From: an uncultured Pseudokineococcus sp.
GTDB lineage: Bacteria; Actinomycetota; Actinomycetes; Actinomycetales; Quadrisphaeraceae
Direction: 5' to 3'
NCBI RefSeq assembly: GCF_947499845.1
Contig: NZ_CANMPM010000002.1
Coordinates: forward strand, 124,001-188,000
Length of the DNA stretch: 64,000 bases
Each line of letters starts with the position of its first letter. Positions within the stretch are counted from its first letter, which is position 1. Below are positions 1-64,000 of this stretch, one piece after another. The notes below the pieces were generated by a model. The model had not been told where the DNA came from and made no database searches. It worked only from the letters and a program-made list of their open reading frames with translations. The position numbers were made by a program, and so were the translations under genes.

Positions 1-511
1 CGGCGCCCGACACCCCGAGGCCGGGCAGGCCGGCGCCGGAGGCGTCGAGGCCGAGGACCGCGACGACCGCCGCGGCGCTGGCCCCGGCGGAGATGCCGAT
101 GACGTCGGGGCTCGCGAGCGGGTTGCGCAGCAGCGCCTGCAGCACGGAGCCGGAGAGGCCGAAGCAGGCGCCCGCCAGGACGGCGGCCAGCGCCCGCGGC
201 AGCCGCAGCTGCAGGACGACGAGCTCGGCGCCGCCGTCGCCCCGGCCGACGAGCGCCCCGAGGACCTGCGCCGGGGAGAGCGGGAAGTCGCCCACCGACA
301 GCGCCACGAGCAGGAGGCCGAGCAGGACGGCGGCCAGCGCGCCCACCACGGCGAGCTCGCGCCGCCGCGCCAGGCCACGGGCCCGGCGGACCGCCCGCCG
401 TGCCGCCCGCACGCGGTCGGGAGACAGGTCGGGCATCGCCGGCACGACGCCGGCGCCGGGAGCGCCCCTGTGCCCGCTCTCGAGCGCCCGCCCGGTCGTC
501 GCGGCGCTCAC
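1..511 (-). CDS. FecCD-family iron-siderophore ABC transporter permease, 3' part cut by window edge
   Basis: This is the inner-membrane permease subunit of a BtuC/FecCD-type importer for ferric siderophores; about 170 N-terminal residues are visible. The GTG start overlaps the stop of the preceding permease (GTGA), so the two are translationally coupled and should form the heterodimeric channel. After a basic, presumably cytoplasmic N-terminus, the frame shows a hydrophobic segment and the family signature region, with LRLPRALAAVLAGA followed by QALLRNPLASPD and GISAGAS. The ATPase and binding protein are expected beyond the left edge. Expression probably depends on the iron box upstream of the first permease gene. 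The family is clear; the substrate is inferred. Confidence 0.9.
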   Translation of the reverse strand, partial: MSAATTGRALESGHRGAPGAGVVPAMPDLSPDRVRAARRAVRRARGLARRRELAVVGALAAVLLGLLLVALSVGDFPLSPAQVLGALVGRGDGGAELVVLQLRLPRALAAVLAGACFGLSGSVLQALLRNPLASPDVIGISAGASAAAVVAVLGLDASGAGLPGLGVSGA

Positions 512-1632
512 AGCTCGAGGCTCCCGCGGCGGCGCCGCACGAGGGCCACGAGGACGGGCGCCCCGAGGAGCGCCGCCACGACGCCGACCTGCACCTCGCC
601 CGGCCGGGCGACCACCCGGCCGAGGACGTCGGCGAGGAGCAGCAGCGTGGGCGCGACGAGCGCCGACAGCGGCAGCAGCCACCGGTGCGCGGGGCCGGTG
701 AGCGCGCGGACGAGGTGCGGGACGGCGAGGCCGACGAAGGCGATGGGGCCGGCGAGCGCCGTCGCCCCGCCGCAGAGCAGCACCGCGGCGAGGGCCCCGA
801 GGGCGCGCACCGCCCCGGTGCGCTGGCCGAGCCCGCGGGCGACGTCGTCGCCGAGCTGGAGCGCGTCGAGCGCCGGCGCGAGCAGCAGGGCGAGGAGGAC
901 GCCCGCGGCGACGACGGGCAGCACGGCCGCCACGGCGGAGAGGTCCCGGCCGACGAGGGAGCCGACCTGCCAGAAGCGGAACTGGTCGAAGGTGGCGGAG
1001 TCCGTGACGAGGACGCCCGTGGTGAGCGACAGCAGCAGGGCGCTGACCGCCGCGCCCGCCAGCGTCAGCTTGACCGGCGTGGCCCCCTCGCGCCCCGTCG
1101 CCGCCACGAGGTGCACGACGACGGCGGCCGCTGCGGCCCCGGCCAGCGCGAACCACACGTAGCCGCCCGGGCTCGTGACGCCGAGCACGCTGATCGCGAG
1201 GACGACCGCCGTGGCGGCGCCCGCGTTGACGCCGAGGAGCCCCGGGTCGGCGAGGGGGTTGCGCGTGAGCCCCTGCATGACGGCCCCGGCCAGGCCGAGC
1301 GCCGTGCCGGCGACGAGGCCGACCACGGTCCGCGGCAGCCGCAGGTCGAGGACGACGAGGTGGTCGGTGCTCGACCGGTCCGGCGCGAGCAGCGCCTCGA
1401 CGACGACGCCCGGGGAGATGCCGCGGGAGCCCACGGCGAGGCTCAGCAGGGCGGCCGCCACGAGCGCCGCGAGCGCGAGGAGCACCGCCGCGACGAGCAC
1501 CGGGCGACCGCGCCGCCGACCGGCAGCGGCGGGGACTGCTCCGCGAGCAGAGGCAGGGGTGCCGGCACCGGCCCGCGCCTGCGGCCCGCGTGCGGCGCCC
1601 GGCCGGGCCGACGACGGGGCCGGCGCGCTCAT
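508..1632 (-). CDS. FecCD-family iron-siderophore ABC transporter permease
   Basis: A 374-aa polytopic permease of the BtuC/FecCD family, which forms the membrane channel for ferric-siderophore uptake together with its neighbour. It has a Pro/Ala-rich cytoplasmic N-terminus, then about ten hydrophobic segments. The family signatures LRLPRTVVGLVAGTALGLAG and QGLTRNPLADPGLLGVNAGA lie about one third along, and GPIAFVGLAVPHLVR lies near the end. The ATG at 1632 is preferred over an upstream in-frame start. It lies 7 nt from a TAGGCT -10 hexamer inside an iron-box-like palindrome, so the mRNA may be leaderless and iron-repressed. The stop overlaps the GTG of the next permease by 4 nt. Confidence 0.93.
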   Translation of the reverse strand: MSAPAPSSARPGAARGPQARAGAGTPASARGAVPAAAGRRRGRPVLVAAVLLALAALVAAALLSLAVGSRGISPGVVVEALLAPDRSSTDHLVVLDLRLPRTVVGLVAGTALGLAGAVMQGLTRNPLADPGLLGVNAGAATAVVLAISVLGVTSPGGYVWFALAGAAAAAVVVHLVAATGREGATPVKLTLAGAAVSALLLSLTTGVLVTDSATFDQFRFWQVGSLVGRDLSAVAAVLPVVAAGVLLALLLAPALDALQLGDDVARGLGQRTGAVRALGALAAVLLCGGATALAGPIAFVGLAVPHLVRALTGPAHRWLLPLSALVAPTLLLLADVLGRVVARPGEVQVGVVAALLGAPVLVALVRRRRGSLEL

Positions 1633-1651
1633 GCAGGCGAGCCTAACCTCG
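1633..1651 (-). promoter_or_regulatory. DtxR/IdeR iron box overlapping a -10 hexamer
   Basis: Directly upstream of the FecCD start, 13 of 19 positions match the DtxR/IdeR consensus palindrome TWAGGTTAGSCTAACCTWA. One half-site (AGGTTAGGCT on the coding strand) is almost perfect. A TANNNT -10 hexamer (TAGGCT, 1640-1645) sits inside the box, 7 nt from the ATG. An Fe-loaded IdeR bound here would occlude RNA polymerase. An IdeR/DtxR homologue is encoded at 38822-39553. Confidence 0.75.
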
Positions 1652-1695
1652 TCCGGCGCGGCCGTCGTCACGCGCGAGGCCCGCTCGCCGGCGGC

Positions 1696-2109
1696 TCAGG
1701 CGTCGGCCGGGGGCGCCCCGCCGTCGGGCTCCATCCACAGGACGCCCCAGGCGTGGCCGTCCGGGTCGAGGAACGTCCGGCGATAGACCGACCCGTCGTC
1801 CTGCACCGGCTCCGGCCGCGCCCCGCCGGCCGTCTCGGCGCGCGCCACGAGGTCGTCGACGCCCTCGCGGGAGCTCGCGGGCAGGCACACGACGACCTCG
1901 CGGGGATCGCCCGGCGAGGCGACGGGCCCGGGCGCGAGGGCGGCGAAGCGCTCGCGCTGCAGGAGGAGCACCACGACCTCGGTGCCGACGACGAGCGTCG
2001 CGCTGGCGCCGTCCTCGGGCAGCGGGTCCACCGGGAGGCCGAGGGTGGTGAAGAAGTCCACCGACCGCCCGACGTCCTCGACGGGCAGGTTGACGAAGAC
2101 GACGGCCAC
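1696..2109 (-). CDS. VOC (glyoxalase/bleomycin-resistance fold) family protein
   Basis: About 137 aa with the paired beta-alpha-beta-beta-beta layout of vicinal-oxygen-chelate proteins. It begins AVVFVNLPVEDVGRSVDFF, the usual opening of the family, and ends with LDPDGHAWGVLWMEP, which carries the typical metal-ligand region near the C-terminus. The substrate is unknown; homologues include dioxygenases, lyases and resistance proteins. The GTG at 2109 is preferred because it gives the normal family length and has a G-rich Shine-Dalgarno-like stretch 5-6 nt upstream. The frame stays open to a TTG at 2202, just beside a terminator-like palindrome, which is an unlikely start. Confidence 0.8.
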   Translation of the reverse strand: MAVVFVNLPVEDVGRSVDFFTTLGLPVDPLPEDGASATLVVGTEVVVLLLQRERFAALAPGPVASPGDPREVVVCLPASSREGVDDLVARAETAGGARPEPVQDDGSVYRRTFLDPDGHAWGVLWMEPDGGAPPADA

Positions 2110-2205
2110 GAGCGGCTCCCCCGGGGCCGCGGCGGCCGGTGCGGCCGCGGGGCGCGACCCCTCGCGCCCCGCAGCCCATCGTCTCGGCGTCGACGCCGTC
2201 AAGGC

Positions 2206-2245
2206 GGCGACGGACCGGGGCCCCGCGGGGCCCCGGTCCGTCGCC
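2206..2245 (-). terminator. perfect 40-nt palindrome, terminator of the aldo/keto reductase gene
   Basis: The 40 bases are a perfect inverted repeat (20 nt per arm, CG at the centre). They lie 6 nt past the stop of the leftward aldo/keto reductase gene and before the VOC gene. There is no T-tract on the transcribed side, as is common for actinobacterial hairpin terminators. Confidence 0.7.
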
Positions 2246-2250
2246 CGGTC

Positions 2251-3048
2251 TCAGGCGGCGGCGAGGCCGTCGACGCGCCGCACCTCGTCGGGCGAGAGGG
2301 AGAAGCCGAAGACGTCGGCGTTCGCGGTGATCCGCTCGGGCGTCACCGACTTGGGGATGACGACGACGCCGTGCTCGAGGTGCCAGCGCAGCACGACCTG
2401 CTGCGGCGTCACGCCGTGCGCCTGCGCGACCTCGGTGAGGACGGGGTCGCCCAGGTCGGTCTTCTTGAAGGGGCTGTAGCCCTCCACGACGACGCCGCGC
2501 TGGCGGCAGTCGTCGAGGAAGCCCTGGTCGTGGAGGGCGGGCGCCCACGGCACCTGGTCGACGGCCGGCGCCTCGCCGCTGGAGCGGACCAGCTCGTCGA
2601 GCTGCGCGGTGCTGTAGTTGCTCACGCCGACGTCGCGGGCCTGGCGGTCCGAGCGGGCCGCGAGGAAGTGCTCCCACGTCTGCGGGCTCGCCTCGCCCCC
2701 CGGGGGCCAGTGCACGAGCCACAGGTCGACGAAGTCGAGCCCGAGGAGCTCCAGCGAGCGGGACAGCACCTCGCGGGCTCGCGGCGCCTCGTCGGGCGGC
2801 ATCTTCGTCGTGACGAAGACCTCGTCGCGCGGGACGCCGGACTCGGCGAGCGCCCGGCCCACCTGGTCCTCGTTGCCGTAGCCGGTGGCCGTGTCGATGT
2901 GCCGGTAGCCCGCCTCGAGGGCGTGGAGCACCGACCGGTAGCAGTCGTCGCCCTCGGACTGCCAGGTGCCGAGGCCCAGCAGCGGCATCTCGCCACCGCC
3001 GGGCAGGGACGCCGTGGGTCCGGGCAGGGACGTCGTCTCCGTCGTCAT
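2251..3048 (-). CDS. aldo/keto reductase (AKR, 2,5-diketogluconate-reductase-like)
   Basis: A 265-aa NADPH-dependent carbonyl reductase with the (beta/alpha)8 AKR fold. Visible motifs are GLGTWQ at the N-terminus, IDTATGYGNE with catalytic Asp and Tyr, VTTKM with catalytic Lys, LVHWPP with catalytic His, and VIPKSVTPERI, the cofactor-phosphate-binding segment near the C-terminus. The ATG at 3048 starts MTTETTSLPG; an upstream in-frame start would add 12 residues not typical of the family. The gene is transcribed alone and ends at a 40-nt palindrome. The natural substrate cannot be told from sequence. Confidence 0.92.
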   Translation of the reverse strand: MTTETTSLPGPTASLPGGGEMPLLGLGTWQSEGDDCYRSVLHALEAGYRHIDTATGYGNEDQVGRALAESGVPRDEVFVTTKMPPDEAPRAREVLSRSLELLGLDFVDLWLVHWPPGGEASPQTWEHFLAARSDRQARDVGVSNYSTAQLDELVRSSGEAPAVDQVPWAPALHDQGFLDDCRQRGVVVEGYSPFKKTDLGDPVLTEVAQAHGVTPQQVVLRWHLEHGVVVIPKSVTPERITANADVFGFSLSPDEVRRVDGLAAA

Positions 3049-3157
3049 GCCCCCCACCCTGGCCGCCGCGGCCGCGGCGCGCACCCCCGCCGTCGTGCAC
3101 GGGACGGAGGGAGGACCGGCACCGGTCCGGTGAGGTGGCCCGGCTCGGTGGCCGGGA

Positions 3158-3179
3158 GCCCGGGCGACGGCGCCCGGGC
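3158..3179 (-). terminator. hairpin downstream of tRNA-Ala
   Basis: A 9-bp perfect GC stem (GCCCGGGCG with its complement) with a 4-nt loop lies about 13 nt past the 3' end of the leftward tRNA-Ala. It probably ends that transcript. Confidence 0.5.
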
Positions 3180-3190
3180 GGGAGGTGCGA

Positions 3191-3265
<75 letters not shown>

Positions 3266-3353
3266 TTGGAACGTCCGGAACCCTACCAGCGCCGCCGGGG
3301 TGGGCGGCACCGGGAACGCCGGGCGTCGCGGGGGCGGCGCCGGTCCGCGGCGC

Positions 3354-4586
3354 TCAGGCCGAGCGGCGGCGGCGCGACCCGCCCTGGCGGCGCCGGGGCT
3401 CGCGCGCTGCCGACTCGCCGACCTCGCCCGAGCCCTCCCGCGCGGGCGCGTGGTCGCGGGGGCTCGCGGCGCCGGGGCCCCGCAGACCGGCGGCGCCGTC
3501 GGCGGCGGCTGCGGCCCGCAGGTCCGCGAGCGACGGGAGCAGATCGGTCACGGCCCCGGTGCGGGCCGTGACCGACGCGTCCGCCGCGGCGCCGTCGGCG
3601 GGGGTCGCGTCGAGGTCGAGCAGGACGGCGCCGTCGAGAGGGACGGCGTCGTGGAGGAGGAGAACGGCGTCCGCGCGGGTCGCAGGTGCGGCCTCCGACG
3701 TCTCCTCCCGGCCGGCCCCTCGGGCGGTCGCTGCTCGTGCGGCGACGGGTCGGCGCGCCCGGCGGCGCCGGGCCCGGGCGCGCAGGGCGGCGACGTCGAG
3801 CACCAGCGCGGCGACGGCGGCGGGGGCGGCGACCAGCGGGAGCACGCCGACGACCGCGAGCACGACCACCGCCACGGCGCCGACGGCGACGGTGAGCAGC
3901 TGGACGGCGGGTAGCCGGTGGCTGCGCGCGGCCTCCCCCCGTGCGCCGGCCCCGGCACCGCGCGACGACGCGGTCTCCCCCGCGGCACCGGTGCCGTCGG
4001 TGCGCTCCCGCGGCTGCGGCACGGTCGCGGGAGCCGTCTGCGGGCGCTCGGCGGGGCCCTCCACGACCTCGCCGCGCACGAGGGCGCCGGCCGCCTCCGG
4101 CGCCGAGGAGCCGCGCGCGCCGACGCGCGACTGGTCGAGTTCCGCAGCAGGAGCGGAGGCAGGAGCTGAGGCAGGAGCTGAGGCATGGGCAGGAGCGGCG
4201 AGGACCCGACGGGAGCCCGCGCCCGGGGAGCAGCGGGGGCGCGGCACCGTCGAGCGGCGCTCGAGCACGCGGGGGCCGGGGGTCGCGCGGCGCAGCCCCG
4301 TGCCCGCGGACCGCAGCGCGAGCGGCTGCTCGCCGACCGCCCCGGGCGCCGCGAGCCCGACCGAGGTGGAGGGCGAGGGAGCAGCGCCGGCCCGCGGGGC
4401 CCGCCGGCGCGAGGAGGCGTCGCGGGGGTCGCCGGCGCGGGAGACGTCGGTGCCGGGGCCGTCGACGTGCTCGCCGCGCCCGGCCGCCTGCCACTCGCCC
4501 AGCTCGGCCCGGCGCCGGGCCATGCGCGGCACGCCCACGAGGAGCACCGCGAGGACCAGCAGCGCAGCCATCGCCCCACCGTCCAC
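3354..4586 (-). CDS. glpR: GlpR/SepX-like membrane receptor of the gephyrin-like protein Glp
   Basis: A 410-aa protein of low complexity. It has one N-terminal membrane helix (residues ~6-20) followed by MARRR, a long Ala/Arg/Pro/Ser-rich linker, then two adjacent hydrophobic helices (about residues 245-280, VQLLTVAVGAVAVVVLAVVG), and an Arg-rich tail. This layout and its place beside rimJ-mog-moaC-glp match GlpR of Corynebacterium and SepX of Streptomyces, membrane proteins that link Glp and FtsZ in division and polar growth. Sequence identity is too low in the linker for more than a positional call. The GTG start lies 7 nt from TAGCGT, suggesting a leaderless transcript separate from the operon upstream. 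The gene ends 88 nt before tRNA-Ala on the same strand. Confidence 0.72.
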   Translation of the reverse strand: MDGGAMAALLVLAVLLVGVPRMARRRAELGEWQAAGRGEHVDGPGTDVSRAGDPRDASSRRRAPRAGAAPSPSTSVGLAAPGAVGEQPLALRSAGTGLRRATPGPRVLERRSTVPRPRCSPGAGSRRVLAAPAHASAPASAPASAPAAELDQSRVGARGSSAPEAAGALVRGEVVEGPAERPQTAPATVPQPRERTDGTGAAGETASSRGAGAGARGEAARSHRLPAVQLLTVAVGAVAVVVLAVVGVLPLVAAPAAVAALVLDVAALRARARRRRARRPVAARAATARGAGREETSEAAPATRADAVLLLHDAVPLDGAVLLDLDATPADGAAADASVTARTGAVTDLLPSLADLRAAAAADGAAGLRGPGAASPRDHAPAREGSGEVGESAAREPRRRQGGSRRRRSA

Positions 4587-4593
4587 GCAGCGG

Positions 4594-4599
4594 ACGCTA
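4594..4599 (-). promoter_or_regulatory. -10 hexamer of glpR (leaderless type)
   Basis: TAGCGT lies 7 nt from the GTG start on the coding strand. This supports the chosen start and a leaderless mRNA. No convincing -35 was seen. Confidence 0.5.
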
Positions 4600-4665
4600 G
4601 GAGGCCCGGACCCCCGCGTCCGGGAGGCGCGCCGCCGCGCCCGGCGGCACGGCGGCGCGGCGCCG

Positions 4666-5274
4666 TCAGGACGTCGTCGCGCGCCCCCCGCGGGCGGCGA
4701 GCCACCGGGAGAGCAGGCCGTCCGGCACCTCCTCCGCCGTGAGCGCGAAGGTGCGGTGGTCGCGCCACGCGCCGTCGATGTGGAGGTAGGCCCGGCGCAG
4801 CCCCTCGTCGCGGAAGCCGAGCTTCTCGACGACGCGCAGGCTCGCCGCGTTCTCCGGCCGGATGTTGACCTCCACCCGGTGCAGACCCGCGGAGCGGAAG
4901 CAGTGGTCGGTCACCATCGCCACCGCCGTCGGGGTGATGCCGCGGCCCGCCACCCGGTGGTCCACCCAGTACCCGATGGTCCCCGAGCGCAGCGACCCCC
5001 ACGCGATACCCGCCACCGTCAGCTGGCCGACCATCCGCCCCGCGTGCTCGACGACGAAGGGCATCGCCTGCCCGAGGCGCGCCTGCTGGCGCAGCTCGCG
5101 CACCATCGCCGGGAAGGACGGCGGGGGCAGCGACCCCGCGGGCGGGGTGGCCTCCCAGGGCGCCAGCCAGGCCGCGTTGACGTCGCGCAGCCGCGCCCAC
5201 GCGGTGCGGTCCCCCCGCCGCAGCGGCCGCAGCACGACGTCGGACGACCGCAGCTCCACCGGCCAGCCGTTCAC
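4666..5274 (-). CDS. GNAT N-acetyltransferase, RimJ/RimL type
   Basis: A 202-aa GCN5-related acetyltransferase that transfers acetyl from acetyl-CoA to a protein N-terminus or small amine; RimJ acetylates ribosomal protein S5. Seen: LRPLRRGDRTAWARLRD at the N-terminus, IGYWVDHRVAGRGITPTAV with the CoA-binding Q/RxxGxG-like loop, and RPENAASLRVVEKLGFRDEG, the closing GNAT motif. The ATG overlaps the stop of the mog gene (ATGA), so it is the last cistron of the glp-moaC-mog operon, as in many actinobacteria. The true substrate is not known. Confidence 0.9.
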   Translation of the reverse strand: MNGWPVELRSSDVVLRPLRRGDRTAWARLRDVNAAWLAPWEATPPAGSLPPPSFPAMVRELRQQARLGQAMPFVVEHAGRMVGQLTVAGIAWGSLRSGTIGYWVDHRVAGRGITPTAVAMVTDHCFRSAGLHRVEVNIRPENAASLRVVEKLGFRDEGLRRAYLHIDGAWRDHRTFALTAEEVPDGLLSRWLAARGGRATTS

Positions 5275-5873
5275 CGCGCCCCCGCGGGCCGCTCACCGGC
5301 GCCCGACGCCCGGTGATCGCCCGCGGCGCCCGACGCCTGGTGATCGCCTCCGGCGCCCGACGCCTGGTGATCGCCTCCGGCGATCTGGTCGAGCGCGTGC
5401 GGCAGCACCTCCGCCAGCACCTCCAGCGCGTCCCGGCAGGCGCCCGGCGAGCCGGGCAGGTTGACGACGAGCGCCCCGCCCGCCGTGCCCGCGAGCCCGC
5501 GGGACAGCGACGACGTCGGCACCCCCTTGTCACGGCCCCGGGCGCGCAGCGCCTCGGCGAGGCCGGGCAGCTCGCGGTCCAGCACCGGCGCCGTCTGCTC
5601 GGGGGTGAGGTCGCGCGGCGTCAGCCCCGTGCCGCCCGTCGTCAGCACGACGGCGGCCCCGTGGGCCAGGGCCGAGCGCAGGGCCCGGCCGACGGGCTCG
5701 CCGTCCTCGACCACCGCGGGGTCGCCCACGGCGAGGCCCATGGCTCGCAGGCCGTCCACGAGCAGCGGGCCGGCCTCGTCGGCGTAGGTCCCGCGCGCGG
5801 CGCGGGTGGAGGCGACCACTACCGCCCCGGTGCGGGGGCCGGCGGCCGTGACGGGCGGCCGCGCCTCAGCCAC
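5271..5873 (-). CDS. mog: MogA/MoaB-family molybdopterin adenylyltransferase
   Basis: A 200-aa member of the family that adenylylates molybdopterin before molybdate insertion, in the cytoplasm. The conserved TTGGTGLTPRDLTPE substrate-binding loop and a VVNLPGSPGACRDAL segment are present. Against the usual ~160-170 residues it has a C-terminal extension made of three copies of an 8-residue unit (GDHQASGA-like), encoded by a 24-nt tandem repeat. The start overlaps the end of moaC, and the stop overlaps the GNAT start, so translation is coupled on both sides. Confidence 0.92.
   Translation of the reverse strand: MAEARPPVTAAGPRTGAVVVASTRAARGTYADEAGPLLVDGLRAMGLAVGDPAVVEDGEPVGRALRSALAHGAAVVLTTGGTGLTPRDLTPEQTAPVLDRELPGLAEALRARGRDKGVPTSSLSRGLAGTAGGALVVNLPGSPGACRDALEVLAEVLPHALDQIAGGDHQASGAGGDHQASGAAGDHRASGAGERPAGAR
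5295..5382. repeat. 24-nt in-frame tandem repeat in the 3' end of mog
   Basis: About three copies of a 24-nt unit (core GCGCCCGACGCCTGGTGATC on the plus strand) encode the repeated GDHQASGA tail. The unit length keeps the frame, so copy number can vary without breaking the gene. Confidence 0.75.
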
Positions 5874-6336
5874 GGGTCCAGCTCCCCGAGCGTCCGCCCG
5901 TCTTCGCGGTGACGCGCACGTCGGTGATGACCGCCTCCCGGTCGAGGGCCTTCACCATGTCGACGAGCGCCAGTCCGGCCACGGCCACGCACGTCAGCGC
6001 CTCCATCTCCACGCCGGTCCGGTCGGCCGTGCGGACGGTGGCGGTGAGCTCGACGCCCTCGTCGACGACCACCGCGTCGACCTCGACGGCGTGGACGGCC
6101 ACCGGGTGCGCGAGGGGCACGAGGTCGGGCGTGCGCTTGGCGGCCTGGATGCCCGCGAGGCGGGCCACCGCCAGCGCGTCGCCCTTGGGCACGCCGTCGC
6201 CCCGCAGGGCGTCGACGACGGCGCCCGAGCAGCGCACGAGGCCCGCCGCGCTGGCCGTGCGCACGGTGACGTCCTTGGCCGAGACGTCGACCATCCGCGC
6301 GCGGCCGCGCTCGTCGAGGTGCGTCAGACCGCTCAC
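5866..6336 (-). CDS. moaC: cyclic pyranopterin monophosphate synthase MoaC
   Basis: A 156-aa enzyme that, with MoaA, turns GTP into cyclic pyranopterin monophosphate, the first step of molybdenum cofactor synthesis. Typical motifs are visible: ARMVDVSAK near the start, KRTPDLVPLAHP in the middle, TGVEMEALT and DMVKALDR towards the end. The length is normal. The GTG start follows glp by 76 nt, a gap holding short direct repeats. The 3' end overlaps mog by 8 nt. Confidence 0.96.
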   Translation of the reverse strand: MSGLTHLDERGRARMVDVSAKDVTVRTASAAGLVRCSGAVVDALRGDGVPKGDALAVARLAGIQAAKRTPDLVPLAHPVAVHAVEVDAVVVDEGVELTATVRTADRTGVEMEALTCVAVAGLALVDMVKALDREAVITDVRVTAKTGGRSGSWTRG

Positions 6337-6383
6337 GCGGATCCTCCCGGGGGTCAGTGGTCCTGCGGGTCAATGGGTCTACG

Positions 6384-6417
6384 GGTCAGGGGGCCCTACC
6401 GGTCAGGGGGCCCTACC
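6384..6417. repeat. 17-nt exact tandem duplication between glp and moaC
   Basis: GGTCAGGGGGCCCTACC occurs twice in immediate succession and a third partial copy follows; degenerate GGTC-containing copies lie just left (6354-6383). The repeat supplies the stop codon of glp (TAG, 6415-6413). Confidence 0.75.
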
Positions 6418-7807
6418 GGTCAGTGACTCTGGGGCTCGTGGCCGGCGGCGACGCCGGCCCCCCTACGGCCGAGGGCTGGCCGCCCCGCTCCAGCAGCATG
6501 CACGTCAGCGTCGTCCCCGGCTCGACGGCCACGACGTCCTCGGGCACGACGGCCAGCGCCGTGGCCGTGACGAGGTCGGCGACGAGGTGGCTGCCCGGCC
6601 CGCCGATCGCGCCGACGCGGGCGACGCCGTCCTCGCCCCGCTCGAGGCGCACGCGGTACAGCTGGCGCTTGCCGGCCACCGAGGTCCAGCCCCGCTCGAC
6701 GACCGCCTCGACGACCGGCCGCCCCCGCTCCTCCTCGCCGAGCACCACCCGCAGCAGCGGCCGGACGAACGCCTCGAAGGAGACGTAGGCGCTCACCGGG
6801 TTGCCGGGCAGGGTGAGGACGCGCACGGGCCGACCGGCGTCGTCGGCGAGCCACCCGGCGCCCTGAGGGCCGCCGGGCTGCATCGCGACGCGCACGAAGT
6901 CGACGGCGCCGTCGGCGGCCAGGGCCTCCTTGACCACCTCGTAGGCGCCCGCGCTGACGCCGCCGGTGGTGAGCACGAGGTCCGCCGTCGCGAGCTCGGC
7001 GCGCAGGACGGCGAGCAGGCGCGCGGGGTCGTCCTCGACGGCGCGCACCCGCCGCGCGAGCGCGCCGGCCTCGCGGCAGGCCGCGACGAGAGCGGTCGAG
7101 TTCGAGTCGTGGATCTGCCCGGGTCCGAGCGGCTCCCCCGGCTCGACGACCTCGCTGCCGGTGGAGAGCACGAGGACGCGCGGCCTCGGGTGCACGAGGA
7201 CGTCGGCGCGTCCGAGCGACGCGAGCAGCCCGAGGTGGCGCGGCGACAGGCGCTCCCCTGGGCGCAGCACCCGCTCGCCGGCGGCGACGTCCTCCCCCGC
7301 GCGGCGCACGTTGCGACCGGCCGCGACGGGGCGGCGGACGGCCACCCGGGCCGGCGGCGGGCCCGTCTGCGCGGCGTCGGTCCACTCGACCTGCACGACG
7401 GCGACGTCGGCCGTCGCGGCCGGGTCCTCGGCCACGGGCACGGGGGCGCCCGTCATCACCCGGACGGCCGCTCCCGGGCGCAGCCGCGGCACGTCCGCCG
7501 CCCCGGCCGGGACGTCCCCGACGACGTCGAGCACCGCCGGGGACCCCTCGCCGGCGCCGGCGACGTCGGGCGCGAGGACGGCGTAGCCGTCCATCGAGGA
7601 GCCGTCGAAGCGCGGGAGCGGCTCGGCGGCGACGACGTCCTCGGCGAGCACGAGGTCGAGCGCCTCGAGCAGGGGCAGGCGCCGCGCGGGCAGCGGACCG
7701 GCCCCCTCGAGCACGACGGCGAGGTGCTCCTCCAGCGACCGCGCCCCCGCGCCGGGCGCGCGACCGCCGCCACCCGGGGTGGCCGCCGGGCCCGTCGGGG
7801 CGGTCAC
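6413..7807 (-). CDS. glp: gephyrin-like molybdotransferase Glp (MoeA family)
   Basis: A 464-aa MoeA/gephyrin-E-domain protein. MoeA ligates molybdate to adenylyl-molybdopterin; the actinobacterial Glp paralogue also binds FtsZ and the membrane receptor GlpR. Motifs in order: FDGSSMDGYAV, VRVMTGAPVP, STGSEVVEPGEPL, TTGGVSAGAYEVVKE (molybdopterin-binding loop), MQPGGPQGAGW, and TLPGNPVSAYVSFEAFVRP. The GTG at 7807 leaves 14 nt after galU; an upstream in-frame start would overlap galU by 55 nt and is less likely. It is the second cistron of galU-glp-moaC-mog-rimJ. A dual role in cofactor synthesis and division is inferred from the locus. Confidence 0.92.
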   Translation of the reverse strand: MTAPTGPAATPGGGGRAPGAGARSLEEHLAVVLEGAGPLPARRLPLLEALDLVLAEDVVAAEPLPRFDGSSMDGYAVLAPDVAGAGEGSPAVLDVVGDVPAGAADVPRLRPGAAVRVMTGAPVPVAEDPAATADVAVVQVEWTDAAQTGPPPARVAVRRPVAAGRNVRRAGEDVAAGERVLRPGERLSPRHLGLLASLGRADVLVHPRPRVLVLSTGSEVVEPGEPLGPGQIHDSNSTALVAACREAGALARRVRAVEDDPARLLAVLRAELATADLVLTTGGVSAGAYEVVKEALAADGAVDFVRVAMQPGGPQGAGWLADDAGRPVRVLTLPGNPVSAYVSFEAFVRPLLRVVLGEEERGRPVVEAVVERGWTSVAGKRQLYRVRLERGEDGVARVGAIGGPGSHLVADLVTATALAVVPEDVVAVEPGTTLTCMLLERGGQPSAVGGPASPPATSPRVTDR

Positions 7808-7821
7808 GGGGCCCGGCCGGC

Positions 7822-8745
<924 letters not shown>

Positions 8746-8752
8746 GCGGCGC

Positions 8753-8758
8753 AGGCTA
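8753..8758 (-). promoter_or_regulatory. -10 hexamer of the galU operon (leaderless type)
   Basis: TAGCCT on the coding strand, 7 nt from the ATG of galU. It fixes the galU start. Confidence 0.5.
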
Positions 8759-8857
8759 GCGGCGCCCCCCCGACGCCGGGCGCTCCGCTGCTCCACCCGC
8801 GCGGGAGCACCGTCCGGGGGGGTGGCCCGGCGGCCGTCGCTCCCGCACACTCCGGAC

Positions 8858-9592
8858 GTGGGCGGAGAGCGCGCGGGGGGCCGGGCCGGGACCGACCGGG
8901 GCGGGATGGACCGGGGCGGGGCGGACGCGACCGGGTGGGCGGCCGACGGGCCGGGGGCGGCCGAGCCCACCAAGGCGGAGATCCGCCGCGCCGTCCTCGC
9001 GCGACGCCGTCAGCGCCCCGCCGAGGAGCGGGTCGACTTGGCGGTGCGCCTGCGCGACGTCGTCCTCGGCACGGGCCTGCTGCCCCACGAGGGCGGCACG
9101 GTCGCCTGCTACGCCTCCCGGGGCGGCGAGCCCGGCACGGCGGCGCTCGTGCGGGCGCTCGCGGCCCGCGGCACCACGGTGCTCCTGCCCCACACCCACG
9201 ACGGCTCCGACGGCCGCGGCACGCGGCTCGGCTGGGGCCGCGCGCCCGGCACGGCCCCGGGCTCCGCGCCCGGTCGCCCGGGCGCCGGCGACGAGGCGCC
9301 CCTGGTGCCCGGCCCCGACCTCGGCCCCGGGGCTCTGCAGGCGGCCGACGTCGTCCTCGTCCCCGCCCTCGCCGTCGACACGGCGGGCCGCCGCCTCGGC
9401 AAGGGGGGCGGGTACTACGACCGGGCGCTCGGCGAGCTGCGCGACCACCGCGGCTGGCTGCCGCCGGTCGTCGCGCTCGTCCACGACGACGAGGTGCTCG
9501 ACGCCGCCGTGGAGCCCGTGCCGGCGGAGGCGCACGACGTCCGCGTCAGCCACGTCGCCACGCCGGGCCGCTGGATGCGCGTCGACGGGTAG
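8858..9592 (+). CDS. 5-formyltetrahydrofolate cyclo-ligase
   Basis: An enzyme that uses ATP to convert 5-formyl-THF to 5,10-methenyl-THF, returning it to one-carbon metabolism. The conserved core starts at TKAEIRRAVLARRR; the signature GKGGGYYDRAL near residue 180 is canonical, and an acidic/His-rich C-terminus closes the fold. The start is uncertain: the GTG at 8858 (244 aa) and the ATG at 8906 (228 aa) are both longer than the usual 190-200 aa and neither has a clear ribosome-binding site. The gene diverges from galU and converges on the penicillin-acylase gene. Confidence 0.9.
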   Translation: MGGERAGGRAGTDRGGMDRGGADATGWAADGPGAAEPTKAEIRRAVLARRRQRPAEERVDLAVRLRDVVLGTGLLPHEGGTVACYASRGGEPGTAALVRALAARGTTVLLPHTHDGSDGRGTRLGWGRAPGTAPGSAPGRPGAGDEAPLVPGPDLGPGALQAADVVLVPALAVDTAGRRLGKGGGYYDRALGELRDHRGWLPPVVALVHDDEVLDAAVEPVPAEAHDVRVSHVATPGRWMRVDG

Positions 9593-9649
9593 CCGGCGGG
9601 TGGTCGACGGCGCCGCCGGGCCGGCGCCGCGCCCGCCGTCCGCCCGGCG

Positions 9650-12328
9650 TCAGCCCGCGGACGTCGAGCGGGGCGTGAGGACCAGCTCGTCGCGGGCGGC
9701 GTCCTCGACGGCGCCCGGCGTCGAGGGCCACGGGAAGGTGCGGCCCTCCGCCCACGCGCCGAGCTGGTCGGTGGCGTGGCCGCTCCAGGGGTGCTCGCTG
9801 ACGCCCGCGAGGTCGAGCCAGCGGGAGGCGTCGAGGTCGGCGAGGTCCACGACCATGCGCATCGAGGGCACCGCCGTCACGCCGTAGCCCTCGCGGGCGT
9901 CCCAGGAGGTGGCGTCGACGAGCGAGGTGCTGCCGCCGAGGTCGACGGGGCCGGCCGTCCACAGCGCGCGCACGGGCGCCGGCACCGACTCGTCGCCCAG
10001 CACGTCCTGGCGGAGCACGAGGCGGTGCAGGCGGCCCCACTCCCAGTCCTGCGGGTCGGCCCCGAGGGTCGCGGTGAGCTCCAGGCGCGCCTGCTGCAGC
10101 GCGCGGCCGAGCACCTGGTCGCGGGTCTCGACGACGGCCGGCGTCGTCGCGTCGTCCCACCAGGGGCTCTCCGGGTCCTCGAGGAGCTGGCCGACGACGG
10201 TGAACCAGCGGCTCCCGCCCCGCGGCTGCGCCGTCTCGGGCAGCTGGTCAGCGAAGGTGAGGCGCAGGAGCGTCGACCAGACGGCGTTGTAGTACGCCGC
10301 GGGGGCGCTGTCGGCCGTGGTCGTGCCGTCCCAGCCGCGCAGCAGCTCGACCGCCTCGCGGGTGAAGGCCCGGCGCTCCGGGCTGGAGCCCGGGTCCTGG
10401 GGCAGCGGCGCGTCGAGCAGGTACGGGACGAGGACCTCCGCGAAGGGGTCCACCCGGTCGGTCTGCAGGGCCTCCACGTCGTCGGCCGTGACGGGACGGC
10501 CCGCCGCCACCTGCTCCTCGAGGACCTCGCGGATGCGCTGGGCGCGGTGGCCCATGTCCGGGTCGGCGGTGAGGAAGGGGTCGAAGGCGTCGGTGATGCG
10601 CTGGTTGGCGCTGACGACGAGCCCGTCCGGGGGGTCGAGGACGGACGGCATGTCCGCGAAGGGCACGGCGCCGACCCAGTCGTAGTCGGGGTCCCAGCCG
10701 GGGCGGGGCCACGTGCCGGTGCCCTGCCCGAGGCCGGCGCCCGGCTGGCGAAGGGGCACGACCCCGGAGGCCTGGTACCCGATGCTGCCGCTCGTGTCGG
10801 CGTAGACGATGTTCTGGCCCGGCACGACGAAGAGGGAGGCGGCCTCCCGGACGTCGTCCCAGTCCTGCGCCGCGTCGAGCGCGAAGACGGCGTCCATCGT
10901 GCGACCGGGCTGCAGCGCGGTCCACGACAGCGCGACGGCGTAGCCGTCGGAGCCGGCGGGCGGGGCGTCCTCGGGCACCGGCGCGGCCCGCCCGGCGGCG
11001 GCCAGCTCGGGCACGACGTCGGACAGCAGCGGCCCGTGGCCGGAGCTGCGCACCTGGATGGCCACGTCCTCGCCGCCGGCGACGCGGATGGTCTCGGTGC
11101 GGGTGGTGAGGGGGACCTGCTCGCCCGCGCGGAGGGCAGCGCCGTCCCGGACGCGCTCGAGGTAGAGGTCGGTGACGTCCGAGCCGGTGTTCGTGAACCC
11201 CCACGCGACGTCGGCGGTGTGGCCGATGACGACGCCGGGCATCCCCGCGAAGGAGAAGCCGCTGACGTCGAAGGGGCAGTCCGCGTCCACCTCGGTGCAG
11301 TGCAGCCCGACCTGCGACCAGGTGCTGGGGAAGCTCGCGGCGAGGTGGGGGTCGTTCGCGAGCAGCGGCTCGCCCGAGGCGGTGTGCTCGCCCGAGACCG
11401 CCCACGCGTTCGAGCCGATGCCCCCGGTGGCGCCGGAGCCGTCTCCGAGGAGGTCGGGCACGGCGGCGAGCGCCCGGTCGGCGCCCGCGACGGGGTCGGC
11501 AGGGTCGGCGAGGGCGGCCACGACGCCGGCGAGCACCTCGTCGTCCGCATCGCCGCCGGACGCCGCTGCGCCACGGGTCGCCGTGGCGGCGTCCGACGTC
11601 GTGGCGGCCGCGGGCGCGAGGGAGCCCACCGCCCCCACCACGGGCTCGCCGACCGAGGCCGACGGCGGCGGGAAGAGCTGCTCGACGAGGCCGACGTCGC
11701 CCACGGCGCCGTACGCCGCGGCGCGGGCCAGCTCGTCGGAGTAGTTGGCGCGCAGCGACCAGGCCATGGCCTTGAGCCACGCGAGGGAGTCGACGGGCGT
11801 CCACTCCTCGACGGGCCCGAGGTCCACGCGCGTGCCCAGCGCCGTGTACGCGGCCGAGAGCTCGCTGGGCGAGCGCCCGCCCGTGTAGGCGTTGACGCCG
11901 TCCGCGTAGGCCTCGAGGTAGGCGCGGGTCTCCGGGGCCAGGAGGGGCAGCTCGGCCTCGGCGACGCGCCGCCAGCCCATGGTGCGGACGACGGCGTCGG
12001 CCTCCACGGCGCCCGGGGCGTCCCCCACGAGCTCGGCGAGGCGGCCCGCCGTCACGTGGCGGCGGAAGTCCATCTGGAAGAAGCGGTCCTGGGCGTGGAC
12101 GTACCCCTGCGCGAAGAAGAGGTCCTCGGGGTCCTCGGCGTAGACCTGGGGCACGCCGCGCGCGTCGCGCAGCACGCGCACCTGGGCGCCGAGGCCCGGG
12201 ACGGCCACCTCGCCGGAGGTGTCGGGCAGCGGGCGGCGGAGCAGGACGACGACGGCCGTGACCGCGACGAGCGCCACCACGAGCACCACGGCGAGGGCGA
12301 CGACGCCGGCGGATCGTGGTCGGGGCAC
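9650..12328 (-). CDS. penicillin acylase family protein (Ntn hydrolase), membrane-anchored
   Basis: An 892-aa N-terminal-nucleophile hydrolase precursor. A single N-terminal hydrophobic helix (residues ~8-30) acts as signal or anchor, placing the enzyme outside the membrane. The alpha chain contains VRVLRDARGVPQVYAEDPED and FAQGYVHAQDRFFQMD, typical of the family. The self-cleavage site GIGSNAWAVSG at about residue 300 supplies the new N-terminal Ser nucleophile, followed by LLANDPHL and, later, SANQRITDAF. Family members hydrolyse amides such as penicillins, acyl-homoserine lactones or cyclic imides; the substrate here is unknown. The GTG start is 6 nt from TACCCT, suggesting a leaderless mRNA. 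Confidence 0.93.
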   Translation of the reverse strand: MPRPRSAGVVALAVVLVVALVAVTAVVVLLRRPLPDTSGEVAVPGLGAQVRVLRDARGVPQVYAEDPEDLFFAQGYVHAQDRFFQMDFRRHVTAGRLAELVGDAPGAVEADAVVRTMGWRRVAEAELPLLAPETRAYLEAYADGVNAYTGGRSPSELSAAYTALGTRVDLGPVEEWTPVDSLAWLKAMAWSLRANYSDELARAAAYGAVGDVGLVEQLFPPPSASVGEPVVGAVGSLAPAAATTSDAATATRGAAASGGDADDEVLAGVVAALADPADPVAGADRALAAVPDLLGDGSGATGGIGSNAWAVSGEHTASGEPLLANDPHLAASFPSTWSQVGLHCTEVDADCPFDVSGFSFAGMPGVVIGHTADVAWGFTNTGSDVTDLYLERVRDGAALRAGEQVPLTTRTETIRVAGGEDVAIQVRSSGHGPLLSDVVPELAAAGRAAPVPEDAPPAGSDGYAVALSWTALQPGRTMDAVFALDAAQDWDDVREAASLFVVPGQNIVYADTSGSIGYQASGVVPLRQPGAGLGQGTGTWPRPGWDPDYDWVGAVPFADMPSVLDPPDGLVVSANQRITDAFDPFLTADPDMGHRAQRIREVLEEQVAAGRPVTADDVEALQTDRVDPFAEVLVPYLLDAPLPQDPGSSPERRAFTREAVELLRGWDGTTTADSAPAAYYNAVWSTLLRLTFADQLPETAQPRGGSRWFTVVGQLLEDPESPWWDDATTPAVVETRDQVLGRALQQARLELTATLGADPQDWEWGRLHRLVLRQDVLGDESVPAPVRALWTAGPVDLGGSTSLVDATSWDAREGYGVTAVPSMRMVVDLADLDASRWLDLAGVSEHPWSGHATDQLGAWAEGRTFPWPSTPGAVEDAARDELVLTPRSTSAG

Positions 12329-12334
12329 GCGGCG

Positions 12335-12340
12335 AGGGTA
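12335..12340 (-). promoter_or_regulatory. -10 hexamer of the penicillin-acylase gene (leaderless type)
   Basis: TACCCT on the coding strand, 6 nt from the GTG start at 12328. Confidence 0.45.
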
Positions 12341-12494
12341 GCCGCCGCCCCGCGACGGCCCCCGCTCCCGGACGCCCGCGCCCGGCGGCGGGTCGACCGT
12401 GGTGGGGCGGGCGCGCGCGGGTCGGCCGGGCGGGTCGGCCGTGGCGGGTCGGCCGTGGCCGGGCGGCGCGGAGCACCCACGCGCCCGGGGCGAG

Positions 12495-12526
12495 TAGCCT
12501 TGGCACTCGCGGCGGCCGAGTGCCAG
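12495..12526 (+). promoter_or_regulatory. CIRCE element (HrcA operator) at a -10 hexamer
   Basis: TGGCACTC (12501-12508), 9-nt spacer, GAGTGCCA (12518-12525) is a perfect inverted repeat with the exact spacing of CIRCE, the HrcA operator; actinobacterial sites read CTGGCACTC-N9-GAGTGCCAG. TAGCCT at 12495-12500 would be the -10, so the operator covers the expected start of transcription. This puts the FmdB-family gene 78 nt downstream under heat-shock repression by HrcA. Confidence 0.8.
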
Positions 12527-12603
12527 CCGCCGGCGGTCCCCCGGGCCCGCCCGCTCCGAGCTCCGCCCACCGCCGCCCGTCGGCGCGACCCCGTGGAGGC
12601 CCC

Positions 12604-12990
12604 GTGCCCGTCTACGCCTACCGCTGCACCGAGTGCGGCACCCCGCTCGAGGTGCAGCAGTCCTTCAGCGACCCCAGCCTCACCGAGTGCCCCACCTGCT
12701 CGGGGCGCCTGCGCAAGGTCTTCAGCACGGTGGGCATCGTCTTCAAGGGGTCCGGCTTCTACCGCAACGACTCCCGCACCGGCACGGGCAGCGGCGGGTC
12801 CGGCGGCGCGGCGAGCGGTGGCAGCGGGTCCGGGAGCGCCTCGGGCAGCGGGTCCGGGAGCAGCGGCACGTCCGAGGGCGGCTCCGGCAGCAGCGCGTCG
12901 ACCACGACGGCGGGCTCCGGCTCCTCCGGCGGCGCGGGCTCGTCGAGCCCGTCCGGCGGCTCGAGCTCCTCCGCCGGCTCCGCCGCCTGA
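12604..12990 (+). CDS. FmdB-family zinc-ribbon protein with Ser/Gly-rich tail
   Basis: A 128-aa protein. Residues 1-50 are a CxxC...CxxC zinc ribbon (YRCTECGTPLE, ECPTCSGRLRKVF) followed by the family's VGIVFKGSGFYRND segment. The remaining ~75 residues are almost only Gly, Ser, Ala and Thr, presumably disordered. FmdB proteins are small regulators or metal-binding factors of uncertain role. The GTG has a good ribosome-binding site (GTGGAGGCC). A CIRCE box upstream predicts HrcA control, which is uncommon for this family. The SAF-domain gene and mscL follow on the same strand, a frequent actinobacterial arrangement. Confidence 0.92.
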   Translation: MPVYAYRCTECGTPLEVQQSFSDPSLTECPTCSGRLRKVFSTVGIVFKGSGFYRNDSRTGTGSGGSGGAASGGSGSGSASGSGSGSSGTSEGGSGSSASTTTAGSGSSGGAGSSSPSGGSSSSAGSAA

Positions 12991-13091
12991 CTCGGAGGCC
13001 CGGGCGCGTCGCGGTCCTGCGCACAGCCGGCGTCGTCCGGGCGCCCGTCCACAGCCCGCCCCTGACGGGGCCGCCGGTGCCGCCGCGCTCC

Positions 13092-13097
13092 TAGCGT
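13092..13097 (+). promoter_or_regulatory. -10 hexamer of the SAF-domain gene (leaderless type)
   Basis: TAGCGT followed by 6 nt and the GTG at 13104. Confidence 0.45.
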
Positions 13098-13103
13098 CCC
13101 GGT

Positions 13104-13889
13104 GTGGCCACCCCCCGCTCCGACCGCGCGCGAGCCCTGCGCGCCGAGCGCCGTCGGCCCGGGGCGCCGTCGAGGTGGTCGCGGCACCGGCGCGGGAATC
13201 CCGTCGGGGGCTCCGTGCGGGAGGCGCTGGCGGCCCGGCTGCCGCAGTGGTCGGGGCGCCGCCTCGTCGCGGCCCTCCTGCTCGCCGCCGCGGCGGGCAC
13301 CGCGGTGCAGGCCCTGCAGCCGGCGCCGGCGGTGGAGGACGGCACGGTCGTCGTCCTCACGGCCGACGCGCCCGCCGGGCACGTCCTGCGGGCGACCGAC
13401 GTGCGCGCCGCCCCGGCCCCGCCCGGGCTCGTGCCCCGCGGCGCCGCCGCGTCGACCGCCGCGGCCGTCGGACGCCGCCTGGCCTCCCCCGCCCGCGAGG
13501 GCGAGGTCGTCACCGACGCCCGCCTCGCCGGCCCCGGGCTGCTCGCCGGGGCCCGCGCCGGGGACGTGGCGGTCGGCCTGCCGCTCCCCGCGGCCTCGAG
13601 CGAGCTCGTCGCGCCCGGCGACGCCGTCCTCGTCCTCGCCGCCCCCGCCGACCCCCTGCTCAGCGACCCGTCGGCAGCCACCGCCCCCGGCGCCGCCGTC
13701 GTCGCGGAGCGCGCCGTCGTCCTGCGGGTGCCCGAGCGCGGCGGCGACGGCGCGCTCGGTCCGCTCGGCGGCGCGGACCCGGCGGGCGGTGTCGTCGTCC
13801 TGGCGCTGGGCCGCGACGAGGCCCGGGGCGTGGCCGCGGCCGTCGCCGCCGGGAGCGGCGTGCAGCTCGCCCTGCTGCCCGACCGGTGA
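13104..13889 (+). CDS. SAF-domain protein, CpaB/RcpC-like
   Basis: A 261-aa protein with a basic N-terminus, one membrane helix (LVAALLLAAAAGTAVQAL, about residues 55-72) and an extracytoplasmic SAF domain (TVVVLTADAPAGHVLRATDV and LASPAREGEVVTDARL), then a beta-rich C-terminus. CpaB/RcpC proteins line the outer part of Flp/Tad pilus machines, but no tad genes are near. In actinobacteria this gene commonly sits alone between fmdB and mscL, so the pilus role is only a family analogy. The GTG start is supported by TAGCGT 6 nt upstream. Confidence 0.85.
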   Translation: MATPRSDRARALRAERRRPGAPSRWSRHRRGNPVGGSVREALAARLPQWSGRRLVAALLLAAAAGTAVQALQPAPAVEDGTVVVLTADAPAGHVLRATDVRAAPAPPGLVPRGAAASTAAAVGRRLASPAREGEVVTDARLAGPGLLAGARAGDVAVGLPLPAASSELVAPGDAVLVLAAPADPLLSDPSAATAPGAAVVAERAVVLRVPERGGDGALGPLGGADPAGGVVVLALGRDEARGVAAAVAAGSGVQLALLPDR

Positions 13890-14112
13890 CGCCGCGCCCG
13901 TGCCCCTGCCCGTGGTCCCGCCCGCGCCCCCGAGCCCTGCCCCGAGCCCTGCCCGCGAGTCGCGTCCCGGGACGCGTCCTGCGCGGACGCCCCCCGGAGC
14001 GGTGCCCGGAGTGCGAGGGTTCGCAGCGTCCGCCGTCCGGCGGGCGGTCCGGACGGCGCCGGCCGGGCGGGCGAGGACGGCGGGCCGGGCCCGCCCCCAC
14101 CGAGGAGGGCAC

Positions 14113-14592
14113 GTGCTCAGCGGCTTCAAGGACTTCATCCTGCGCGGCAACGTCATCGACCTGGCCATCGCGGTCGTCATCGGCGCCGCCTTCACGGCCA
14201 TCGTCACGGCCATCAGCACGGACGTGTTCGGCAACCTCATCGCCGCGATCTTCGACGCCGAGGACATCGGGACGCTGGGGGTGGACATCCCGAGCCGGAC
14301 CGGCGACGGCGCCACCACCATCGTCTTCGGGACGACGATCGCCGCGCTCCTCAACTTCCTCATCGTCGCGGCGGTGCTGTACTTCCTCGTCGTCGTCCCG
14401 ATGAACCGCCTGCTCGCCCTGCGCAAGCAGGGCGCGGAGCCCGACGTCGCCGCTCCGAGCGAGGACATCCTGCTGCTGCAGGAGATCCGCGACCTCCTCG
14501 CCGCCCAGCGGGCCGCGAGCGCTGCCGGTGGGGACGGCGACGCCGCGGACGGCGCGGGCCCGGCCGGTCAGCGGGGCCCCGAGCTCCCCTGA
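14113..14592 (+). CDS. mscL: large-conductance mechanosensitive channel MscL
   Basis: A 159-aa inner-membrane channel that opens under hypo-osmotic tension. It starts LSGFKDFILRGNVIDLAIAV, the conserved N-terminal amphipathic helix plus TM1. After a periplasmic loop, TM2 is IAALLNFLIVAAVLYFLVVV followed by PMNRL. The C-terminal helix carries EDILLLQEIRDLL, and an Ala/Gly-rich extension follows. The GTG is preceded by a strong ribosome-binding site (GAGGAGGGC). Confidence 0.96.
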   Translation: MLSGFKDFILRGNVIDLAIAVVIGAAFTAIVTAISTDVFGNLIAAIFDAEDIGTLGVDIPSRTGDGATTIVFGTTIAALLNFLIVAAVLYFLVVVPMNRLLALRKQGAEPDVAAPSEDILLLQEIRDLLAAQRAASAAGGDGDAADGAGPAGQRGPELP

Positions 14593-14702
14593 GGCCCCGG
14601 CGCGGCCCGGCCGGCGGCTCCTCCTCGCGGGGCGCCCGGGCGACGCCGCTCCCGCACCGAGGAGGACGACGAGCGCCGCCCGCGTGCCCGTCGCCGGCGG
14701 GC

Positions 14703-15023
14703 TCACCAGTGCGGCGGCCGCTCCCGCAGGTAGCGCTCGTCGTCCTCCTCGTCGGCGCGCTCGCCCCAGGCCTCGGGACGGTCCTCGGCCGCCCGGTCGG
14801 GCAGCACGGGCGGCTCGCCCGCGCCGCGCCCCCCACCGGCCGGGCCCCGCGCCCCCCGGGGCCCGCGCGGCGAGGCCGCCTCGCCCGTCGCGGCCTCCCC
14901 GCCCGCCGTCGCGCGCTGGCCCGTCGTCGCGCGCTGGCCCGTCGTCGCGTCCGGGCCCGTCGTCGCGCGGGGCCGCCGCCCGTCGTCGCCCCCGTCCGTC
15001 CGGCCCGAGCCGCCCCGCGTCAC
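14703..15023 (-). CDS. conserved small actinobacterial protein of unknown function
   Basis: A 106-aa acidic/Arg-rich protein whose GTG overlaps the stop of the helicase-like gene (GTGA), so it is translated with it. Only the C-terminus looks conserved: a DDERYLRERPPHW ending, which I recall from small proteins encoded beside similar helicase genes in other actinobacteria. The middle is an ATTGQR-type repeat coded by an 18-nt tandem repeat. No domain is recognised. A role with the helicase-like protein is inferred from coupling only. Confidence 0.65.
   Translation of the reverse strand: MTRGGSGRTDGGDDGRRPRATTGPDATTGQRATTGQRATAGGEAATGEAASPRGPRGARGPAGGGRGAGEPPVLPDRAAEDRPEAWGERADEEDDERYLRERPPHW
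14905..14970. repeat. 18-nt in-frame tandem repeat
   Basis: Between three and four copies of an 18-nt unit (GTCGTCGCGCGCTGGCCC and variants) inside the small gene; each unit adds six residues (ATTGQR-like). Confidence 0.7.
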
Positions 15024-18000
15024 CGGGGCGCTCCCGCTCCGGGGCGCCGCGCCGCCGCGAGGACGTCCGCCACCTCGCGCGCGGGGTCCACGAGGAGGCC
15101 GAGGGAGGCCACGTGCGCCACGGCCCAGCCCTGGCGGCGCAGCGCCGCCGCCTCGGCGACCCGCCGCACGGGGTCCGCGGCCGTCGGGCCGGTCTCCGGC
15201 CCGGGCGGGCGCACGTCCGGCAGGACGGCCGCGCAGCGCCCGTCGCGCAGGCGGACCGACAGGTCGGGGTCCCCCGGCCGCTCCGCGGCGCGCACGTGGG
15301 CCCCGGCCTCCCCCAGGCGCTCCACGAGCGCGGCGACCAGCGGGTCGGCGCCCCCGTCGTCGGCGCCGGTGCCGGCGCCGGTGTCGGCGTCGGCGCCGGT
15401 CGGGGCGGCCAGGCGCGCGTGCGCCCCGAGGGCGCGCGCGGCGTCGTCGCCCGGCGGCAGGAGGTCCTCCGGCGCCACGTCCGGCGGAGCGGCGTCCACG
15501 ACCCCCGAGGGCCCTGCCGGCCCCTCCGCGGCGCCGCCTCCGGCGCCGCTGCCCGGGGCCGTGCCGGGACCGTCCGCCGAGGGGTGAGCGGCGCGGTGCC
15601 GCTCGTCCGCGTCCTCGACCGCGACGAGGAGGGCGCGCAGCGCCCGAGCGCCCGGTGTGCGCAGCCGGTCGGGGGCGAGGTCCTCCGCCGCGAGGCACGT
15701 GACCACGACGAGCCGCCGCCGGGCTCCCGCCACGGCGTCGGCCAGCGCGGCGGCGCCCCCTGCGGCGTCGAGGGGCCCGAAGGCCCCGGGCACCCGCCCG
15801 CGCTCCGTCGGCGCGAACGCCCCGGACAGGACGACGACGTCGCGGACGCAGCCCTGCGCGCGCCCCACGTCGGTGACGACGAGCGGCTCGTCGCTCCGCG
15901 CCGAGCGCGCGACCGCGGCGGCGAGCGCGGCGTCGGCGGCCACGGCCGCCCGCAGGGCGTCGGCGACGCGACGGGCGTGCCCGCGGGTGACGGCGACGAC
16001 GGCGAGCGAGCGCTCGGGGTCCTCCCGCAGGTGGCCGACGGCCGTCTCGACGACGGCGTCCACCTCGACGTCGAGCGAGTGCACGACGCCCTCGGCGGAG
16101 GCCCGGCCGCGGCCGTCCACCCGGCGCAGCACGACCGGCCAGGCCCCGGGCGGCGCGGGCACGGCGTCGTCCCACCCGGTCGCCGGGTCCCCGTCCGGGG
16201 AGGCGCTGCCGGTGGACTCGACGCCCGTGGAGGCGCTGCCCGACGGGGTGCCGCCCGACGCGGCGCCCGGCTCCCCGGTGGCGGGCTCGAGGGCCTCGGC
16301 GCGCACGGCGGCGACGACGGGCCCGAGCTGGCGCGGCAGCCGGTGCGAGCGCCCGAGGGAGCGCTCCTCCAGCAGGCCGGCGGTGGCGGCCAGGAGGCTC
16401 GTCGGCGCCCCCTCCCCCGGGTGCTCGGGAGCCGGCGCGCCGACGACGGCCGACGACGGGGGCGGGCCGGCCGGGTCGCCGACGACGAGCACCTGCGCCC
16501 CGCGCGCCAGGGCGAGCGCCCCCTCGGGCACCCCGGCGGCGTGCGCGTCGAGCAGGACGACGAGGTCGACGGCCCCCTGGGCGGCGGGGCCGAGGACCGC
16601 GGGCAGGGCCAGGAGGCTGGCGGCGTCGACCGCACCCACCGCCCCGGCGGTCGCCAGGAGGTCGGCGGCCTCGCGCCGTCGACGCGCCGCCGTCCCGGCG
16701 ACGAGCTGCTCGCGGGCGGCGGCGGCGCTCGCGGGCCGCAGGTCGTCGAGGACGCCCCGGCGCCCGGCCTCCGCGAGCGCGGAGGCGCGGACGACGAGCT
16801 CGGCCTCGGCGGCGGCGTCGTCCTCGTCGACGCCCCTGCGCCCGTCGGCGCCCCTCGGCCCCCCGTGGTGGTGGGCGGCGGCGCGGTCGCGGAGGTCCTC
16901 GACGAGGCCGCCGAGGCCGAGCTCGCCGAGCCGGACGAGCACGTCGACGCGCGCCGGCAGGTCACCGCGGGCGTCGTCGTCGTCGGCCATGGCCCACAGG
17001 CGCCCGGTGAGGGAGGACAGGTCGGCGTCGCGCAGGCCGGCCCCCGCGCGCGTGCCGCGCAGCACCGGCTCGAGCCGGTCGAGCTCCGCGACGACGTCGG
17101 CGAGCGCCCGCTGCGCCTCGGCGATGCCGTGCGGGACGTGGGGGCGGCCGCCGTCCTCGGCCGCGGCCGACCACGCCCGCCGCTCGGCGTCGGCCCGGCG
17201 CAGCGACGTGCGCAGGTCCGCCGGGCGGGCTCCCGGGCGCACCACCTCGGCCACGACCTTCTGCGCCGTGCGGCGCGTGCGCCAGGTCGCGTCCTGGCCG
17301 AGGGCGCGCACGAGCTCGCCGAGGGGGCGCTCGTAGACGCCCGGCGAGAAGTCCTCGAGGGTGCCCCGGACGTCGACGAGGAGCCGCAGCCGCTGCTCCA
17401 CCTCCGCGGCGGTGGCCGGGCGCCGCAGGCCCGTGCGCTCCCCCAGCGCGTCGAGGTGCTCGGCGAGCCGGGGCAGGCGGGTGCCCGCCAGCTCCTCGGC
17501 CCGGCGGCGGGCGACGCGGGCCTCCTCGCCCGAGCCGAGCGCGGCGCCCGCCCACGGGCTGGAGGCGAGCTCGGGGCGGAAGGCGCCGAGGCGGGCCGCC
17601 TCGCGCGCGTGCCCGACGACGCGCCCGAGGCCCTCGGCCGCCGTCGCGCGCACGCCGTCCGCGTCGAGGCGCACCGCGCTGCGCGGCGGCCGGGGGGCCC
17701 GCGCGAGCCGCACGAGGGCGTGGGCTCCGGCGAGGACGCCCGCGTCGAGGCCGTCGCCGGCCGGGACGTCGAGGGCGCGGGCGCCCGCGCGCAGGCGGGC
17801 GGCGGCCGCGTCGGGGCCCGCCCCCTCCTGCGCGCCGACGTCCCCGGCGTCCCCGGCGTCCCCGGCCGGCTGGGGCGCTCCGGGACGGGCGGCGGGCTCG
17901 CCCGCGAGGTCGCCGAGGCCCGTGGCGGCGAGACGGGCGAGGACGTCGTGCGCCTCGCCCGTCCCCGGGGCGACGACGAGGCAGCGGCGGCCGGCGCCGA

Positions 18001-19108
18001 CGGCGGAGGCGACCGCTTGCGCGGCCAGCTGGGTGGCGCCCGACCCCGGGCCGGCCAGGACGCGCAGGGAGCGACCCGCGGCCAGGGCGTCGTGCGCGGC
18101 GGCCTGGCCCTCGTCCAGGTCGAGGACGCGCCAGCGCGCGACGTCGCCCCAGCCGGGCGCGGCCGGCGGCGGGCCGGCGGGCCGGTCGACGGCGGCCCCC
18201 GCCGTCACCGCGGCGAGCCCGGCGACGAGAGGGCCGACGCGCTCGTCGGGCCGCGCCGCCAGGTGCTCGGCGTCGGCGGCGAGCGGTCCCGCGAGCTCGG
18301 GGTAGACGCCCACGAGGGTCCGCTCCGCGAGCTCCAGGCCGGGGACGTCCGCCAGCTGCTCGCCGAGGGCGCGCAGGGCCCGGCGGTGGGGGTCCCCGCG
18401 GCCGTCCTCGAAGGGGGCGAGGACGGCGCCCGCGTCGAGGCCGTGCCCGCGGCGGGCGAGCGCGTCGACGAGCTCGGGGTTGACCCGCACCTCGGGCCGC
18501 AGGTCGAGCTCCTCGTCGAGGACGCCGGTGCCCCGGGGCTGCAGGACGAGGCGCTGCAGGAGGGCGGGGGCGTGGACCTCCGCCGCCGTCGCGCGACCGG
18601 CGGCGGGAGCCGACCAGCGCACCAGCCCGACGGCGAGCGCGCAGGCGGGGACGCCGTGCTGGTCGGCGACCTCCTGCGCCGACGCGCGCAGGGCGCGCAC
18701 CCGCTCGCGGGCACCCTCGTGGGAGCCCCGCTCGCGGAAGAGGCTGGACAGCCGGGTCGGGCGGCCGGCCCAGAAGGCGGCGAGGCCGGAGGGGTGCGCG
18801 CCGCCGAGGTCGAGCGGGGGCACGAGGACGTCCGCGGCGGTGCGGTCGTCCACGAGGACCCCTCGGCCGCCCGTGCGCGCCAGCGCGCGCGACCACGTGG
18901 CGACGACGTCCGCGACGGGCGCCCGCGGCGTCTCCGGCTCGGGCGGCGCCACGGGCCGGGCCGCGGCGGGCGGTGCCGGCGGCGCGGGCGCGGCGCCGGG
19001 GCGCTCGTCGGCGGGCTCCTCGGGCCGGGGGGCCGGCCCGCGGCGCAGCAGCGCGCGCAGGCGAGAGCCGTGCCGCGGGGACCGGGAGGCGCGGGTCGGG
19101 TCGGGCAC
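15020..19108 (-). CDS. superfamily-I helicase-like protein with degenerate ATPase motifs and C-terminal nuclease-like domain
   Basis: A 1362-aa protein with the layout of large actinobacterial DUF4011/AAA_12 helicases. After a Pro-rich N-terminus come a DUF4011-like region, the first RecA-like core at about residue 350 and a coiled linker. The second core carries TDVGRAQGCVRDVVVLSGAF and GRVPGAFGPL...GARRRLVVV, and a C-terminal segment RRQGWAVAHVASLG resembles a restriction-endonuclease fold. The Walker A loop reads GPGSGATQ (no Lys) and motif II reads LLDAHAAG in place of DE. ATP hydrolysis is therefore doubtful. The start is ATG. A small coupled gene follows. Confidence 0.75.
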   Translation of the reverse strand: MPDPTRASRSPRHGSRLRALLRRGPAPRPEEPADERPGAAPAPPAPPAAARPVAPPEPETPRAPVADVVATWSRALARTGGRGVLVDDRTAADVLVPPLDLGGAHPSGLAAFWAGRPTRLSSLFRERGSHEGARERVRALRASAQEVADQHGVPACALAVGLVRWSAPAAGRATAAEVHAPALLQRLVLQPRGTGVLDEELDLRPEVRVNPELVDALARRGHGLDAGAVLAPFEDGRGDPHRRALRALGEQLADVPGLELAERTLVGVYPELAGPLAADAEHLAARPDERVGPLVAGLAAVTAGAAVDRPAGPPPAAPGWGDVARWRVLDLDEGQAAAHDALAAGRSLRVLAGPGSGATQLAAQAVASAVGAGRRCLVVAPGTGEAHDVLARLAATGLGDLAGEPAARPGAPQPAGDAGDAGDVGAQEGAGPDAAAARLRAGARALDVPAGDGLDAGVLAGAHALVRLARAPRPPRSAVRLDADGVRATAAEGLGRVVGHAREAARLGAFRPELASSPWAGAALGSGEEARVARRRAEELAGTRLPRLAEHLDALGERTGLRRPATAAEVEQRLRLLVDVRGTLEDFSPGVYERPLGELVRALGQDATWRTRRTAQKVVAEVVRPGARPADLRTSLRRADAERRAWSAAAEDGGRPHVPHGIAEAQRALADVVAELDRLEPVLRGTRAGAGLRDADLSSLTGRLWAMADDDDARGDLPARVDVLVRLGELGLGGLVEDLRDRAAAHHHGGPRGADGRRGVDEDDAAAEAELVVRASALAEAGRRGVLDDLRPASAAAAREQLVAGTAARRRREAADLLATAGAVGAVDAASLLALPAVLGPAAQGAVDLVVLLDAHAAGVPEGALALARGAQVLVVGDPAGPPPSSAVVGAPAPEHPGEGAPTSLLAATAGLLEERSLGRSHRLPRQLGPVVAAVRAEALEPATGEPGAASGGTPSGSASTGVESTGSASPDGDPATGWDDAVPAPPGAWPVVLRRVDGRGRASAEGVVHSLDVEVDAVVETAVGHLREDPERSLAVVAVTRGHARRVADALRAAVAADAALAAAVARSARSDEPLVVTDVGRAQGCVRDVVVLSGAFAPTERGRVPGAFGPLDAAGGAAALADAVAGARRRLVVVTCLAAEDLAPDRLRTPGARALRALLVAVEDADERHRAAHPSADGPGTAPGSGAGGGAAEGPAGPSGVVDAAPPDVAPEDLLPPGDDAARALGAHARLAAPTGADADTGAGTGADDGGADPLVAALVERLGEAGAHVRAAERPGDPDLSVRLRDGRCAAVLPDVRPPGPETGPTAADPVRRVAEAAALRRQGWAVAHVASLGLLVDPAREVADVLAAARRPGAGAPR

Positions 19109-19170
19109 GCGCGCACGCTAGCCGAGCAGGGGCGCCCTCCCGTCGCCCCGGGCCGGGGCGGGGGCGGACG

Positions 19171-19209
19171 CACGAGCGCCCCGCGTCGGTCGGACGCGGG
19201 GCGCTCGTG
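19171..19209 (-). terminator. 17-bp perfect hairpin downstream of the Balon-like gene
   Basis: A perfect 17-bp stem with a 5-nt loop (GGTCG) lies between the leftward Balon-like gene (ends 19430) and the helicase gene. It is most likely the terminator of the former. Confidence 0.65.
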
Positions 19210-19244
19210 GGCTCCCCCCGGGCGGGAGGAGCAGGTGGTTGGAG

Positions 19245-19285
19245 GCAGTGCCCACCGCGCAGGGGGGGCCAGCGGTGGGCACTGC
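19245..19285. terminator. second hairpin, 14-bp perfect stem
   Basis: GCAGTGCCCACCGC and its exact complement are separated by 13 nt. The element stands 35 nt from the 17-bp hairpin in the same intergenic stretch (19109-19429), which holds no credible gene. It may be a second terminator or part of a small RNA. Confidence 0.5.
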
Positions 19286-19429
19286 AGGCGCAAGGATGGA
19301 CAGGCGCCGTTCAACCGTCAACTTCCTCGGCCGCGGACCGGCGTGTCGTCCCGAGGTGTCCGGGTTGCCGCCCGCCGTCCGAGGACCGACGCCCTCCCGA
19401 GGAGGCCGCCGGTCCCCCGGGCGGGGCGC

Positions 19430-20686
19430 TCAGACCCCGACGTCGCGCAGGCGCTCGCCGTCGCCCGTCATCGTCGGGGCGCCGCCGCCCGGCGTGCCCT
19501 GGTCCGACCAGCGCAGGAGGGCGCCGACGCCGTCGCCGAGCTCGAGCGGGTCGCTCTCGTCCTGGCGGGTGCCGGGCACGAGCACCAGGCCGGCCGCCCC
19601 GCCGACCGCCGCGCGCACGAGCGCGGCGTCGGCCCGGACCTCGACCGGCTCGGCCACGCCCATCTCGAGCAGGTCCTCGCGGCTCTGCGCCAGCTGCAGC
19701 GCCTCCGGGCCCACCCAGAGGGTCCACGTCGAGCTCGGGTCGTCGCGCAGGAGGACGTCCTGCACCTGGCCGCGCTGCAGCATCTGCACGACGGCGTCGA
19801 TCCCGTCGGCGCCGTCCGCGTCCTTGCCGCGGGCCTGGGAGTAGCTGTCGACGACCTCCTGCAGGCGCCGCTCCTGGACCCGCGCCAGCACCTCGCCGAG
19901 CGTGCGGGCGAAGTCCTCCGAGCGGATGCCGTCGGCGCGACCGCCGCCCTGGACGACCTCGGCGATGCCCGCGGCCGCGCCGCCGAGGCGCTCGCGGACG
20001 AGCGAGACGGCGTTGTCGTCGCCGGTGAGCACGACGACCTCGGGCTTGTACCGGCTCACGAGGTCGTCGACGTCCGAGGCGACCGCCGCGGCGTCGCGCT
20101 GCCAGGAGTCCTCGACGCGCCGCTCGTGCGTGTACTCGCCCGTGCCGCCGACCGGCACCTTGTGGAGCACGTCGTCGTCGGAGCCGGAGGTCTCGCGGGC
20201 CCGGACGTCGTCGACCGTCGAGCCGACGACGGCGTCGCCGCCCTCGGGACGGGCCGCCGTGACGCCGGAGCCCACGGCCACGGTGAGGTCGGCCCCGTCG
20301 TGGTCGGCGGCGACGAGCAGGTAGCGCGTCGAGCCGGCCGCCGCGCGCACCGCGGGCAGCACGTGCGCGACGGGCCCCCACGACGCCTCGTCCTGCGCCG
20401 GCGCGGCCGGCAGCACGAGGTCGAGCACGACGCCGCCGGCGCCCGCCACGACCGTGCGGCCCGAGCCGTCGCCCGCGTCGTGGCGCCCGCTGGGCGCCGT
20501 GGCGCGCTCGGCGAGCAGGTCGAGGACGTCCTCGGGCGCGCCCTGCTCCTCCAGGCGGCGGCGCAGCTCGCGCCACCGCAGGTCCACCTCGTGCTCGCCC
20601 GAGGCGTCGGTGCGCGAGACGTCGAGCGTCACGCTGGCGAGGGGCCCCTCGGCCTCGAACGCCGGTGCCAGCCACTGCAGGTCCAT
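19430..20686 (-). CDS. baeRF/Rv2629-type eRF1-like protein (Balon-like ribosome factor)
   Basis: A 418-aa protein of the bacterial archaeo-eukaryotic release-factor-like family (baeRF2), to which mycobacterial Rv2629 and the hibernation factor Balon belong. Seen: the N-terminal LxPAFEAEGPLASVTLDVSR opening, HKVPVGGTGEYTHERRVEDS in the middle, RYKPEVVVLTGDDNAVSLVRE in the central domain, and a C-terminal domain with VVQMLQRGQVQDVLL and AALVRAAVGGAAGLVLVPG. Balon binds the ribosomal A site during stress together with EF-Tu; that role is transferred by family, not proven. The gene is monocistronic and ends at two strong hairpins. Confidence 0.82.
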   Translation of the reverse strand: MDLQWLAPAFEAEGPLASVTLDVSRTDASGEHEVDLRWRELRRRLEEQGAPEDVLDLLAERATAPSGRHDAGDGSGRTVVAGAGGVVLDLVLPAAPAQDEASWGPVAHVLPAVRAAAGSTRYLLVAADHDGADLTVAVGSGVTAARPEGGDAVVGSTVDDVRARETSGSDDDVLHKVPVGGTGEYTHERRVEDSWQRDAAAVASDVDDLVSRYKPEVVVLTGDDNAVSLVRERLGGAAAGIAEVVQGGGRADGIRSEDFARTLGEVLARVQERRLQEVVDSYSQARGKDADGADGIDAVVQMLQRGQVQDVLLRDDPSSTWTLWVGPEALQLAQSREDLLEMGVAEPVEVRADAALVRAAVGGAAGLVLVPGTRQDESDPLELGDGVGALLRWSDQGTPGGGAPTMTGDGERLRDVGV

Positions 20687-20893
20687 CGGTCCTCCTCGGT
20701 CTCGTCCGCGTCGCGGGCCTCCGCGGCCGGAGGTCGGCCCTCCGCCGCGGCGCGCCCGCGGCCCCTGGCCGCGGCGCCGCCCGCGCTCGTCTCCACCCTG
20801 GCCGCTCCGCCGCGGGCGTGCGACCCGGCGCCGGTCCCCTCCCGCGCCCCGGCGCCCTCCCCTCGGCTCCCGCTACGCTCGTCGGCGCCCCGG

Positions 20894-20966
20894 GCCCCCG
20901 TAGCTCAGGGGATAGAGCAACGGTTTCCTAAACCGTGTGTCGGAGGTTCGAATCCTCTCGGGGGCA
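20894..20966 (+). tRNA. tRNA-Arg(CCT)
   Basis: A 73-nt cloverleaf: acceptor GCCCCCG/CGGGGGC with discriminator A, D arm GCTCAGGGGATAGAGC, anticodon arm ACGGT-TTCCTAA-ACCGT giving anticodon CCT for AGG codons, T arm GAGGTTCGAATCCTC. CCA is not encoded. No integrase or repeated tRNA end was seen nearby, so it is not marked as an attachment site. Confidence 0.97.
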
Positions 20967-21011
20967 CCCTCCTCCGGCGCCGGGCGACCGCCTCGGCGCC
21001 CGCCCGCCGCC

Positions 21012-21089
21012 CGTCGGCACCGCCCGCTCCCACCACCCGTCGGCACCGCCCGCCCCAGCCACCCGTCGGCACCGCCCGCCCCAGCCACC
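21012..21089. repeat. 26-nt tandem repeat, three copies
   Basis: Three consecutive copies of a 26-nt unit (CCGTCGGCACCGCCCG plus CYCCMRCCAC) fill the gap between tRNA-Arg and the aldo/keto reductase gene. The length is not a multiple of three and no gene crosses it. Confidence 0.75.
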
Positions 21090-21098
21090 CCGGGGGGC

Positions 21099-21104
21099 TA
21101 CCGT
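21099..21104 (+). promoter_or_regulatory. -10 hexamer of the aldo/keto reductase gene
   Basis: TACCGT, 7 nt before the ATG at 21112; leaderless type. Confidence 0.45.
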
Positions 21105-21111
21105 CCCCGCC

Positions 21112-22104
21112 ATGGAGAGCAGGCGCCTCGGGCGCACGGGCAGGGACGTCGGCGTCGTCGGGCTCGGGACGTGGCAGCTGGGCGGGGACTGGGGCGAGGT
21201 GCGCGACGACGAGGCGCTCGCCCTCCTGCGCACCGCCGTGGACGAGGGCGTCACGCTCCTCGACACCGCCGACGTCTACGGCGACGGCCGCAGCGAGCAG
21301 CTCATCGGGCGCTTCCTCGCCGACCTGCCCGAGGGCGACCGCCCGCTCGTCGCCACGAAGGCGGGACGCCGCGCCGACCCCCACGAGCCGGGCCAGTACA
21401 CCGCCGACAACCTCCGGGCGTGGACCGACCGGAGCCGCGCGAACCTCGGCGTCGAGCGCCTCGACCTCGTCCAGCTGCACTGCCCGCCCACGGCCGTCTT
21501 CTCCGACGACGCCGTGTTCGAGGCCCTCGACGCGCTCGTCGACGAGGGCCTCGTGGCGGCCTACGGCGTCTCCGTCGAGACCGTGGACGAGGCGATGACG
21601 GCGCTCGCCCGACCGCACCTCGCGAGCCTGCAGATCATCCTCAACGCCTTCCGCCGCAAGCCGCTCGAGCGGGTGCTGCCCGCGGCGGCGGAGGCCGGCG
21701 TCGGGGTCCTGGCCCGCGTCCCGCTCGCCAGCGGACTGCTCACCGGGAAGTACGACGAGACCACCACCTTCGCCGAGACCGACCACCGGTCCTACAACCG
21801 CGACGGAGCGGCCTTCGACATCGGCGAGACGTTCTCCGGCGTGCCGTACGAGCTCGGCCTGCGGGCCGCGGCGGAGGTCGGCGAGGTGGCCGCGACGCGC
21901 GGCGTCCCGACGGCGGCCCTCGCCCTGCGCTGGGTGCTCGACCAGCCCGGCGTCACGTGCGCCATCCCGGGCGCCCGCACCCCCGAGCAGGCACGGTCCA
22001 ACGCCGCGGCGGCGGAGCTCGACCCGCTGACCGACGACGAGCTCGCCGCCCTCGAGCGGGTCTACGACACCCACCTGCGCGAGGTCGTCCACCACCGCTG
22101 GTGA
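21112..22104 (+). CDS. aldo/keto reductase (YajO/AKR11-13-like)
   Basis: A 330-aa AKR of the longer subgroup. Motifs: RRLGRTGRDVGVVGLGTWQ, LLDTADVYGDGRSEQ with catalytic Asp and Tyr, VATKAG with Lys, LVQLHCPP with His, and AIPGARTPEQARSNAAA for the NADP(H) phosphate. It reduces aldehydes or ketones of unknown identity. The ATG lies 7 nt from TACCGT (21099-21104), suggesting a leaderless message. It is transcribed alone. Confidence 0.93.
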   Translation: MESRRLGRTGRDVGVVGLGTWQLGGDWGEVRDDEALALLRTAVDEGVTLLDTADVYGDGRSEQLIGRFLADLPEGDRPLVATKAGRRADPHEPGQYTADNLRAWTDRSRANLGVERLDLVQLHCPPTAVFSDDAVFEALDALVDEGLVAAYGVSVETVDEAMTALARPHLASLQIILNAFRRKPLERVLPAAAEAGVGVLARVPLASGLLTGKYDETTTFAETDHRSYNRDGAAFDIGETFSGVPYELGLRAAAEVGEVAATRGVPTAALALRWVLDQPGVTCAIPGARTPEQARSNAAAAELDPLTDDELAALERVYDTHLREVVHHRW

Positions 22105-22232
22105 GCGGCCGGGGCCGCCCCGCCGCTCGCCCTGCCGCTCGCCCTGCCGGGCGGCCCCGGCAGGACGCGCAGGACGGACCCGGCAGGACGACCCGACAGG
22201 ACAGGCCGCCGCTCGGCGCGCACGGTGGACGC

Positions 22233-22535
22233 ATGGCGAACACCCAGCCCGACCGGCCCGGCGGACGGCGACCGTCCGCCCCGCCCGCGCGCGGGGACGG
22301 CGAGCCCCTCGAGCCGCGCTACGGCATCGGCGGGTCGGCCCCCGCGCGCAGCGCGCTCACGCTCCGGGCGGTGCTGGCCGCGCTCGGCCTCGTCGTCTGC
22401 GCCGGCGGCGCCGCATGGGCGGGCGTGGTCGGCGCGCCGGCGTGGCTCGTCGTCGTCCTCGTGCTCCTCGCCGTCGTCGCGGTGGTGGACCTCGTCGTCA
22501 TCGGGCGTCGCAAGGCGCGCGGCGAGCCGGGGTAG
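22233..22535 (+). CDS. small two-helix membrane protein, DUF6343-like
   Basis: A 100-aa protein. The first 35 residues are polar (Pro/Arg/Gly-rich); ARSALTLRAVLAALGLVVCAGGAAW begins the first membrane helix, and AWLVVVLVLLAVVAVVDLVVI is the second, ending in a basic RRKARGEPG tail inside the cell. The pattern, with an ARSALxLR motif before the first helix, resembles the DUF6343 family of actinobacteria; function unknown. It sits 128 nt after the aldo/keto reductase. Confidence 0.7.
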   Translation: MANTQPDRPGGRRPSAPPARGDGEPLEPRYGIGGSAPARSALTLRAVLAALGLVVCAGGAAWAGVVGAPAWLVVVLVLLAVVAVVDLVVIGRRKARGEPG

Positions 22536-22621
22536 GCCGCCCCCCACCCGGCTGCCCCGACCGACCGCCCCGACCGAGCGCTGACGCCCGGGCGCCTCCT
22601 CGGGTGCCCGGGGCCACGACC

Positions 22622-22627
22622 TAGGGT
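22622..22627 (+). promoter_or_regulatory. -10 hexamer of the MFS gene (leaderless type)
   Basis: TAGGGT is 6 nt before the GTG at 22634 and lies inside the short palindrome CGACCTAGGGTCG. Confidence 0.5.
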
Positions 22628-22633
22628 CGGCGC

Positions 22634-23872
22634 GTGGCCCTCCGCGGCGTGCTCCTCGACACGACCCCCCTGCGCGTCCCCGCCTACCGGCGTCTGCTCA
22701 CCTCCAGCGCCGTCTCGGCGGTCGGCAGCCAGCTGACGGCGGTGGCCGTCCCCGTCGAGGTCTTCCGCATCACCGGCTCCTCCACATGGGTGGGGGTCGC
22801 CTCGGCCGCCGGGCTCGTGCCGCTCGTCGTGTTCTCCCTGTGGGGCGGCAGCGTCGCCGACGTCGTCGACCGGCGGAGCCTCATGGCCGTCAGCGTCGCC
22901 GGCATCGCGGCGTCCTCGGCCCTGCTGGCGCTGCACGCCGTGCTGGGGGTCGAGTCGCTGGCCGTGCTCCTCGGGCTGGTCGTCGTCCAGCAGGCCTTCT
23001 TCGGCCTGTACGCGCCCGCCCGCGGCGCCGCCGTGCCGCGCCTCGTCCCGGCGCGGCAGCTGCCCGCGGCGATGGCGCTCTCGACCACCGTCTTCGGGGT
23101 CGGCGCCGTCGCCGGGCCGCTGCTCGCGGGCGCCCTCATCCCCCTCGTCGGGCTCCCGCTGCTGTACCTCGTCGACGCGCTCGGCCTGCTCGCCGCCCTC
23201 GCCCTCGTCCTGCGCCTGCCGGCGATGCCCGTGACGGGAGAGCCGGGCCGTCGCGCCGGCGCCGGCAGCGTCCTGGCCGGGCTGCGCTACATCGGCACCC
23301 GGCAGGTGCTCCTCGTGTCCTTCCTGGCGGACGTGCTCGCGATGGTGCTGGGCATGCCGCGGGCGCTGTTCCCCGTGATGGCCCACGAGGTCTACGGCGG
23401 TCCCGCCGACGGCGGCCTCGCGCTCGGCGTCCTCTACGCCGCCATCCCCGTCGGCTCGCTGCTCGGCGGCCTCTTCTCGGGCCGGGTCGTGCGGATGCGC
23501 CGCCACGGCGCCCTCGTGCTGGCCAGCGTGGCGCTGTGGGGCGCGGCCGTCGCCGCCGTCGGCCTGACGACGTCGCTGTGGGTGGCCGCCGTCCTCCTCG
23601 CCGTCGCGGGCGCCGCCGACCTCGGCAGCATGGTCTTCCGCGGCGCCATCCTGCAGACCGCCGCGACCGACGAGATGCGCGGGCGCCTGCAGGGCGTCTT
23701 CACCGTCGTCGTCGTCGGCGGCCCCCGACTGGCGGACCTGCTCCACGGCGCCGCCGGGGACCTCCTCGGCGCCCGGGCCGCGATCGGCCTCGGCGGCCTC
23801 CTCGTGGTCGTGGCCACCGGCGTGCTCGCGCTGCGCGCCCGGCAGTTCCGCCGCTACACCGCCCCCGCCTGA
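22634..23872 (+). CDS. major facilitator superfamily exporter (EntS/MFS_3-like)
   Basis: A 412-aa, 12-helix transporter. The N-terminus YRRLLTSSAVSAVGSQLTAVAVPVEVF is typical of the enterobactin-exporter/macrolide-efflux branch, and GGSVADVVDRRSLM is the loop 2-3 signature. GMPRALFPVMA and GALLGGLFSG-like segments start the second half. The exported compound is unknown; a siderophore or antibiotic is plausible but there is no neighbouring biosynthesis gene. The GTG start is backed by a -10 hexamer 6 nt away. Confidence 0.9.
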   Translation: MALRGVLLDTTPLRVPAYRRLLTSSAVSAVGSQLTAVAVPVEVFRITGSSTWVGVASAAGLVPLVVFSLWGGSVADVVDRRSLMAVSVAGIAASSALLALHAVLGVESLAVLLGLVVVQQAFFGLYAPARGAAVPRLVPARQLPAAMALSTTVFGVGAVAGPLLAGALIPLVGLPLLYLVDALGLLAALALVLRLPAMPVTGEPGRRAGAGSVLAGLRYIGTRQVLLVSFLADVLAMVLGMPRALFPVMAHEVYGGPADGGLALGVLYAAIPVGSLLGGLFSGRVVRMRRHGALVLASVALWGAAVAAVGLTTSLWVAAVLLAVAGAADLGSMVFRGAILQTAATDEMRGRLQGVFTVVVVGGPRLADLLHGAAGDLLGARAAIGLGGLLVVVATGVLALRARQFRRYTAPA

Positions 23873-23908
23873 CGGCGCCCACCCGCGCGAGGCGGGACGC
23901 GGTAGACG

Positions 23909-23958
23909 GCAGCGGTGGACCCACGACGCCGTCCGGCGCGCCGTGGGTCCACCGCTGC
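23909..23958. terminator. 17-bp perfect hairpin between convergent genes
   Basis: GCAGCGGTGGACCCACG and its exact complement are separated by a 16-nt, itself foldable loop. It serves as a bidirectional terminator for the MFS gene and the leftward GST gene. Confidence 0.75.
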
Positions 23959-23977
23959 GACCGCTCCCGGTCGGGTG

Positions 23978-25060
23978 TCAGCCCAGCGGCGTGTGCGCCG
24001 GGTCGACGCGCTCGCCCTCGGGCACCGGCCCGGGCGGGGTCCCGTCGCCGAAGGGGCTGCCGCCGAGCTGCTCGCGGCCGTGCGGCGTGAGCCAGCCGGA
24101 CAGGTCCGGACCCTTCGGCACGACGCCCGTGGGGTTGATGTCCTCGTGGACGACGTAGTAGTGCGCCTTGATGTGCGCGAAGTCGGTGGTGTCGCCGAAG
24201 CCCGGCGTCTGGAAGAGGTCGCGGGCGTAGGCCCACAGCACCGGCATCTCGCTGAGCTTGCTGCGGTTGCACTTGAAGTGGCCGTGGTAGACGGCGTCGA
24301 ACCGCACCAGGGTCGTGTACAGCCGCACGTCGGCCTCGGTGATCGTGTCGCCCATGAGGTAGCGGCGGTCGGCCAGCCGCTCCTCGAGCCAGTCGAGCGC
24401 CGTGAACAGGCGGTCGTAGGCCTTCTCGTAGGGCTCCTGCGAGCCGGCGAAGCCGCAGCGGTACACGCCGTTGTTGACCTCGGTGTAGATCCGCTGCATC
24501 ACCTCGTCCATCTCCGCGCGCAGCGCCTCGGGGTAGAGGTCGGGCGCGCCGTCGCGGTGGTGCTCCCCCCACTCGAGGGACAGGTCGAGGGTGATCTGCG
24601 GGAAGTCGTTCGTGACGACCTGCCCGGTGCTCTCCTCGACGAGCGCGGGCACGGTGATGCCCTTGGGGTAGTCGGGGAAGCGGGCGAAGTAGGCCTGCTG
24701 GAGGCGCTCGTAGCCCAGGACCGGGTCGACGCCGCCCGGGTCGAGGTCGAAGGTCCAGCTGCGCTTGTCGTGCGTCGGGCCGGCGATGCCCTGGGAGATG
24801 ACGCCCTCCAGGCCGAGCAGCCGCCGCACGATGATCGAGCGGTGCGCCCAGGGGCACGCGCGCGCGGCGACCAGCCGGTAGCGGCCCGGCTCGACGGGGT
24901 AGCCGTCGCGCCCGTCGCGGGTGATGCGCGTCTCGATGTAGGCGGTGTCGCGCTCGAACTCCTGGCCCGCCGTGACGTAGGCGCCCTTCGTGCTCTGCTC
25001 GTCGGCGCCCGTCCCGTCGGTGCCGCGGTCGCTCGTCGTGGTGTCGCTGGTCGTCGTCAT
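23978..25060 (-). CDS. glutathionyl-hydroquinone reductase-like GST (Xi class, ECM4/YqjG)
   Basis: A 360-aa protein of the Xi-class glutathione transferases, which remove thiol adducts from hydroquinones. The active-site segment AARACPWAHRSII holds the catalytic Cys; downstream are DLDPGGVDPVLGYERLQQAYF, VPALVEE, and WLTPHGR at the C-terminus. Actinobacteria such as this generally use mycothiol, so the physiological thiol may not be glutathione. The ATG has an upstream GGAGGGCGAGCC-type ribosome-binding site. Confidence 0.92.
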   Translation of the reverse strand: MTTTSDTTTSDRGTDGTGADEQSTKGAYVTAGQEFERDTAYIETRITRDGRDGYPVEPGRYRLVAARACPWAHRSIIVRRLLGLEGVISQGIAGPTHDKRSWTFDLDPGGVDPVLGYERLQQAYFARFPDYPKGITVPALVEESTGQVVTNDFPQITLDLSLEWGEHHRDGAPDLYPEALRAEMDEVMQRIYTEVNNGVYRCGFAGSQEPYEKAYDRLFTALDWLEERLADRRYLMGDTITEADVRLYTTLVRFDAVYHGHFKCNRSKLSEMPVLWAYARDLFQTPGFGDTTDFAHIKAHYYVVHEDINPTGVVPKGPDLSGWLTPHGREQLGGSPFGDGTPPGPVPEGERVDPAHTPLG

Positions 25061-25154
25061 GGCTCGCCCTCCGCTCCGGCGGTCGCCGCTGCTGGACGAC
25101 CCGCCGTGGCGTTCACGCGTTCAACCAGTATGCCCGTCCGCGGGGCGCCCGCGC

Positions 25155-25859
25155 TCAGCGTGACCCGAACGCCGAGGAGGGCAGGTCCTTCTCGTCCTCG
25201 ACGACGGCGCGCAGCACGCGGTCGGCGACGGCCTGCGGCTCCAGCCCCGTGGGCAGCTTCGGCGCCTCCCCCGCCACGGGCCGGGTCGCGAGGCCCGTCT
25301 CCGTGTGGGGCGGCCGGACGTCGAGCACGCGCACCCGGTCGCGCCGCAGCTCCTTGGCCACGGCGGCGTCGAAGGCCGTGAGCGCCGCCTTGGCCGCCGA
25401 GTAGGCCGCCATCCCCGCCACCGGCTGCTCGGCGACGACGGCGCTGAGCATCACGGCGACGGAGCCGCCGCGCTCGGAGGCCGAGGCGCGCAGGTGCGGC
25501 AGGGCGGCGCGCAGCAGCCGCACGGGGGCGAGGTAGTGCAGCAGCAGGAGCTCGTCGACGAGGTCGTCGTCGACCTCCGCCGCCGGGCCGAAGGCCACGA
25601 CGCCGGCCGCGTGCACGAGGACGTCGAGGCCGCCGAGCGCGTCGACGGCCGCCCCGACGAGCGCCTCGGGCGCCCCCGGCTGCCGCAGGTCGGCGGGCAG
25701 GCGGGCCGCGGCGTCCACGTCCAGCGCCCGCAGTCGCTCCTCGTCCCGCGCCGAGAGGGCCACGGCGGCCCCCCGCTCCGCCATCCCCGCCGCGAGGAGG
25801 GAGCCGAGGCCCCCGCTCGCGCCCGTCACCAGCACGCGCGCGCCGTCCAGGTCCGTCAT
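25155..25859 (-). CDS. short-chain dehydrogenase/reductase (SDR)
   Basis: A 234-aa NAD(P)-dependent oxidoreductase. VLVTGASGGLGSLLAAGMAERG is the TGxxxGxG cofactor loop, HAAGVV the NNAG-like motif, and the active site is S (LSAVVAEQ) with YSAAK supplying Tyr and Lys. The substrate is unknown. The ATG is 6 nt from TACCGT (25866-25871). It is followed at its 3' end by the GST gene, 94 nt away. Confidence 0.93.
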   Translation of the reverse strand: MTDLDGARVLVTGASGGLGSLLAAGMAERGAAVALSARDEERLRALDVDAAARLPADLRQPGAPEALVGAAVDALGGLDVLVHAAGVVAFGPAAEVDDDLVDELLLLHYLAPVRLLRAALPHLRASASERGGSVAVMLSAVVAEQPVAGMAAYSAAKAALTAFDAAVAKELRRDRVRVLDVRPPHTETGLATRPVAGEAPKLPTGLEPQAVADRVLRAVVEDEKDLPSSAFGSR

Positions 25860-25865
25860 GCGCGC

Positions 25866-25871
25866 ACGGTA
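25866..25871 (-). promoter_or_regulatory. -10 hexamer of the SDR gene (leaderless type)
   Basis: TACCGT on the coding strand, 6 nt from the ATG at 25859. Confidence 0.45.
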
Positions 25872-25941
25872 GGCGCGGGCGCCGTGCCGGGCTCGTCGAG
25901 AGAGGCGGCTCGTCGAGAGGGGCCCGTCGAGGTCCGGCGGC

Positions 25942-27333
25942 TCAGCCCCGGACGGACTCGTAGCGGGAGAGGGCGACCTTCCGCTCCTCGGCGTGGTCGA
26001 CGACGCGCTCGGGGTAGCCCTCGGGCGTCCCTCCCGGGAGGGTCCACGGCTCGTGGACGGCGGCGCCCTCGACGTCGCGCAGCTCGGGCACCCAGCGCCG
26101 CACGTAGTCCCCGCGGGGGTCGAAGCGCTTGCCCTGCGTGACCGGGTTGAAGACGCGGAAGTACGGCGAGGCGTCGGTGCCCGTGCCCGCCACCCACTGC
26201 CACCCGTGGTTGTTGGACGCGAGGTCGCCGTCCACGAGGTGGCGCAGGAAGAAGCGCGCGCCGCCCTGCCAGCGCTGGTGGAGGTCCTTGACGTAGAAGG
26301 ACGCGACGAGCATCCGCATCCGGTTGTGCATCCACCCCTGCCCCAGCAGCTGGCGCATCGCGGCGTCGACGACCGGGTAGCCGGTGCGGCCCTCCTCCCA
26401 CGCGCGGACGCGGCGCCGGGCCTCCTCGCCGTCGTCGTGCTCCATGCCCGCGAGCTCGGGCTTGTAGGCCTCGCGCGCCGAGTCGGGCCGGTGCCACAGG
26501 ACGTCGGCGTAGAAGTCGCGGAAGCACAGCTCGCGGACGTAGGCCTCGGCGCCCGGCCCGCCGCGGGCCGTCGCCTCCTGCACGAGCGTCCGGGGGTGCA
26601 CGCACCCCAGGTGCAGGTAGGCGGACATGCGGCTCGTCGAGTCGAGGTCGGGGCGGTCGCGCTCGTCGGCGTAGCGGTCGAGCCGCTCGTCGCGGAAGGC
26701 CTTCCAGGCGGCGGTCGCGGCCTCCTCGCCGGGCGACGGCAGGTCGGCGTCGACGGCGGGCGCCTCCGGCAGCTCGTCGGGCCCGTCGAGCCGGGCCCAC
26801 GTGAGCGCGCGGGGCGTCGGGGCCGGGTCGGGCACGCCGTGGGCGCGCCACGCCCGCGAGAAGGGCGTGAAGACCTGGAAGGGCGAGCCGTCGTCCTTCG
26901 TCACGAGCCCCGGGCCGACGGCGTAGGCGGTGCCGTCCTCGACGAGCGGCACCCCCTCGCCGTCGCCGCCCTCCCCGGTGGGCAGCCGGGACAGGGCCTC
27001 GCGCACGGCGTCGTCGCGGCGGCGTCCGTAGGGGCCGACGTCGCGGGCCACGTGCACCGACGCGGCGCCGGCCTCGCGCACGACGGCGGGCACGACCTCG
27101 CGCGGGTCGCCCCGGCGGACGACGAGCGCGCCGTCCGTCGCCTCCCGCAGCGCCTCGAGGCAGCCGACGAGGAAGCGGCGGCGCGCGTCCCCCGCGGGCT
27201 CCCAGACGGCCGGGTCCAGCACGAAGAGCGGGAGGACGCCGCCCGCGCCCCCGCGCTCGCGGGCCGCGAGCAGCGCGGGGTTGTCGCCGAGGCGCAGGTC
27301 GCGCCGGAACCACAGGACGGCGGGGGGGCTCAC
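25942..27333 (-). CDS. phr: deoxyribodipyrimidine photo-lyase
   Basis: A 463-aa class I CPD photolyase, which splits cyclobutane pyrimidine dimers using FADH and light. The N-terminal antenna domain starts VLWFRRDLRLGDNPAL. The FAD domain carries TSRMSAYLHLGCVHPRTLV, GRTGYPVVDAAMRQL, GWMHNRMRMLVASFYVKDL and NNHGWQWVAGTGTDASPYFR, including the Trp/Asn residues of the FAD pocket. The start is GTG. It is transcribed alone. Confidence 0.97.
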   Translation of the reverse strand: MSPPAVLWFRRDLRLGDNPALLAARERGGAGGVLPLFVLDPAVWEPAGDARRRFLVGCLEALREATDGALVVRRGDPREVVPAVVREAGAASVHVARDVGPYGRRRDDAVREALSRLPTGEGGDGEGVPLVEDGTAYAVGPGLVTKDDGSPFQVFTPFSRAWRAHGVPDPAPTPRALTWARLDGPDELPEAPAVDADLPSPGEEAATAAWKAFRDERLDRYADERDRPDLDSTSRMSAYLHLGCVHPRTLVQEATARGGPGAEAYVRELCFRDFYADVLWHRPDSAREAYKPELAGMEHDDGEEARRRVRAWEEGRTGYPVVDAAMRQLLGQGWMHNRMRMLVASFYVKDLHQRWQGGARFFLRHLVDGDLASNNHGWQWVAGTGTDASPYFRVFNPVTQGKRFDPRGDYVRRWVPELRDVEGAAVHEPWTLPGGTPEGYPERVVDHAEERKVALSRYESVRG

Positions 27334-27396
27334 GCCCCGAGGGTGCGCGAGGGCCCCCGGGGCTGCCAGTCGGCGGCCTCGGGGGCCCTCGTCCGG

Positions 27397-27476
27397 GCTC
27401 GGTGCCCGGTGGTGCTCGGTGCTCGGTGCCCGGTGGTGCTCGGTGCCCGGTGGTGCTCGGTGCTCGGTGCTCGGTG
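27397..27476. repeat. nested 17-nt/7-nt tandem repeat upstream of photolyase
   Basis: Three copies of GCTCGGTGCCCGGTGGT interleaved with single GCTCGGT heptamers. It lies between the photolyase start and the next small gene and is non-coding. Confidence 0.75.
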
Positions 27477-27483
27477 AGGAGGC

Positions 27484-27699
27484 TCAGGCCTCGCGCTCGG
27501 CGCCGGGGGGCGAGGTGTCCTCGTCGAGGACGACGTCGAGCGCCTCGCGCACCGACTGGCGCGTCGCCAGGCGGACGGAGGCCGCCTGCTGCAGCTCGGC
27601 CGTGTCGGCCTCGGCGATGCGCTCGCGCTCCTTCTTCTCCGCCTCGAGGGAGAAGTCGCGCGCCTTGCGGATCCGGTCCCAGATGTCTGCGTCAGCCAT
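27484..27699 (-). CDS. small hypothetical protein
   Basis: A 71-aa, charged, mostly helical protein starting MADADIWDRIRKARDFSLEA, with KKERERIAEADTAELQQAA in the middle suggesting a coiled coil, and an acidic tail. No family is recognised. The ATG at 27699 is preferred to an in-frame ATG four codons upstream. No partner gene is evident; photolyase follows on the same strand after a repeat tract. Confidence 0.6.
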   Translation of the reverse strand: MADADIWDRIRKARDFSLEAEKKERERIAEADTAELQQAASVRLATRQSVREALDVVLDEDTSPPGAEREA

Positions 27700-27908
27700 G
27701 CGGCACAGCACAGCACGGCAGCCGCCGGCGCGCGCGACGGTGGCGGACGGGTGGCGGACGGGTGGCGTTACCCGACCGTGTCGTGGCGAGGTGCGCGTCG
27801 AGGATGCGGGCGGGGGTGACCTGCACCACCCTCGACGACGCGGGGAGACCCGCGACGGCCGGGGCGAGGTGGACGCGCCGGTCGTGCACGACGCACGGAA
27901 GCGCGCCC

Positions 27909-28085
27909 ATGGCCTACCTCGCCCTCCTCCTGCCCGTCCTCGTCCTGCCCGTCATGCTCGCGATGGCCGCGTTCGAGACGCGGTGCAGCGATCGCACGCC
28001 CCTCCTGCGCCGGCGACCCGCCGACGACCTCGCGGCCGAGCCGGCCGTCGCGCCCGCGCTCCCCGCGGGCGACCAGCGCTCCTAG
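27909..28085 (+). CDS. small single-helix membrane protein
   Basis: A 58-aa peptide: MAYLALLLPVLVLPVMLAMA forms one membrane helix, followed by FETRC, a basic PLLRRRPADD stretch and an Ala/Pro-rich tail. No family is recognised and the upstream ribosome-binding site is weak (GGAAGC). The clear signal-anchor followed by positive charges is the only support for it being real. Confidence 0.45.
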   Translation: MAYLALLLPVLVLPVMLAMAAFETRCSDRTPLLRRRPADDLAAEPAVAPALPAGDQRS

Positions 28086-28146
28086 CACCGGGCTCGCGGC
28101 GCAGCGTGGCGCGCGGAACCGGTGCGGTGCTGTCGCGCGCCGTCCC

Positions 28147-29193
28147 TCAGAGGACGCCGGTGCCGCGCAGCAGCCGGGCGAGGCCCGCGCCGTCGGGCGC
28201 GGAGACCCACGCGTGGTCGGAGTCCTCGCGCGCGGGCGCCCCCTGCGGCGCCGGGAGGCCCTGCGCGAGGACCGACTCGGTGGGCGAGAGGTGCCGGATC
28301 GCCACCGCCGCGACGCTCGCGGGCCGCTCCCGGGCGAAGTCGGCGTAGATGGCCTCGTCGTGCTGGCCGTCGTCGCCGACGAGGAGCCAGCGCACGTGCG
28401 GGAACTCGTCGGCGAGCCGACGCAGGCTCCGCTCCTTGTGCAGGCGCCCGCTGCGGAACCACCGGTCCGGCGTCGGGCCCCAGTCGGTGAGCAGCAGCGG
28501 CCCGCGCGGGTAGAGGTGGCGGTGCAGGAAGCGCGTGAGCGTCTGCGCGACGTTCCAGGCGCCGGTCGAGAGGTAGACGACGGGGACGTCGGCGTGGGCG
28601 CGGGTGATGCGCTCGTAGAGGACCGCCATGCCCGGGACCGGGTTCCGGGCGTGCTCGTCGAGCACGAAGGTGTTCCACGCCGCGAGGAAGGGGCGCGGCA
28701 GCGCCGTCACCATGACCGTGTCGTCGATGTCGCTGACGAGGCCGATCTCGACGTCGTCGCCGATGATCCGCACCGGGGCCACGGCGGGCTCGGCGCCGTC
28801 GGCGTGGAGGACGACCTCCTGCCACCCGGCCTCGAGGTCGGCCGGGAGGCTGACGTCCACGAAGCCGCCCCGGTCGGTGAGGACGTCGTGGCGCTGCCCG
28901 GCCACCTCGACCACGACGGGGGCGTCGCGCACGGGGACCGTGAGGAAGCTCCGCCACCCCCGGACCACCTCGGGACGCTCGCTGGGGCTCCGACCGTCCG
29001 GCGCGGTGAGCAGCAGGCGACCGAGGACGCGCACGCGCCGCGGCGAGCCGTACCCGGCGTAGACGCTGATGGACGGCCGCCAGCCCTGCTCGAGGGCTCG
29101 CCGGCTGGCGCGGCGGTGCAGGGCGTCGCCGAGGGCGACGGTGCGGGCGTGCAGGGGCCGCAGGGCGGGGGCGGCGTCCTCCGAGGTGGCCAC
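28147..29193 (-). CDS. App1-family phosphatase domain protein (DUF2183)
   Basis: A 348-aa protein with the catalytic domain of yeast App1-type Mg-dependent phosphatidate phosphatase, a HAD-like fold. Seen: VYAGYGSPRRVRVLGRLLL in the N-terminal beta domain, VSDIDDTVMVT with the DxDxT nucleophile, VYLSTGAWN, and LVGDDGQHDEAIY for the acidic Mg ligands. It is presumably cytoplasmic and the bacterial substrate is unknown. The GTG at 29193 fits family N-termini better than the GTG at 29250; CAGGGT lies 6 nt before it. It diverges from the esterase gene. Confidence 0.9.
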   Translation of the reverse strand: MATSEDAAPALRPLHARTVALGDALHRRASRRALEQGWRPSISVYAGYGSPRRVRVLGRLLLTAPDGRSPSERPEVVRGWRSFLTVPVRDAPVVVEVAGQRHDVLTDRGGFVDVSLPADLEAGWQEVVLHADGAEPAVAPVRIIGDDVEIGLVSDIDDTVMVTALPRPFLAAWNTFVLDEHARNPVPGMAVLYERITRAHADVPVVYLSTGAWNVAQTLTRFLHRHLYPRGPLLLTDWGPTPDRWFRSGRLHKERSLRRLADEFPHVRWLLVGDDGQHDEAIYADFARERPASVAAVAIRHLSPTESVLAQGLPAPQGAPAREDSDHAWVSAPDGAGLARLLRGTGVL

Positions 29194-29312
29194 GCCGGAA
29201 CCCTGCCACAGGGCCCCGACGGCGCCCCTCGAGGCTGCCGCGCCGCTCACGGACGGGTCACGATCGGGCGCGAGCCCTCCCGCTCCGTCGTGCGCTCGCG
29301 CAGGATGCCCGG

Positions 29313-30209
29313 GTGCCCCGCCCGCCCCGGACCTCGCGCACGCCCGGGGGTCCCGCGCTCGCGCGCCCCCGGCTGCTCGCGGGGGCCGTGGCGGTCGCGC
29401 TGGCCCTCGTCGCGCTGCCGACGACGGGCCTCCTGCAGCTCCCGGGCGCTCTCGGCGGGGACCTGCGGGAGGGCGCCGCCGCCGGCACCGACCCGCCGGC
29501 GCTCGTGCCCGACCCCGTCGTCGAGGCCGTGCCCGACGCCGAGCGCCCCCTCCTCGTCCTGCGGGCCGAGGGCGACGTCGTCCGGGCCACGGAGCTGCCG
29601 CACGCCGTCGCGAGGACGGCCGTCCTCGTGCTGCACGGCTACACGAGCAGCGCGGCCCAGGCCGCGGAGCGCCTCGAGGCGGCCGCGCTGGCCCGCGACC
29701 TCGGCGCCGTCGTCGTCCTCCCGACCGGCCTCGGAAGGCGCCCCAGCTGGGCCGCGGGCAGCTGCTGCGGGTCGGCCGCCCGCTCGGACGTCGACGACGT
29801 CGGCTACCTCTCGCGCCTCCTCGCGGACCTGCGGTCGCGCGGCGCGGAGCGCGCCTACGTCGTCGGCTACTCCAACGGCGGGATGCTCGCCTACCGCCTG
29901 GCGTGCGAGCGCCCCGAGGACGTCGACGCCGTCGCCGTCGTCAACGGGACCGTCGCGGTGCCGACGTGCCCGGGCGCCTTCACGGCCCTGCACCTCGCGG
30001 GGGCGGAGGACGACGCCGTGCCCGTCGACGGCGTGGACCTCGTGCCCTTCCTCTTCACGGGCTTCCCGGCCCTCGCCGACCTCCCCGCCCTCGCGCCCGC
30101 CGCGGACCTCGACGTCCGCGTGCTGCCGGGGGTCGGCCACGAGGTCGCGCCGGGCGTCCCCGCGACGGTCCGCCGCTGGCTCGCGGCGGGACCGACGCCG
30201 CCCGCGTAG
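29313..30209 (+). CDS. secreted alpha/beta hydrolase, LpqC/PHB-depolymerase-like esterase
   Basis: A 298-aa protein with an N-terminal signal or anchor helix (LLAGAVAVALALVALPTTGLL) and an alpha/beta-hydrolase domain. LVLHGYTS forms the oxyanion-hole region, and VVGYSNGGMLAYRLACE holds the nucleophile Ser in GYSNG. An Asp near the AGAEDDAVP segment and the His in PGVGHEV complete the triad. It resembles poly(3-hydroxybutyrate) depolymerase-type and feruloyl-esterase-type enzymes; the exact ester is unknown. It converges on the Ku gene with only 12 nt between. Confidence 0.87.
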   Translation: MPRPPRTSRTPGGPALARPRLLAGAVAVALALVALPTTGLLQLPGALGGDLREGAAAGTDPPALVPDPVVEAVPDAERPLLVLRAEGDVVRATELPHAVARTAVLVLHGYTSSAAQAAERLEAAALARDLGAVVVLPTGLGRRPSWAAGSCCGSAARSDVDDVGYLSRLLADLRSRGAERAYVVGYSNGGMLAYRLACERPEDVDAVAVVNGTVAVPTCPGAFTALHLAGAEDDAVPVDGVDLVPFLFTGFPALADLPALAPAADLDVRVLPGVGHEVAPGVPATVRRWLAAGPTPPA

Positions 30210-30221
30210 CTCCCGGGACCC

Positions 30222-31406
30222 TCAGGCGGACCTCTTGCGCGTCCGCCGGGCGGGGGCGGCCTCCTCCTCGGACCCCTTCGACGCTGTGCCCTTCGACGCT
30301 GTGCCCTTCGACGCAGAGCCCTTCGCCTTCGAGGCCGTCCCCGTCGCGGTGGACCGCCCCTTCGCGCCCTCGGACGCCGAGCCCTTCGCCGTCCCCGTCG
30401 ACGCTGTCCCCTTCGACGCCGTCTCCTTCGCGGCCGTCCCCTTGGACGCCGCCCCCTTCGACGACGTGGCGTTCGCGGACGAGGTCGTCCGGCGCCGCCG
30501 TGGCGCCGGGGCCTCCTGCGCGGCGTCGCCGCCCGCGTCCTCCGCAGGCTCCTCCGCGGCCGGCGTGCGACGGCGCGAGCGCCGCGGCGCCGGCGCCTCC
30601 TCGGCGGGCTCCTCGCCGCGGTCGCGCCGGGCCCGGTCGACGCTGCGCTGCAGCGCCGAGAGCAGGTCGACCACCTGCGCGCCCTCGCCGGCCTCCTCCT
30701 CGCCCTCCGCGGGCGGCCGGCGGACGTCACCGGCGCTGATCTTGGCCTCGACGAGCTCGGTGACGGCGGCCGCGTAGCCGTCGGTGAAGGCGTCGGGGTC
30801 GAAGTCGCCGGCCAGGGACTCCACGAGCGAGGCCGCCATGGTCGTCTCCTGCGGGCGCAGCTCGACCTCGGAGGACAGGACGTCGAAGGACGCCTCGCGC
30901 ACCTCGTCGGGCCACAGCAGCGTCTGCAGGCTGATGACGTCGTCGCGCACCCGCAGCAGCGCGAGCGACTCCCGCTGCCGCAGCGCCACCTTGACCACGG
31001 CCACGCGGTCGGTGGCCCGCAGGGCCTCGCGCAGCAGCGTGTAGGGCTTGAGGGCCGTCCGCTCGGGCTCGAGGTAGTACGCCTTGTTGAACAGGACCGG
31101 GTCCACCTGGTCCGACGGCACGAACTCGACGACGTCGATCTCGCGGCTCGTCGACAGGGGGAGCTGGTCCAGGTCCTCGTCGGTGAGGACCACCTGCTCG
31201 CCGTCCGCCGTCTCGTACGCCTTGGCGATTTCCGGGTAGGAGACCTCCTCGCCGTCGACGCTGCAGACGCGCCTGTAGCGGATGCGCCCGCCGTCGGCCT
31301 CGTGCACCTGGTGGAACCGGACGTCGTTCGTGCCGGTGGCGGCGTAGACCTTCACGGGCACCGAGACGAGCCCGAAGGACACGGCGCCCTTCCAGATGGC
31401 CCTCAC
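30222..31406 (-). CDS. ku: Ku protein for non-homologous end joining
   Basis: A 394-aa homodimeric DNA-end-binding protein. Residues 1-265 are the Ku core: RAIWKGAVSFGLVSVPVKVY, CSVDGEEV, YYLEPERTALKPYTLLREAL and AKISAGDVRRPP. The remaining ~130 residues are an Arg-rich then Lys/Ser/Thr/Gly-rich tail with repeated SKGTA-type units, as in other actinobacterial Ku C-termini that bind DNA and LigD. The GTG start fits the family. The gene diverges from the ligase and polymerase genes 80 nt away, so the three form an NHEJ cluster. Confidence 0.96.
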   Translation of the reverse strand: MRAIWKGAVSFGLVSVPVKVYAATGTNDVRFHQVHEADGGRIRYRRVCSVDGEEVSYPEIAKAYETADGEQVVLTDEDLDQLPLSTSREIDVVEFVPSDQVDPVLFNKAYYLEPERTALKPYTLLREALRATDRVAVVKVALRQRESLALLRVRDDVISLQTLLWPDEVREASFDVLSSEVELRPQETTMAASLVESLAGDFDPDAFTDGYAAAVTELVEAKISAGDVRRPPAEGEEEAGEGAQVVDLLSALQRSVDRARRDRGEEPAEEAPAPRRSRRRTPAAEEPAEDAGGDAAQEAPAPRRRRTTSSANATSSKGAASKGTAAKETASKGTASTGTAKGSASEGAKGRSTATGTASKAKGSASKGTASKGTASKGSEEEAAPARRTRKRSA

Positions 31407-31485
31407 GGCGCACCCCCTCCCCGGCGGGGGCCGGCGCCGGGCGGCTCGCCCGGCGCTCGTCCGCCGTGGCGGCCATGATCGTCCG

Positions 31486-32508
31486 GTGCGCCCCATGCTC
31501 GCCACCCCCGCGCGCACGCCCGGTGCGCTCCCCGAGGACGGGCGCACGTGGGCGTACGAGGTGAAGTGGGACGGCATGCGCCTGCTCGCGTCCACCGCGG
31601 GCGGCCGGACGCGCCTCGCGAGCCGCACCGAGCGCGACGTCACGGGCGCCTTCCCCGACCTGGCGGGCCTCACCGCCGCGGGCGAGGACCTGCTGCTCGA
31701 CGGCGAGGTCGTGGCCCTCGACGCCGCCGGGCGACCGTCCTTCGGCGTCCTCGCGCCCCGGCTCGGCCTCTCGGGCGCGCGGGCGGCGGCGGCCGCGCGC
31801 TCCACCCCCGTCGTCTACGTCGTCTTCGACCTCCTGCGCGCCGACGGCCGCGACCTCCTGGCCGAGCCCCTGCGCGCGCGCCGCGCCGTCCTCGAGCCGC
31901 TGGCCGCGCGCTGGGAGGGCCTCGACGTCGGCGGGGCGGCGCTGCAGCTCTCCCCCGTCTTCGACCACGGCGCCGACGTGCTCGCCGCCACCCGCGCGCA
32001 GGGCCTCGAGGGCGGCGTCGCCAAGCGCTGGGACTCCCCCTACCGCCCCGGCGAGCGCAGCCCGGCCTGGGTGAAGGCCGCCCACCGCGCCGCGCGGACC
32101 GTCGTGGTCGGCGGCTGGCGCCCGCAGGAGGGCACGCGCGACCGCGTGGGGGCGCTGCTCGTCGGCGCGCCCGACGCCGACGGCCGCCTCGTCTACCTCG
32201 GGCGCGTGGGCAGCGGGATCGGCCCGCGGGCCGCGGCCCACCTCGCACCCCGCCTGAGGCCGCTGGCGCGCGACGCCTCCCCCTTCGCGACCGACGTGCC
32301 CGCCGTGGACGCCCGGGACGCGGTCTGGGTCGAGCCCGCGCTCCTCGCCGAGGTGCGCTCGCTCGGGTCGACGACGGGCGGGCGGCTGCGCCAGCCGTCC
32401 TACGTCGGGCTGCGCGAGGACGCCGAGCCCGACGTCGTGGACGCGGCGACGGTCGAGGCCGCGGCCGCCGCGAGCGCGCAGGAGCGCCCCGGGCGGTGGC
32501 GGCGGTGA
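31486..32508 (+). CDS. ATP-dependent DNA ligase (LigC/LigD-type ligase domain)
   Basis: A 340-aa ligase that seals nicks in NHEJ. The start RPMLATPA leads to YEVKWDGMRLLA, with the adenylated Lys at about residue 28. DLLLDGEVVALD, VYVVFDLLRADG and EGGVAKRWDSPYRPGERSPAWVKA are motifs III-V, and an OB-fold C-terminus follows. The ligase domain is a separate protein here. The GTG start has CATGAT 6 nt upstream. Its stop overlaps the GTG of the polymerase gene (GTGA), so both products are made together. Confidence 0.94.
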   Translation: MRPMLATPARTPGALPEDGRTWAYEVKWDGMRLLASTAGGRTRLASRTERDVTGAFPDLAGLTAAGEDLLLDGEVVALDAAGRPSFGVLAPRLGLSGARAAAAARSTPVVYVVFDLLRADGRDLLAEPLRARRAVLEPLAARWEGLDVGGAALQLSPVFDHGADVLAATRAQGLEGGVAKRWDSPYRPGERSPAWVKAAHRAARTVVVGGWRPQEGTRDRVGALLVGAPDADGRLVYLGRVGSGIGPRAAAHLAPRLRPLARDASPFATDVPAVDARDAVWVEPALLAEVRSLGSTTGGRLRQPSYVGLREDAEPDVVDAATVEAAAAASAQERPGRWRR

Positions 32509-33473
32509 GCCCCCAGCACGAGACGACGGTGCAGGTCGTCGAGGTCGGCGGCCGCCGCCTGCGCCTGACGTCCCTGGAGAAGGTGCTCTACCCGGCGACC
32601 GGGACGACGAAGGCCGAGGTGCTCGACTACGTCGCCCGCGCCGCCGAGCCGCTCCTGCGCCAGCTGCGCGACCGCCCCGTCACGCGCGTGCGGTGGCCCC
32701 ACGGCGTCGGCGACGCGTCCTTCTTCGAGAAGAACGCGCCCGCCGGCACGCCGTCCTGGGTGCGCACGGCGCGCGTCCCGCTGCGCTCCTCCGAGCGCGA
32801 CGGCCGCGCCGTCGGCGGCGCCCCGCCGGAGGTCGTCGTCTTCCCCCTGCTCGACGACGTCGCGGGGCTCGTCTGGGCGGCCAACCTCTCCGCGATCGAG
32901 CTCCACACGCCGCAGTGGCGCGTCCGGCGAGCGGAGCCGGACGGCGACGACGGGCCCGTCCGCACCGCGCACCCGGACCGCCTCGTCGTCGACCTCGACC
33001 CCGGGCCGGGCACGGGGCTGGCCGAGTGCGCGGCGCTGGCGCACGTCGTCGCCGAGCGCCTCGAGGCCGACGGCCTCGACCCGCGCCCCGTGACGAGCGG
33101 CAGCAAGGGCCTGCAGCTCTACGCCGCCGTGTCCGGCGAGCAGGACGCCGACGTCGTCCGCGACTACGTGCGCCGCCTCGCCGAGTCCCTCGCCCGCGAC
33201 CGCCCGCGCGAGGTCGTCGCGACGATGACGAGGGCGCGGCGCACCGGCCGCGTGCTCCTCGACTGGTCGCAGAACACGTGGTCGAAGACGACCGTGACGC
33301 CCTACTCGCTGCGCGGGCGCGAGCAGCCGCGCGTGGCCGCGCCGCGCACCTGGGACGAGCTGGACGAGCACCTCGAGCAGCTCTCCCCCGAGCAGGTGCT
33401 CGCGCGCCTGGCCGCTGACGGCGACCTCCTCGACGACGTCACCGGGCCCGGGCCGCGGCTGCCGGAGCGCTGA
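32505..33473 (+). CDS. LigD-type NHEJ polymerase/primase domain protein
   Basis: A 322-aa stand-alone polymerase of the AEP family, which fills gaps and adds ribonucleotides at breaks. Seen: LEKVLYPATGTTKAEVLDYV, VRWPHGVG, FFEKNAPAGTPSW, LVVDLDPGPGTG with the catalytic DxD, PVTSGSKGLQLYAAV with the SGxKGxH-like loop, and DWSQNTWSKTTVTPYSLRG. No phosphoesterase domain is fused. It is translated from a GTG overlapping the ligase stop. Together with Ku it gives a complete two-enzyme NHEJ set in split form. Confidence 0.95.
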   Translation: MSPQHETTVQVVEVGGRRLRLTSLEKVLYPATGTTKAEVLDYVARAAEPLLRQLRDRPVTRVRWPHGVGDASFFEKNAPAGTPSWVRTARVPLRSSERDGRAVGGAPPEVVVFPLLDDVAGLVWAANLSAIELHTPQWRVRRAEPDGDDGPVRTAHPDRLVVDLDPGPGTGLAECAALAHVVAERLEADGLDPRPVTSGSKGLQLYAAVSGEQDADVVRDYVRRLAESLARDRPREVVATMTRARRTGRVLLDWSQNTWSKTTVTPYSLRGREQPRVAAPRTWDELDEHLEQLSPEQVLARLAADGDLLDDVTGPGPRLPER

Positions 33474-33612
33474 GCGCCGCCCGCGACCAGCCCGTGTCCG
33501 CCCGAGCCATGGGCGCACAGCGACCTGCGCGACGGCACCCTCGCGCGACCGCCGGGCCGCTGACCTGCGACGACGCCCCGTGACCGCGCCGCGCGCTGGT
33601 CGCCGTGCACCC

Positions 33613-34113
33613 TCAGGCCACCTCGGCGGCGGCCGGCAGGTAGTCCGACCACCCCGGCCGCGCCTCGACGCCCGCGACCACCCACGCCGGGCCGGCGGGC
33701 GCCGCCGGGCGGGTCCGCAGCGCCCAGCCCATCTCCTCCGGGGTCCGGTCGCCCTTCTGGCCGTTGCACCGCAGGCAGCAGGCCACGAGGTTCTCCCACG
33801 TGTCCCGGCCGCCGCGGCTGCGCGGGAGCACGTGGTCGACCGTGGTGGCAGAGCGCCGGCAGTAGGCGCACCGCGCGCCGTCCCGGCGCAGCACCCCGCG
33901 CCGGGAGACGGCGACGCCGTGCGCCCGCGGCACCCGCACGTAGCGGGTGAGGAGGATGACGGACGGGCGGGGCAGGCTCAGCGTCGTCGCGACGACGGGG
34001 AGCTCGTCGGCCGCGAGCACGACCGCCTTGCCGGCGAGGACGAGCACGAGGGCCCGTTTGAAGGAGACGACGCCGAGCGGCTCGTAGCCGGCGTTGAGGA
34101 CGAGAGTGCGCAT
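33613..34113 (-). CDS. HNH endonuclease
   Basis: A 166-aa protein of the actinobacterial stand-alone HNH family. It begins RTLVLNAGYEPLGVVSFKRA, the conserved N-terminus. Cys pairs CAYC and CLRC bind structural zinc, and VDHVLPRSRGG followed by WENLV is the HNH core. The function in the cell is unknown; the family is chromosomal and not tied to a mobile element here. The ATG at 34113 fits homologues; the frame continues upstream but without similarity. Confidence 0.92.
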   Translation of the reverse strand: MRTLVLNAGYEPLGVVSFKRALVLVLAGKAVVLAADELPVVATTLSLPRPSVILLTRYVRVPRAHGVAVSRRGVLRRDGARCAYCRRSATTVDHVLPRSRGGRDTWENLVACCLRCNGQKGDRTPEEMGWALRTRPAAPAGPAWVVAGVEARPGWSDYLPAAAEVA

Positions 34114-34603
34114 GACGACCCCGATCTGCGCGCCCCGGGCCGGTGCTCCGCACCGGGGGGACGAGCGCTCGCTCCGCGGCTGGGTCGCTCGCGGAGGGTG
34201 GGAGACGCACGACGGCGCCGACCATCGGTGGTCGACGCCGTGGGGTGCGGGGAGCGCGGGGCTGGTGCGCAGCCGGGTGGCCACGGGCAGCTGCCCGCTC
34301 CCGCCGGGGACGTGACGGGGGCACCGCGGCGCGACCCGGCCCTGGATCGGGCTGGACGCGCCGGTGCTGCCGCCACGGGACCTCCTCGACGGGGCCGGGC
34401 GCGGACGTCCGCGCCGGCGCGCTCACGGTACGTCGCCGCGGGCCCCGCGTCACCGGGGTTGCGCCCGCGTCGTGCGCCCGACGTCGCCGCGTCGTGCCGC
34501 CGTCGCACGACGGTCGCCCGCGCGTCGCCGTCGCGCCCCGTGCGCGCGAGCGCCGGTCGTGGGCAGGGGAACACCGGGCGGGGTCACCGAGGACGGGCGC
34601 GAC
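34114..34603. other. gene-free stretch between HNH and NlpC/P60 genes
   Basis: About 490 nt without a credible gene on either strand. It must hold the promoter of the HNH gene. No riboswitch, repeat or recognisable operator was seen. Confidence 0.5.
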
Positions 34604-34605
34604 GA

Positions 34606-34649
34606 CGACGACGGCCCGCCACCCCGGGAGGGCTGGCGGGCCGTCGTCG
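34606..34649 (-). terminator. 16-bp hairpin terminator of the NlpC/P60 gene
   Basis: CGACGACGGCCCGCCA and its exact complement with a 12-nt loop, 30 nt past the stop of the leftward hydrolase gene. Confidence 0.7.
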
Positions 34650-34678
34650 ACGCCCGGCGGGAGCCGGGCGGTGGGTCG

Positions 34679-35611
34679 TCAGTAGCGCACGAAGTAGACG
34701 TCCGAGGTCCACATGTCGCGCAGCGACACCGACTTGCCCGGGCGGGGCGAGTCGTACCACTGGTTGCCGCCGGCGTAGATGCCGACGTGCGAGCCGTCGG
34801 AGACGACGGCGAGGTCGCCGGGCTGCGCCTCCGAGCGGGAGACCCGCTGGCCGGCGGCGCCCTGGGCGGCGGCGGTGCGGGGCAGCGAGATGCCCGCCTG
34901 GGCGAAGACGTACTGCGTGAAGCCGGAGCAGTCGAAGCCCGCGGGCGTCGTGCCGCCGTAGGAGTAGGGCGTGCCGACGTACTGGGCGGCGATGTCGAGA
35001 ACCGAGCCGCCGGCCGAGGACGGGGCGGCGGGGGCCGGCTCGGGCTCGGGCGCCGGGGCGGGCTCCGGCTCGGGGGCCGGGGCTGCCTCGGGCTCGGGGG
35101 CCTGCTCCACCGGCGCGGGGGCGCTGCGCTCGGCGGTCCGGGAGGTGCTCTCCGTGCCCCGGCCGGACGACTCGCTCGACGAGCCCTCGTCCGAGGAGGT
35201 CTCGTCGGCCGGCTCGTCGGCGTCGGCCTCGTCGGCCACGACGACCGGCGCGGGGGGCGGCGGCGGGGGCGGGGGCGCGATGACGCCGAGGGCGGCGCCA
35301 CGGGCGAAGGTCACGGGCACGTCCGCGGCGACGGTCAGCGCCTCGGTGGCGACGGGCGCCGCCGTCTCGACGCGCTCGGCGGGCGCCGTCAGCGCCGGGG
35401 CGGGGCGAGGGGCGCCCTCGCGCGGCTCCGCGACGGAGGCGCTCGTGCCGAGCGTCAGGACGAGGCCCGTGGAGGCGCCGATGACGACGCCGCGGCGGGC
35501 GACCACGCCGGCGCGCGCGGCGACGGCCTGCTGCAGGCCGGTGATGGGGGTCGACACGGGCCCGGGGGCGGCGTGGCGGGCGCGGTGGCGCGCGGAGGCG
35601 TGCAGGGGCAC
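34679..35611 (-). CDS. secreted NlpC/P60 (C40) peptidoglycan endopeptidase
   Basis: A 310-aa cell-wall hydrolase cleaving D-Glu/meso-DAP-type peptide bonds. The N-terminal region is basic, with a hydrophobic stretch (GVVIGASTGLVLTLGTSASV) ending in an export signal. A Pro-, Ser- and Glu-rich linker with PEPEPAPA repeats spans about residues 110-190. The C40 domain has YSYGGTTPAGFDCSGFTQYV with the catalytic Cys, then LAVVSDGSHVGIYAGG with the His. The start GTG lies at the end of a c-di-AMP riboswitch, as is usual for actinobacterial cell-wall hydrolases, so high c-di-AMP should lower expression. Confidence 0.94.
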   Translation of the reverse strand: MPLHASARHRARHAAPGPVSTPITGLQQAVAARAGVVARRGVVIGASTGLVLTLGTSASVAEPREGAPRPAPALTAPAERVETAAPVATEALTVAADVPVTFARGAALGVIAPPPPPPPPAPVVVADEADADEPADETSSDEGSSSESSGRGTESTSRTAERSAPAPVEQAPEPEAAPAPEPEPAPAPEPEPAPAAPSSAGGSVLDIAAQYVGTPYSYGGTTPAGFDCSGFTQYVFAQAGISLPRTAAAQGAAGQRVSRSEAQPGDLAVVSDGSHVGIYAGGNQWYDSPRPGKSVSLRDMWTSDVYFVRY

Positions 35612-35629
35612 GGGCGGTGACCTCTCCCA

Positions 35630-35830
35630 GTCGCCTGCGAGGTGAGCTGTCGGGTTCGGGTGGGAGCCACCCGGCCGTCTCCCCTGGTCGGGAGGACCGG
35701 CTTCACCCCGAGGTCCCGCGTCAGCGGGACGGCCGGAGCCGTCCCGCGCCGCGGGACCGGAGATCCTGGGTCCCCCGCCCCTGCCGTCGTCGAGCTCGCT
35801 GGGACCTGCGACCCGGCGGCAGGGCTCGGC
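35630..35830 (-). promoter_or_regulatory. c-di-AMP riboswitch (ydaO/yuaA class)
   Basis: Upstream of the NlpC/P60 gene the coding strand shows the ydaO blocks in order: GGTCGCAGGTCCCAGCGAG, GGGGGACCCA, GGGGTGAAGCCGG, and the strongly conserved 3' end CGACAGCTCACCTCGCAGGC. The class senses c-di-AMP and normally switches the downstream gene off. The edges are approximate. A TACGGT -10 candidate lies at 35873-35878 on the same strand. Confidence 0.88.
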
Positions 35831-36022
35831 GCTCCGGGGCAGACGCCGCCCGGTGCGCCGGGCAGCGCGCGGACCGTACCCCACGGTGACGGCGCCCGTC
35901 ACATCTCGGTAACGGACCCGCGCGCCGCGCACGACACGCCGTGACGACGGCGACGCACCGTCACCGAGGGAGGCTCGCCGCCCGCACCGCGGACGCCGTC
36001 GGGGCCAGCCGCCGACGGCGGC

Positions 36023-36028
36023 TAGCGT
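36023..36028 (+). promoter_or_regulatory. -10 hexamer of the metE riboswitch transcript
   Basis: TAGCGT about 12 nt before the first conserved riboswitch base, placing the transcription start near 36035. Confidence 0.4.
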
Positions 36029-36039
36029 CGCCGTCGCGA

Positions 36040-36220
36040 CTGGTTCCGCCGGCGTCCGCGCCGGAGGACGAGAGAGGGAACCCGGTGGGAGACCGGGACT
36101 GCCCCGCAGCGGTGTCCGGGAACGACCGCCGTCATCGAGCACTGGGCTCCGGCCTGGGAAGCGACGGCCAGTAGGAGGACCGAGAGGTCCGCGCCCGGGA
36201 GTCCGAAGACCTGCCAGCCG
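36040..36220 (+). promoter_or_regulatory. cobalamin (AdoCbl) riboswitch
   Basis: All hallmark blocks are present in order: GAGAGGGAACCCGGTG, GGGACTGCCCCGCAGCGGT, GGGAACGACCGCC, CACTGGG and CTGGGAAG, CCAGTAGGA, and GGAGTCCGAAGACCTGCCAGC. When bound to B12 it should shut off the downstream metE gene. Confidence 0.95.
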
Positions 36221-36221
36221 T

Positions 36222-36245
36222 CCGCCCGGGCGACCGCCCGGGCGG
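36222..36245 (+). terminator. hairpin just after the cobalamin riboswitch
   Basis: CCGCCCGGGCG and its exact complement are separated by 2 nt, beginning 3 nt past the riboswitch. It may act as a riboswitch-controlled terminator, since it lies 146 nt before the metE start. Confidence 0.55.
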
Positions 36246-36391
36246 TGGATGACGGCCGCTCGGGACGGCCGGAGCCCGCCCGCGCCGGCACGGCGCGCGC
36301 CCGCGCCCCGGCGCGCGGGGCGCCCCGCGCCGTCCGCGTCCGCGCGCCCGCCGCCCCCGGGCGCCGTCGTGGACTCGCGCAGGAGAGATCC

Positions 36392-38752
36392 ATGACCAGC
36401 ACCACCAGCACGGCCCCGACCGGCAGCACCGAGGGCGGGCTCGAACCCGCCCCGGGCCACCGCCCGTCGCCGACCGCCCTCGGGTACCCCCGCCAGGGGC
36501 GCGACCGGGAGCTGAAGCGCGCCCTCGAGGCCCACTGGGCGGGGCGGCTCGACGCGGCCGGCCTCCTCGCCGCCGCCGAGGAGGTGCAGGACCAGCGCTT
36601 CGCGGCGATGGCGGGCGCCGGGCTGCGGGAGGTGCCCGTCGGGGACTTCTCGCTCTACGACCACGTGCTCGACGCCGCCGCGCTGCTGGGGCTGCTGCCC
36701 GGCGCACCGGCGGCCGGGGGCCGGGAGGCCCGGCTCGCCCGGCTCTTCGCCGCCGCCCGCGGCGCGGCGGACGCGCCCGCGTGGGAGATGACGAAGTGGT
36801 TCGACACGAACTACCACCACCTCGTGCCCGAGCTGGGGCCCGACGCGGCGCCGTCGCTGCACGCGGAGGACCTGCTTGAGCAGGTGCGCGGCGCGCGGCG
36901 CCGCGGGCTCGAGCCCCGACCCGTCGTCGTCGGGCCCGTGACGCTGCTGCGGCTGTCGAAGCCCGCGGACGGCGCCCCGGCCGGGTGGCGCCCCGACGCG
37001 CTGCTGCCCCGCCTGCTGCCGGTCTACGCCGAGCTCCTGGCGCTGCTCGCCGCGGAGGGCGTCACGTGGGTGCAGCTCGACGAGCCGGTGCTCGTCACCG
37101 ACCTCGACGACGACCTCGCCGCGCTGGCCCGGGAGGCGACCGAGCACCTCGCCGGGCTGGCCGACCGCCCCCGGCTGCTCGTCGCCGGGTACTTCGAGCG
37201 CCTCGGCGACGCCGCGCCGCTGCTCCTCGCGGCGGGCGCGGACGGTCTCGCGGTGGACCTCGCGGGGGCCGACCGCGCCGAGGTCGAGGCCCTCGCCGCG
37301 CTGCCGGGGCTCGCTGGGAAGCGGCTCGTCGCCGGGGTCGTCGACGGCCGCGGGGTCTGGCGCCGCGACCTCGCCGAGGCCCTCGACCACCTCGAGGTGC
37401 TCGCGGCATCCGGCGCGCACGTCGACGTCGCCCCCTCGTGCTCGCTGCTACACGTGCCGCACGACGTCGAGCGGGAGGTCCAGCTCGACCCCGAGGTCCG
37501 CTCCTGGCTGGCTTTCGCCGACCAGAAGCTCGCCGAGGTGGCCGTGCTCGCCCGCGGGCTCGCGGACGGGCGCGACGCCGTCCGCGCCGAGCTCGCGGCG
37601 TCGGCCGCGGTGGTGGCCTCGCGGCGGGCCTCGCCGGTGACGCGCTCGGCCGCCGTCCGCGAGCGCGCCGCTGGTGTCGTCCCGGCCGACCTCGAGCGAG
37701 GGACGCCCGCGGCCGAGCGGCGCGCGCTCCAGGCCGCGGCGCTGGGCCTGCCGCTCCTGCCGACGACGACCATCGGCTCCTTCCCGCAGACGCCGGAGAT
37801 CCGCCGCGCGCGGGCGGCCCACCGCACCGGGTCGCTCGACGACGCCGGGTACGAGGCGGCCATGGAGGCGGAGGTGCGGGCCGTCGTCGCGGCGCAGGAG
37901 GCCGCGGGCGTCGACGTCCTCGTCCACGGCGAGCCCGAGCGCGACGACATGGTGCGCCACTTCGCCGCCCGCCTCGACGGCTTCGTCACGCCGCTCCACG
38001 GCTGGGTGCAGTCCTACGGCAGCCGGTGCGTGCGCCCGCCCGTCGTCGTGGGGGACGTCTCCCGGCCGGCGCCGATGACGACGCGCTGGACGGCGTACGC
38101 GCAGTCGCTCACCGCCGCCCCGGTCAAGGGGATGCTCACCGGCCCGGTGACCGTCCTCGCCTGGTCCTTCCCGCGCGACGACGAGCCCCGGTCGACGACG
38201 GCGCGCCAGCTCGCGCTGGCGCTGCGGGACGAGGTGGCCGACCTCGAGGCCGGCGGCGCGCGCGTCGTCCAGGTCGACGAGCCGGGCCTGCGCGAGCTGC
38301 TGCCCCTGCGCGCCGCCGGGCGCGCGGAGTACCTCGCCTGGGCCGTCGACGCGTTCCGCCTGGCGACCGCCGTGGCCGCGCCGTCCACGCAGGTGCACAC
38401 GCACATGTGCTACGCCGAGTTCGGCGACGTCATGGCCGCCATCGACGCCCTGGACGCCGACGTCATCAGCCTCGAGGCGGCGCGCTCGCGCCTGGAGGTG
38501 CTCGACGAGCTGGCCGCGGAGGGCTACGACCGCGGCGTCGGGCCGGGCGTGTGGGACATCCACTCCCCGCGCGTGCCCTCCGTCGACGAGGTGGCCGACC
38601 ACCTGGCACGGGCCCTGGAGCGGCTGCCCGCGGACCGGCTGTGGGCCAACCCCGACTGCGGGCTCAAGACGCGGTCGGTCGAGGAGGTCGCGGCGGGGCT
38701 GGCCTCGCTCGCCGCCGGGGCCGCGCGGGCGCGCGAGCAGCTGGCGGGCTGA
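36392..38752 (+). CDS. metE: cobalamin-independent methionine synthase MetE
   Basis: A 786-aa 5-methyltetrahydropteroyltriglutamate-homocysteine methyltransferase, making methionine without B12. The N-terminal half contains TALGYPRQGRDRELKRALEAHW and MTKWFDTNYHHLVPE. The C-terminal catalytic half contains TTIGSFPQTPEIRRAR, EPERDDMVRHF, KGMLTGPVTVLAWSF, QVDEPGLRE, and the zinc ligands: His/Cys in VHTHMCYAEF, Glu, and the final Cys in NPDCGLKTR. The ATG has a good ribosome-binding site (AGGAGAGATCC). The cobalamin riboswitch upstream represses it when B12 is present, presumably because a B12-dependent MetH exists elsewhere. Confidence 0.98.
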   Translation: MTSTTSTAPTGSTEGGLEPAPGHRPSPTALGYPRQGRDRELKRALEAHWAGRLDAAGLLAAAEEVQDQRFAAMAGAGLREVPVGDFSLYDHVLDAAALLGLLPGAPAAGGREARLARLFAAARGAADAPAWEMTKWFDTNYHHLVPELGPDAAPSLHAEDLLEQVRGARRRGLEPRPVVVGPVTLLRLSKPADGAPAGWRPDALLPRLLPVYAELLALLAAEGVTWVQLDEPVLVTDLDDDLAALAREATEHLAGLADRPRLLVAGYFERLGDAAPLLLAAGADGLAVDLAGADRAEVEALAALPGLAGKRLVAGVVDGRGVWRRDLAEALDHLEVLAASGAHVDVAPSCSLLHVPHDVEREVQLDPEVRSWLAFADQKLAEVAVLARGLADGRDAVRAELAASAAVVASRRASPVTRSAAVRERAAGVVPADLERGTPAAERRALQAAALGLPLLPTTTIGSFPQTPEIRRARAAHRTGSLDDAGYEAAMEAEVRAVVAAQEAAGVDVLVHGEPERDDMVRHFAARLDGFVTPLHGWVQSYGSRCVRPPVVVGDVSRPAPMTTRWTAYAQSLTAAPVKGMLTGPVTVLAWSFPRDDEPRSTTARQLALALRDEVADLEAGGARVVQVDEPGLRELLPLRAAGRAEYLAWAVDAFRLATAVAAPSTQVHTHMCYAEFGDVMAAIDALDADVISLEAARSRLEVLDELAAEGYDRGVGPGVWDIHSPRVPSVDEVADHLARALERLPADRLWANPDCGLKTRSVEEVAAGLASLAAGAARAREQLAG

Positions 38753-38765
38753 GCCCGGGAGGGCC

Positions 38766-38814
38766 GGCCACGTCCCGCGGGTGCGACCACGCGGTCGCGC
38801 CCGCGGGACGGGCC
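38766..38814. terminator. 18-bp hairpin between convergent metE and ideR
   Basis: CGTCCCGCGGGTGCGACC pairs with the downstream arm with one G-T wobble and a 4-nt loop; flanking GGCC extends it. It acts as a bidirectional terminator. Confidence 0.7.
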
Positions 38815-38821
38815 CGGCGCC

Positions 38822-39553
38822 TCAGGCGCGGGGGGCGACGAAGACGTGCGAGGCGACGGAGTCGGCCAGCTCGAGGCCGACCTCGGCGCCGTCGGCGCGC
38901 ACGACGACCGAGCCCTCGGCGCCGCGGCGCGCGGGCGCCCGGCGCTCCAGGGCCACGGCGCTGCCCGGGCGCACCTGCGCGGCCGCCAGCTGCGCCATGA
39001 CGACGTGGTCGTACTGCACGGGCTCCCCGAGGCGCCGGACGAGGAAGACGCCCTCCCGCTCGCTCGCCTCGACGAGGGAGACGACGCCGTCGAGGAAGGA
39101 CGACGACGCGTCGCCCGCGCCGTCGGGCGCGCCGCCCTCGAGCTCGCCCAGGCCGGGGATCGGGTTGCCGTAGGGGGACTCCGTCGGGTGGTCGAGGAGC
39201 TCGACGAGCCGCTTCTCGACGCGCTCGCTCATGACGTGCTCCCAGCGGCACGCCTCCTCGTGGACGTACTCCCAGTCCAGCCCGATGACGTCGGTGAGCA
39301 GGCGCTCGGCGATGCGGTGCTTGCGCATGACCCGCGTCGCGAGCGTGCGCCCGGTCTGGGTGAGCTCGAGGTGGCGGTCGCCGCTGACGACGACGAGCCC
39401 GTCGCGCTCCATGCGGGCGACGGTCTGCGACACGGTGGGGCCGCTCTGCGACAGGCGCTCGGCGATGCGGGCGCGGAGGGGGACGATCCCCTCCTCCTCG
39501 AGCTCGAAGATCGTCCGCAGGTACATCTCGGTGGTGTCGATGAGGTCGCTCAC
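38822..39553 (-). CDS. ideR: iron-dependent transcriptional regulator, DtxR/IdeR family
   Basis: A 243-aa Fe(II)-activated repressor. Residues 1-75 are the winged helix (LIDTTEMYLRTIFELEEEG, SQSGPTVSQTVARMERDGL). Next is the dimer and metal domain (RHLELTQTGRTLATRVMRKHRIAERLL, VHEEACRWEHVMSERVEKRL with Cys, Glu and His ligands, HPTESPYGNPIPG). A C-terminal SH3-like domain follows (VRRLGEPVQYD). The GTG at 39553 gives the usual IdeR start SDLIDTTEMY. A -10 candidate TAGGAT lies at 39611-39616 on the same strand. It probably controls the FecCD permeases at the left end of the window. Confidence 0.95.
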   Translation of the reverse strand: MSDLIDTTEMYLRTIFELEEEGIVPLRARIAERLSQSGPTVSQTVARMERDGLVVVSGDRHLELTQTGRTLATRVMRKHRIAERLLTDVIGLDWEYVHEEACRWEHVMSERVEKRLVELLDHPTESPYGNPIPGLGELEGGAPDGAGDASSSFLDGVVSLVEASEREGVFLVRRLGEPVQYDHVVMAQLAAAQVRPGSAVALERRAPARRGAEGSVVVRADGAEVGLELADSVASHVFVAPRA

Positions 39554-39802
39554 GCGGTGTCTCCGTGTCCGTCGTCGTGGCACCGAGCGGCGTCGGTCTT
39601 CCCTGGAACGATCCTAGAGTGGCGCGCCCCGGCGGCGCCTCCCCCGCCGCCGGCCCCTCCTCGCCGGCCCTCCTCGCCGACCCCTCGTGCGCCACTCCCC
39701 GCCGCCCTCACGGTCTCGTCCGCGGACCCCGCGCAAACCTCTGGCGCGGCGCCGGGGGCGGACGTACGGTGCCGCCACACGAGAGAGGAGGTGGTCCGTA
39801 CA

Positions 39803-39841
39803 GTGAGTGGTACAAGGACGCGTGAGGTGGCTGCCCGCTAG
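39803..39841 (+). CDS. tiny 12-codon ORF with a strong ribosome-binding site
   Basis: GTG to TAG encodes a 12-residue peptide (SGTRTREVAAR after the start). An unusually strong Shine-Dalgarno, AGGAGGTGGTCC (39786-39797), precedes it. No gene follows on this strand, so it is not an obvious leader peptide; the region to its right folds into a multibranched stem. It could be a small protein, a translated small RNA, or chance. No homologue is claimed. Confidence 0.35.
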   Translation: MSGTRTREVAAR

Positions 39842-39948
39842 CCGCCCGAGCACCTCGGACGACGCTGCCCAGCAGTCGAGTCCGGCCGCCGACCGGGGAA
39901 CAGGCCCCGGTGCGACAGAGGCGACCGGCGAGATCCCGGCAGCCACCG

Positions 39949-40012
39949 CAGCCCCCGGGTGCCGTGCCCGTCCAGCACGGCGCGACGTCGACGACGTCGG
40001 ACCCGGGGGCTG
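39949..40012 (+). ncRNA. structured element: 12-bp closing stem with two inner hairpins
   Basis: CAGCCCCCGGGT (39949-39960) pairs perfectly with ACCCGGGGGCTG (40001-40012). Inside lie a 7-bp hairpin (GCCGTGC/GCACGGC) and a second short one around GACGTCGACGACGTC. It may be a terminator or the 3' part of a small RNA that includes the tiny ORF. The strand is assumed from the ORF. Confidence 0.35.
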
Positions 40013-40042
40013 TTCCGCGCCCTGGCCCGGGGCGCCCCCTGC

Positions 40043-40269
40043 GCGAAGGTGACGCCCCCTTCACATCTGGGCCGCCTCCCGAAGTGAAGGTGACGCCTCC
40101 TTCACGCCCGGGCCCCCTCCCCACGCGAAGCTGACGCCCCCTTCACGCCCGGGCCCCCTCCCCACGCGAAGCTGACGCCCCCTTCACACCCAGGGCCCCT
40201 CCCCACGCGAAGGTGACGCCTCCTTCACGCCCAGGGCGCCTCCCCGCGTGAAGGTGACGCCCCCTTCAC
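40043..40269. repeat. 41-nt tandem repeat array, six copies, hairpin-forming core
   Basis: The core GYGAAGSTGACGCCYCCTTCAC starts at 40043, 40084, 40125, 40166, 40207 and 40248, exactly 41 nt apart, separated by CCCGGGCCCCCTCCCCAC-like spacers. Each core is an imperfect inverted repeat (GTGAAGG with CCTTCAC). 41 is not a multiple of three and no gene crosses it. It lies beside the 3' end of pdxH. Confidence 0.9.
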
Positions 40270-40285
40270 GCCGGCGGGTCGCCCC

Positions 40286-41050
40286 TCAGGGCTGCAGGCG
40301 CGCGAGGCGCCAGGCGCCGGCGTCGTCGAGCCGCGACGGCTCACCCGTGACCGACGTCCACGCCGCGCGGTCGTGCAGGCGCGAGGCGCGCCCGGCCCAC
40401 AGCTCGACGGCGACGGGCAGCACCCGCACGCCGCCCCAGGTCGGCGGCAGCGGCACCTCCTGCCCGGCGAAGCGCTCCTCCAGCTCGGCGACGCGGTGCT
40501 CGAGGTCGGCGCGGCTGGCCACGGGCTGCGACTGCGCCGACGCCCACGCCGCCACCTGCGACCCGCGCGGGCGCTGGGCGAAGTAGGCCGCCGACTCCTC
40601 GCGGGTCACCCGCTCCACGCGCCCCCGCAGGCGGACGTTGCGCGACATCGCGTGCCACGGCAGCACCAGCGCCGCGTGCGCGCGGGCCTCGAGCTGGCGC
40701 CCCTTGGCCGACGCGAGGTTCGTGTAGACGACGGCGCCGCGCCCGTCGAGGCCCTTGAGCAGCACCGTGCGCGCGTCCGGGACGCCGTCCGCGTCGACGG
40801 TCGCGAGGACGACGGCGCCCGGCTCGACGACGCGCTCGTCCGCGGCCGCGTCGGCGTACCACCGCTCGAGCAGGCCCAGCGGCGCGAGGGGCGGGTCGGC
40901 GGTCCACAGCGGCGCCTCGTCCTCGAGGCCCGTGCCCGTGTAGGAGACCCGCGCGGACGGGTCGACCACGGGCTCGCGCGCCCCGCCGTGCTCGCCCGAG
41001 GCGCCCGACGGCGCCCCGCCGCCCCCACCGCCGTGCTCGTCCGCGACCAC
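40286..41050 (-). CDS. pdxH: pyridoxamine 5'-phosphate oxidase
   Basis: A 254-aa FMN enzyme oxidising pyridoxine/pyridoxamine 5'-phosphate to PLP. Seen: RVSYTGTGLEDEAPLW at the substrate-binding N-terminus, PDARTVLLKGLDGRGAVVYTN (FMN site), SAKGRQLEARAHAALVLPWH, RGSQVAAWASAQSQPV, and the C-terminal WGGVRVLPVAVELWAGRASRLHDR. The GTG start is 7 nt from TACTCT (41058-41063), indicating a leaderless mRNA. It diverges from the citrate-synthase-like gene, a common actinobacterial pairing. Confidence 0.96.
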   Translation of the reverse strand: MVADEHGGGGGGAPSGASGEHGGAREPVVDPSARVSYTGTGLEDEAPLWTADPPLAPLGLLERWYADAAADERVVEPGAVVLATVDADGVPDARTVLLKGLDGRGAVVYTNLASAKGRQLEARAHAALVLPWHAMSRNVRLRGRVERVTREESAAYFAQRPRGSQVAAWASAQSQPVASRADLEHRVAELEERFAGQEVPLPPTWGGVRVLPVAVELWAGRASRLHDRAAWTSVTGEPSRLDDAGAWRLARLQP

Positions 41051-41057
41051 GCGCGGC

Positions 41058-41063
41058 AGAGTA
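41058..41063 (-). promoter_or_regulatory. -10 hexamer of pdxH (leaderless type)
   Basis: TACTCT on the coding strand, 7 nt from the GTG at 41050. Confidence 0.45.
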
Positions 41064-41129
41064 GGCCCGCCGGCGCACGGGCGCGCCGGGCGAGCGCGCC
41101 GCCCGCGGGGGCGGTGGAGGGGAGTCGCG

Positions 41130-42254
41130 GTGGACGACGACAGCGCGGCCGCGCGCGGAGCGGCCGCCGCGGGCGAGCACGGCGCGCCCGGCGGCCTGGC
41201 GCGGGAGGCGTCGCTCGCCGCGCGCGCCGCCCGGACCACGGCGGTGAGCGAGACGGGCCCCGGCGTCCTGCGCTACCGCGGGCGCGACGTCGCCGACCTG
41301 GCCGGCAGCACCCCCTTCGGGGAGGTGTGGGCGCTCCTCGTCGACGGCGCCCCGCCGTCCGGCGCCCACGACGGCGCCCTGCCCCCCGCCGAGCCCTTCC
41401 CCCTGCCGGTGCGCACGGGCGACGTGCGCGTCGACGTCCAGAGCGCCCTGGCGCAGGTCGCGCCCGTCTGGGGGCTCGCGCCGCTCATGGACACCCCGCC
41501 CGAGCGGGCCCGCGAGGACGTCGCCCGCGCCAGCGTCCTCGCCCTCAGCTTCATCGCGCAGTCGGCCCGCGGGCCGGAGGCGCCGATGGTCCCCCAGCGC
41601 CGCGTCGACCAGGGCCGCACGACGGCCGAGCGCTTCCTCCTGCGCTGGCGCGGCGAGGTGGACCCCGACCACGCCCGCGCGCTCGACGCCGGGTGGACCG
41701 TCCTCGCCGAGGACGGGCTGACGCCGGCCACGGTCACCGCGCGGACGGTCGCCGCCAGCGGCGCCGACGCCGCCGCGTGCCTGTCCGCGGCCGTCGGCAC
41801 GATGAGCGGCCCCCTGTGCGCCGGGGCCCTGCCGCGCGTCCTCCACGTGCTCGACGCCGTCGACCGCACGGGCGACGCCGACCGCGTCGTCGCGTCCGTG
41901 CTCGACGGCGGCCACCGCCTCATGGGCTTCGGCCTCCACGGCCGCGGCGGCCCCGACCCGCGGGTGCCGCTCCTGCGCGACGCCGTCCGCGAGCTCGCGC
42001 CGGCGCGCCTGCCGAGCGCCCTGGCGCTGGAGGAGGCAGGCGAGGCCGCCCTCGCCGAGCGCGCCCGCCCGGACGCCGACGGCCTGCCCCGCACCGCCAA
42101 CGCCGCGCTGTGGGCCGCCGTGCTCCTCGACGGCGCCGGCGTCCCGGCGTCGATGCTCACCCCGCTCGTGCTCTGCGCGCGGACGGCGGGGTGGTCGGCG
42201 CACGTGCTGGAGCAGCACGCGGTCGACCGGGGGGCACGACCCGCGAGTCGCTGA
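41130..42254 (+). CDS. citrate synthase homologue lacking catalytic residues (probable pseudoenzyme)
   Basis: A 374-aa protein aligned by eye to citrate synthase 2 (citA) of actinobacteria: GVLRYRGRDVADLAGSTPFGEVWALL at the N-terminus and PASMLTPLVLCARTAGWSAHVLEQ at the C-terminus are clear. The three catalytic positions are changed: the His of LADH is LAED, the His of GPLHGG is Cys (GPLCAG, about residue 230), the His of GFGHR is Leu (GFGLHG, about 267), and the Asp of PNVD is Ala (TANAAL, about 323). It cannot work by the known mechanism. The frame is intact and codon use is normal, so it is probably maintained. It is divergent from pdxH and is the last gene before the defence island. Confidence 0.85.
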   Translation: MDDDSAAARGAAAAGEHGAPGGLAREASLAARAARTTAVSETGPGVLRYRGRDVADLAGSTPFGEVWALLVDGAPPSGAHDGALPPAEPFPLPVRTGDVRVDVQSALAQVAPVWGLAPLMDTPPERAREDVARASVLALSFIAQSARGPEAPMVPQRRVDQGRTTAERFLLRWRGEVDPDHARALDAGWTVLAEDGLTPATVTARTVAASGADAAACLSAAVGTMSGPLCAGALPRVLHVLDAVDRTGDADRVVASVLDGGHRLMGFGLHGRGGPDPRVPLLRDAVRELAPARLPSALALEEAGEAALAERARPDADGLPRTANAALWAAVLLDGAGVPASMLTPLVLCARTAGWSAHVLEQHAVDRGARPASR

Positions 42255-42309
42255 CGGTCGGCCCGAAGCCGGTTACGGTGCGCGGCACGGGAAACGGGAC
42301 GGGAGGCGC

Positions 42310-45072
42310 ATGACGAGCGGGGGGCACGTCGCCGCGGAGGCGCGCGCTCGCGCGCTCATCGACGCGCAGCTGACGGCGGCGGGCTGGTCAGTCCAGGACA
42401 GGGGCGACATCAACCTCTGGGCCGCGAAGGGCGTCGCCGTCCGCGAGGTGCCCATGGCGCCCGGCCACGGCCGCGCCGACTACCTCCTCTACGTCGACCG
42501 GCGCGTCGTCGGCGTCCTCGAGGCGAAGCCCGAGGGGACGAGGCTGTCCGGCGTCGAGTGGCAGTCGGCCATGTACGCGACCGGTCTGCCCGCCGACGTC
42601 CGCCACAAGGCGGTGACGACGGACGGCCGCCTGCCCTTCGTCCTCGAGTCGAGCGGCACCGAGACGCACCTCACCAACGGCTTCGACCCGTCGCCGCGTG
42701 CCCGGCTCGTCAGCCACCCGCCGCAGCCGGCGACGCTCGCCCGGCTCGTGCGCGACACCGAGACGGACCCGGACCGGGCGACGTGGCGCGCGAAGGTGCG
42801 GCACCTGCCGCCGCTGGCGGTCGAGGGCCTACGCCCGGCGCAGATCACCGCCATCGGGGGCGTCGAGCGCTCGCTCGCCGAGCAGCAGCACGACCGGTCG
42901 CTCGTGCAGATGGCTACAGGCGCGGGCAAGACCTTCACGGCGATCACGCAGGTGTACCGCTTGCTTCAGCACGGCGGCATGCGGCGCGTGCTGTTCCTCG
43001 TCGACCGCAACAACCTCGCCGACCAGACGCTCGCGGGGTTTCAGAACTACCGGACGCCGGGCGACGGGCGCCGCTTCACCGAGATCTACAACGTCGACAA
43101 GCTGACGAGCGCCGGCGCGCTCGGGAGCAGCTCGGTCGTCATCTCGACCATCCAGCGGGTGCACGCGGTGCTCCGCGGCCGGGAGGCGGGCACCGAGGAC
43201 GACCCGAACCTCGACGGGTACGTGCCCGACCGGCCCGTCGAGGCGCCGTACAACGCCGCCGTCCCGCCGGAAGCCTTCGACCTCGTCATCGTCGACGAGG
43301 CGCACCGCTCCATCTACGGGGTGTGGCGCGGGGTGCTCGAGTACTTCGACGCCCACGTCCTCGGGCTCACGGCGACGCCGGGCAAGCAGACGTTCGGCTT
43401 CTTCCGGCAGAACCTCGTCAGCGAGTACACCTACCCGCAGTCGGTCGTCGACGGCGTCAACGTCGACTTCGACGTCTACCGGATCCGGACGCAGATCAGC
43501 GAGCAGGGGTCCGTCATCGACGCCGGCACGGTGGTCCCGACGGTCGACCGGCGCACCCGGCAGCGCAAGTACGTCGAGCTCGACGAGGAGCTCGCCTACA
43601 CGGGACCGCAGCTCGACCGGGCGGTGACGTCGACCGACCAGATCCGCACCGTGCTGGAGACCTTCCGCGACCGTCTCTTCACCGAGATCTTCCCCGGGCG
43701 CAGCGTCGTGCCGAAGACGCTGGTGTTCTGCAAGGACGACGCGCACGCCGAGGAGGTCGTCACCACCGCCCGGCAGGTCTTCGGCATGGGCAACGACGCC
43801 GTCCGCAAGATCACCTACAACGCGCAGGACCCGAAGCGGGCGCTCAACGACTTCCGCCAGACGGCGGCGATGCGCATCGCCGTGACGGTGGACATGATCG
43901 CCACGGGCACCGACGTCCGGCCGCTGGAGTGCCTGCTGTTCATGCGGGACGTGCGCAGCGCCCAGTACTTCGAGCAGATGAAGGGCCGCGGGGCGCGCAC
44001 CATCGCGCCGACGGAGTACCAGGCGGTCACGCCGGACGCCACGGAGAAGACCCGCTTCGTCCTCGTCGACGCCGTCGGTGTCACCGAGCACCCCTTCGTC
44101 GAGCCGCCGCTCAACCGGCAGAAGGGCGCCTCCCTGCAGAAGCTGCTCGACCGGGCAGCCAACCTCACCCTCACCGAGGACGAGGCGGCGACGCTCGCCT
44201 CCCGGTTGTCCGCCCTCGAGCTGCAGCTCTCCCCCGCCGAGCGCACCGAGCTCGACGAGGTCGCCGGCGGGTCGGTGCGCGACGTCGTCCGCAGCCTCGT
44301 CGACGCCGTGGACCCCGACGTCCAGGCGGGCGTCCGCGCCGGGTTGGAGGGCGAAGAAGCCGACCGGGCCGTCACCGAGCTGCTGGAGCGGGCGACCGAG
44401 CCCCTGGCGGCCAACCCGCCGCTACGAGCCCGCATCCTCGAGCTGCGGCGGGCGAAGGACCGCGTGGTCGACGAGGTGAGCGAGGACGTCCTCCTCGACG
44501 CCGGCGGCGTGGTGGACACCGACCGCGCCCGCTCGGTCGTCGAGAGCTGGCGCGCCTACCTCGAGGAGCACCGCGACGAGATCACCGCGCTGCAGGTGCT
44601 CGAGGAGGCCCGCGACCGGCACCTCTCCTTCGACGACATCGAGGAGCTGGCCAACCGCATCAAGCGCCCGCCGCACAGCTGGACGCCCGACCTGCTGTGG
44701 CGGGCCTACGAGGTCGTCGAGACCGGTCGGGTCCGTCACCGCGACAAGGACCGTCTCACCGACCTCGTGTCCTTGCTGCGGTTCACGCTGGGCCAGGATG
44801 ACGAGCTCGTGCCGTACGCCGACGGTGTGGCCGAGCGCTACGCCGCCTGGCAGCGCCAGCAAGAGCAGGCCGGCGTGCGCTTCACCGACGACGAGACGTG
44901 GTGGTTGGACCGCATGGCCGAGGTCATCGCCTCCTCCGCCGGCATCGCCCCGGACGACCTGGAGACGGCGCCCTTCACCGAGCGCGGCGGCCAGGACGGG
45001 CTGCTGCGGGCGCTGGGGAGCGACCGAGGGGTCGAGCTGTTCCACGAGCTGAACCGGGAGCTGACGGCGTGA
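42310..45072 (+). CDS. hsdR: type I restriction enzyme, R subunit (EcoEI-like)
   Basis: A 920-aa DNA translocase and nuclease of a type I R-M system. The N-terminal PD-(D/E)xK nuclease has RADYLLYVD and VGVLEAKPEG (about residues 60-75). The helicase core has LVQMATGAGKTFTA (Walker A, ~200), LVIVDEAHRSIYG (~328), LGLTATPGKQ, VTVDMIATGTDVRPLECLLF and FEQMKGRGART. A long helical C-terminus binds the methylase. It appears intact. The ATG has a GGGAGGCGC ribosome-binding site. Its stop overlaps the GTG of hsdS, but both partners HsdS and HsdM are frameshifted as read here, so restriction activity is doubtful. Confidence 0.95.
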   Translation: MTSGGHVAAEARARALIDAQLTAAGWSVQDRGDINLWAAKGVAVREVPMAPGHGRADYLLYVDRRVVGVLEAKPEGTRLSGVEWQSAMYATGLPADVRHKAVTTDGRLPFVLESSGTETHLTNGFDPSPRARLVSHPPQPATLARLVRDTETDPDRATWRAKVRHLPPLAVEGLRPAQITAIGGVERSLAEQQHDRSLVQMATGAGKTFTAITQVYRLLQHGGMRRVLFLVDRNNLADQTLAGFQNYRTPGDGRRFTEIYNVDKLTSAGALGSSSVVISTIQRVHAVLRGREAGTEDDPNLDGYVPDRPVEAPYNAAVPPEAFDLVIVDEAHRSIYGVWRGVLEYFDAHVLGLTATPGKQTFGFFRQNLVSEYTYPQSVVDGVNVDFDVYRIRTQISEQGSVIDAGTVVPTVDRRTRQRKYVELDEELAYTGPQLDRAVTSTDQIRTVLETFRDRLFTEIFPGRSVVPKTLVFCKDDAHAEEVVTTARQVFGMGNDAVRKITYNAQDPKRALNDFRQTAAMRIAVTVDMIATGTDVRPLECLLFMRDVRSAQYFEQMKGRGARTIAPTEYQAVTPDATEKTRFVLVDAVGVTEHPFVEPPLNRQKGASLQKLLDRAANLTLTEDEAATLASRLSALELQLSPAERTELDEVAGGSVRDVVRSLVDAVDPDVQAGVRAGLEGEEADRAVTELLERATEPLAANPPLRARILELRRAKDRVVDEVSEDVLLDAGGVVDTDRARSVVESWRAYLEEHRDEITALQVLEEARDRHLSFDDIEELANRIKRPPHSWTPDLLWRAYEVVETGRVRHRDKDRLTDLVSLLRFTLGQDDELVPYADGVAERYAAWQRQQEQAGVRFTDDETWWLDRMAEVIASSAGIAPDDLETAPFTERGGQDGLLRALGSDRGVELFHELNRELTA

Positions 45073-46356
45073 CGGCGCTTCCTGACGACTGGCGACCCGC
45101 CACTCTGGGCGAGATCAGCACGCGCGTCCGGAACGGCATCTTCGCTCGACGCCCGAGCAACGAGCCCCCCGGCACGCCGATCCTGCGCATTAGTGCGGTT
45201 AAGGCTGGGCGCGTCGATCTCTCCGACGTCAAATACGTACAAGAGATCGACTTTACAAGTCGACGAGTTCCGCGTCCGCGATGACGATCTCCTCGTGACG
45301 CGTTACAACGGTTCGCGCCACTTGGTGGGCGTGTCGGGCCTCGTCAGCGGTGTCGAGCGCGACATTCTTCATCCGGATAAGTTGATCAAGTTCTCACTCA
45401 GTAGCGGGCACGACGCGCGCTTCGTCAACCACCAGTTGGCATCTGCTAACGCGCGCGCCCACATCGAACCGTTGATCCGCACGACGGCTGGCCAATCGGG
45501 GATCAGCGGACCTTCCTTGCGGAGTACGCCTCTGGTGCTACCGCCGCTCGACGAGCAGCGGCGCATCGTCGCCGTCCTCGAGGACCACCTCTCCCGCCTC
45601 GACGCCGCCGACGCCTACCTCGCCTCGGCTCACGCACGCGCTGAGGCGATGCGTCTCTCGACCGTCCAGCGCCTCCTCGCGGGGGCCCCCTCTGCGGCGA
45701 CTGCGCTCGAAGACCTCCTGGACGTTTCGATCGGCGGCGTCTGGGGCAGCGCACCGGGTGAAGAAGCAGTCGACGTGGCGGTGCTCCGTGTGACCGAGCT
45801 CCGTCCCGGTGGCCGGCTCGACGAACGCACTGCCGCGCGACGCTCGGTCTCACCTGGTCAGCTCGCGAGCCGACGACTACAGGTGGGTGATCTTTTGCTT
45901 GAGAAATCCGGCGGGGGGCCCAAGCAACCGATCGGGCGCGTTGGCCTCGTCGAAGCGGTCACCCAGGATTCCGTGTGCGCCAACTTCATGCAGTTGATGC
46001 GCCCCGACCCGCGGTGCGCGTTACCCCGGTTCTTGCACCTCTATCTCAATCACCTGCATAGTCGCGGCGACACCCTCAGCATGCAGAAGGCGTCGACCAA
46101 CATTCGGAACATCAAGGCGTCCGAGTACGTGCGTCTACCCGTACCCCTCCCCTCGTTGGGCGACCAACACCGCATCGTCGCGCAGGCGGCCGCCGTGGAC
46201 GCCGAGGCTGAAGGCCTCAAGGAAGCGGTCGCCGTGGCGACGCGACGCGGTCGAGCACTCCGTCGCGCCTTCCTCACCGCCGCCTTCACCGGCCGGCTGA
46301 CGGGCCGGTCCAGCGACATGGACGTCGCGGAGGAGCTGGCCGAGGCGGCGTCGTGA
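45069..46356 (+). pseudogene. hsdS: type I restriction specificity subunit HsdS, frameshifted
   Basis: The GTG start overlaps hsdR. The first frame reads LPDDWRPATLGEISTRVRNG...ISAVKAGRVDLSDVKYVQEID and then runs into a stop at about 45284. The continuing HsdS sequence (VDEFRVRDDDLLVTRYNGSRHLVG, two target-recognition domains with LPPLDEQRRIVAVLEDHLSRLD and LPSLGDQHRIVAQ) is in the next frame. One extra T in the TTT run at 45252-45254 explains the break; removing it restores a continuous EIDLQVDEF. Total length would be ~428 aa. Base composition is visibly richer in A/T than neighbours (TTA, AAG, CAA codons), a sign of transfer. It may be a true inactivation, a phase-variable site, or a sequencing error. 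Confidence 0.88.
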
Positions 46357-47334
46357 CCGTCCCCGACTTCCAGACGCTCATGCGCCCGCTGCTGGCCGAG
46401 CTCGTGGAGCGCGAACCCCACCGGGTGCGGGACCTCACCGAGCGGATGTCCGACCCCTTCGAGCTGACGGACGCCGAGCGGGCGCAGCTGCTGCCGAGCG
46501 GGCGCGCGCGGCTCATCGTCAACCGCGTGGGGTGGGCGGTGACGCACATGGCGCAGGCCGGCGTCGTCCACCGGCCACAGCGCGGCCACCTCGTGCTCAC
46601 CGACGCGGGCGCCGAGGTCCTCGCCGCGCACCCGGACCGCGTGGACATGACGGCGCTGTCCACCTTCGCGGCCTACCGCGACTTCCGCAGCCGCACCTCG
46701 GCCGAGGCAGCGCCGCCCTCGGTCGACCCCGTCGTGAGCACCACGCCGACGACGCCCGACGAGGCCCCGGACGTCACCGCAGCGACGTCGCCGCAGGACC
46801 TGCTGGCGCAGGCCGTCGCCGAGAACCGCGCCGCCGTCGAGAGCGAGCTGCTGGACCGCGCCCTCGCCCTCACCCCCACGGACTTCGAACGACTGGTCCT
46901 CGAGCTCCTGCGCGCCATGGGCTACGGCCGGGCGGGCCGGCTCGAGCACTCCGGCGCCTCCGGCGACGGGGGCATCGACGGCATCATCAGCCAGGACTCG
47001 CTCGGCCTCGACCGCATCTACCTCCAGGCCAGGCGCTACGCCGCCGACCACTCCGTCGGCAGGCCCGAGCTGCAGGGCTTCGTCGGCGCCCTCGCGAGCA
47101 ACCAAGGTGATCGAGGGGCCCGCTCGTCATGAGCAGAGGATCACGATGAGCACCTTCACCAAGGACGCCCGGGAGACGACCGACAAGGTGAGCCACCGCG
47201 TCGAGCTCGTCGCCGGCGCCCGCCTCGCCGCCCTCATGCTCCGCCACGGCGTCGGCGTGCAGGCCGAGGCGACGGTGACGCCGCACCGTCTCGACCAGGA
47301 CTCCTTCCAGGCCCCACGCCCCTTGACAGGTTGA
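46353..47334 (+). pseudogene. mrr: Mrr-type restriction endonuclease, frame broken near the C-terminus
   Basis: The GTG start overlaps the hsdS stop (GTGA). The first frame (259 aa, ends 47132) has the Mrr N-terminal winged-helix domain (LMRPLLAELVEREPH..., RIVNRVGWAV-like) and the nuclease domain (ALTPTDFERLVLELLRAMGY, SGDGGIDGII, IYLQARRYAAD). The conserved C-terminus (STFTKDARETTDKVSHRVEL, ARLAALMLRHGVGVQAE) follows in another frame, 47107-47334, from about 47146. A short extra segment around 47115-47145 seems to cause the break. The QxK catalytic motif is QAR here (Lys to Arg). Mrr cleaves modified DNA; this copy is probably inactive. Confidence 0.82.
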
Positions 47335-47380
47335 GCGCGCCTTAACGCATCTTGTTAAAGTGCGTCCAACTGGTTAAGGT
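47323..47380 (+). promoter_or_regulatory. promoter and candidate operator of the ATPase-Fic operon
   Basis: TTGTTA (47352-47357), a 17-nt spacer and TAAGGT (47375-47380), 6 nt before the GTG, form a plausible promoter for a leaderless mRNA. Three GTTAA/TTAAC half-sites overlap it: CCTTAAC (47340-47346), TGTTAAA (47353-47359) and GTTAAGG (47373-47379); the outer two are perfect inverted repeats. This AT-rich patch stands out in the GC-rich region and looks like a repressor operator. Confidence 0.55.
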
Positions 47381-47386
47381 TCCGAC

Positions 47387-48577
47387 GTGGACAGAGCTAC
47401 GAACCCCTACACGCCCAACGCAGGCGCATCGCCGCGCTACCTCGCCGGTCGGCGCGCCGAGGTCGAAGACTTCCGCATCTTGCTGCGCCGCCTCGGCCGC
47501 GGATACACCGAGCAGTCCGTCGTGGTCACTGGCCTTCGAGGCGTCGGCAAGACGGTGCTGCTGGGTCAGTACCAGGCCGTCGCAGCCGACGAGAACTGGG
47601 TCGCCATCGACGCCGAGGTCTCGAAGAACACGCCCTTCGGGCCACAGCTCGCCAACCTCGCGCGTCGCGCACTCCTCCAGGTCTCGCCCAAGGCCCGGTG
47701 GGGCTCTCGCGCACGAGCCGCCGCGGGCGTGATCAAGTCCTTCTCCCTCACGGTGCAACCGGACGGCTCCCTGACCGGTGGGCTCGACGTCGAAGCCGAG
47801 CACGGGCTGGCCGACACCGGCAACCTCAACGACGACCTCGCCGACGTCTTCGAGGCGCTCGGCGCTGCAGCGCGCGAGCGAGACCGAGGTGTCGTCTTCC
47901 TCTTCGACGAGGTGCAGTTCCTCTCCAAGACGGAGCTCGAAGCGCTCATAGGCGCAGTGCACCGCACCGTCCAACGCCAGCTGCCGGTGACCTTCGCTGG
48001 GGCAGGTCTGCCCCAGCTGCCCGGACTGGCCGGCGACGCCAAATCCTACGCGGAGCGACTGTTCAAGTTCCCTGAGATCGGACCGCTCCCCCCGGAGGCG
48101 GCCGCGGAAGCCCTCGTCGAACCGGCGCGCGCTGAGGGCGTCACCTTCGCCGCCGCCGCTGTCACCGACGTCGTCAGCTACACCGACGGCTACCCGTACT
48201 TCATCCAGGAGTTCGGCAGGGCTGTGTGGGACGTCGCCGAGGGGCCCACCATCACGGCCGCTGACGCACGAGCGGCGGTGGACCTCGTCGAGGCGGAGCT
48301 CGACAGCTCCTTCTTCCGTAGCCGGGTCCAGCGGTCGACCCCCGAGGAGCTGCGCTACATGCGCGCCATGGCCGAGCTCGGAGCGGAGGCGCAGAAGGCC
48401 TCGGACGTCGCCGAGGTACTTGGCAAGGCCTCGGAGCAGGTGGCGCCGCTGCGCGCCCGCCTCATCAACAAGGGACTTCTTTACACACCCCGGTATGGCT
48501 ACGCCAAGTTCACCGTTCCGCAGTTCGACCGCTTCATGCACCGCTACATGGCCCTGGACGACGTCCCACCGGCCTGA
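47387..48577 (+). CDS. P-loop ATPase of the archaeal-ATPase/Orc1-Cdc6-like type
   Basis: A 396-aa protein. NPYTPNAGASPRYLAGRRAEVEDF is a typical opening of this ATP-binding family. SVVVTGLRGVGKTVLLGQY is Walker A (about residues 44-62), and RGVVFLFDEVQFLSK is Walker B (~168-182). VTFAGAGLPQLPGL and KSYAERLFKF are the sensor region, followed by a C-terminal winged-helix-like part (SDVAEVLGKASEQVAPLRARLINKGLLY). Such ATPases occur in defence and toxin modules. Its TGA overlaps the ATG of the Fic gene (TGATG), so the two are one operon. Role unknown; a sensor or effector of a Fic-based response is an inference. Confidence 0.85.
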   Translation: MDRATNPYTPNAGASPRYLAGRRAEVEDFRILLRRLGRGYTEQSVVVTGLRGVGKTVLLGQYQAVAADENWVAIDAEVSKNTPFGPQLANLARRALLQVSPKARWGSRARAAAGVIKSFSLTVQPDGSLTGGLDVEAEHGLADTGNLNDDLADVFEALGAAARERDRGVVFLFDEVQFLSKTELEALIGAVHRTVQRQLPVTFAGAGLPQLPGLAGDAKSYAERLFKFPEIGPLPPEAAAEALVEPARAEGVTFAAAAVTDVVSYTDGYPYFIQEFGRAVWDVAEGPTITAADARAAVDLVEAELDSSFFRSRVQRSTPEELRYMRAMAELGAEAQKASDVAEVLGKASEQVAPLRARLINKGLLYTPRYGYAKFTVPQFDRFMHRYMALDDVPPA

Positions 48578-49788
48578 TGGCAGAGAAGCGCCTCAGGCAA
48601 CTCGAGACGAGTCGCGTCTACGACAGTCCGTCACTCGACCGGCACGATCGCCACGTCCTCCATCAGATCAACGACGTGCACAGGCGCCTATCCTCGGCGC
48701 TGCAGAAATCTCCGCGCTCGACCGCAATTCTCCGGCGCTCCGCGCAGGCGCAAGCCATCCGCGGCTCCAACAGCATCGAGGGCTACGTCGTGTCGGAGCA
48801 GGACGCCCTCGCCGCGGTCGACGACGACGAGCCGATGAGCGCCGACCAGCGGACCTGGGCCGAGATCGTCGGCTACCGCCGCGTCCTCACCTACGTGCTG
48901 CAGCTGGCGTCCACGCCCGGCTTCCGCCTCGACGCGATGACCCTCCGCTCGATGCACTTCATGCTGCTCGAGCACGACCTGAGCAAGAGCCCTGGCCAGT
49001 ACCGCCCCGGGGTCGTCTACGTCCAGGACGAGGCGACCGGTCAGGCCGTCTACGAGGCGCCGGACAGCGACGCCGTGCCGGCCCTCGTGGACGCCTTGGC
49101 GGAGCGGCTCGACGCAGACCGCGGGACCGACCCGCTGGTGCGTGGCGCGATGGCGCATCTCAACCTCGTCATGGTCCATCCCTTCCGCGACGGCAACGGC
49201 CGGATGGCCCGCGCCCTGCAGACCCTCGTGCTCGCCCAGGACGACGTCCTCGAACCGAGCTTCTCGAGCATCGAGGAGTGGCTCGGCCGCAACACCGAGG
49301 ACTACTACCGCGTGCTCGCCGCCACGGGCCATGGCGCGTGGCGGCCTGAGCGCGACGCCCACCTCTGGGTCAAGTTCTGTCTGCGCGCGCACCACATGCA
49401 GGCGCAGACGCAGGCGCGGCGCTTCCGCGAGGCTGAGGAACTCTGGAGTGCCATCGACGCGCTCGTCACCGACCACGGGTTGCCGGAGCGCACCGCCGAC
49501 CTGCTCTTCGACGCCGTCCGGGGTGCGCGCATCCAGCGACCGTCGTACGCCCGTCGCGCCGGCCTCGAGGACCGGACGGCCACCCGCGACCTCGGACGGC
49601 TGGTCGACGCCGGCCTGCTCCACCCGTACGGGCAGACCCGAGGCCGCTACTACGAGGCGACCGAGCGGCTGATGCACCCGTTTCTCGCTATGCGCTCCGG
49701 ACGACGGCCACTCGAGGACCCGTTCCCCGAGCTCATGGACGAGATCCGGCGAGCATCGCCACCGGTCACCGAAGCACGGACCGTCTGA
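48577..49788 (+). CDS. Fic-domain protein (AMPylase-type) with N-terminal inhibitory motif
   Basis: A 403-aa FIC enzyme that transfers AMP, or another nucleotide part, to a protein hydroxyl. The perfect core HPFRDGNGRMARAL lies at about residues 201-214. RGSNSIEGY at ~64-72 matches the (S/T)xxxE(G/N) inhibitory helix of class II Fic proteins, so the enzyme should be self-inhibited until released. LSKSPGQYRPGVVYV precedes the core. The C-terminus has a winged-helix-like region (RRAGLEDRTATRDLGRLVDAGLL). It is translated with the ATPase gene from overlapping codons. A defence or toxin-like role is inferred from location. Confidence 0.93.
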   Translation: MAEKRLRQLETSRVYDSPSLDRHDRHVLHQINDVHRRLSSALQKSPRSTAILRRSAQAQAIRGSNSIEGYVVSEQDALAAVDDDEPMSADQRTWAEIVGYRRVLTYVLQLASTPGFRLDAMTLRSMHFMLLEHDLSKSPGQYRPGVVYVQDEATGQAVYEAPDSDAVPALVDALAERLDADRGTDPLVRGAMAHLNLVMVHPFRDGNGRMARALQTLVLAQDDVLEPSFSSIEEWLGRNTEDYYRVLAATGHGAWRPERDAHLWVKFCLRAHHMQAQTQARRFREAEELWSAIDALVTDHGLPERTADLLFDAVRGARIQRPSYARRAGLEDRTATRDLGRLVDAGLLHPYGQTRGRYYEATERLMHPFLAMRSGRRPLEDPFPELMDEIRRASPPVTEARTV

Positions 49789-49817
49789 CTGCCCGAGCCG
49801 GCCAGTACGGTCCGCGC

Positions 49818-50564
49818 GTGATCACCACCGGGGTCGACCTGGCGACGGAGCCCGTGAAGACGGGGATGGCGACGATCCGGTGGGGCACCGACGGCGCGGT
49901 GCTGACAGACCTTCGTCTCGGCGTGGACGACGGTGCGATTGTCGACGCGGCGGCGACGTCGACGAAGCTCGGCCTCGACTGCCCGCTCGGCTGGCCCGAC
50001 GTGTTCGTCGAGATGCTGACGAGGCACCACACCGACCACCTCGAGCCCCACGCGCTGGACGACGCCGACTGGCGCCGTGGTCTGGCCAACCGCGCCACCG
50101 ACGTGGCGGTCACGCAGACGACGGGGCTGCGACCGCTCAGCGTGGCCGCGGACCGTATCGGCCTGACCGCGATGCGGGCGGCCAACCTCCTCGGCCGGCT
50201 CGCCGCCGCGGGCTCGCCTGTCGACCGTGCGGGCACGGGCGTCGTCGTCGAGGTCTACCCCGCGGCGTCTCTTGCGGTCTGGGGTCTCGGCTCCCGCGGG
50301 TACAAGGGCAGTTCTCGGACGGCGGCGCTCGGGGCGCTCGTCGACGGCCTCCTGGAGGCCGCGCCGTGGCTGTGGCTCGGTGAGCACGAGGACCTCTGCC
50401 GGCGGCGTGACGACGCCTTCGACGCGCTGGTCGCTGCACTGACCGCCCGCGCGGCCGCGCTCGGGCTCACGTCCGCGCCGACAGACACGCCTGCGAGGGC
50501 CCGCGCCCGGCGCGAGGGCTGGATCGCCGTGCCGACGTCCGCGCTCAGGGACCTCAGCTCCTAA
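49818..50564 (+). CDS. DUF429-family protein
   Basis: A 248-aa protein with an RNase-H-like fold predicted for DUF429: it opens with TTGVDLATEPVKTGMATI, contains DCPLGWPDVFVEM, RATDVAVTQTTGLRPLSV, VVVEVYPAASLAVWGL and DDAFDALVAALTARAAA. Biochemical function is unknown; acidic residues at DLAT, DCPLG and the DAFDAL helix match a nuclease-like active site. The GTG lies 6 nt from TACGGT (49806-49811), so it has its own promoter 29 nt after fic. It belongs to the island block between the two mrr tails. Confidence 0.85.
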   Translation: MITTGVDLATEPVKTGMATIRWGTDGAVLTDLRLGVDDGAIVDAAATSTKLGLDCPLGWPDVFVEMLTRHHTDHLEPHALDDADWRRGLANRATDVAVTQTTGLRPLSVAADRIGLTAMRAANLLGRLAAAGSPVDRAGTGVVVEVYPAASLAVWGLGSRGYKGSSRTAALGALVDGLLEAAPWLWLGEHEDLCRRRDDAFDALVAALTARAAALGLTSAPTDTPARARARREGWIAVPTSALRDLSS

Positions 50565-50664
50565 AGTCTTTGAGGGAGCCTCGTCAGGCGTAGGGCGAGC
50601 GTGGTACGGACGATCAGTTGTGCCGGGGGCTACCAATGTCACGTCACCACACCGGCCAGGGAGG

Positions 50665-50727
50665 GTGCAGGCGGAGACGACCGTGACGCTGCACCGCCTC
50701 GACGAAGACTTCTCAGAGACGTTGTGA
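50665..50727 (+). pseudogene. remnant of a second mrr 3' end
   Basis: Twenty codons plus stop (VQAETTVTLHRLDEDFSETL) match the C-terminus encoded at 47257-47308 (about 41 of 52 aligned bases identical). Upstream codons show no mrr similarity. It marks the right edge of the ATPase-Fic-DUF429 block. Confidence 0.75.
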
Positions 50728-50772
50728 CCGCCGACCACGGAGACGAGGGTCCAGGACCCCCTCCTGATCCGC

Positions 50773-51897
50773 TCAGGTCGTGCGGACGAGCCTGAGCCCT
50801 TGTCGACCCACCTGCGGCGACGGCTGGCCCTCCGGCGCGAGTGACGGCGCCACCGTCGTCATCGCCAGCCCGAAGGTGAGGTCGTGCACGTCCTCAGGGC
50901 GGAGGCCGAGCGCATCGGCGACGTCGCGCGTCGTCGTCCCGCTCTCCCGGAGAGCGTCGAAGACGATACGCAGGACCTTGGACCGCTCGCGGGCGATGCC
51001 CGCCGGCTCACCTGCCCTGTACCCCATCTGGGTCAGGCGTACGCAGTTCTGACGGTAGGTCCAGTCGCTCATCCGCCCCGCCGCGTGAAGGCTCCGGTTG
51101 AGCGCCATAGCTGAGACCCCGAAATACGCCTTGCTGCGGACGACCTGCGGCGCGGCGACCTCCCGACCGACGCGGGTGCGGAGCTCCTCCACCGGCATGA
51201 GCAGTGCCGCGGCGAACTGGTCCGCCTCGCGCTCGAGGTCACCACCCCCGGAGCGTGAGTGCAGCACGAGGTGCCCCAGCTCGTGCGCGAGGTCGAAGCG
51301 GGCCCGCTCCGGCGTCTTCGACGTCGTCAGGAAGACGTACGGCGCCCCGTCGTGCCACACGCTGAAGGCGTCGACCTCCGCCGCGCCGGCGGGCAGGGTC
51401 AGGACCCGTACGCCATGGGCCTCGGCGAGGTGGACGAGGTTCGGCACCGGTCCCGTCGGCCGGCCCCACCGCCCCCGTAGTGCCGACGCAGCACGCACCG
51501 GGTCGTCGTGGTCGAGCTCCGGCAGATCGACGTCCGGCACCGTGAAGCGCTCGAGCAACCAGGCGTAGAGCTCGATCCCGATGCGCCCCGCCGCGGTGGC
51601 CGCGGCACGCTGCCCGGCGGAGGTCCGCCGGCGGGCGCGGAAGGCGACGCGCTCGTCGTCGACGAGGTCCAGGGCGGGACGCCGGAGGAACTCGCTCGGC
51701 ACGTCCAGGGCCTCGGCCAGGGCCTCGCCGGCCTTGGCAGGGGCGCCCTCCCGCTCGTACGTGCTGACGGTGCGCGGGGTGACACCCAACGTCCGGGCGA
51801 GCGAGGTCATCGTCAACCCGCGCCGCTGCCGCGCGATGGTGACGCGGGAGGGGTCGATGGGCTGCGACTCAGCGGCGCCCGACCCGGACCTCGACAT
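50773..51897 (-). CDS. XRE-family regulator fused to ImmA/IrrE metallopeptidase
   Basis: A 374-aa protein: an N-terminal helix-turn-helix (VTIARQRRGLTMTSLARTLGVTPRTVSTYEREG region, split here as IARQRRGLTM and LGVTPRTVSTYERE) and an ImmA/IrrE zinc protease domain with FDLAHELGHLVLH (HExxH), EREADQFAAALLMP and a C-terminal extension. In phages and defence systems ImmA cleaves its partner repressor to start a response. The ATG at 51897 has a GAGGGAG ribosome-binding site; the ATG at 51927 is possible but lacks one. It overlaps the end of the upstream 228-aa gene by 29 nt, so the two are translated together. Confidence 0.9.
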   Translation of the reverse strand: MSRSGSGAAESQPIDPSRVTIARQRRGLTMTSLARTLGVTPRTVSTYEREGAPAKAGEALAEALDVPSEFLRRPALDLVDDERVAFRARRRTSAGQRAAATAAGRIGIELYAWLLERFTVPDVDLPELDHDDPVRAASALRGRWGRPTGPVPNLVHLAEAHGVRVLTLPAGAAEVDAFSVWHDGAPYVFLTTSKTPERARFDLAHELGHLVLHSRSGGGDLEREADQFAAALLMPVEELRTRVGREVAAPQVVRSKAYFGVSAMALNRSLHAAGRMSDWTYRQNCVRLTQMGYRAGEPAGIARERSKVLRIVFDALRESGTTTRDVADALGLRPEDVHDLTFGLAMTTVAPSLAPEGQPSPQVGRQGLRLVRTT

Positions 51898-52555
51898 CGC
51901 CGTCTCCCTCACCGTCGTCACCTGCATCCCGCGCCGACCCCACGTCGGGTCCGAAGGTCAGCGGCGGCAGGAGGATGCGCTCCACCCAGCCGGTGACGTG
52001 ACCAGTCTCGTCGACGCGGACCGGCAGGGACAGCTCGGCCCTGAGCTGCTGCGGATCCTCGTCACTGAGGTAGTGCAGGAGGATCCACGTCTGCACGCCG
52101 TCGGTGCGCTCGGCGGAGGGATCCGCGACGACCCTGACGTCGAGGGGCAGCGCCATCTGCTCGTTGATGTTGACCGCCTGGACGGTCGACCGACCTCGAG
52201 CTCGAGCGGTCTGCGGCGTCACCTCGACCTCTCCCGTCCCCCGGTCGCCCCGTGCGACGAGGACCGCCGTGGTGCGGTCAGGGCTCAGCACACGCGGGGA
52301 GTTCCGGACGTCGTCGGGCACCCAGTCGAGCTGGACCTCCAACTCGCGTCGAAGCGTCTCGACGGTGGCCAGCCAGCGCAGGATGCCGGCGGCCGTCACG
52401 GGGTGGTGCTCGGTCGCCTGCTGTGCGGACGTCTGCCCCGCTTCGAGCGCCATGATGAGCACGCCCCGCGCGAGACCCAGCTCCTCGAGCCGACGGTCGA
52501 CGTCGCGCCCGCTGACGACGCGGACGGCGCCCTCTCCCTGCGGCACTGCGGTCAT
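51869..52555 (-). CDS. unknown 228-aa protein coupled to the XRE-ImmA gene
   Basis: A 228-aa soluble protein with a helical N-terminal half (GRDVDRRLEELGLARGVLIMA, TAAGILRWLATVETLRRELEV) and a beta-rich C-terminal half (VQAVNINEQMALPLDVRVVA, TWILLHYLS, ELSLPVRVDETGHVTGWVER), ending in an Asp/Gly-rich acidic tail. No family is recognised. The ATG at 52555 is chosen. Its 3' end overlaps the XRE-ImmA start, a toxin-antitoxin or phage-repressor-like arrangement, so it may be the target or sensor of the protease; that is inference. Confidence 0.7.
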   Translation of the reverse strand: MTAVPQGEGAVRVVSGRDVDRRLEELGLARGVLIMALEAGQTSAQQATEHHPVTAAGILRWLATVETLRRELEVQLDWVPDDVRNSPRVLSPDRTTAVLVARGDRGTGEVEVTPQTARARGRSTVQAVNINEQMALPLDVRVVADPSAERTDGVQTWILLHYLSDEDPQQLRAELSLPVRVDETGHVTGWVERILLPPLTFGPDVGSARDAGDDGEGDGDVEVRVGRR

Positions 52556-52744
52556 GAGACCTCCCCGTGGTGTGGAGCCACAGCCTCTCACCAGAGTGCG
52601 CAGAACCAGAAGACCAGCAGGTCAGCGCGCGTGTCGCCGCACGATGTCTGCAGCCGTGAGGTGCCACGACGCCCCGCCTCGCCACCGACGGGGCGTCACG
52701 CAGGACCGCTGGCCGGTCGCCCCAAGGCATCCTTGATGTGCTGA

Positions 52745-55636
<2,892 letters not shown>

Positions 55637-55799
55637 GGGGCCCCGGCCCGAGCGGTCGCCACGGCCGACGTCGCAGCCCCGCCCCCGGCGGCGCCGCGCG
55701 GGCCCGCATGGCCGTGCGCCGCGCCGAGCGGGCCTCGCGCGCCGGAGCGGCCTGCGCCGAGCAGGGCTCGGCGCGGGGGGCGGCCGCGGCCCCGGTCCG

Positions 55800-55805
55800 T
55801 AGGCT
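55800..55805 (+). promoter_or_regulatory. -10 hexamer of the plsC-AGPS-like operon
   Basis: TAGGCT, 7 nt before the ATG at 55813; leaderless type. Confidence 0.45.
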
Positions 55806-55812
55806 GCCCGAC

Positions 55813-56652
55813 ATGTCCCGCACCGCAGCGTGGGCGGTGGACGGCGCCCGCTTCGTCCTCCAGCGCCTCGTCCTCCGCCCGCTCGTGCGGTCGGTGGTCT
55901 CCGTCGAGGTCGAGGGCGCCGAGCGGGTCCGCGACCTGCCGACGCCCTTCGTCGTCGTCGCCAACCACTCGAGCCACCTCGACGCGCCGCTCGTCCTCGG
56001 GGCGCTGCCGCCGCGCGTGAGCCAGCGGCTCGCCGTCGCCGCGGCGGCCGACTACTTCTTCGACGCGCGGTGGCGCGCGCGCATCACGGGCCTCGTCTTC
56101 AACGCCTTCCCCGTCGACCGCGGGGGCACGCGGGGCAGCCACCGCGGCCTCGCCGCCCAGCTGCTCGACGAGGGCGTGCCCCTGCTCCTCTTCCCCGAGG
56201 GCACCCGCTCGCGCGACGGCTCCATGGCCCCCTTCAAGGTCGGCGCCGCCGCCCTCGCCGTCACGCGCGGCGTCCCGGTCGTGCCGGTCGGCCTCGTGGG
56301 GGCCTACGCCGCGATGCCGCGCGGGCGCAGCTGGCCGCTGCCCGGGCGCCCGCCCGTGCGGGTCGTCGTCGGCGAGCCGCTGCACCCGCGCGAGGGCGAG
56401 AACGCCCGAGCCCTCACCCAGCGGGTGGCGCTCGCGGTCGAGCGGCTCGTGCACGGGCAGGACGAGGCCGACGGCGAGGGCGAGGGCGGCCCGGGCGTCG
56501 TCGCCGTCGTCGAGACCGAGGCGCGGCGAGCCGCCGACCCTGCGGAGGCGTCCCTCCCTCCGCAGGGTGAGGCCTCCGGTGACCCGGACGACGCCTCGAC
56601 GGCGCCCGACCCGGGCCGCGACGAGGGGCGCCCCGGCGCGGGGGCATCATGA
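55813..56652 (+). CDS. 1-acyl-sn-glycerol-3-phosphate acyltransferase (PlsC family)
   Basis: A 279-aa membrane-associated acyltransferase making phosphatidic acid. VVVANHSSHLDAPLVLGAL carries the HxxxxD motif, FNAFPVDRGG and LLLFPEGTRSRDGSMAPFK motifs II-III, and PVVPVGLVGAYA motif IV. The last ~55 residues are Asp/Glu/Gly-rich and hold a 12-bp hairpin (56537-56568). The ATG is 7 nt from TAGGCT (55800-55805). The stop overlaps the ATG of the next gene (ATGA), so it forms an operon with the AGPS-like flavoprotein. Confidence 0.92.
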   Translation: MSRTAAWAVDGARFVLQRLVLRPLVRSVVSVEVEGAERVRDLPTPFVVVANHSSHLDAPLVLGALPPRVSQRLAVAAAADYFFDARWRARITGLVFNAFPVDRGGTRGSHRGLAAQLLDEGVPLLLFPEGTRSRDGSMAPFKVGAAALAVTRGVPVVPVGLVGAYAAMPRGRSWPLPGRPPVRVVVGEPLHPREGENARALTQRVALAVERLVHGQDEADGEGEGGPGVVAVVETEARRAADPAEASLPPQGEASGDPDDASTAPDPGRDEGRPGAGAS

Positions 56653-58418
56653 GCCCCATGGACGACGCGGCGCCGCAGACCACCCCCCTCGACGCCCCCG
56701 GGCGCTCGCCGCGCACCGACCAGGCCGCGCAGGACGCCCGGGAGGGCGACGGCGGCAGCGGCGTCCAGCACATGAAGTGGTGGGGCTGGGGCCGCGAGGG
56801 CGTCAGCTTCGACCACCGCGACAAGCCGAAGCTGCAGCCCTTCGTCCTCGAGAAGGTCGGCGTCGACCTCGACACCCCGGGCCGCCCCGCGCTCGACTTC
56901 GACGAGCTGCCGGTGCCGGACAGCCGCGCCCCCGAGGAGCTGCTCGCGGCGCTGCGGACGGCGGCCGGCGACGGCCACGTGCACACCGGCGCCATGGAGC
57001 GCGTCGTCCACACCTACGGCAAGAGCCTGCGCGACCTGCTGCGCCTGCGCGCGGGCGACCTGCCCCGCACGCCCGACGTCGTCGTCTACCCCGGGGACGA
57101 GGACGCCGTCCGCGCCGTCGTCGACGCCGTGGCGGACGCCGGCGCCGTGCTCATCCCCTTCGGCGGCGGCAGCAGCATCTCCGGCAGCCTGCACCCGCGC
57201 GCCGACGAGCAGCGCCCCGTCGTCTCCCTCGACCTGGGCCGGATGAACCGGGTGCTCGAGGTCGACGAGCACTCGCGCCTGGCGCGCGTGCAGGCCGGCG
57301 TCCTCGGCCCCGACCTCGAGGACCAGCTCGGCGCGCGCGGCTGGACGATGGGCCACGTCCCCGACTCCTTCACGCACTCGACGCTCGGCGGCTGGATCGC
57401 CACGCGCTCGTCCGGGGCGCAGTCCGACAAGTACGGCGACATCGCCGACCTCACCCGCGCGCTCCGCGTCGTCCAGCCGGGCCGCACCGTCGCCACCCGC
57501 CCGGTGCCGAGCGAGGCCACGGGCCCGAGCGTCCGCGACATGCTCATCGGCTCCGAGGGGCGCCTCGGCGTCATCACCGAGGCGTGGGTGCAGGTCCACC
57601 GACTGCCCGAGAACCGGCAGATCCTGGGCTACTTCTACCCCTCGTTCGAGGCGGGCCTGGCCGCCATGCGCGACATCGCCGCGAGCGACGCCTCCACCGT
57701 GCTCACGCGGGTGTCGGACGCGAACGAGACGGCGTTCTCCTTCGCCACCGGCAAGCGCAGCCGCGGCGTCTCCCACCTCGTCAGCTCCGGGCTCAAGACC
57801 GTGCTGAAGCGCCGCGGGTGGGACCTCGACGCGATCTGCCTGTCCTTCGTCGGCTTCGAGGGCGGCGCCGACGCGGTCAAGGCCAACCAGGCGATCGTGA
57901 AGAAGATCGTCAAGGCCCACGGCGGGATCGTCGTCGGCAAGGGCCCGGGCACGCTCTACGACCAGAAGAAGTTCGACACGCCCTACATCCGCGACTACAT
58001 CCTCGACCGCGGCGCCCTCGCCGACGTCTCGGACACCGCGGCGTCCTGGTCGACCCTCCTGCCGCTGTACCGCCACGTGCGCGAGCAGGCCGACCGCGCC
58101 TTCGCCCGCGTGGGCGTCAAGGGCTGGATCATGTGCCACCTGTCGCACAGCTACCACGGCGGCGCGTGCCTGTACTTCACCTTCGCGTTCCAGCAGGTGA
58201 GCGAGACGCCGCTCGTGGAGTACGACGTCGTCAAGGGCGCCGTCCAGCAGGCCTTCGTCGACGCCGGCGGCACCCTCTCGCACCACCACGCCGTCGGCAC
58301 CGAGCACGCGCAGTGGCTCGCGGAGGACATCTCCCCCGCCGGGCGCGCGATGCTCGGCGAGCTCTTCGCCGCGGTGGACCCGCAGGGGCAGATGAACCCC
58401 GGCGCGATCGTCGACTGA
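56649..58418 (+). CDS. FAD-binding oxidase, alkylglycerone-phosphate-synthase-like
   Basis: A 589-aa flavoprotein of the VAO/PCMH family, closest in pattern to alkyl-dihydroxyacetonephosphate synthase: MKWWGWGREGVSFDHRDKP at the start, VVVYPGDEDAVRAVVDAV and PFGGGSSISGSL (FAD pyrophosphate), DSFTHSTLGGWIATRSSGAQ, IGSEGRLGVIT, and the active-site LSHHHAVGTEHAQWL at the end. AGPS exchanges the acyl chain of acyl-DHAP for a fatty alcohol. Translational coupling to PlsC suggests a lipid role, perhaps ether lipids, but related bacterial proteins have no proven substrate. Confidence 0.9.
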   Translation: MSPMDDAAPQTTPLDAPGRSPRTDQAAQDAREGDGGSGVQHMKWWGWGREGVSFDHRDKPKLQPFVLEKVGVDLDTPGRPALDFDELPVPDSRAPEELLAALRTAAGDGHVHTGAMERVVHTYGKSLRDLLRLRAGDLPRTPDVVVYPGDEDAVRAVVDAVADAGAVLIPFGGGSSISGSLHPRADEQRPVVSLDLGRMNRVLEVDEHSRLARVQAGVLGPDLEDQLGARGWTMGHVPDSFTHSTLGGWIATRSSGAQSDKYGDIADLTRALRVVQPGRTVATRPVPSEATGPSVRDMLIGSEGRLGVITEAWVQVHRLPENRQILGYFYPSFEAGLAAMRDIAASDASTVLTRVSDANETAFSFATGKRSRGVSHLVSSGLKTVLKRRGWDLDAICLSFVGFEGGADAVKANQAIVKKIVKAHGGIVVGKGPGTLYDQKKFDTPYIRDYILDRGALADVSDTAASWSTLLPLYRHVREQADRAFARVGVKGWIMCHLSHSYHGGACLYFTFAFQQVSETPLVEYDVVKGAVQQAFVDAGGTLSHHHAVGTEHAQWLAEDISPAGRAMLGELFAAVDPQGQMNPGAIVD

Positions 58419-58445
58419 CGCTCCGCCGCCTCGGACCCTCTCCTC

Positions 58446-58550
58446 GGACTTCGTAGCCCTTCTCCGCTCAAGAGGGCCTCCGGGACGGAGTTCGTAGCCT
58501 TTTTCCCCCGCCAGAGGCGCCGGAGACGGACTTCGTAGCCCTTCTTCGTC
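58446..58550. repeat. 41-nt-period tandem repeat, three copies
   Basis: TTCGTAGCC begins at 58450, 58491 and 58532, exactly 41 nt apart, within units of the form GGACTTCGTAGCCCTTCTYC plus a GC-rich spacer. It is non-coding, between the AGPS-like gene and the 3' end of cydDC. It has the same period as the array at 40043-40269 but a different core. Confidence 0.85.
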
Positions 58551-61500
58551 AGGGGAGGGCGGCCAGCGCCCCGGCGCCGAGGCGGTGGACGACGTCGACC
58601 CGGTCGAGCCCCTCGGGCCGGTGGGTGAGCAGCAGGACGCCGCGACCGGAGGCGGCGTCGAGCAGGTCGGCCACGAGGGCCTCGGCGGTCGGCTCGTCGA
58701 GGCCCTCGGTGGGCTCGTCGAGGACGAGCACCGCCGGGTCGACGAGGAGGGCCCGCGCCGCGGCGAGACGACGGCGCTCGCCCCCCGAGACGACGCCCTC
58801 GCCGAGCCACGTCCCGAGCCCCGCGGGCAGGCGGGAGAGCCACTCCCCCAGCCGGACCCGCTCGAGGACGGCGACGAGCTCGGCGTCCGTCGCGGCGGGG
58901 CGGGCGAGCCGGAGGTTCTCCCGCACGGTCGAGGCGAAGAGGTGGTCGCCGTGGTCGCCGACGACCGCGACGCGGCGGCGGACGTCGTCCCCGGCCAGCG
59001 CGCGGACGTCGACGCCGCCGAGCCGCACCGCGCCCGCGCGCGCGTCGAGCAGGCGGGTGAGGACGGCGACGAGCGTCGACTTGCCCGAGCCCGACGGGCC
59101 GAGGAGCGCGACGCGGCCGCCGTCGGGGACGTCGAGGTCGAGGCCGTCCAGTGCCGCGGGGCGCGCCGGGTCCCAGCCGGCGACGAGGCCCCGCACCTCC
59201 AGCGCGGACGAGACCGGCAGCGGGGCAGGTGACGTCGGTTCCGCGACGACGACGGGCGCCGTCGCGAGCGCGTCGAGCCGGGCCCGGGCCTGGCGCGCGC
59301 GCCGGGCCGCGAGCGCGGCGTCGACGAGCTGCTGGGCGGGCTCGGTGAGCGCGAGGACGACGAGCACGAGGACGGCGGCGGCCTCGACGCCGAGGGCGCC
59401 GTCGCGCAGCGCCGCGGCCACGGCGGCCGCGACGCCGACGACGGCCGCCCCCACGCCGGCGTGGCCGAGCGCCGTCGCGAGGCCCGCCTCCCGGGCGCTG
59501 CGGGCCTCGGCCGCGGCGAGCGCGGCGCTGCGGCGCGCGGGGAGCGCGAGCGCCGTGGCCTCGCCGCGGACGGCGAGCTCCTCGGCGCCGTCGAGCGTCT
59601 CGGTGACGGCGTCGACGACCTCGGCGCGCGCCCCGGCGACGGCGGCCTCGCGCCGACCCGCCATGCGGTCTGCCACGAGCGGTGAGACGACGGCGGCGAG
59701 CAGGATCCCGACGAGGACCGCGGCCCCCGCCGCGGGCGCGAGCGCCGTCGCGACGCCGACCACGACGACGAGCGGCACGGCCGCCGCGAGCGCCGGCAGC
59801 CGCCCGCGCAGGAGGCCGTCGACCCGGGCGTCGACGTCGTCGACCACGCGGGCGAGCAGCGCCCCCCGCCGCTGCGGCCCGGGCCCGGGCACGCGCGGCA
59901 CGAGCGCCGCGTAGACCTGCGAGCGCCACGCGCCGAGGCGGGCGAAGGCGACCTCGTGGCTGACGAGACGCTCGAGGTAGCGCAGCAGCGGCCGCGCGAC
60001 GGCGGACCCGCGGACGAGGACGACCGCCGTCGACAGGCTCAGCACGGGCGGCAGGTCCGACGCCCGGACGAGGAGCCACGCGGCCGCGCCGGTGAGCACG
60101 AGCCCGGACACCCACGACGACGCCCCGAGCGCGACGGCGGTGCCCGGCCGGCCCGAGGCCCAGCGCCAGACCCGCCCTGCGCGCCCACCGGCCGCAGCGG
60201 TCGTCCCCCGCACCTCGTCGACACCGTGTCGCCGGGACGGGGTCCCGGACGGCGAGGTGTCGACGAAGTGCCCGGAAGAGGCACCCCGCGAAGGCGAGGT
60301 GTCGACGAAGTGCCCGGAAGAGGCACCCCCCGAGGGCGATGTGTCGACAGAGTGCGGGGTGGGGGCGACGACGTCGACAGCGCGGTCGACGGCGGCGAGC
60401 AGGGCACGGCGGTGCGAGACGACGAGCACCGCGCAGCCGCGGGTGGCGGCCTCGTGCAGGCGCGCGACGACGACGGCCTCGGCGTCGGCGTCGAGGTGGG
60501 CGGTCGGCTCGTCGAGCAGCAGCACGACGGGGCGCCGGGCCGCGAGCGCCAGCGCGCGGGCGAGCGCCAGGCGCTGGCGCTGCCCGGACGACAGGCCCGC
60601 GCCGCCCTCGCCGAGCGGCGTCGCGAGGCCCTCCGGCAGGGCGGCGACCTCGGCGGCGAGGCGGACGTCGGCGAGGGCCGCCCAGCGCTCGTCGTCCGTG
60701 GCGAGGGGCGCGAGGGCGTCGGCGACGGTGCGCGCGTGCGGCAGCGTCGGCCGCTGCGGGACGTGGACGACCCCGCCCCCGACACCACCTCCGCCTCCGG
60801 CGGCAGGACCGCCGACGGCGACCGAGCCGGCGACCACCGGCTGGACCCCGGCGAGCACCCGCAGCGCCGTCGTCTTGCCGGCGCCCGAGGGGCCGCGCAG
60901 CGCGACGAGCTCGCCGGCACGCACGGCGAGGTGCGGCAGGTCGAGCGCGTCGACGACGGCGCCGGGGTGCCGCACGCGGACGCCCGCGGCGGCGAGCGAC
61001 GGCTCGCCCGTCACCGGAGCGGGGCGTGCCAAGGCGGCGCCCCCGCCCGCGAGCACCGCATCCACCTCGTCGACGACGGCGGTCGCGTCGGCGGCGGCGT
61101 GGAAGCGGGCGCCCACCTCGCGCAGCGGCCGGTAGGCCTCCGGCGCGAGGAGGATGACGAGGAGGGCGGGCAGGAGGTCCATCGAGCCGGCGGCGACCCG
61201 CAGGCCCGCCTCGACGGCGACGAGGCCGACGGACAGCGTCCCGACGAGGTCGAGCGCCGTCGAGGACAGGAAGGCGAGGCGCAGCACCCGCGTCGTCTCG
61301 GCGGCCTGCCGGCGCGTCATGTCCGCGACGACGGCGACCTGGCGCTGCGCGCGACTGAAGAGCCGCAGCGTCGGCAGCCCCTGGACGACGTCGAGGAAGT
61401 GCCCGGCCAGGCGCTGCGTCGCCTCCCACCGCTGCTGCGCGCGCTCGGCGGTCGCCCACCCGACGAGGGCGGCGAACACCGGGACGAGCGGCAGCGTGAC

Positions 61501-62067
61501 GAGCACGACGAGCGCGGACGCCGGGTCCACGAGCAGCATGGCGAGCACGACGAGCGGCGGCACGACGGCCGCGACGACGAGCGAGGGCAGGTACCCGTCG
61601 AACCACGGCCGCAGCGCGTCGACGCCGCCCGTGAGCAGCGCACCGAGCCGCGACGGCCCGTGCTGCGCCACCCACGCGGGGCCGCGCCGGACCACCGCCG
61701 CGAGGACGGCCCGCCGCACCTCGTCGACGGCGACCGCCCCGGTCCGCGTCGTCAGCACCCGCTCGGCCCAGGAGAGCACCGCCCGCAGCAGGAGCCCGGC
61801 GGCGAGCAGGGCGAGCCAGCCGTCGACGCCCAGGGCGGGCCGCTCCCCCGCTCGCCCCGGGTCCGCCAGGGCGACGAGCGCGGTGACGAGCCCCGCGAGG
61901 ACGCCCGCCAGCGCGACCGTGACGAGCGCCTGCAGCGCCGACGCGACGACGACGGCCGCCACCCACGGACGGGCGCCCGGCGCCTGCCGCAGCAGCCGCG
62001 GGTCGACCGGGCCGCGCGGCCGACGACGGGCCGCGGGTCCGGCAGCGCCCTCGGCGCCGCCGCTCAC
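58549..62067 (-). CDS. cydDC: fused CydD-CydC thiol-reductant ABC exporter
   Basis: A 1172-aa protein joining the two half-transporters that export cysteine/glutathione-type reductants needed for cytochrome bd assembly. First half: six membrane helices, GPSGAGKTTALRVLAG Walker A, SSGQRQRLALARAL signature, LLLDEPTAHLD Walker B. Second half: membrane domain, GPSGSGKSTLVAVL, VVSGGERRRLAAARAL, LVLDEPTEGLDEP. The linker (~60 residues) contains a repeated HFVDTSPSxGASSG unit coded by a 42-nt tandem repeat. The GTG overlaps the cydB stop (GTGA). It is the last gene of cydA-cydB-cydDC. Confidence 0.95.
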   Translation of the reverse strand: MSGGAEGAAGPAARRRPRGPVDPRLLRQAPGARPWVAAVVVASALQALVTVALAGVLAGLVTALVALADPGRAGERPALGVDGWLALLAAGLLLRAVLSWAERVLTTRTGAVAVDEVRRAVLAAVVRRGPAWVAQHGPSRLGALLTGGVDALRPWFDGYLPSLVVAAVVPPLVVLAMLLVDPASALVVLVTLPLVPVFAALVGWATAERAQQRWEATQRLAGHFLDVVQGLPTLRLFSRAQRQVAVVADMTRRQAAETTRVLRLAFLSSTALDLVGTLSVGLVAVEAGLRVAAGSMDLLPALLVILLAPEAYRPLREVGARFHAAADATAVVDEVDAVLAGGGAALARPAPVTGEPSLAAAGVRVRHPGAVVDALDLPHLAVRAGELVALRGPSGAGKTTALRVLAGVQPVVAGSVAVGGPAAGGGGGVGGGVVHVPQRPTLPHARTVADALAPLATDDERWAALADVRLAAEVAALPEGLATPLGEGGAGLSSGQRQRLALARALALAARRPVVLLLDEPTAHLDADAEAVVVARLHEAATRGCAVLVVSHRRALLAAVDRAVDVVAPTPHSVDTSPSGGASSGHFVDTSPSRGASSGHFVDTSPSGTPSRRHGVDEVRGTTAAAGGRAGRVWRWASGRPGTAVALGASSWVSGLVLTGAAAWLLVRASDLPPVLSLSTAVVLVRGSAVARPLLRYLERLVSHEVAFARLGAWRSQVYAALVPRVPGPGPQRRGALLARVVDDVDARVDGLLRGRLPALAAAVPLVVVVGVATALAPAAGAAVLVGILLAAVVSPLVADRMAGRREAAVAGARAEVVDAVTETLDGAEELAVRGEATALALPARRSAALAAAEARSAREAGLATALGHAGVGAAVVGVAAAVAAALRDGALGVEAAAVLVLVVLALTEPAQQLVDAALAARRARQARARLDALATAPVVVAEPTSPAPLPVSSALEVRGLVAGWDPARPAALDGLDLDVPDGGRVALLGPSGSGKSTLVAVLTRLLDARAGAVRLGGVDVRALAGDDVRRRVAVVGDHGDHLFASTVRENLRLARPAATDAELVAVLERVRLGEWLSRLPAGLGTWLGEGVVSGGERRRLAAARALLVDPAVLVLDEPTEGLDEPTAEALVADLLDAASGRGVLLLTHRPEGLDRVDVVHRLGAGALAALP
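60257..60364. repeat. 42-nt in-frame repeat in the cydDC linker
   Basis: The GTGTCGAC-containing unit recurs at 60257, 60299 and 60341, 42 nt apart, adding a 14-residue HFVDTSPS-type unit per copy between the two half-transporters. Confidence 0.75.
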
Positions 62068-63089
62068 GTCGCCACCCGCTCGCTGGCCACGCGCTGGCGG
62101 AGCACCCAGTACGAGAAGGCCTGGTAGGCCACGACTCCCGGCAGGACGAGCACCCCGGCCCAGCTGATGAGCCGGAGAGCCGAGTCCGTGGCCGACGCCG
62201 AGGCGAGGGTCAGCGACCACGCCGGGTCGAGCGTGCTGGCGAGGACGACGCCGTCGGCGATCTGCGCCGTCAGCGCCGCGATGACGCCGGCGGCGACGAC
62301 GACGGCCGTGCCCGCGAAGGCGGCGGCCTCGCGGCGCCGGGCCACGAGCAGCGCGACCACGGCGAGCACCGCGGCGGCGCCGGTCTCGAGGACGGCAGGC
62401 CCGCTGCCGACGAGAGCCGTCACCAGGGCGACGACGGTCAGCGCACCCGCGCCGACGCCCGCGACGACGACCGCCGTGCGCCGCGCCCGCACCCGGAGCG
62501 GCCCCGTCGTCCGCAGGCCGATGAAGGTGGCGCCGAGCAGCAGCGCCGCGCTGACGGCGACCACGGCACCGGCCAGCGCCTCCCACGAGGCGAGCGGCGC
62601 GAGGGTCCGCGCGAAGCCCGCCCCGAGGCCCCCCGCGGACGTCACCTCGCCGTCGGCCCCGAGCGCGAGGCCGCGGGCGAGGACGGTGAGGAGCGCGCCG
62701 AAGAGGGCGACGACGCCGAGCGACGTCGCGGCGAGCCACGCGTCGCACCGCCGGCGCCACGCGGCGCCGGCGTGCTTGCCGCGGAACTCCAGCGCGACGC
62801 CGCGGCCCGCCAGCAGGAGCAGGACGAGCACGAAGGGCAGGAAGAGTCCGGACATGAGCGCCGCGTACCAGTCGGGGAAGGCGGCGAAGGTGACGCCGAC
62901 GGCCGCGACGAGCCACACCTCGTTGCCGTCCCAGAACGGGCCGATGGTGCGGACGGCCGCCGAGCGCTCGTGGTCGTCCCGGCCCAGCAGGGGGGCGAGC
63001 GCGCCGACGCCGAAGTCGAAGCCCTCGAGGACGAAGAAGAGCACCCAGCACAGCACGACGAGGGCGAACCAGACGGTGACGAGGTCCAC
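62064..63089 (-). CDS. cydB: cytochrome bd ubiquinol oxidase subunit II
   Basis: A 341-aa integral membrane subunit of the bd-type terminal quinol oxidase, which reduces oxygen with high affinity and no proton pumping. Seen: the N-terminal WFALVVLCWVLFFVLEGFDFG, signature LLGRDDHERSAAVRTIGPFWDGNEVWLV, LMSGLFLPFVLVLLLL, and EFRGKHAGAAWRRR, then further helices to a C-terminal YQAFSYWVLRQR. The stop overlaps the cydDC start. It follows cydA by 51 nt in the same operon. Confidence 0.97.
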   Translation of the reverse strand: MDLVTVWFALVVLCWVLFFVLEGFDFGVGALAPLLGRDDHERSAAVRTIGPFWDGNEVWLVAAVGVTFAAFPDWYAALMSGLFLPFVLVLLLLAGRGVALEFRGKHAGAAWRRRCDAWLAATSLGVVALFGALLTVLARGLALGADGEVTSAGGLGAGFARTLAPLASWEALAGAVVAVSAALLLGATFIGLRTTGPLRVRARRTAVVVAGVGAGALTVVALVTALVGSGPAVLETGAAAVLAVVALLVARRREAAAFAGTAVVVAAGVIAALTAQIADGVVLASTLDPAWSLTLASASATDSALRLISWAGVLVLPGVVAYQAFSYWVLRQRVASERVAT

Positions 63090-63140
63090 GGCGGTCTCCG
63101 AGCTCGAGGCGGGTCAGCGGTGAGGGGTCAGCAGGGGGGG

Positions 63141-64000
63141 TCAGTAGCTGGGCGCGAGGTCGCCCTGGCGGCGGCCGCCCGGCGCGCCCTCGCCGTCGGC
63201 GGCCGGCTCGTCGCCGCCGTGGCCGTCGCCGCCGTGGCCGTCGGCGTCGTCCCGCTCGCCGCCGGAGAGGGCGCCGGTGTCGAGGTCCTGCCGCGTGATG
63301 TGGAGCACGAGACGGGTCCACACGACGGCGATGACGCCGTAGACGACCGTGAAGGCAGCGAGCGCGGCGAGCGCCTCGCCGGCGGTGAGGCCCGGCGAGA
63401 TCCCGTCCTCGGTGCGGGTGAGCCCGAAGGCGAGCCACGGCTGGCGGGCCGTCTCGGTGAAGACCCAGCCGAAGGTGCCGGCGGCGGCGGGCAGCAGGGG
63501 CAGCACCGGCAGGAGGCGCAGCGCGCGGCGCACCCATCGGTTCCCGACGGGGAGCTGGCGCCCGCGCCGGGTCGCCCAGAGGTAGGCGGCGGCGATCGCC
63601 GCGGCGGCCATCCCGATGCCGATCATGGCGCGGAAGGACCAGTAGGCCATCCACACGACGGGCGCGTAGTCGCCCGGGCCGAACTGCGCGGCGTACTGGG
63701 CCTGGAGGTCGTCGATGCCCTGGACGATCGCCGTCGGGTCGCCCACGGCGAGGACCGACAGCAGGTACGGGACGTCGAGGCTGAAGAACGGCTCGCCGCC
63801 CCCCGGCCGACCGATGGCGAAGATCGAGAAGGGGGCGCCGGCCGTCGTCGTGTAGAGGGCCTCGGCGGCCGCCATCTTCATGGGCTGCACCTGCGTCATG
63901 ACCTTGCCGAGGACGTCGCCCGTCAGCGCCGTGAGGGCGCCGCCGGAGAGCGTGAGCCAGGCGCCGACCCGGGCGAGGGTGCCGAAGGCGAGCCGCTGCT
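63141..64000 (-). CDS. cydA: cytochrome bd ubiquinol oxidase subunit I, 5' part beyond the window
   Basis: The last ~286 residues of CydA, which binds haems b558, b595 and d and oxidises quinol. Seen: GDVLGKVMTQVQPMKMAAAE (with the haem b558-ligand region and conserved QPMK), YAPVVWMAYWSFRAMIGIGM, GWVFTETARQPW (part of the quinol-binding Q loop border), and a final helix VYGVIAVVWTRLVL. The C-terminal tail is His/Gly/Asp-rich (DGHGGDGHGGDE). The reading frame is open to the edge of the window. It heads the cydAB-cydDC operon. Confidence 0.96.
   Translation of the reverse strand, partial: QRLAFGTLARVGAWLTLSGGALTALTGDVLGKVMTQVQPMKMAAAEALYTTTAGAPFSIFAIGRPGGGEPFFSLDVPYLLSVLAVGDPTAIVQGIDDLQAQYAAQFGPGDYAPVVWMAYWSFRAMIGIGMAAAAIAAAYLWATRRGRQLPVGNRWVRRALRLLPVLPLLPAAAGTFGWVFTETARQPWLAFGLTRTEDGISPGLTAGEALAALAAFTVVYGVIAVVWTRLVLHITRQDLDTGALSGGERDDADGHGGDGHGGDEPAADGEGAPGGRRQGDLAPSY

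Follow-up and report, generated by a model that had tools for sequence, protein, structure and literature searches.

The anti-phage helicase-nucleases ProA, Hhe and PDC-S37 share one domain order, in which a DUF4011-like N-terminus is followed by an SF1 helicase and a Vsr/MTES_1575-type nuclease. RecC, a subunit of RecBCD, carries helicase-like and nuclease-like folds without catalysis and uses them for binding and signalling. Deinococcus radiodurans PriA and yeast Utp25 are SF2-type proteins, and we know of no nuclease remnant or partner of the present kind in these pseudohelicases. Both are described as helicases that have lost helicase function (PMC4504706, PMC9539457). The MTES_1575 domain is described as a Vsr-type REase, and a multidomain protein that joins it to an SF-I helicase and a wHTH (DUF3320) is listed there with HEPN and transglutaminase domains, as active (PMC3710099). 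In Pseudomonas aeruginosa, a core DUF4011 gene is reported to flank the defence hotspot cDHS1 (PMC10250203).

The locus analysed here lies in a window of 64,000 nucleotides (the whole stretch of DNA under study) from an uncultured Pseudokineococcus sp. It encodes a large protein whose family combines a loss of catalytic residues with retained predicted folds, low dN/dS, a conserved locus and a conserved small neighbour. By ancestry it is close to the anti-phage helicase-nucleases of the DUF4011/ProA/Hhe kind, with which it shares the domain order and, in many homologues, a DUF3320-winged-helix-like C-terminal tail, as judged by eye. In contrast to these proteins, it scores far under the curated cut-offs, has lost the Walker A, Walker B and nuclease residues, and belongs to a family with an AHPSGLA...AGRPTRLS block of its own, a fixed syntenic locus and a small partner. 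The MTES_1575 multidomain protein has the same architecture, but the window protein is smaller and catalytically degenerate. The likeness to RecC is an analogy of logic only, and the window protein belongs to the Upf1-like subfamily. The P. aeruginosa DUF4011 gene is likewise core chromosomal and adjoins a conserved small hypothetical gene. Literature searches returned no publication that was recognised as dealing with this family.

A large gene with degenerate catalytic sites

The third-position GC of the large open reading frame (ORF) is 0.92-1.00 in each 100-codon block, in a window of 77% GC, which identifies it as a genuine gene (Table 1). Its product has no significant match in Pfam, where DUF4011 (PF13195) reaches 11.5 bits (E 0.31), below the gathering score of 22.2, and none in a PDB sequence search. 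The NCBIfam models for ProA (NF058533; 2e-32, 111.7 bits) and Hhe (NF042953; 6e-21, 73.7 bits) do match, at scores that fall short of the curated whole-protein cut-offs of 1500 and 2000 bits, and PADLOC PDC-S37 matches at 6e-27. Both NCBIfam models match 37/37 members of the family alignment used for structure prediction, nine of which also match DUF4011 at E<=0.01.

Table 1. Positions in the window of the large gene, its regions, its partner and the adjacent genes
Feature	Coordinates	Strand	Remarks
mscL	14113..14592	+	Convergent conserved neighbour (context, outside the system); Pfam MscL 2.9e-24
Partner ORF, 106 aa	14703..15023	-	Start and large-gene stop overlap (GTGA)
Conserved C-terminal tail of partner, RERPPHW	14706..14726	-	
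Pseudo-helicase/pseudo-nuclease gene	15020..19108	-	1362 aa, GTG start; ORF, codon-position GC, ProA/Hhe profiles, predicted fold
Degenerate Vsr/MTES_1575-type nuclease fold (predicted), aa 1254-1362	15023..15349	-	Catalytic residues lost
Second RecA-like domain, aa 990-1166	15611..16141	-	Best ProA/Hhe profile match; motif VI degenerate
Motif III remnant VVGDPAGPP, aa 875-883	16460..16486	-	GD kept, Gln lost
Degenerate motif II LLDAHAAG, aa 852-859	16532..16555	-	Asp-Glu to Leu853-Asp854
Degenerate Walker A GPGSGATQ, aa 353-360	18029..18052	-	Lys to Ala358
Family signature block DL..AHPSGLA...AGRPTRLS..FRER, aa 100-127	18728..18811	-	
N-terminal DUF4011-like region, aa 66-270	18299..18913	-	Weak Pfam DUF4011; aligned to DUF4011 proteins
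Rv2629-family ribosome hibernation factor / baeRF family 2 gene	19430-20686	-	Directly upstream of the large gene

Homologues were collected from a tblastn match to a syntenic gene in Actinomyces oris, annotated 'DNA helicase'. A two-sequence alignment of this protein and the window protein, used as the scan query, yielded at least 45 further loci in Actinomyces, Brevibacterium, Cellulomonas, Cellulosimicrobium, Oerskovia, Georgenia, Timonella, Rarobacter and others; an earlier genome scan from one sequence had given no matches, its peptide patterns having fallen in poorly conserved stretches. The scan required peptides such as DL[GT][GA]AHPSG, so that the sample is biased and the taxonomic limits of the family may lie beyond it, as may a syntenic orthologue with an intact ATPase; ATPase and nuclease motifs played no part in selection. 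Of the 46 other loci, 43 contain an ORF of at least 1000 aa. In L040, L045 and L046 the ORF is shorter and runs off a contig end, and these three were excluded from the resulting 44-row alignment, which includes the window. The signature block is among the best conserved family segments and is without counterpart in the intact comparison set, five DUF4011/DUF3320-type relatives from plasmids that all carry GPPGTGKS and FDEAS. A quick tree, which leaves out eight near-duplicates or fragments, places these five on one side of a branch with a support of 100; the window sits on a long branch, which makes its precise placement unsure.

The sequence-only reading had described a helicase-like protein without the Walker A lysine or the Asp-Glu pair of motif II, and both degenerate motifs were found as described, starting at aa 353 and aa 852. 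Specifically, GPGSGATQ of the window aligns on GPPGTGKSQ of the five intact relatives, and VVLLDAHA on their VVIFDEAS. The alignment of orthologues reveals that the loss is family-wide: the Walker A lysine and the motif II glutamate are each found in 0/44 rows, window included, as opposed to 5/5 intact relatives. The lysine position is instead occupied by V (29), A (10), T (3), I (1) or Q (1), and the glutamate position by A (29), D (9), G (4) or S (2). The motif II aspartate is retained in 34/44 rows, and both Asp and Glu are gone in the window. In none of the 44 rows does a lysine lie 8 columns or less from the Walker A position. The earlier reading had named intact Walker motifs at another place in the protein as grounds for abandoning its view; these are ruled out for the window protein, since [AG]x4GK[ST] occurs nowhere in it. 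Outside the helicase site it appears, by chance, in 2/44 homologues.

The further claim that other helicase blocks are kept held for the GD of motif III, whose Asp is present in 44/44 rows, but not for its Gln (0/44) or for motif VI, which reads LADAVAGARRRL in the window as against LNVAITRA[KR] or near it in intact relatives. One P-loop glycine persists in 44/44. In some members the site resembles a P-loop apart from one substitution, with PPGTGATQ in Brevibacterium and PPGTGQTQ in an Arthrobacter MAG. The Arthrobacter sequence also has an almost complete motif VI, which in the window has degenerated. At the level of sequence, these data strongly support the proposed lack of ATPase activity, both for the helicase motor of the window protein and for its whole aligned family. 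As the family retains the motif III GD and parts of motifs V/VI, it may nevertheless still bind nucleotide or phosphate to some extent.

The Upf1-like SF1 helicase fold itself is predicted to be retained. Residues 66-1201 were modelled with AlphaFold2 from an alignment of 37 family members (the 44 rows without L001, L004, L010, L017, L024, L027 and L043, of which L004 is a fragment), with a mean pLDDT of 78.9 and a pTM of 0.54. This core model contains two RecA-like domains of Upf1-like fold, with a strand-loop-helix at the P-loop position, and its best structural matches are UPF1 (2xzp; Z 21.4, rmsd 6.0, 484 aligned), IGHMBP2 (Z 21.2) and Dna2 (Z 20.4). The catalytic residues were assigned from the sequence alignment rather than from superposed structures.

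The interpretation of the protein as an ATPase-dead scaffold or DNA-binding protein stood in part, the scaffold or DNA-binding role being putative. It had missed the ancestry near the DUF4011/ProA/Hhe proteins and a second dead domain, of predicted Vsr/MTES_1575-type nuclease fold. Pfam MTES_1575 (PF18741, gathering score 38.2) is found in 31/33 C-termini at E<=0.01, in an alignment of the window and 32 of the 41 loci with C-termini read (L004 ends before this region). A. oris reaches 46.7 bits, and the window C-terminus has no match to this model. Intact relatives read IDL...IECDG, whose conserved Asp and Glu we take to be the catalytic residues of a PD-(D/E)XK fold; most family members read RIPL...AVLTDD, with Asp replaced by Pro and Glu by Leu, and the window protein, with AVLPD, has neither residue. 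A model of the last 115 residues of the window protein (pLDDT 79.6) resembles the endonuclease-like 3hrl at Z 9.1 and Vsr 1cw0 at Z 8.1, scores (Z 8-9) only slightly higher than unrelated models may give, and its Foldseek matches are weak (best E 0.0094); the structural support for a PD-(D/E)XK fold is modest. The window C-terminus is thus predicted, from model and alignment, to be a degenerate Vsr/MTES_1575-type nuclease fold that has lost its catalytic residues.

The family is not uniformly nuclease-dead, because four Brevibacterium members (L002, L022, L028 and L030), and only these among 42 C-termini read (41 loci and the window), keep a plausible Asp/Glu pair. Their Asp was read from the C-termini, as the column is misaligned in the 44-row alignment. 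In two further members (L016 and L017) the Asp is retained while the Glu has become Asp, and L035 has the Asp alone. The four Brevibacterium proteins, with a dead ATPase and an apparently intact nuclease pair, are possibly ATP-independent nucleases.

Selection, locus and a small partner with a PPHW tail

Nei-Gojobori dN/dS was estimated over 13 close pairs, with the caveat that the estimator is simple and the genes are GC-rich. Whole-gene values range from 0.09 to 0.40 and are about 0.1-0.25 in most pairs, the highest coming from two Georgenia pairs (0.40 and 0.36). The first RecA-like region gives 0 to 0.47, the second 0 to 0.40, and the C-terminal part up to 0.44, in one Cellulomonas pair. 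The dead domains are thus mostly as constrained as the remaining gene, and these low ratios make decay unlikely.

The gene order of the window (GNAT, Glp, cyclo-ligase, penicillin amidase, zinc-ribbon protein, SAF, mscL, partner, large gene) largely matches that of A. oris, where mscL, an SAF gene and 5-formyltetrahydrofolate cyclo-ligase are neighbours. Convergent mscL follows the pair in 37/43 loci; five of the six loci without it have fewer than 600 bases downstream, L005 being the exception. Among 72,556 plasmid records, a match spanning 80% or more of the A. oris protein was found once, in A. oris's own 415-kb Actinomyces replicon, with the mscL/SAF/cyclo-ligase neighbourhood. At E 1e-3, none of 50,697 phage records had a homologue of the large protein. 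These counts fit a vertical, core-genome inheritance rather than a mobile defence island. A phage origin was rejected, as neither the protein nor the PPHW tail of its partner matched phage records.

The Rv2629-family gene was likewise excluded from the system: in none of the 43 loci was a homologue of it found near the large gene, and in the window two long, strong inverted repeats stand between both genes. These repeats, at 19161-19219 (27-nt arms, 85% complementary) and 19245-19285 (perfect 14-nt arms, GCAGTGCCCACCGC), are candidate terminators without a T-run or candidate regulatory sites. The window also carries a tRNA-Arg (CCT) gene at 20894-20968 (+) and a tRNA-Ala (CGC) gene at 3191-3265 (-).

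The coupling to a 106-aa partner, which had been proposed from the sequence, is borne out by a conserved companion ORF: in 38/38 loci with at least 600 bases downstream, the large gene is followed by a small ORF with a PPH[W/Y/H] motif. In 26 of them this ORF ends in or near PPHW; in the remaining 12 it contains PPHW, PPHY or PPHH, which is not always terminal. The A. oris homologue adjoins a 104-aa ORF, the partner in L037 is interrupted by unread bases, and that in L023 is about 0.6 kb away. ORFs ending in PPH[WY] (at most 6 residues before the stop) number 33 in 829,338 bases from 53 sequences: 31 stand in the partner position, one is the window's partner, and the last is a short ORF that stands alone in Nonomuraea gerenzanensis (L052:8980-9102, +) and has the tail GWG...RPPHW. 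No large homologue was found within about 9 kb of the latter, which suggests that the tail is a wider actinobacterial module and that the partner may not be dedicated to the large protein. PLSDB lists an 11.85-Mb Nonomuraea replicon, NZ_LT559118.1, as a plasmid; it is probably a mislabelled chromosome-size record. As the PPHW tail marks the locus yet is also used elsewhere, an adaptor role for the partner is favoured.

A probable non-catalytic scaffold and its alternatives

The available data are compatible with a model, which we regard as probable, in which a chromosomally fixed pseudo-helicase/pseudo-nuclease acts, together with a short adaptor, as a scaffold that binds nucleic acid independently of ATP, by analogy RecC-like in its logic. 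An ancestor with the DUF4011 / Upf1-like SF1 helicase / Vsr-type (MTES_1575) nuclease architecture of ProA and Hhe would have given rise to an actinobacterial chromosomal lineage that presumably lost its ATPase residues first and, in most members, its nuclease residues later. The large protein may then have become a scaffold or sensor that would bind nucleic acid without ATP hydrolysis. Its short, probably disordered partner would be translated together with it, and the [RL]L.[RD][VR]PPHW tail could either dock on the large protein or recruit a third, widely conserved actinobacterial factor. A bolder version, which we put forward as tentative, traces the protein to an early actinobacterial domestication of an anti-phage-type helicase-nuclease, which lost both activities, and has the co-translated PPHW partner link the resulting ATP-independent, core chromosomal nucleic-acid scaffold to an actinobacterium-wide receptor. 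Such a receptor would also read the PPHW tail on other tiny proteins, and we know of no counterpart to a RecC-like hub of that kind.

Several other explanations share part of this evidence. The dead protein might be a regulatory subunit that pairs with an ATPase-competent helicase or nuclease from another locus of the genome and supplies specificity, as RecC does for RecB/RecD; RecC is the textbook example of such a subunit, and both dead domains keep their predicted fold under purifying selection, but no helicase or nuclease was found among the neighbour genes tested for, and this pairing appears unlikely. It is rather improbable that the protein, as a domesticated descendant of ProA/Hhe-like defence proteins, is still an anti-phage factor in the form of a non-catalytic sensor, decoy or guard. 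The family-wide ProA and Hhe matches and that of the window protein to PDC-S37 speak for such a factor, but the scores stay far under the cut-offs, the expected ATPase and nuclease residues are gone, and the site is syntenic and housekeeping (mscL, SAF, cyclo-ligase, Glp) rather than a variable defence island.

A non-canonical ATPase whose substitute residues would bind and hydrolyse nucleotide is very unlikely: the invariant P-loop glycine and motif III Asp would suit it, but the substitutions at the lysine site vary by lineage, no compensating lysine lies nearby, and the motif II glutamate is lost in every row. Finally, absent catalytic motifs and some low-complexity inserts could be taken as signs of a decaying pseudogene or an annotation artefact. 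Long ORFs in all but the three loci at contig ends and low dN/dS led to the rejection of this explanation, to which hardly any credence is left, and the conserved partner and locus argue against it as well.

If the scaffold model is true, a defence-type helicase-nuclease lineage has turned into a conserved non-enzymatic machine part, and the homologues display stages of this loss, from Brevibacterium, where the nuclease pair is kept, and Arthrobacter, where motif VI is kept, to the fully degenerate window protein. As the annotated A. oris relative belongs to this degenerate family, a function predicted from the name 'DNA helicase' is probably wrong. PPHW, in turn, would present an unstudied C-terminal peptide motif in actinobacteria, with a putative receptor.

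Follow-up and report, generated by a model that had tools for sequence, protein, structure and literature searches.

A putative citrate-synthase pseudoenzyme of the CitA type, conserved in Pseudokineococcus and in other families of its order

In the window (i.e., the whole stretch of 64,000 nucleotides analyzed here, with a GC content of about 70 to 83%), the gene citA2 of Pseudokineococcus, a soil actinobacterium, encodes a protein related to citrate synthase in which the residues expected to perform catalysis are replaced. Is such a gene a copy in early decay, an enzyme turned to another reaction, or a protein retained for a non-catalytic job? The coordinates of the gene, of its altered and retained residues and of its neighbors are collected in Table 1.

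Table 1. Position of citA2, of notable residues of its product and of surrounding features in the window
Feature	Position	Strand	Basis or comparison
pdxH, divergent neighbor (approximate 5' end)	40286..41038	-	TIGR00558, 229 bits
citA2, putative pseudoenzyme gene; product of 374 aa with a citrate synthase fold of CitA type (PRK12350) and replaced catalytic residues	41130..42254	+	ORF, family profiles, PDB matches, orthologues, omega
Insertion RTGDVRVD (residues 95-102), specific to CitA and retained; GltA and methylcitrate synthase lack it	41412..41435	+	positions 97, 98, 100, 101 and 102 invariant in live and dead CitA
Retained Arg168 and Arg172 (RFLLR), equivalent to Arg149/Arg153 of M. tuberculosis CitA	41631..41645	+	alignment, phmmer, PDB titles
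Asp195 at the His position of the LADH segment	41712..41714	+	78/79 live orthologues have His
Cys230 in place of the first catalytic His (GPLH motif)	41817..41819	+	71/79 have His, 8 of Actinoplanes type have Asp
Leu269-His270 in place of the second catalytic His and the Arg after it (GFGHR motif)	41934..41939	+	His in 79/79, Arg in 77/79 live orthologues
Ala326 at the catalytic Asp/Glu	42105..42107	+	Asp 17, Glu 61, Ala 1 of 79
Replaced C-terminal tail, normal RPS arm lost	42232..42254	+	end of homology with sister species
Type I restriction island (hsdR, hsdS, Mrr, AAA ATPase, Fic, M78/HTH, hsdM) between citA2 and serC	42310..54338 (wider limits 42232-54504)		gene content, sister-species comparison
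serC, ancestral downstream neighbor of citA2, directly adjacent in sister species G003	54518..55630	+	TIGR01366, 520 bits

Fold and active site of the citA2 protein

The citA2 frame is open over 374 codons from a GTG start. Its product scored 182 bits against the Pfam family Citrate_synt (cut-off 27) and 362 bits over residues 36 to 373 against NCBIfam PRK12350 (NF009005), above the curated cut-off of 332 bits, which assigns it by descent to the CitA-type subfamily. The nearest solved structures, as found by PDB sequence match, were CitA of M. tuberculosis (about 50% identity) and of M. bovis. An AlphaFold model based on a 22-sequence alignment (pLDDT 84, pTM 0.85) had CitA structures as its top PDB matches (Z about 43) and aligned with 6wgy over 334 residues (Z 43.8, TM about 0.82), a full-length structural match. 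As predicted by this model, the citrate synthase fold is intact. The same genome encodes a second citrate synthase of GltA type, apparently normal and live, on contig 17.

Each of the three catalytic groups of citrate synthase is essential to the reaction, or nearly so. The preliminary description had reported that the catalytic His, His and Asp were Cys, Leu and Ala and that the LADH His was lost in an open frame, and alignment of the citA2 protein with 79 CitA orthologues bore this out: the residues of an active citrate synthase (EC 2.3.3.1/2.3.3.16) are replaced by Cys230, Leu269 and Ala326, and the His-Arg pair of the second catalytic site is absent altogether. The catalytic acid of most live CitA proteins was found to be Glu and not Asp. 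Two substrate-binding arginines, Arg278 (DPR) and Arg351 (RTAGW), are still present. The window protein and those of the sister species alike lack the cross-subunit C-terminal RPS arm. The set Asp, Cys, Leu, His and Ala, with Cys230 at the first catalytic His, is identical in three Pseudokineococcus species (G000, G002 and G003). Among otherwise conserved positions, 16 of 43 were changed in active-site segments versus 16 of 116 for the remainder (Fisher p = 0.002). Since the set is common to three species and changes are enriched in active-site segments, the replacement pattern is more than would be expected by chance.

Features specific to CitA were retained along with the loss of these residues. 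When live CitA, dead CitA (i.e., copies with a replaced active site), GltA and methylcitrate synthase were compared, 34 positions were invariant across CitA, whether live or dead, but differed in the two other groups. They cover most of the insertion RTGDxRVD, as well as Arg168, Arg172, Trp173 and Arg174. Arg168 was found in all 19 dead copies and Arg172 in 16 of them, and equivalents of these two arginines were not found in the GltA and methylcitrate synthase sequences compared. According to the 2023 CitA structure paper, Arg149 and Arg153 of the M. tuberculosis protein reportedly line a pyruvate site. Phmmer matched Arg168 and Arg172 to these residues, which are changed in PDB entries 8gll and 8gmf; the titles of this CitA series name R149E and R153M variants, and that of another entry reads "Pyruvate bound structure". 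The role of the pair in the window protein could also be structural.

The 3' end of citA2 in the window borders on a restriction island of about 12 kb with a lower GC content (about 70 to 73%), which starts right at the end of the gene and whose Mrr gene codes for an endonuclease. The last ~7 residues of the window protein are encoded by island DNA, as similarity to the sister species extends no further than 42231. The sister genome G003 displays an empty site at the place of the island. A different insert of about 6 kb was observed at the same citA2/serC junction in G002 (locus L139), so the junction may be an insertion hot spot in the genus.

Constraint, distribution and origins of dead CitA

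Both sister species with citA2 (G002 and G003) carry exactly the same replacements at 82 to 86% identity, and the gene evolves under purifying selection after the loss. Pairwise codon models gave omega values of 0.050 and 0.058 for the two usable pairs, rough figures because dS exceeds 1, near saturation, and is saturated in the third pair. Corresponding values were 0.056 and 0.065 for pdxH, 0.045 for serC and 0.01 to 0.03 for gltA. Fixing omega at 1 for citA2 worsened the likelihood by 92 to 105 log units. Sister copies with catalytic residues, together with neutral evolution of the gene, had been named in advance as the pattern speaking against a maintained pseudoenzyme, and the reverse was found on both points; the proposal of a maintained pseudoenzyme thus held. 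An in-frame TGA in the G002 copy was considered as a disruption and rejected, as it is the normal stop, past which the profile match runs. In a further genome (G001), the contig with serC ends about 120 to 180 bases upstream of that gene and no citA2 3' end is visible in that stretch; since the contig ends just there, the lack of citA2 and pdxH in G001 says nothing on loss.

Dead CitA was not restricted to the genus. When 396 genomes of the order were searched with PRK12350, CitA exceeded the cut-off in only 61 of them, and examination of 40 loci then revealed three further GTDB families (f3, f12 and f13) with a dead active site. Motifs at the first catalytic His were GPRG, GPIG or GALG in f12 and f13, accompanied by GHS, HQ or GN and by Met, Leu or Val at the other sites, while f3 displayed GPLE, GPLA or GPLS with the second loop deleted or expanded, and G222 displayed GPLA. 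The C-terminus was short in all dead CitA of f3, f12, f13 and G222. Purifying selection was also detected in the other families where the adjoining serC was compared, with pairwise omega of 0.04 to 0.10 for dead CitA in f13 and f3. The full His/His/His/Asp-Glu set was present in 121 of 153 aligned CitA loci, a sample enriched for odd loci that does not give a frequency. As the best 30 class-level loci all had an intact catalytic set, the dead state is a minority condition found mainly inside this order. On sequence comparison, the window citA2 is one member of a real and conserved family of probable citrate-synthase pseudoenzymes.

Other departures from the canonical residues were observed. 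In the CitA of G086 (locus L198, family f15), Gln, Gln and Leu occupy the positions of the three His while the Glu is kept, and the serC of this genome lies on another contig. One metagenome-assembled genome (L103) has Asp at the LADH His and Ala at the catalytic Asp/Glu with both catalytic His kept, possibly an intermediate stage of loss. Eight CitA proteins of Actinoplanes and Paractinoplanes (L106, L120, L122, L125, L126, L127, L129 and L138) have Asp at the first catalytic His (GPLDGGA) and are otherwise intact in their catalytic residues; their activity is doubtful.

In a CitA tree built with the catalytic columns removed, 18 dead CitA of families f1, f3, f12 and f13 formed one clade (support 99/97). 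Its sister group was live Arsenicicoccus-type CitA, and a single long live sequence (L205) was weakly placed between the two. The CitA of G086 fell elsewhere, outside the dead clade, and apparently represents a further independent inactivation. Both dead groups, when placed one at a time, attached to the same Arsenicicoccus-type clade, so their union is not just long-branch joining. The rpoB species tree grouped f3, f12 and f13 in one clade (100/100) and Pseudokineococcus with f2 and f16; forcing the dead-copy genomes together in this tree was disfavored (AU p = 0.026), and serC likewise placed Pseudokineococcus apart from f13 and f3. Vertical descent of Pseudokineococcus citA2 from the CitA of its species-tree neighbors f2 and f16 was rejected (AU p = 0.0008). 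For the dead CitA of the four families, a single loss with subsequent transfer or hidden paralogy is the likeliest history; two independent losses in the same Arsenicicoccus-type sublineage were only weakly disfavored (AU p = 0.05 and 0.013).

Neighboring genes and competing explanations

Ancestrally, the genes were clustered as pdxH-citA-serC. Of the 79 other CitA loci, which are nearly all live, 71 had pdxH and 69 had serC at a distance of up to about 5 kb. In the window, pdxH adjoins citA2 and serC follows downstream, parted from it only by the inserted island. All three dead Pseudokineococcus loci have pdxH divergent and adjacent, and serC lies directly 3' of dead citA on the same strand, at a gap of about 180 bp or less, in G003, in eight f13 loci and in three f3 loci. 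This setting makes it conceivable that citA2 serves PdxH or vitamin B6 metabolism, as the preliminary description had suggested. Among dead-copy genomes, however, pdxH exceeded the TIGR00558 cut-off only in Pseudokineococcus: searches with this profile did not find it in the f3 and f12 dead-copy genomes and returned sub-threshold matches only in f13. Since dead copies persist in f3 and f12 genomes without a pdxH match, PdxH is not the general reason for keeping dead CitA, and the suggestion finds no support as a general explanation, serC being the gene that stays adjacent. A link of citA2 to PdxH or vitamin B6 is accordingly considered very unlikely. By gene order, SerC is a better candidate partner than PdxH. 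Against a SerC linkage, a gene order conserved in actinobacteria does not prove interaction, a 12-kb island lies between the two genes in the window, and no serC of the TIGR01366 type was found in the f12 dead-copy genomes L179 and L180 (G040 and G023), which gave weak matches only; serine synthesis in f12 must differ, or these drafts must be incomplete. Apparent CitA-SerC fusions at loci L197 and L204 were rejected as artefacts in which an in-frame stop had been read through. Literature searches on a citA-serC link found nothing relevant.

That citA2 might be a pseudogene in early decay, or be kept only through coupling of its reading frame or transcript to serC, finds some ground in the outright loss of CitA in many Actinomycetales, from which relaxed selection on catalysis in the order can be deduced. 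Three open frames at dS above 1 with common replacements nevertheless make a decaying pseudogene unlikely, and the low omega, the far worse fit of neutrality, the recurrence of the same state in several families and the 12 kb between citA2 and serC in the window point the same way; this reading is largely refuted and we regard it as highly improbable. That some citrate or methylcitrate synthase activity, residual or altered, persists through an unorthodox mechanism would be in keeping with the fold and the two retained substrate-binding arginines. Such a mechanism would have to do without all three catalytic groups and also without the LADH His and the C-terminal arm, which are missing together, and seems extremely improbable. 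The old active site could also have been remodeled to carry out a different reaction, in which Cys230 or other newly acquired residues would be the catalysts. Cys230, Asp195, His270 and the remodeled GFGLHGRGGPDPR loop are identical or nearly so in the three species, and Arg278 and Arg351 remain available; yet position 230 is Gly, Ala, Glu or Ser in other dead lineages, and their loop is deleted or unrelated, so the dead group has no replacement active site in common, and we hold a new enzyme to be unlikely. Finally, citA2 could act as a regulatory subunit of the live GltA-type enzyme of the same genome through a mixed dimer, as helices 99-114 and 124-147, which would form part of the dimer interface judging by homology with pig citrate synthase, are well conserved. 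The conserved positions in these helices are CitA-specific, however, and their difference from GltA argues against a shared interface, making a mixed dimer quite unlikely.

Our preferred, if tentative, explanation is that citA2 encodes a retained, ligand-binding CitA pseudoenzyme with a non-catalytic job. From its sequence and model, the protein would still fold as a citrate synthase dimer, would bind a small 2-oxoacid or related anion at the Arg168/Arg172 site, and would act as a regulator or scaffold, most plausibly in connection with serine synthesis (SerC) or with central carbon flux; a direct contact with SerC would be a guess from gene order. A bolder and more doubtful version is that a second, non-catalytic role has belonged to actinobacterial CitA from the start, namely to sense pyruvate or another 2-oxoacid and to signal to a partner, perhaps at the step encoded by serC, and that several lineages dropped catalysis and kept the role. 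If so, the retained dead clade would mark the surface by which live CitA, that of M. tuberculosis included, performs a hidden function.

Comparison with known systems

To our knowledge, no stand-alone pseudoenzyme derived from citrate synthase has been described, and none was found in full-text literature searches for inactive or stand-alone citrate synthase pseudoenzymes. A conserved dead CitA family amounts to a natural separation-of-function experiment, in which the features kept after loss of catalysis should be those of a second function of CitA. The "citrate synthase" label of PRK12350 also credits the enzyme to genomes without the needed residues; because many dead proteins, including that of the window, exceed the cut-off, metabolic models that trust the label credit an activity that is probably lacking.

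The GltA-type citrate synthase and the methylcitrate synthase of the same genomes share fold and Pfam family with the window protein, but their active site is intact and they are devoid of the RTGDxRVD insertion and of the Arg168/Arg172 pair. M. tuberculosis CitA (citrate synthase 2, Rv0889c; PDB 6wgy, 8gmk, 8gll and 8gmf) resembles the window protein more fully, in PRK12350 membership, sequence identity, predicted fold, the CitA insertion and the Arg149/Arg153 pair, and differs from it in that its catalytic His, His and Glu are kept, as is its C-terminal arm. Its overexpression raises TCA flux in M. tuberculosis (PMC3101192), which argues that live CitA acts as a citrate synthase. The citrate synthase homology module of ATP citrate lyase is also citrate synthase-like, and was assigned an allosteric and not a catalytic role (PMC10115795). 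Unlike the window protein, to which it is not closely related, this module does not stand alone but forms part of a larger enzyme as one of its domains; it binds CoA, and its catalytic Asp is present.
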